From Planctomycetota bacterium (GTDB lineage Bacteria > Planctomycetota > Planctomycetia > Pirellulales > Pirellulaceae): a stretch of DNA of 12,505 bases. The notes beneath the pieces are model-generated. The model searched no databases. It had not been told where the DNA came from and saw nothing but the letters and a program-made list of their open reading frames with translations. The stretch is taken from NCBI GenBank assembly GCA_019347795.1, contig JAHWKS010000055.1, positions 1 through 12,505 of the forward strand. The letters are read 5' to 3'. Numbering within the stretch: position 1 is the stretch's first letter; each line of letters begins with the position of its first letter. Made by a program: the position numbers and the translations under genes. Of the stretch, positions 1 to 12,505 are shown one piece after another.

Positions 1-503
1 TTCATCTGTTGGCCACCGAGGGACGCGTTCACATCGATAAAGATCACGTCTGGCATATGGAGGCGCTGGCCGCTGTTTCTCATGAAGATCCGCAACTGCT
101 TTTGGCGACGCCGCACCACGTGATCGACGTTTCCGATCCCGCCGGCGTCGAGCAAGCCGTCGCGTGGTGGACGGAACTTACCAAGCGGGGCGGCGAAGGG
201 ATGGTCGTCAAGCCGCTGGCCTTCCTTCACAAAGACCGTCGCGGCTGGGCGCAACCCGCCGTGAAGTGCCGCGGCCGCGAGTATCTGCGGATCATCTATG
301 GTCCTGATTACACGACTGAGGAGAATCTCGCCCGGCTGCGGCAGCGAAGCCTTGGATGCAAGCGATCGCTCGCGCTGCGTGAGTTCGCGTTGGGAATCGA
401 AGCGCTGGAGCGCTTCATCCGCCGGGAACCGCTGCGGCGCGTACACGAGTGCGTCTTTGGGGTGCTGGCCCTGGAGAGCGAGCCGGTCGATCCCCGATTG
501 TAA
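1..503 (+). CDS. pnkp: polynucleotide kinase-phosphatase (Pnkp), C-terminal ligase domain, 5'-partial
   Basis: The frame is open from base 3 and ends with TAA at 501-503, so the start lies outside the window. What is visible is the end of a nucleotidyltransferase (RNA ligase) domain. The EGMVVKP stretch (codons from about 195) matches ligase motif IV. The lysine in VKCRGREYLRIIYGP (codon near 264) matches motif V and is highly characteristic of bacterial Pnkp. In the family, Pnkp has an N-terminal 5'-OH kinase, a central metallophosphatase and this C-terminal adenylyltransferase. With the 2'-O-methyltransferase Hen1 it repairs RNAs cut by ribotoxins. Only the ligase part is seen here, so the kinase and phosphatase domains are inferred, and any hen1 would have to lie upstream. 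The gene after it is unrelated and on the same strand. Confidence 0.88.
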   Translation, partial: HLLATEGRVHIDKDHVWHMEALAAVSHEDPQLLLATPHHVIDVSDPAGVEQAVAWWTELTKRGGEGMVVKPLAFLHKDRRGWAQPAVKCRGREYLRIIYGPDYTTEENLARLRQRSLGCKRSLALREFALGIEALERFIRREPLRRVHECVFGVLALESEPVDPRL

Positions 504-581
504 AGGAGCGATGCCGTGAGGTTCGCCGATTGCCGAGACTTCGTTGATCGACATCGGCGGCTTGGCTCCCCCTCCAGGCCG

Positions 582-610
582 CAGACATCCCCGAGGCCGC
601 CGCGTAAGAT
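582..610 (+). promoter_or_regulatory. putative sigma70-like promoter giving a leaderless transcript
   Basis: CAGACA at 582-587 (4/6 to TTGACA) and TAAGAT at 605-610 (4/6 to TATAAT) are separated by 17 nt. Transcription would start about 6-8 nt downstream, at or next to the ATG at 617. No Shine-Dalgarno sequence precedes that ATG. This is a match by eye in GC-rich DNA, so it is only tentative. Confidence 0.3.
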
Positions 611-616
611 GCAGCG

Positions 617-1657
617 ATGGATCCTGAATCTTCTTCCACGTCGCGGCGGTCGCCGTGGCGGTGGTTTTGGCGGACGCTTCTGGCGTGCAGTGTGGTGACG
701 GCGATTGCGCTGTTCGCGGCGTGGTGGGTGATGGTGCGGATGCCCGGCAAGAGCTTTCGCGGCGAGGCCCCGCCGCTGGACGACGACGCGGCCGAGCTGC
801 GCGATCGGCTGCGGCGCCATGTGGAGCGGCTGGCCGGGGAGATCGGCGAGCGGAACCTGCAGCGGTATCCGCAGCTTCAAGAAGCCGCCGCGTACATCGC
901 CGAGGAGCTGGAGGACGCGGGATACGAGGTTTCCCGGCAGACCTTCACGGCCCGCGATCATGAGTTTGTGAACCTCGAAGCGGAGTTGCGGGGGGCATCG
1001 CGGCCGGAGGAGATCGTGATCGTCGGCGCCCATTACGACACGGTTCCCGGCTCGCCCGGCGCGGGGGATAACGCCAGCGGCGTGGCGGCGATGCTCTCCC
1101 TCGCCCGGCGTGCAAAGGGTTGGAAGCCGGCCCGGACGGTGCGGTTCGTGGCCTTCTCCAATGAGGAGATGCCGTACTTCCAGTCGTCCGACATGGGCTC
1201 CTGGGTCTACGCCCGCCGCTGCCGCAAGCGGGATGAGAACATCGTGGCGATGCTGAGCCTGGAGACGATCGGCTACTTCCGCGACGAGCCGGGCAGCCAG
1301 CAGTATCCGCCCCCGTTCGGCGCGTTCTATCCGAGCGAAGGGAACTTCATCGGCGTAATCGGCAATGTCGCCTCGCGGCCGCTGGTGCATCGGGTGATCG
1401 AGAGCTTCCGCCGCCGTGCGAGCATTCCCTCCGAAGGCGGGGCGATTCCGGCCGACGTCGCCGGCGTCGGCTGGTCCGATCACTGGTCGTTCTGGCAGGA
1501 AGGTTACCCGGCCGTGATGATCACCGACACCGCGATCTTCCGCTATCCCCACTACCACCGCCCCACCGACACGCCCGACAAGCTCGACTACGAAAAGACG
1601 GCCCGCGTGGTGGAAGGCGTCGAAGCAGCCGTGCGGGAGTTAGCGGGAGCGGAGTGA
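617..1657 (+). CDS. M28-family zinc metallopeptidase, membrane-anchored
   Basis: A 346-residue protein. Residues about 17-40 form a single hydrophobic segment after an Arg/Trp-rich N-terminus, consistent with an uncleaved anchor that places the enzyme outside the cytoplasm. The catalytic domain has the M28 pattern: H139 in AHYDT, D151 in GAGDNASG (bridging metal), E183/E184 in FSNEE (general base plus ligand), E216 in LETIGY, and a late H in YHRPTDT (about residue 314). All expected metal-ligand positions are filled, so it should be an active di-zinc aminopeptidase or carboxypeptidase. The exact substrate cannot be read from sequence; family members cleave peptides or N-terminal glutamine. 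The ATG at 617 lacks an SD but gives the best N-terminus for the anchor. It converges with a small lipoprotein gene 32 nt beyond its stop. Confidence 0.9.
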   Translation: MDPESSSTSRRSPWRWFWRTLLACSVVTAIALFAAWWVMVRMPGKSFRGEAPPLDDDAAELRDRLRRHVERLAGEIGERNLQRYPQLQEAAAYIAEELEDAGYEVSRQTFTARDHEFVNLEAELRGASRPEEIVIVGAHYDTVPGSPGAGDNASGVAAMLSLARRAKGWKPARTVRFVAFSNEEMPYFQSSDMGSWVYARRCRKRDENIVAMLSLETIGYFRDEPGSQQYPPPFGAFYPSEGNFIGVIGNVASRPLVHRVIESFRRRASIPSEGGAIPADVAGVGWSDHWSFWQEGYPAVMITDTAIFRYPHYHRPTDTPDKLDYEKTARVVEGVEAAVRELAGAE

Positions 1658-1689
1658 GCGGCGGCGCGTGCATCGCCTTGCTTAGCGGG

Positions 1690-1890
1690 CTAGTAACCGC
1701 GAACGTCCGATCGGTCCGATGGCTTGGCGTTTGCCTCGTTGTTCCAACCGTAACCTTCGTCCATGGCATCTGTAAGAGAATTGCCGCTAAACAAATCCAA
1801 GACAGCGACGAAAGCTTCCCGCGCTCCACCAGCGCACCCGCCAAGGAGAAGGGATGTCGCGACTATAAGCATTTTTAGCCAGTTTTGCAT
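1690..1890 (-). CDS. small lipoprotein, 66 residues
   Basis: The start is the ATG at 1890-1888 on the minus strand, preceded by AAGGGAG about 6 nt away, a good ribosome site. A longer reading from 1977 has no such support. The product opens with MQNWLK, a hydrophobic run, and the lipobox LLGGC with Cys19 as the predicted lipidation site, so it should be exported and lipid-anchored. The mature part is only about 48 residues and ends in a hydrophilic tail (DEGYGWNNEANAKPSDRSD). I do not recognise a named family. An overlapping plus-strand frame (1654-1878) was judged a shadow because it lacks comparable signals. Its function is unknown; it could be an envelope-associated small protein. Confidence 0.68.
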   Translation of the reverse strand: MQNWLKMLIVATSLLLGGCAGGAREAFVAVLDLFSGNSLTDAMDEGYGWNNEANAKPSDRSDVRGY

Positions 1891-1934
1891 CAGCGACTCC
1901 CTTCGCGCTCTGCCGTAATGTCTTTTTCGGTCCA

Positions 1935-1957
1935 GGGGACATTCCCACTTTTGGGAA
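1935..1957. repeat. short repeat-like motif with a 6-bp hairpin
   Basis: The motif ggggacattcccactttt at 1935-1952 overlaps a hairpin: TTCCCA 1942-1947 pairs with TGGGAA 1952-1957 over a 4-nt loop. I recall very similar GGGGACATTCCCAC strings dispersed in planctomycete and some proteobacterial genomes, often near REP-associated transposases. That is memory, not a search. It lies upstream of the small lipoprotein gene. Confidence 0.35.
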
Positions 1958-2138
1958 CACAATACCGATTTCGGCAAACTGTGGCAAGATTTGAGGCCAA
2001 AGGCTCCTGATTAGATTTCAAAAAACGAGCCATACGCCGGGAAACCCGCGCCGACCCCTTCGACGCTTCCGTTAATGGCTGCGCTGGTACGCCGCTCGCT
2101 ATACTAAAGCAGTTGAGCTGACCAGAAGGTTCGTGCCG

Positions 2139-2822
2139 ATGCCGCTCCTCGACCATTTCAATCCGCCTCTCAGCCGCACGCATCCATGGCGCAGCTTTCA
2201 TAGCGCTTGGGCGGCGGCGATGGCGCGGCTCTTGAACCAAGGAATCTTGCCGCCTGGTTACCACGCGCTTCCATGCGTTGACCATGGAGCGGTCGATATC
2301 GGCGGCGAGGTCGCGCCGCAAACGACGTGGGCGCCGCCGGCGCCGCGTGTCGCCCTCGCGGTTGAATTGCCGCCGGCCAATGCGGTCGAAGTTCAAGTGT
2401 TCGCGGACGACGGCGATCCGCGGCTTGCGGCGGCGGTGGAGCTGGTCAGCCCGCGGAATAAGGACCGGCCGCAGGCGCGGCAGGCATTCGCCGTGAAGTG
2501 CGTCGGATACCTGCAGCAGGGGAGCAGCGTAGTGGTGGTGGATACCGTCACCACCCGGCGGGCTGATCTACAAGCGGAGATCCTTTCGCTCCTGAAGAGC
2601 GACGCCGCCGCGACGTCGACGGGCGGCCTTTCGGCGGCCTCGTACCAGGTTGTGGGGGACCCCGACGCGCAGCAACTTCGCCTATGGCCGGCGCCGCTGG
2701 CGCTGGGTCAACCCCTGCCGACGTTGCCGCTATGGATCGCCGCCGACTTCTCGGTCCCCTTGGACCTCGAAGCGAGCTATCACGCAACCTGCGACGATCT
2801 CCGCATTCGGCTCGCGGGATGA
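2139..2822 (+). CDS. DUF4058 family protein
   Basis: A 227-residue protein. An in-frame GTG lies 6 nt upstream (2133), but AGAAGG at 2124-2129 is 9 nt from the ATG at 2139 and only 3 nt from the GTG, so the ATG is preferred. It also gives the familiar opening MPLLDHFNPPLS. The order of segments matches DUF4058 as I know it: an N-terminal SFHSAWAAAMARLLNQGILPPGY-type stretch (written here only as a pattern), then a strand with VELVSPRNKDRP and a following VDTVTTRR. The E-x-x-SPxNK pattern resembles the core of PD-(D/E)XK-like folds, as in the Uma2 group, but a nuclease activity is speculation. The function of the family is not established. It is common in planctomycetes and cyanobacteria. It converges with the next gene, with 28 nt between the stops. 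Confidence 0.72.
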   Translation: MPLLDHFNPPLSRTHPWRSFHSAWAAAMARLLNQGILPPGYHALPCVDHGAVDIGGEVAPQTTWAPPAPRVALAVELPPANAVEVQVFADDGDPRLAAAVELVSPRNKDRPQARQAFAVKCVGYLQQGSSVVVVDTVTTRRADLQAEILSLLKSDAAATSTGGLSAASYQVVGDPDAQQLRLWPAPLALGQPLPTLPLWIAADFSVPLDLEASYHATCDDLRIRLAG

Positions 2823-2850
2823 GCGTTGCGGGCTATCGGCGGTTGTCGGC

Positions 2851-3171
2851 TTAGTCGCGGAGCTTCATGTCGAAGCGGCGGGTGGCCAACTCGGGCGAGG
2901 CCTCGCGCTCATCGTCGATGTAGAGCAGCGTCCGATCATGCTGGGCCTGCATCTGGCGCCGGATATCGCGCATGTCCCACAGGAACGCCAGCCCGGAGAA
3001 GGCAAGCCACACGAGCGCCTCCGGCACGACCTTCCCCATCAGCCCCAGCCCCGCCAGCGGCATTACGATGAACGCCGCCCAGCCGGCCACGTACATCCAT
3101 CCTTTGAACGACACGGGCGAGACGCCGTTGCAGCACGTCGATTGCTTAAACCATTCCGGTTTGCCGAACAT
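2851..3171 (-). CDS. small two-helix membrane protein, planctomycete type
   Basis: A 106-residue protein starting MFGKPEWFKQ. AGGAG sits about 7 nt before the ATG, supporting this start. Two hydrophobic segments are visible, at about residues 25-46 and 52-65 (PEALVWLAFSGLAFLWDM). They are followed by a charged, predicted helical cytoplasmic tail with many Arg/Gln/Asp residues. The MFGxPxWFK opening and the GW.Y....A pattern are ones I associate with short uncharacterised Pirellulales proteins, without a known role. It lies 109 nt downstream of arfB on the same strand. A palindromic repeat fills much of the gap, so cotranscription with arfB is uncertain. Confidence 0.7.
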   Translation of the reverse strand: MFGKPEWFKQSTCCNGVSPVSFKGWMYVAGWAAFIVMPLAGLGLMGKVVPEALVWLAFSGLAFLWDMRDIRRQMQAQHDRTLLYIDDEREASPELATRRFDMKLRD

Positions 3172-3189
3172 GATCTGCTCCTGGGAATC

Positions 3190-3264
3190 GTAACCCGAAG
3201 CGCCAGAGCGTCAGCGAGGGCGGAACCAGCCTCCTCGTGGTCCTTCGCTTACGCTTCGGGCTAC
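3190..3264. repeat. REP-like inverted repeat between arfB and the small membrane protein gene
   Basis: The outer arms gtaacccgaagcg (3190-3202) and cgcttcgggctac (3252-3264) are inverted copies with one mismatch out of 13. Inside them are weaker inverted matches (cagcgagg near 3212 against ccttcgct near 3242). The intact form gtagcccgaagcgtaagcg is one I recall as an abundant intergenic palindrome in Pirellulales genomes. It could act as a REP/MITE-like element, an mRNA 3' stabiliser or a weak terminator for arfB. Confidence 0.6.
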
Positions 3265-3279
3265 TTGTTATTGGGAATC

Positions 3280-3699
3280 TCAATCCAGCCGCGGCGAGCT
3301 GCGGCGTTGTTTCTTTTCCGTCGTCGCCCGCTTCTCGCGCAGGCGGCGTTCTTTGGATCCCCGGGTGGGGCGCGTCTTCTTTCGCGTCCGGGGCGGCGTG
3401 GCGGCCTCGGCCAGCATCTCCCGCAGCTTATCCATGCAGTCGGCGACATTCCGGCCCTGATCGCGATACCGCTGGCTGGCGAGCACCACCTGGCCGTCGT
3501 TGTTGACGCGGTTGCGGAACTTCTCCAGGAAGCGGCGCCGCACCGGCTCGGGGAGCGCATCCGACTCGGCCACCGACCAGTGCATGGTCACCTTGGTATT
3601 CACCTTGTTCACGTTCTGCCCGCCGGGACCGCTGCTGCGGGAGAAGGTGAAATCCAGCTCCTTCAGGGGGACCGAAATCGACTTATTCACCACTAACAT
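3280..3699 (-). CDS. arfB: ArfB-type peptidyl-tRNA hydrolase, stalled-ribosome rescue
   Basis: A 139-residue protein, very close to the roughly 140 residues of E. coli ArfB (YaeJ). The catalytic loop SSGPGGQNVNK carries the GGQ at about residues 26-28, the motif release factors use to hydrolyse peptidyl-tRNA. There is no codon-recognition domain. Instead the C-terminus (about 105-139) is a Lys/Arg-rich tail (RKKTRPTRGSKERRLREKR), which in ArfB enters the empty mRNA channel of ribosomes stalled without a stop codon. The ATG at 3699 is preceded by GGAG, and the opening MLVVNKSISVP aligns with the family's N-terminus. It is transcribed divergently from the beta-propeller gene. The presence of both GGQ and tail suggests full activity. 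Confidence 0.92.
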   Translation of the reverse strand: MLVVNKSISVPLKELDFTFSRSSGPGGQNVNKVNTKVTMHWSVAESDALPEPVRRRFLEKFRNRVNNDGQVVLASQRYRDQGRNVADCMDKLREMLAEAATPPRTRKKTRPTRGSKERRLREKRATTEKKQRRSSPRLD

Positions 3700-3862
3700 C
3701 GAAAAACTCCGGCAACTGCAGCGATGCAGGTCGCCTCCTGATATTCGTCCCCCGCCGCCGAATCTTGGCCCGACCGCGAATATTTATCGGTGACGACGGC
3801 CCTCCGTGGCCTCGAAGGTGGCAACTCGACGGGCGGCGGAGGCCCGTCGTACGGGCGGATAT

Positions 3863-3891
3863 TTGGCCCCGGAAACGTTCCGGCTTATATT
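3863..3891 (+). promoter_or_regulatory. putative promoter of the beta-propeller lipoprotein gene
   Basis: TTGGCC at 3863-3868 (4/6 to TTGACA) and TATATT at 3886-3891 (5/6 to TATAAT) are separated by 17 nt. They lie about 47 nt before the chosen ATG at 3938, in an otherwise GC-rich intergenic region divergent from arfB. Assigned by eye only. Confidence 0.35.
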
Positions 3892-3937
3892 AGTCGCAAT
3901 GAATGGAAGTCGCTGCGCCTGTTTCGGGAGTGAATTT

Positions 3938-5401
3938 ATGCGGGTGGGGACATTGCTCACGCTGATCGCGAGTTGCCTGGCATCGGGATGCGGAGCGGAC
4001 CCGCTGCCCGAAGCCACCGCTCAAACGGCCGCGAAGGGCGCGGGTCCGACGGCGACGCCGGCCAACTCGGACGGGCGGTCGCCGCCCAACCTCTGGACTC
4101 GCGACAAGGGCGTGGACTGGCCGCACTTTCTCGGCCTCACGCGCGACAGCAAATCGCCGGAAACGGGCATCATCGCTCCCTGGCCCGAGGAAGGATTGAA
4201 GATCGTCTGGCAGCGGCGGCTGCATGAAAGCTACGGCATTGGCTCGGTGGCCCGTGGGCGGTTCTTTCAGTTCGACCGCGTGGGGGATAAGGCGAATCTC
4301 GTCGCCCTCAACGCAGAGACCGGGAAGGAGCTGTGGGAGTTCAGCTACCCCACCGACTACTCCGACTTCTACGGCTACAACGGCGGCCCCCGCTGCTCGC
4401 CGGTCATCGATGACGACCGCGTCTACATCTACGGCGCCGCGGGGATGCTCCATTGCCTCCGCGTCGAGGACGGCAAGCCGGTCTGGAAGGTGGATACCGT
4501 CAAAAATTTCGGCGTGGTGCAGAACTTCTTCGGCGTGGGGAGCACGCCGGTGATCGAAGGCGACCTCTTGATCGCGATGGTCGGCGGCAGCCCGGCCGAG
4601 TCGCAGGACGTGGGGCCGGGGTTTTTTGATCGCGTGGTCGGAAACGGCACGGGCGTGGTGGCGTTCGACAAGTTCACCGGCGAGGTGAAGTACCAGATTA
4701 CCGACGAATTGGCCGGCTACGCCGCGCCGCAACTGGCCACGATCGACGGCCGGCGGTGGTGCTTCGTCTTCGCCCGCGGCGGGCTGATCGCCTTCGAGCC
4801 GGCCGAGGGCGCGGTCGATTTCCACTTCCCCTGGCGGGCGAAGATCCTGGAGAGCGTCAACGCCAGCACGCCCGTGGTCGTGGGGGACGAAGTGTTCATC
4901 TCCGAAACCTACGGTCCGGGCAGCTCGCTGCTCAAGGTCCGGCCGGGCGGTTACGACATCGTGTGGCAGGACCACCAGCGCCGCCGCGAGAAGGCGATGC
5001 AGACGCACTGGAACACCGCCGTTCACCACGACGGCTACCTCTACGGCTCCAGCGGCCGGCACGAGTACAACGCCGAGCTGCGGTGCGTGGAGTGGAAGAC
5101 CGGCAAGGTGATGTGGAGCGAGCCGGGCCTCACCCGCGCCTCGCTGCTCTACGTGGACGGCCACTTCATCTGCCTGAGCGAAGACGGCGTCTTGCGGCTG
5201 CTGCGGGCGAACCCGAAGAAGTACGATCTCGTCTCCGAATGGACGCCGGTGGACAAAACGGCGAAGACCGGCGCCTTCGGCTTCGGCCCGCCGCGCCTCT
5301 TGAAGCCGCCCGCCTGGGCCGCCCCGATCCTCTCGCACGGCCTTCTCTACGTCCGCGGCGACGACCGCCTGGTGTGCATGAAGCTGATTCCGGAGAAATA
5401 G
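3938..5401 (+). CDS. PQQ-like beta-propeller repeat lipoprotein
   Basis: The reading frame is open from 3806. The ATG at 3938 is chosen because GGGAG lies 7 nt upstream and it gives a clean lipoprotein signal peptide, MRVGTLLTLIASCLASGC, with the lipidated Cys at 18. The product is then 487 residues. A Pro/Ala/Thr-rich linker follows, then DWPHFLGLTRD, the usual opening of planctomycete PQQ-like proteins. About seven to eight blades follow, with repeated elements such as LVALNAETGKELWEF, SPVIDDDRVYIYG, FDKFTGEVKYQI and WKTGKVMWSE. Such proteins resemble BamB or quinoprotein propellers, but no dehydrogenase cofactor residues could be recognised, so a binding or scaffold role on the envelope is more likely. 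It stands alone on its strand. Confidence 0.87.
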   Translation: MRVGTLLTLIASCLASGCGADPLPEATAQTAAKGAGPTATPANSDGRSPPNLWTRDKGVDWPHFLGLTRDSKSPETGIIAPWPEEGLKIVWQRRLHESYGIGSVARGRFFQFDRVGDKANLVALNAETGKELWEFSYPTDYSDFYGYNGGPRCSPVIDDDRVYIYGAAGMLHCLRVEDGKPVWKVDTVKNFGVVQNFFGVGSTPVIEGDLLIAMVGGSPAESQDVGPGFFDRVVGNGTGVVAFDKFTGEVKYQITDELAGYAAPQLATIDGRRWCFVFARGGLIAFEPAEGAVDFHFPWRAKILESVNASTPVVVGDEVFISETYGPGSSLLKVRPGGYDIVWQDHQRRREKAMQTHWNTAVHHDGYLYGSSGRHEYNAELRCVEWKTGKVMWSEPGLTRASLLYVDGHFICLSEDGVLRLLRANPKKYDLVSEWTPVDKTAKTGAFGFGPPRLLKPPAWAAPILSHGLLYVRGDDRLVCMKLIPEK

Positions 5402-5426
5402 ACGCGGCCCGCCGGGGATATCAAAA

Positions 5427-5444
5427 CGGATACTGCAATATCCG
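5427..5444. other. small palindrome downstream of the beta-propeller gene
   Basis: CGGATA 5427-5432 pairs with TATCCG 5439-5444 over a 6-nt loop, 26 nt after the stop at 5401. No T tract follows, so it is not a typical intrinsic terminator. It marks the change from GC-rich to AT-richer DNA. Confidence 0.3.
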
Positions 5445-5489
5445 TGCGTTATCAGGGGATAATTCGACTTCTGTCACTGAGACTGTCTT

Positions 5490-6212
5490 GTGAAGTTCAA
5501 CCGACTCGGTTTCGGCGCAATCGTCCTGCTCACACTGACAATTGGTGGATGCTTCTACGTCGGTTCAATTGTCGTTCGCAGTCTCGATCCGTTCCCGGTG
5601 CTCGAATTCGTAGACAAGTCCGGTCCTTCAGCCTCCCGCAAGATGTACTCGTGGGACTTCACGATTGATCCTTCTGCGGTTCGACGAGTCTCCATGAAAT
5701 CTGCGTCTAGCATCGATTCATATTCGACCTGGTCGAAGTTTGAACTATCGCCATCGGACGCCGAAACGCTTTCGTCTGAACTGCACAAAAGAATGGCTGC
5801 GATCGACGACTATCTGCAACGTACAAAAGAATGCGAACAGGCGACCCGGACGATCACGTCAATCCCAATTCGTGCTCCCACGTCTGAAACGCCTGACTGG
5901 TGGGCGGCACCAACAGGGACGGGTAATGCCACCGAAAACATGCTCTGGTACCTGGATGCGACGTATGGTGTCGCACAAGGCTGCTATACTATCTACGATT
6001 CCCAAACTGAAACACTTTGGGTGTACAAATACGCGGCACAACATGACTCACACTGGGAACGCGGGGCACGGCCTCCGTATGCCTATCGTCCACCACCGAC
6101 ACCCCGGAATCGTGACACGGGTCAGAACGGGGTCAGAACGATTTCTTACGTGCCACCGCGGGCGGAGAGGTCTGCATGCCGGAGCGAGTCTACATCGAAA
6201 CGACTTTCGTGA
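5490..6212 (+). CDS. hypothetical lipoprotein with probably altered C-terminus
   Basis: The start is a GTG without a clear SD, but it yields a good lipoprotein signal peptide: MKFNRLGFGA, a hydrophobic run, and TIGGC with Cys21. No known domain is recognised. A conserved-looking segment rich in Trp/Tyr and Asp (SETPDWWAAP, TENMLWYLDA, CYTIYDSQTETLWVYKY) suggests a genuine secreted domain up to about residue 200. From about residue 208 the frame runs through the tandem gggtcagaacg repeat at 6119-6140 and then overlaps the PIN gene by 37 nt in another frame. The last 30 or so residues (RDTGQNGVRT onward) are therefore probably not native. Base composition is visibly AT-richer than in flanking genes, a sign of recent acquisition. 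Confidence 0.6.
   Translation: MKFNRLGFGAIVLLTLTIGGCFYVGSIVVRSLDPFPVLEFVDKSGPSASRKMYSWDFTIDPSAVRRVSMKSASSIDSYSTWSKFELSPSDAETLSSELHKRMAAIDDYLQRTKECEQATRTITSIPIRAPTSETPDWWAAPTGTGNATENMLWYLDATYGVAQGCYTIYDSQTETLWVYKYAAQHDSHWERGARPPYAYRPPPTPRNRDTGQNGVRTISYVPPRAERSACRSESTSKRLS
6119..6140. repeat. 11-bp perfect tandem duplication (gggtcagaacg x2)
   Basis: Two perfect abutting copies at 6119-6129 and 6130-6140. Translated on the plus strand in the lipoprotein frame they give TGQNGVRT, a peptide I recall at the ends of many planctomycete hypothetical proteins. This suggests a dispersed repeat. It lies 35 nt before the PIN-domain gene and probably marks an insertion or recombination junction. Confidence 0.6.
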
Positions 6213-6655
6213 GCTACTTGACAGCGCGACCCAGCCGCGACGTGGTGATCGCCGGTCACCAGCAGACCACTCACGAATGGTGGGATACGCGACGAGAGAG
6301 CTACGAACTTTGCGTCTCCCAGCTGGTCCTGGGGGAGGCGGGCGCCGGTGATCCGCAAGCCGCTCAAGAGCGGCTTGCGGTCTTGAACGCCATGCCCCTT
6401 CTGGAAACAAGGCGTGAAGCCGTGGCGCTAGCGAAAGAACTGATCCAGGCAGGCGCGCTGCCGGCAAAAGCTGCAGACGATGCGCTGCATATTGCCATCG
6501 CAGCCACAAACGGAGTATCCTACTTATTGACGTGGAACTGCCGCCATCTAGCGAATGCCGCGATGCGGCCCATGATCGAATCGGTCTGCGCGGCCGAGGG
6601 CCTCAAGGCCCCGATCATCTGTACGCCCGAGGAACTCTTGGAGGCAAAGCCATGA
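6176..6655 (+). CDS. PIN-domain (VapC-like) putative toxin
   Basis: A 159-residue PIN-domain protein; family members are Mg2+-dependent ribonucleases. Acidic positions are visible: E8 in VYIETT (the usual first Asp is Glu, as in one VapC-like subgroup), E54 in LVLGEAGAGD, D101/D102 in ADDALHIAIA, and the final strand LLTWNCRHLANA, where the last acidic site is Asn121. GAGAGG is 5 nt before the ATG. The stop overlaps the start of the next gene by four bases (ATGA), so the pair should be translated together. This makes it the toxin of a toxin-first TA module. The 37-nt overlap with the upstream lipoprotein frame suggests that the upstream gene, not this one, was altered. The RNA target is unknown. 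Confidence 0.85.
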   Translation: MPERVYIETTFVSYLTARPSRDVVIAGHQQTTHEWWDTRRESYELCVSQLVLGEAGAGDPQAAQERLAVLNAMPLLETRREAVALAKELIQAGALPAKAADDALHIAIAATNGVSYLLTWNCRHLANAAMRPMIESVCAAEGLKAPIICTPEELLEAKP

Positions 6656-6858
6656 ACGATCCGATTGTCGATGAAGTTCGGCAAGTACGCGATGCCCACG
6701 CTGCGCGCTTCAATTACGACTTGGACGCGATCTTTCGAGACATCAAAGAGCAAGAGAAGATGAGCGGACGTAATTTCGTCTCCTTTCCGCCGCGTAATGT
6801 AGAGCCGAACCAGGCGCTGCAGCCGACCGAATCCGCCATTCCGGATTCTCAAGGTTGA
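6652..6858 (+). CDS. putative antitoxin of the PIN toxin, 68 residues
   Basis: The ATG at 6652 overlaps the toxin's TGA (ATGA), fixing the start; a longer reading from 6532 lies inside the toxin gene and is a shadow. Residues 1-48 (MNDPIVDEVRQVRDAHAARF, then NYDLDAIFRDIKEQEK and FVSFPPR) match a small protein type that I recall following PIN genes in cyanobacteria and planctomycetes. It is predicted to be mostly helical and acidic, as expected for an antitoxin. It has no obvious DNA-binding motif. Residues 52-68 (PNQALQPT to the end) are encoded within the attC-like site and are probably not part of the functional fold. The antitoxin role is inferred from context and resemblance. Confidence 0.68.
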   Translation: MNDPIVDEVRQVRDAHAARFNYDLDAIFRDIKEQEKMSGRNFVSFPPRNVEPNQALQPTESAIPDSQG

Positions 6859-6903
6859 AAGTCGCCTTAAGGCGGCCCCCTCGGCTGAGTTTTAACGTTG
6901 GGC
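6804..6903 (+). other. integron attC-like recombination site
   Basis: The 100-bp segment has the attC layout. The left box GCCGAAC (6804-6810) and right box GTTGGGC (6897-6903, fitting GTTRRRY) are inverted copies with 6/7 matches. Inside them, GCAGCCGA (6819-6826) pairs with TCGGCTG (6881-6887). The two spacers between outer and inner boxes are of near equal length (8-9 nt). The middle holds further inverted repeats: GAATCCG against CGGATTC near 6829-6848, and GCCTTAAGGC at 6864-6873. The left box deviates from RYYYAAC at its fourth base. No integrase gene or second site was seen in the window. Confidence 0.6.
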
Positions 6904-6996
6904 AGTGGAGGTAATCTGAGCGGTGATGCCCGAAGAATCCGTTTCCCTGTTGCGTCCGCGAGTTCGAAATGGGGGGCGCTAGCGGAGTAACCTGCG

Positions 6997-7917
6997 TCAT
7001 GGGAAGCCGCGCCGCCGCCCGGCGCGGGACTTTTCGATCTCGGTTACGATGTGTCCGTTGCGGAAGACGGTGACGGTTCCGGTGGACTCGCTGACGCTGA
7101 CGGCGATTGCCTCGGTGGCCGCGGTAATCCCGGCGGCGGCGTGATGGCGGGCGCCCCACCCACGCGGCAGGGGGTCAGCTTCTTCATCCTGCGGCGTGGT
7201 CTGGAGATAGGCGCCGCAGGTCGCCAGCACGCCTTCTCCGGAGATGATGAACGCTCCGTCAATCGTCGAGAGCTCCTTCACGGTCTCCTCCAGGTTCGGG
7301 TCGAGCACGTTGCGGACTTCCTCAGAATAGCCGTGGAACGGGTTGAGGATCAGTTGTCGCGACAGCGTGACGACGCGCTGGGAGTCGCCGATCACAAACA
7401 GGGCGCCGACCGGCTTCCCCTCGCGACCCTCGCTTCCAAGCGCCGCGGCAATGCCGATCACCCGCTCCACAACTTCGGGAAGCAGGCCCTTGGGAAGGCT
7501 TTCCTCGCCTGGCTGGGAAGCGAACATCTCGGTCTCCGCCCCCACCTCAGTGATAATCAGCGTATCCAGCGCTCCGCTGGCGGGGAGTCCGGTGAGGCAG
7601 GCGGCGATGTCCCCCCGCCGGACGAGCTTTCGCGACAGCGCCAGAAACACGGCGATCTTCACCTGCCCCATCCGCGAAAGCGCCACGTTGGGGACGCGCA
7701 GGAACCGCGCGCCGCGCTCCTCCAGCTCGCGTTGCTCGGCCTGCGTCTTGGCGATGTAGATCACCTTCTCGCGAAGCTCCGCCGGCAGCGGCAGTTGCTC
7801 TCCCGCGAGCGCGTCGGCGTAAACGAAGATCGCCGCGGCGCCGCTGGACTCCACGACGGCCTTCAGGTTCTCCACCAGCGCGCGACAGATGCGTCGCGAT
7901 GTCGTCTCTTCGTGCAC
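6997..7917 (-). CDS. dacZ: diadenylate cyclase, DacZ-like (N-terminal pyruvate-kinase-like domain plus DAC domain)
   Basis: A 306-residue protein starting at GTG (7917), with GGGGAG 6 nt upstream. Residues about 10-135 resemble the C-terminal alpha/beta domain of pyruvate kinase (IFVYADAL, then VALSRMGQVKIAVFLALSR, then GALDTLIITEVG). Residues about 150-292 form a DAC (DisA_N) domain with the DGA motif (DGAFIISGEGVL, residue 220) and RHHAAAGITAATEAIAVSVSE (RHH at 257-259) followed by TGTVTVFRNG. DAC enzymes condense two ATP into cyclic di-AMP, a messenger for potassium and osmotic control. The same domain pair is known in archaeal DacZ, and I recall it in planctomycetes. The usual RHR reads RHH here. 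No DNA-binding HhH region of DisA and no membrane helices of CdaA are present, so it is a soluble cytoplasmic enzyme. Confidence 0.85.
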   Translation of the reverse strand: MHEETTSRRICRALVENLKAVVESSGAAAIFVYADALAGEQLPLPAELREKVIYIAKTQAEQRELEERGARFLRVPNVALSRMGQVKIAVFLALSRKLVRRGDIAACLTGLPASGALDTLIITEVGAETEMFASQPGEESLPKGLLPEVVERVIGIAAALGSEGREGKPVGALFVIGDSQRVVTLSRQLILNPFHGYSEEVRNVLDPNLEETVKELSTIDGAFIISGEGVLATCGAYLQTTPQDEEADPLPRGWGARHHAAAGITAATEAIAVSVSESTGTVTVFRNGHIVTEIEKSRAGRRRGFP

Positions 7918-8016
7918 GTTCTGCTCCCCGGGGCGACAGTCGCATCGAGACCCTATCCCTCATTATAGAACGGATGCCGCTCCGGGGGCCGAAGTTACGG
8001 CGTGCGGCTCCGACGC

Positions 8017-8226
8017 TTACTCGAGGACCGTAGGCGAGTCGAGGGGCGGCATCAGGTCGAGGCTCCCCAGCGGAGCGACGGGCGTCACCTCCACTTTTCG
8101 CTTCTCCAGGGCCGCCACCGCGTCGGCCATCCGCTGCAAGACCGCCACGATTTCCCGGCCGGCGTCCTCGCCGAGCTGAACTTCGAGGGCTTTCCGGGTG
8201 GCGTAGGTGACGACAGGTCTGGACAT
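8017..8226 (-). CDS. small helical (coiled-coil) hypothetical protein, 69 residues
   Basis: An ATG at 8226 opens a 69-residue frame on the same strand as the diadenylate cyclase, whose start is 99 nt further on. There is no evident SD. The N-terminus MSRPVVTYATRKALEVQ is followed by a heptad-like helical stretch (REIVAVLQRMADAVAALEKRK) and a Pro/Leu-rich end (PLGSLDLMPPLDSPTVLE). The amphipathic spacing and absence of odd codons favour a real gene, but I recognise no family. It could be in an operon with the cyclase. Overlapping frames on the other strand are less convincing. Confidence 0.5.
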   Translation of the reverse strand: MSRPVVTYATRKALEVQLGEDAGREIVAVLQRMADAVAALEKRKVEVTPVAPLGSLDLMPPLDSPTVLE

Positions 8227-8394
8227 GCGGGGGCCTCGAAGGTGCGGGTCGTGGTGCGCGCGTAGTTCAACAAATACGCCGTGCGGCGTCCGAGGTCAAA
8301 TGAACGACGGAGAGTGAACGTACGGCGTCGGCTGATTCGCTAAACTGGCGGATACGGTGGAATCGAGACGACTCGCACAATCGGAGAGATCATC

Positions 8395-8823
8395 ATGAGC
8401 TGGCTCCGCTACCTCAACCATGACTGGTGGCAGACGAGCGAGATCGACTCGCTTAACCGCAAGCTCCGCCACGTGCAGCGTTCCCGCTCGCAGGTGGACG
8501 CCCGGCTGCGGGAGGAGATCGATCAGCTTTCCAACGACCTGGGGCGGGCCCTGTTGCTCTTGCACTCGCTGGTCGAAACGTGCGTCCGCAAAGGGGTGCT
8601 CACGCGGGACGAGATCCGCGATGTGGCCCGGGAGATCGACCTGGCGGACGGCGCTGCCGACGGGCGGGTGGATCCCGCGGCCCTGCGTCCGCCGGAGGAG
8701 CAGCTTCCCGAGCGGCCGCCGACGACGCTGGAATACCTGCGAGACCTTGAGAAGCAGCCGATCGACAGCCCCGGCGAGTTCCTCAACAAACTGGAGCGCG
8801 AGAACGGACCCGGCCGGTTGTAG
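8395..8823 (+). CDS. hypothetical soluble helical protein
   Basis: A 142-residue protein with GGAGA about 7 nt before the ATG. The Trp-rich start MSWLRYLNHDWWQTSE is followed by a long amphipathic helix (about 17-70), rich in Arg/Leu/Glu, compatible with a coiled coil. A charged, Pro-rich linker and a short helical end follow. No signal peptide or membrane segment is visible. I do not recognise the family. The stop TAG is duplicated in frame nine bases on, because of a perfect 9-bp tandem copy (cggttgtag at 8815-8823 and 8824-8832). Confidence 0.68.
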   Translation: MSWLRYLNHDWWQTSEIDSLNRKLRHVQRSRSQVDARLREEIDQLSNDLGRALLLLHSLVETCVRKGVLTRDEIRDVAREIDLADGAADGRVDPAALRPPEEQLPERPPTTLEYLRDLEKQPIDSPGEFLNKLERENGPGRL

Positions 8824-8877
8824 CGGTTGTAGCGGCTGCGACTTTGCCGGCCGGCGGGAAATTGTCGCCCGGTGCGC

Positions 8878-8905
8878 TTGATTTGGCTGGGGGGGATTTT
8901 ATGCT
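8878..8905 (+). promoter_or_regulatory. putative promoter of the exported coiled-coil protein gene
   Basis: TTGATT (8878-8883) and TATGCT (8900-8905) are separated by 16 nt containing a run of seven G. They lie about 84 nt before the ATG at 8989. Each box is 4/6 to consensus. Assigned by eye only. Confidence 0.33.
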
Positions 8906-8988
8906 GGTAGCAGTTGCGCCACAGGGACGGCGCGCAGGCAACTCCAGGGATGATCTCTCCGCAGACAACTCCTCGAGGAGCGGGAATC

Positions 8989-9717
8989 ATGGCGACCAGA
9001 ATTTCGTGCTTGGCGGTTCTGCTGACGTTCTGTCTCTCGGCCGGCGGCCTGTTCGCCCAGGATCCACCAGCCCAAGGGGGGCAGACGATTAACGCGGGCG
9101 GCGCCCAGCCCGACGAGCTTTCGGGCCTGACCGAGGCCGTGCGGCGGCTGGAGATGCAGATCAACGCCCTTTCCAACAAGTACGTGACGCGCGAGGAGTT
9201 TAACATGCTCCAGACGAACGTCACCGACTTGACCGACGGTGTGGACTCGCTGCAGGGGGTGGTGCAGGATCAAGGCGAGCAGATTCGGCAGATCGACGAG
9301 AAGTATGAGAATTCGATCGCCGTGCTCCAGGATCAGGCGTCGCAGATCAACCGCATCCTCGACGCCATCTCCCGCACCGACAGCCAGAACCAGCCGATCC
9401 TGAACATCGCCAGCGCGATGCAGAGCCAGGAGTTCCGTCGCGACTTCTCACAGGCGATCAACGATGGGCTTCGTGAAACTCAAATGGGAAAGCTGGAGGT
9501 TACAAACAACATGAGCACGTCGCAGTACCTGCGGATCAACGGCGAGCTTCGCCTCATTCCAGCGTTCACCAAAATGGACGTTCAGGTGCCGGTGGGAACA
9601 CTGACGACTGAACTTGCGGGTGAGGCTCCGAAGAATTGGGTCGTTGCGCCCCCCAACTACACGCAAGGCATCATCATCGCCCCGCGGCAAACATCGTTCC
9701 TGATGACGTCCTTCTAA
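8989..9717 (+). CDS. exported protein with long coiled coil, function unknown
   Basis: The frame is open from 8914, but the ATG at 8989 has AGGAG 8 nt upstream and starts a clear cleavable signal peptide, MATRISCLAVLLTFCLSAGG, with likely cleavage after LFA/Q. The product is 242 residues. After a short Gly/Pro-rich linker, residues about 45-125 show heptad spacing of Leu/Ile/Val (LTEAVRRLEMQINALSNKY, then VTDLTDGVDSLQGVVQDQG), typical of a coiled coil, with many Gln/Asp. A globular, beta-rich C-terminal part follows (about 165-242: KLEVTNNMSTSQYLRINGEL, FTKMDVQVPVGTL). The two parts suggest a trimeric or dimeric periplasmic stalk with a C-terminal head. No family is recognised. Confidence 0.75.
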   Translation: MATRISCLAVLLTFCLSAGGLFAQDPPAQGGQTINAGGAQPDELSGLTEAVRRLEMQINALSNKYVTREEFNMLQTNVTDLTDGVDSLQGVVQDQGEQIRQIDEKYENSIAVLQDQASQINRILDAISRTDSQNQPILNIASAMQSQEFRRDFSQAINDGLRETQMGKLEVTNNMSTSQYLRINGELRLIPAFTKMDVQVPVGTLTTELAGEAPKNWVVAPPNYTQGIIIAPRQTSFLMTSF

Positions 9718-9735
9718 GTGCGAGACAGAGCGGAA

Positions 9736-9834
9736 GGGGTCGGAGAAGTTTTTCGGCCATGGATCTTGCGATGTGGCAAGACGATGGGCCGAAAAACATC
9801 CCCGACCCCGTCGCGTCACCTCCCGACCCCGTCG
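9736..9834. repeat. nested inverted repeat plus direct repeat between convergent genes
   Basis: An outer imperfect stem pairs ggggtcgg (9736-9743) and gtttttcggcc (9748-9758) with ggccgaaaaac (9787-9797) and ccgacccc (9802-9809), across a 4x4 internal loop. The loop holds a second hairpin, tcttgc (9764-9769) against gcaaga (9776-9781). The string cccgaccccgtcg occurs twice, at 9801-9813 and 9822-9834. No terminal T tract exists on either strand, so it is unlikely to be a classical intrinsic terminator. It may still end transcription of the two convergent genes or be a mobile REP-like element. Confidence 0.6.
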
Positions 9835-9836
9835 TG

Positions 9837-10898
9837 CTACTTCTTGGCCGGTTCCGGTTTTGCCTTGGCGGCGGGTTTGGGGGGATCGATGGGGGCGAGG
9901 ATTTGGATCGCCTTCTTGCCCTTCAGGGCGCCGGGCGAGGCGTGGAACTTGGGGACGTTCTGAATCGCCACGGTCAGTGGAGATTTGACGTCCTGCTCCG
10001 TGGTGATGATGTCGCCCACGCGGAGTTCGATGAGGTCCTTCATCGTGATCTTCGTGCGGGCGAGCATGGCCCGCACTTCGACGATCGAGGCGTCGAGTCG
10101 TTCGCGCACCCGGTCGCGATTGTCGGGGCTGGACTGCCGGCCGCCGTAGGTGGCCCAGGAGTTCGACTGCAGCTTGTTGCTGACCCGCTCGATCGAGTTG
10201 AACGGGATGCAGAGGTTGAGCATGCCCCGCACCTCGCCCACGGTCAGCTCAAAGCTGATCAGCACCACCACTTCGTTGGGCGGCACGATCTGCACGAGCT
10301 GAGCGTTGCTCTCCACGCGATCCACCACCGGCTCGATGGGGAGCACGTTATCCCACGCCCCCTTCATCTCCTTGAGAAACAGGCTGGTGATCCGCGACAC
10401 CAGCCGCAGCTCGATCTCCGTGAGCGGGCGCCGCGTGGGGGTCCCTTGCTCTTTGCCGCCCCCCAGCAGCCGGTCGATGATGGGGAAGAGGATCGTGGGG
10501 TTGATGTCGAGGATCAGGTGCCCGTCCAGCGGCTCGGCCCGGATCAGGTTGAAGCAGGTCGGGTTCTCCAGGCTGTAGACGAACTCGCCGTAGGTAAGCT
10601 GGTCCACGCTGGTGAGCTTCAGCTCGACGATGCACCGCAGCATGGCCGAGAGGGCGGCCCCGAAGTTGCGGCTGAACCCCTCGTGCACCGACTGCAGCGC
10701 CCGCATCTGCTCTTTGCCGACGCGCTCGGGACGTTTGAAATCGTAGGCGGTGATCTTGCCGGTCACGCGCACGCCGCCGGCGGTCACCCCCAAGTCTTCC
10801 TTCCGCTTCCCCGGCGTCAGCGAGCGCGCGGCGCCGGTGGCCTCCATCGAGTTGAGGAGGTTTTCGACTTCCGATTGAGAGAGAATGTCTTCCGACAT
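9837..10898 (-). CDS. fliM: flagellar motor switch protein FliM
   Basis: A 353-residue protein, near the usual length for FliM. The N-terminal DILSQSEVENLLNSM matches the conserved CheY-P binding helix. The middle domain (about residues 45-240) has SRNFGAALSAMLRC and LLGGGKEQ, the FliM/CheC-like signature including the GGxG-type turn that contacts FliG. The C-terminal SpoA domain (about 255-335) carries LRVGDIITTEQD and builds the C-ring with FliN. A Lys/Ala/Pro-rich tail (PPKPAAKAKPEPAKK) is a mild extension. The ATG at 10898 has no obvious SD. FliM sets the direction of flagellar rotation, so the organism or a stage of its life cycle is motile. No other flagellar gene is in the window, and no operon partner is visible within it. 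Confidence 0.95.
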   Translation of the reverse strand: MSEDILSQSEVENLLNSMEATGAARSLTPGKRKEDLGVTAGGVRVTGKITAYDFKRPERVGKEQMRALQSVHEGFSRNFGAALSAMLRCIVELKLTSVDQLTYGEFVYSLENPTCFNLIRAEPLDGHLILDINPTILFPIIDRLLGGGKEQGTPTRRPLTEIELRLVSRITSLFLKEMKGAWDNVLPIEPVVDRVESNAQLVQIVPPNEVVVLISFELTVGEVRGMLNLCIPFNSIERVSNKLQSNSWATYGGRQSSPDNRDRVRERLDASIVEVRAMLARTKITMKDLIELRVGDIITTEQDVKSPLTVAIQNVPKFHASPGALKGKKAIQILAPIDPPKPAAKAKPEPAKK

Positions 10899-10939
10899 GA
10901 AAGCGGCCGGCGCGTTGCGATTACTGGCCTCTGACCCGT

Positions 10940-11003
10940 GACTCCTGACCCTGACTCCTGACCCTGACTCCTGACCCTGACTCCTGACCCCTGACCCCTG
11001 ACC
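10940..11003. repeat. tandem repeat of 13-bp units (gactcctgaccct)
   Basis: Copies start at 10940, 10953, 10966 and 10979, the last with one extra C. Shorter gacccct units continue to about 11003. The unit is made of two related six- to seven-base words (gactcct and gaccct). It lies between proA and fliM and shows no inverted structure, so it is most likely a slippage-prone minisatellite. Confidence 0.85.
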
Positions 11004-11024
11004 GCTCGACTGCGGCTACGCCGG

Positions 11025-11039
11025 CAAGCCGGCGGCTTG
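11025..11039 (-). terminator. hairpin downstream of proA, possible terminator
   Basis: caagcc (11025-11030) pairs with ggcttg (11034-11039) over a 3-nt loop, beginning 12 nt past the proA stop on the minus strand. It sits inside a larger imperfect repeat of GGCTAC/GCCTAC type. No T tract follows, so factor-independent termination is doubtful. Confidence 0.3.
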
Positions 11040-11050
11040 GGCCTACGCGT

Positions 11051-12322
11051 TCACCGCACTTGCCCGTCTCCGTACACGACGTACTTGTAACTCGTCAGCT
11101 CGCGGAGGCCGCAGGGGCCGCGGGCGTGGAACTTGTCGGTGCTGATGCCGATCTCGGCCCCCAGGCCGAACTCGCCGCCGTCGTTGAAGCGCGTGCTGGC
11201 GTTGACCATCACAGCCGCGCTATCCACCTCCGCGGCGAACCGCCGGGCGGCGAACAAATCGCGGGTCACGATGGCGTCCGTGTGATGCGAGCCGTAGCGG
11301 TTGATGTGCGCGATCGCCTCGTCGAGCGACGGCGCCACTTTGACCGAGATGATCGGCCCCAGGTACTCGGCGTAGTAATCGTCTTCCGTGGCGGCGCCGG
11401 CGCCCTCGATCAGCTCGCAGGTCTTCTCATCGCCGCGAATCTCGATGTTATGCGCCGCCAGCGCCCGCCCGATTCGGGGGAGGAACTCGGCGGCCGCGTC
11501 GGCGTGGACCAGCAGCGACTCGGCCGCGTTGCAGACCCCCAGCCGCTGGCACTTCGAGTTGACCGTGAGCCGCTCGGCCATGTCCAAATCGGCGGCGGCG
11601 TCCACGTAGACGTGGCAGTTGCCGGCGAAGTGCTTGATGACCGGCATCCGGGCTTCGGCGGTCACGCGGCGGATCAGCCCTTCGCCGCCGCGAGGGATCG
11701 CCACGTCGATGTAGTCGTCCAGCGAGAGAAAATGCCCGACCGCCTCCCGATCGTTAGTCGCCACCAGTTGCACCGCTTCAGACGGGATGCCCACCAAGGC
11801 GGCCTGCTCGGAGAGGATCTCGACGAGCGCCTGGCTGCTGTGAGCCGCCTCCTTGCCCCCGCGGAGGATGACCGCGTTGCCGCTCTTGATGCAAATCGCC
11901 GCCGCGTCGGCGGTCACGTTGGGACGCGACTCGTAGATGAAGAACACCACCCCCAGGGGAACTCGCACCTTGGCGATCTCCAAGCCGTTCGGCCGCCGGG
12001 AGGACTCGATCACCTCCCCCACGGGATCGGGAAGCAGGGCGACTTCCTCCAATCCGCGGGCGATGGCCTCGATGCGGTCGGGCGTCAGACGCAGCCGGTC
12101 GGTCTGGGCCTCGGTCAGTGCGTACCCCGGCGCCGCCTCCAGATCGCGGCGGTTCGCCTCTTGGATCTCATCGGCGCGGGCCCGAATCTGCTCGGCGGAG
12201 TGCCGCAGCCAGGCGTTCTTGTTGGCGCCGCTCACCTGGGCCAACTTCGCGGCGGCCGATTTCGCCCGCTCGGCCACCGTCAGACAGTACTGGCTCAGAT
12301 CGTGGAACTCAGCGATCGACAT
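11051..12322 (-). CDS. proA: gamma-glutamyl phosphate reductase (glutamate-5-semialdehyde dehydrogenase)
   Basis: A 423-residue protein counted from the ATG at 12322. A TTG five codons earlier (12337) is possible, but neither has an SD, so the ATG is preferred. ProA reduces gamma-glutamyl phosphate to glutamate-5-semialdehyde with NADPH, the second step of proline synthesis, in the cytosol. Family marks are clear: [20 protein letters not shown] (cofactor domain), [37 protein letters not shown], the catalytic cysteine in [15 protein letters not shown] (about residue 264), and the C-terminal [19 protein letters not shown]. All are intact and the length is typical. The partner kinase gene proB is not in the window. 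Confidence 0.96.
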
Positions 12323-12423
12323 GTCGCAAACGTGCAAAAAGTCAGACGAGATCGGGAGATAGGTTCTCCCAGGAAAGTATCGCCAAAGGGGCCGGCGGGG
12401 TCAACGTCGATCGACGACATCGA

Positions 12424-12494
12424 AGTAGGCACACTCCGTGTGCCGTTTGCATTCGCGAACGGAGTTCGCGGACGGCACACGGAGTGTGCCTACT
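12424..12494. repeat. palindromic element of three nested hairpins upstream of proA
   Basis: Two 23-bp arms (12424-12446 and 12472-12494) are perfect inverted copies. Each arm is itself a hairpin: ggcacac and gtgtgcc around a 3-nt loop. The 25-nt centre contains cgcgaa (12454-12459) against ttcgcg (12465-12470). The element can thus fold as one long stem or as three hairpins in a row. I recall similar tagGCACACnnnGTGTGCC strings scattered in Pirellulales genomes, which would make this a dispersed palindrome. It begins about 100 nt upstream of the proA start. Confidence 0.8.
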
Positions 12495-12505
12495 ACCTTC
12501 GCGTC

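Follow-up and report, generated by a model that had tools for sequence, protein, structure and literature searches.

The segment at positions 6804 to 6903 of the window (the whole stretch of DNA that was analysed, 12.5 kb) is confirmed by covariance searches as a genuine integron attC. The reading that best fits its sequence and surroundings, to which we give a probability of about 0.88, is that it is a bona fide attC site forming the 3' end of a VapC-like/antitoxin cassette that is stranded alone in the chromosome. Recombination at this site is inferred. The contig carries no integrase, yet the genome to which it belongs is not integrase-less.

Identification of the attC site

Comparison sites were collected by a pattern scan of species genomes in which the L'' side and the R' core were fixed and R'' was left free. 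The scan found 12 loci, which by their titles are nine planctomycete, one named only "bacterium," one Acidobacteria, and one Gammaproteobacteria; those in Aquisphaera insulae, Lacipirellula limnantheis, Fimbriiglobus, and others we take to be planctomycetes. With nine such titles among 12, the planctomycete origin that the earlier note assumed is plausible for the window. The window and 11 of the 12 loci were aligned (L022 is cut at a contig end and was omitted), and the 11 sites from other genomes, with the window not included, were used to build covariance model R1. Apart from the attC, R1 found a single weak match in the window (753 to 827, minus strand, 15.8 bits, E 0.35). The training set of a second model, R2, comprised 41 matches, including one antisense duplicate, from nine intI-bearing loci, none of them in the window's genome; these sites were chosen with R1, and the structure of R2 is therefore inherited from R1. 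With filters off, the R2 runner-up in the window reached 10.1 bits (E 0.52), 34 bits below the attC, and no second attC was found in the 12.5 kb. The earlier note had placed the site at exactly these coordinates from the letters alone, and both models bear this out (Table 1).

Table 1. Features of the attC locus (all coordinates refer to the window)
Feature	Position	Strand	Basis
attC recombination site, single	6804..6903	+	R2 44.6 bits, E 4.7e-10; R1 57.5 bits
R'' box GCCGAAC	6804..6810	+	Sequence; present in 11/12 aligned sites, window included
L'' arm, with extrahelical G6819; second extrahelical base A6826 just outside	6817..6825	+	Alignment, RNAalifold consensus
L' arm	6882..6889	+	Pairing with L'' (alignment, RNAalifold consensus)
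R' box GTTGGGC; expected exchange point G6897/T6898	6897..6903	+	Sequence; exchange point from PMC8876359 (in part)
VapC-like PIN-domain protein, 159 aa, probable toxin	6176..6655	+	Pfam PIN E 9.6e-4, 20.2 bits, below the 23.6 cut-off
Probable antitoxin, 68 aa	6652..6858	+	Relative at E<=0.01 in 26/30 vapC-like loci, own included

The site reads as R'', a 6-base spacer, L'' with its extrahelical bases, a long and variable section that contains inner palindromes, L', a spacer, and R'. In the RNAalifold prediction for the 12 aligned sites both extrahelical columns are unpaired in the L stem, and the outer R stem is absent. R' follows the GTTRRRY consensus (PMC8876359, in part), so that GTTGGGC can be regarded, as it had been from the start, as a proper right-hand core. 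In alignment A6 of the R2 matches, which was fitted to the structure and is therefore biased in its favor, 94.9% of cells pair, compared to 29 to 44% when the alignment is slid, and changes on both sides occur in 16 of 21 pairs, against a shuffled mean of 12.8. The bottom-strand folding that had been proposed as a check was not decisive: the bottom strand gave a z of -1.63 (12 of 200 shuffles were equally good) and the top strand -0.88, the minimum-energy fold differs from that of an attC, and folding energy alone does not single out the site. An Rfam scan of the window gave no family at its gathering score. We also considered a high-copy repeat. A search of the window's own genome for near-exact L'' patterns returned the window copy, which is exact, and two places with three mismatches, and the repeat was therefore rejected.

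The mismatch between the outer boxes

The window's R'' is complementary to its own R' at six of seven bases, position 4 being the exception, and this had been seen as leaving room for doubt. In an integrated array, however, the last six bases of a site derive from the next cassette, as a consequence of the exchange point. A mismatch between R'' and its own R' is thus expected, because the R' of an integrated cassette belongs to the right-hand neighbor. The exchange takes place between the first and second bases of the core (PMC8876359, in part). The effect could be followed in a set of 237 matches, reduced to 228 by removal of 9 overlapping ones; weak matches were kept (E up to 1), including the window's own 753 to 827 minus-strand match, as were 30 R1 matches from L016, L017, L018, L020, L022, L025, and L026, down to E 0.0012, with the cut-off L022 match excluded. 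Full complementarity between the outer four bases of R'' and the R' of the preceding site was seen in 117 of 153 neighbors, and in 87 of 123 when the two loci with near-uniform boxes (L118 and L119) are left out, whereas shuffling within loci gave a mean of 41 and a maximum of 54 for these 123. Full complementarity to the site's own R' was seen in 67 of 197 sites (39 of 164 without the near-uniform loci). Where the two R' boxes differ and a pair is thus informative (86 pairs), the preceding R' was favored 70 times and the own R' 10 times, with 6 ties. Judged by these sequences, GCCGAAC together with GTTGGGC is a normal chimera of integrated cassettes, and the doubt falls away on the contrast between 87/123 and 39/164.

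If GCCGAAC is the R'' of the window's own cassette, the predicted left end of that cassette is GTTCGGC. G at position 4 of R'' occurs in 48 of 197 sites, and its counterpart, C at position 4 of R' (GTTC...), in 38 of 197 (for example L141, L142, L147, L152, and L154); the latter form lies outside GTTRRRY. As a separate observation, the longest preceding ORF ends deeper in the attC in 17 of 47 cases where position 4 of R'' is G, compared to 9 of 82 where it is T, and at sites with T the preceding ORF stops within R'' in 35 of 82 cases; in this comparison the window is counted by its longer toxin ORF.

The toxin-antitoxin pair

The two genes preceding the site probably form a toxin-antitoxin pair, composed of a VapC-like toxin and a small partner as judged by domain and homology searches; neither protein has an NCBIfam match. 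The antitoxin ORF ends inside the attC, and its C terminus from EPNQALQPT on is attC encoded. Relatives of the VapC-like protein at E<=1e-20 are present in 28 of 294 genomes of the phylum, own genome included, and 30 of 49 vapC-like matches were examined as loci. Seven of these 30, namely L161 (the window's own locus), L163, L164, L167, L169, L173, and L189, have an attC in the same orientation (R2, E<=0.01) no more than about 300 bases from the pair. The statement that the site directly follows a toxin-antitoxin pair stands for a probable pair; apart from the window's own locus, relatives of the pair adjoin attCs in 6 of 29. Two of these six, L164 and L189, belong to genome G315 and have an attC on each side of the pair; at L164 the 3' attC and the next site are complementary in their boxes, and the two sites around the pair are not. 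No attC was seen near the pair at the other 23 of the 30 loci, and it is therefore not cassette-borne in every case. The toxin of L162 (a locus spanning 1.5 kb either side of its gene) is 84% identical to that of the window, and the DNA homology covers window positions 6175 to 6888, from the vapC start to the L' arm of the attC. R2 found no attC at the corresponding place in L162, and in both L162 and L163 the attC region is degraded.

The left end and the flanks

In the 4.8 kb that lie 5' of the toxin gene we found no GTTCGGC, the left core that would complement R''. On the plus strand of the window this motif occurs at 1315, 6676, and 11987, and only the first of these is 5' of the toxin gene. 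The copy at 6676, the only one within 1.5 kb (0.17 expected), was rejected as a cassette start, as it lies inside the antitoxin gene and the homology to L162 and L163 continues through it. By way of control, 106 of 132 comparison sites have a complementary left core no more than 1.5 kb upstream, where 13.4 are expected by chance. An intact gene cassette, with a left core 5' of the toxin complementary to its own R'', was not found in the window. The left end of the cassette appears, from the motif searches, to be lost, and it is on the missing core within 4.8 kb that we read the locus as a stranded single cassette. Downstream of the attC, no GCCCAAC was found within 1.5 kb.

A tandem 11-base repeat, GGGTCAGAACG, is present at 6119 to 6140, just before the VapC-like gene. 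Among 205 loci, exact matches to it were found only in the five that overlap the window, and the repeat may mark the lost left junction. On the other side, positions 6997 to 7917 hold a DacZ-like diadenylate cyclase gene (DAC 74.8 bits, DacZ_P 34.6 bits; best NCBIfam match DacZ at 133.6 bits, below its cut-off), for which no relatives at E<=1e-40 were found in 39 related genomes.

Further out, the attC locus appears to be flanked on both sides by housekeeping-type genes. The best match of FliM outside its own genome, among 40 relatives, is in the same-genus genome G199 (74%). ProA is 84% identical in G199, the better of two ProA matches in the stretches of four relatives. Because of these same-genus matches the contig fits its bin. 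A search of the four stretches for an empty site recovered only FliM, ProA, and one weak partial match (27%) of a PQQ protein; FliM and ProA are conserved in the same genus and the toxin-antitoxin neighborhood was not found there, hence no empty site is shown.

Integrases and attC sites in the same genome and in the phylum

The window is an entire contig (C336) of a genome that is 72% complete and split into 976 contigs. There is no intI at the attC locus, and none of the genome's eight intI-model matches is on this contig, so that the absence of an integrase claimed in the earlier note holds for the contig and fails for the genome. Contig C921 encodes an intact-looking intI (TIGR02249, 466.6 bits, cut-off 265), whose best solved relative by sequence is IntI4, 2a3v (311 of 345 residues). 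Only some 200 bases separate the gene from the end of the contig, and a search of C921 at E<=0.3 gave no attC. Contig C588 has a truncated intI (L011, 470 to 1285) that covers model positions 8 to 212 of 315, lacks the C-terminal part, and shares 66% identity with the C921 protein across 209 residues; the end of the truncated ORF is overlapped by an attC on that strand. On the examined contigs of this genome R2 found 13 attCs at E<=0.001, five on C972, two each on C883 and C619, and one each on C42, C57 (a partial match), C588, and the window. Weak R1 matches were also seen on C338 (E 0.098) and C837 (E 0.995). In the five-site array of C972 only one of four neighboring pairs has fully complementary boxes, and by this measure the array looks decayed. 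The copy count leaves the site alone on its contig but one of 13 on the examined contigs, with two intI loci elsewhere, and the proposal of an attC cluster lacking an integrase is incomplete in view of the intact-looking intI, the truncated one, and the attC arrays on other contigs.

Integrons are also found in related genomes. G199 has an intI and five attCs in divergent arrangement on one contig (C104), and intI is present at E<=1e-60 in 12 of 40 relatives, own genome included. In a phylum sample of 199 genomes, R1 matches and intI were each found in 32, and both in 14 (Fisher p 3e-5, uncorrected for kinship); at the same thresholds, 18 of the 32 genomes with R1 matches have no intI, and 18 of the 32 with intI have no R1 match. 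The R1 scan scored 20 candidates per genome under strict filters, and its counts are lower bounds. The Lacipirellula limnantheis chromosome combines an array with intI, an attC cluster some 240 kb away from it, and four single matches apart from both, a mix similar to that of the window's genome. These four singles (L143 to L146) score 79.8, 77.9, 39.0, and 37.8 bits, and for one of them, L143, the complementary left core is present 548 bases upstream (0.12 expected).

Comparison with known systems

Integrons and attCs of Planctomycetes have been published (PMC8352920 and PMC2426708, both in part), as has an attC covariance model for this group (PMC8352920, in part). The window site shares with the attCs of sedentary chromosomal integrons of Planctomycetota the R''-L''-L'-R' layout, the extrahelical bases, and the GTT core. 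It differs from them in the G at position 4 of R'' and the incomplete pairing with its own R', and whereas the arrays elsewhere in the phylum, the same-genus genome included, adjoin intI, the window copy stands alone. Because no intI lies next to the site, the locus is not a complete integron, and with one attC in 12.5 kb it falls short of a CALIN of at least two attCs, the default reporting threshold of IntegronFinder. It is of a known kind, a single-attC CALIN, which likewise has an attC without a nearby integrase. Toxin-antitoxin pairs rank with the most frequent cargo of cassettes (PMC8618304 and PMC9668308, in part); compared to such cassettes, the window pair has the VapC-like gene first and no left cassette end was found.

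Origin of the lone site

Both off-target insertion and array decay are described as routes to integrase-less attCs (PMC8618304, in part). A circular cassette with the pair and the attC would have been inserted off target by an IntI acting in trans, or, by the alternative route, the cassette would be the survivor of an array that decayed around it. The latter, a branch of our best explanation, supposes a longer cassette array at this locus whose other cassettes and attCs were eroded or deleted, and we regard it as a tentative but real possibility, somewhat short of even odds. The decayed look of C972 in the same genome speaks for it; R' GTTGGGC could derive from a lost downstream cassette, and the left core is absent 5' of vapC. 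Against it are the lack of a second attC in the window by R2 with filters off, the absence of GCCCAAC within 1.5 kb downstream, and the housekeeping-type genes that appear to lie on both sides.

It is far less probable that the site belongs to a dispersed family of attC-derived repeats moved by an agent other than IntI. Single matches elsewhere, such as the four in L. limnantheis, would fit such a family, but the genome has only one exact L'' copy and two places with three mismatches, and the same type of site builds arrays beside intI with the box complementarity of cassettes. Least credible of all is a chance palindrome, a terminator, or another hairpin resembling an attC: the folding energy is indeed unremarkable on both strands, but a model made from sites of other genomes finds the site at an E value of 4.7e-10, and the boxes and extrahelical positions are conserved. 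For the stranded cassette, the left end would have been lost after either route, and the cassette is probably frozen as a unit. With the left core missing, precise excision as one unit is unlikely; the folded bottom strand could still serve as an IntI substrate.

A broader generalization is doubtful, namely, that in integrons of the phylum (probably Planctomycetota) the core is extended (GTTC in addition to GTTA/GTTG) and single cassettes are regularly scattered over the chromosome, so that lone attCs, some encoding C-terminal tails, would form a standing, re-mobilizable gene pool. For the present locus, what looked like an odd lone site is a regular integron part whose box mismatch follows from cassette chemistry, and an integrase missing from one contig of a metagenome-assembled genome is uninformative about the genome. 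The site would exemplify a cassette that either departed from its array or survived it.
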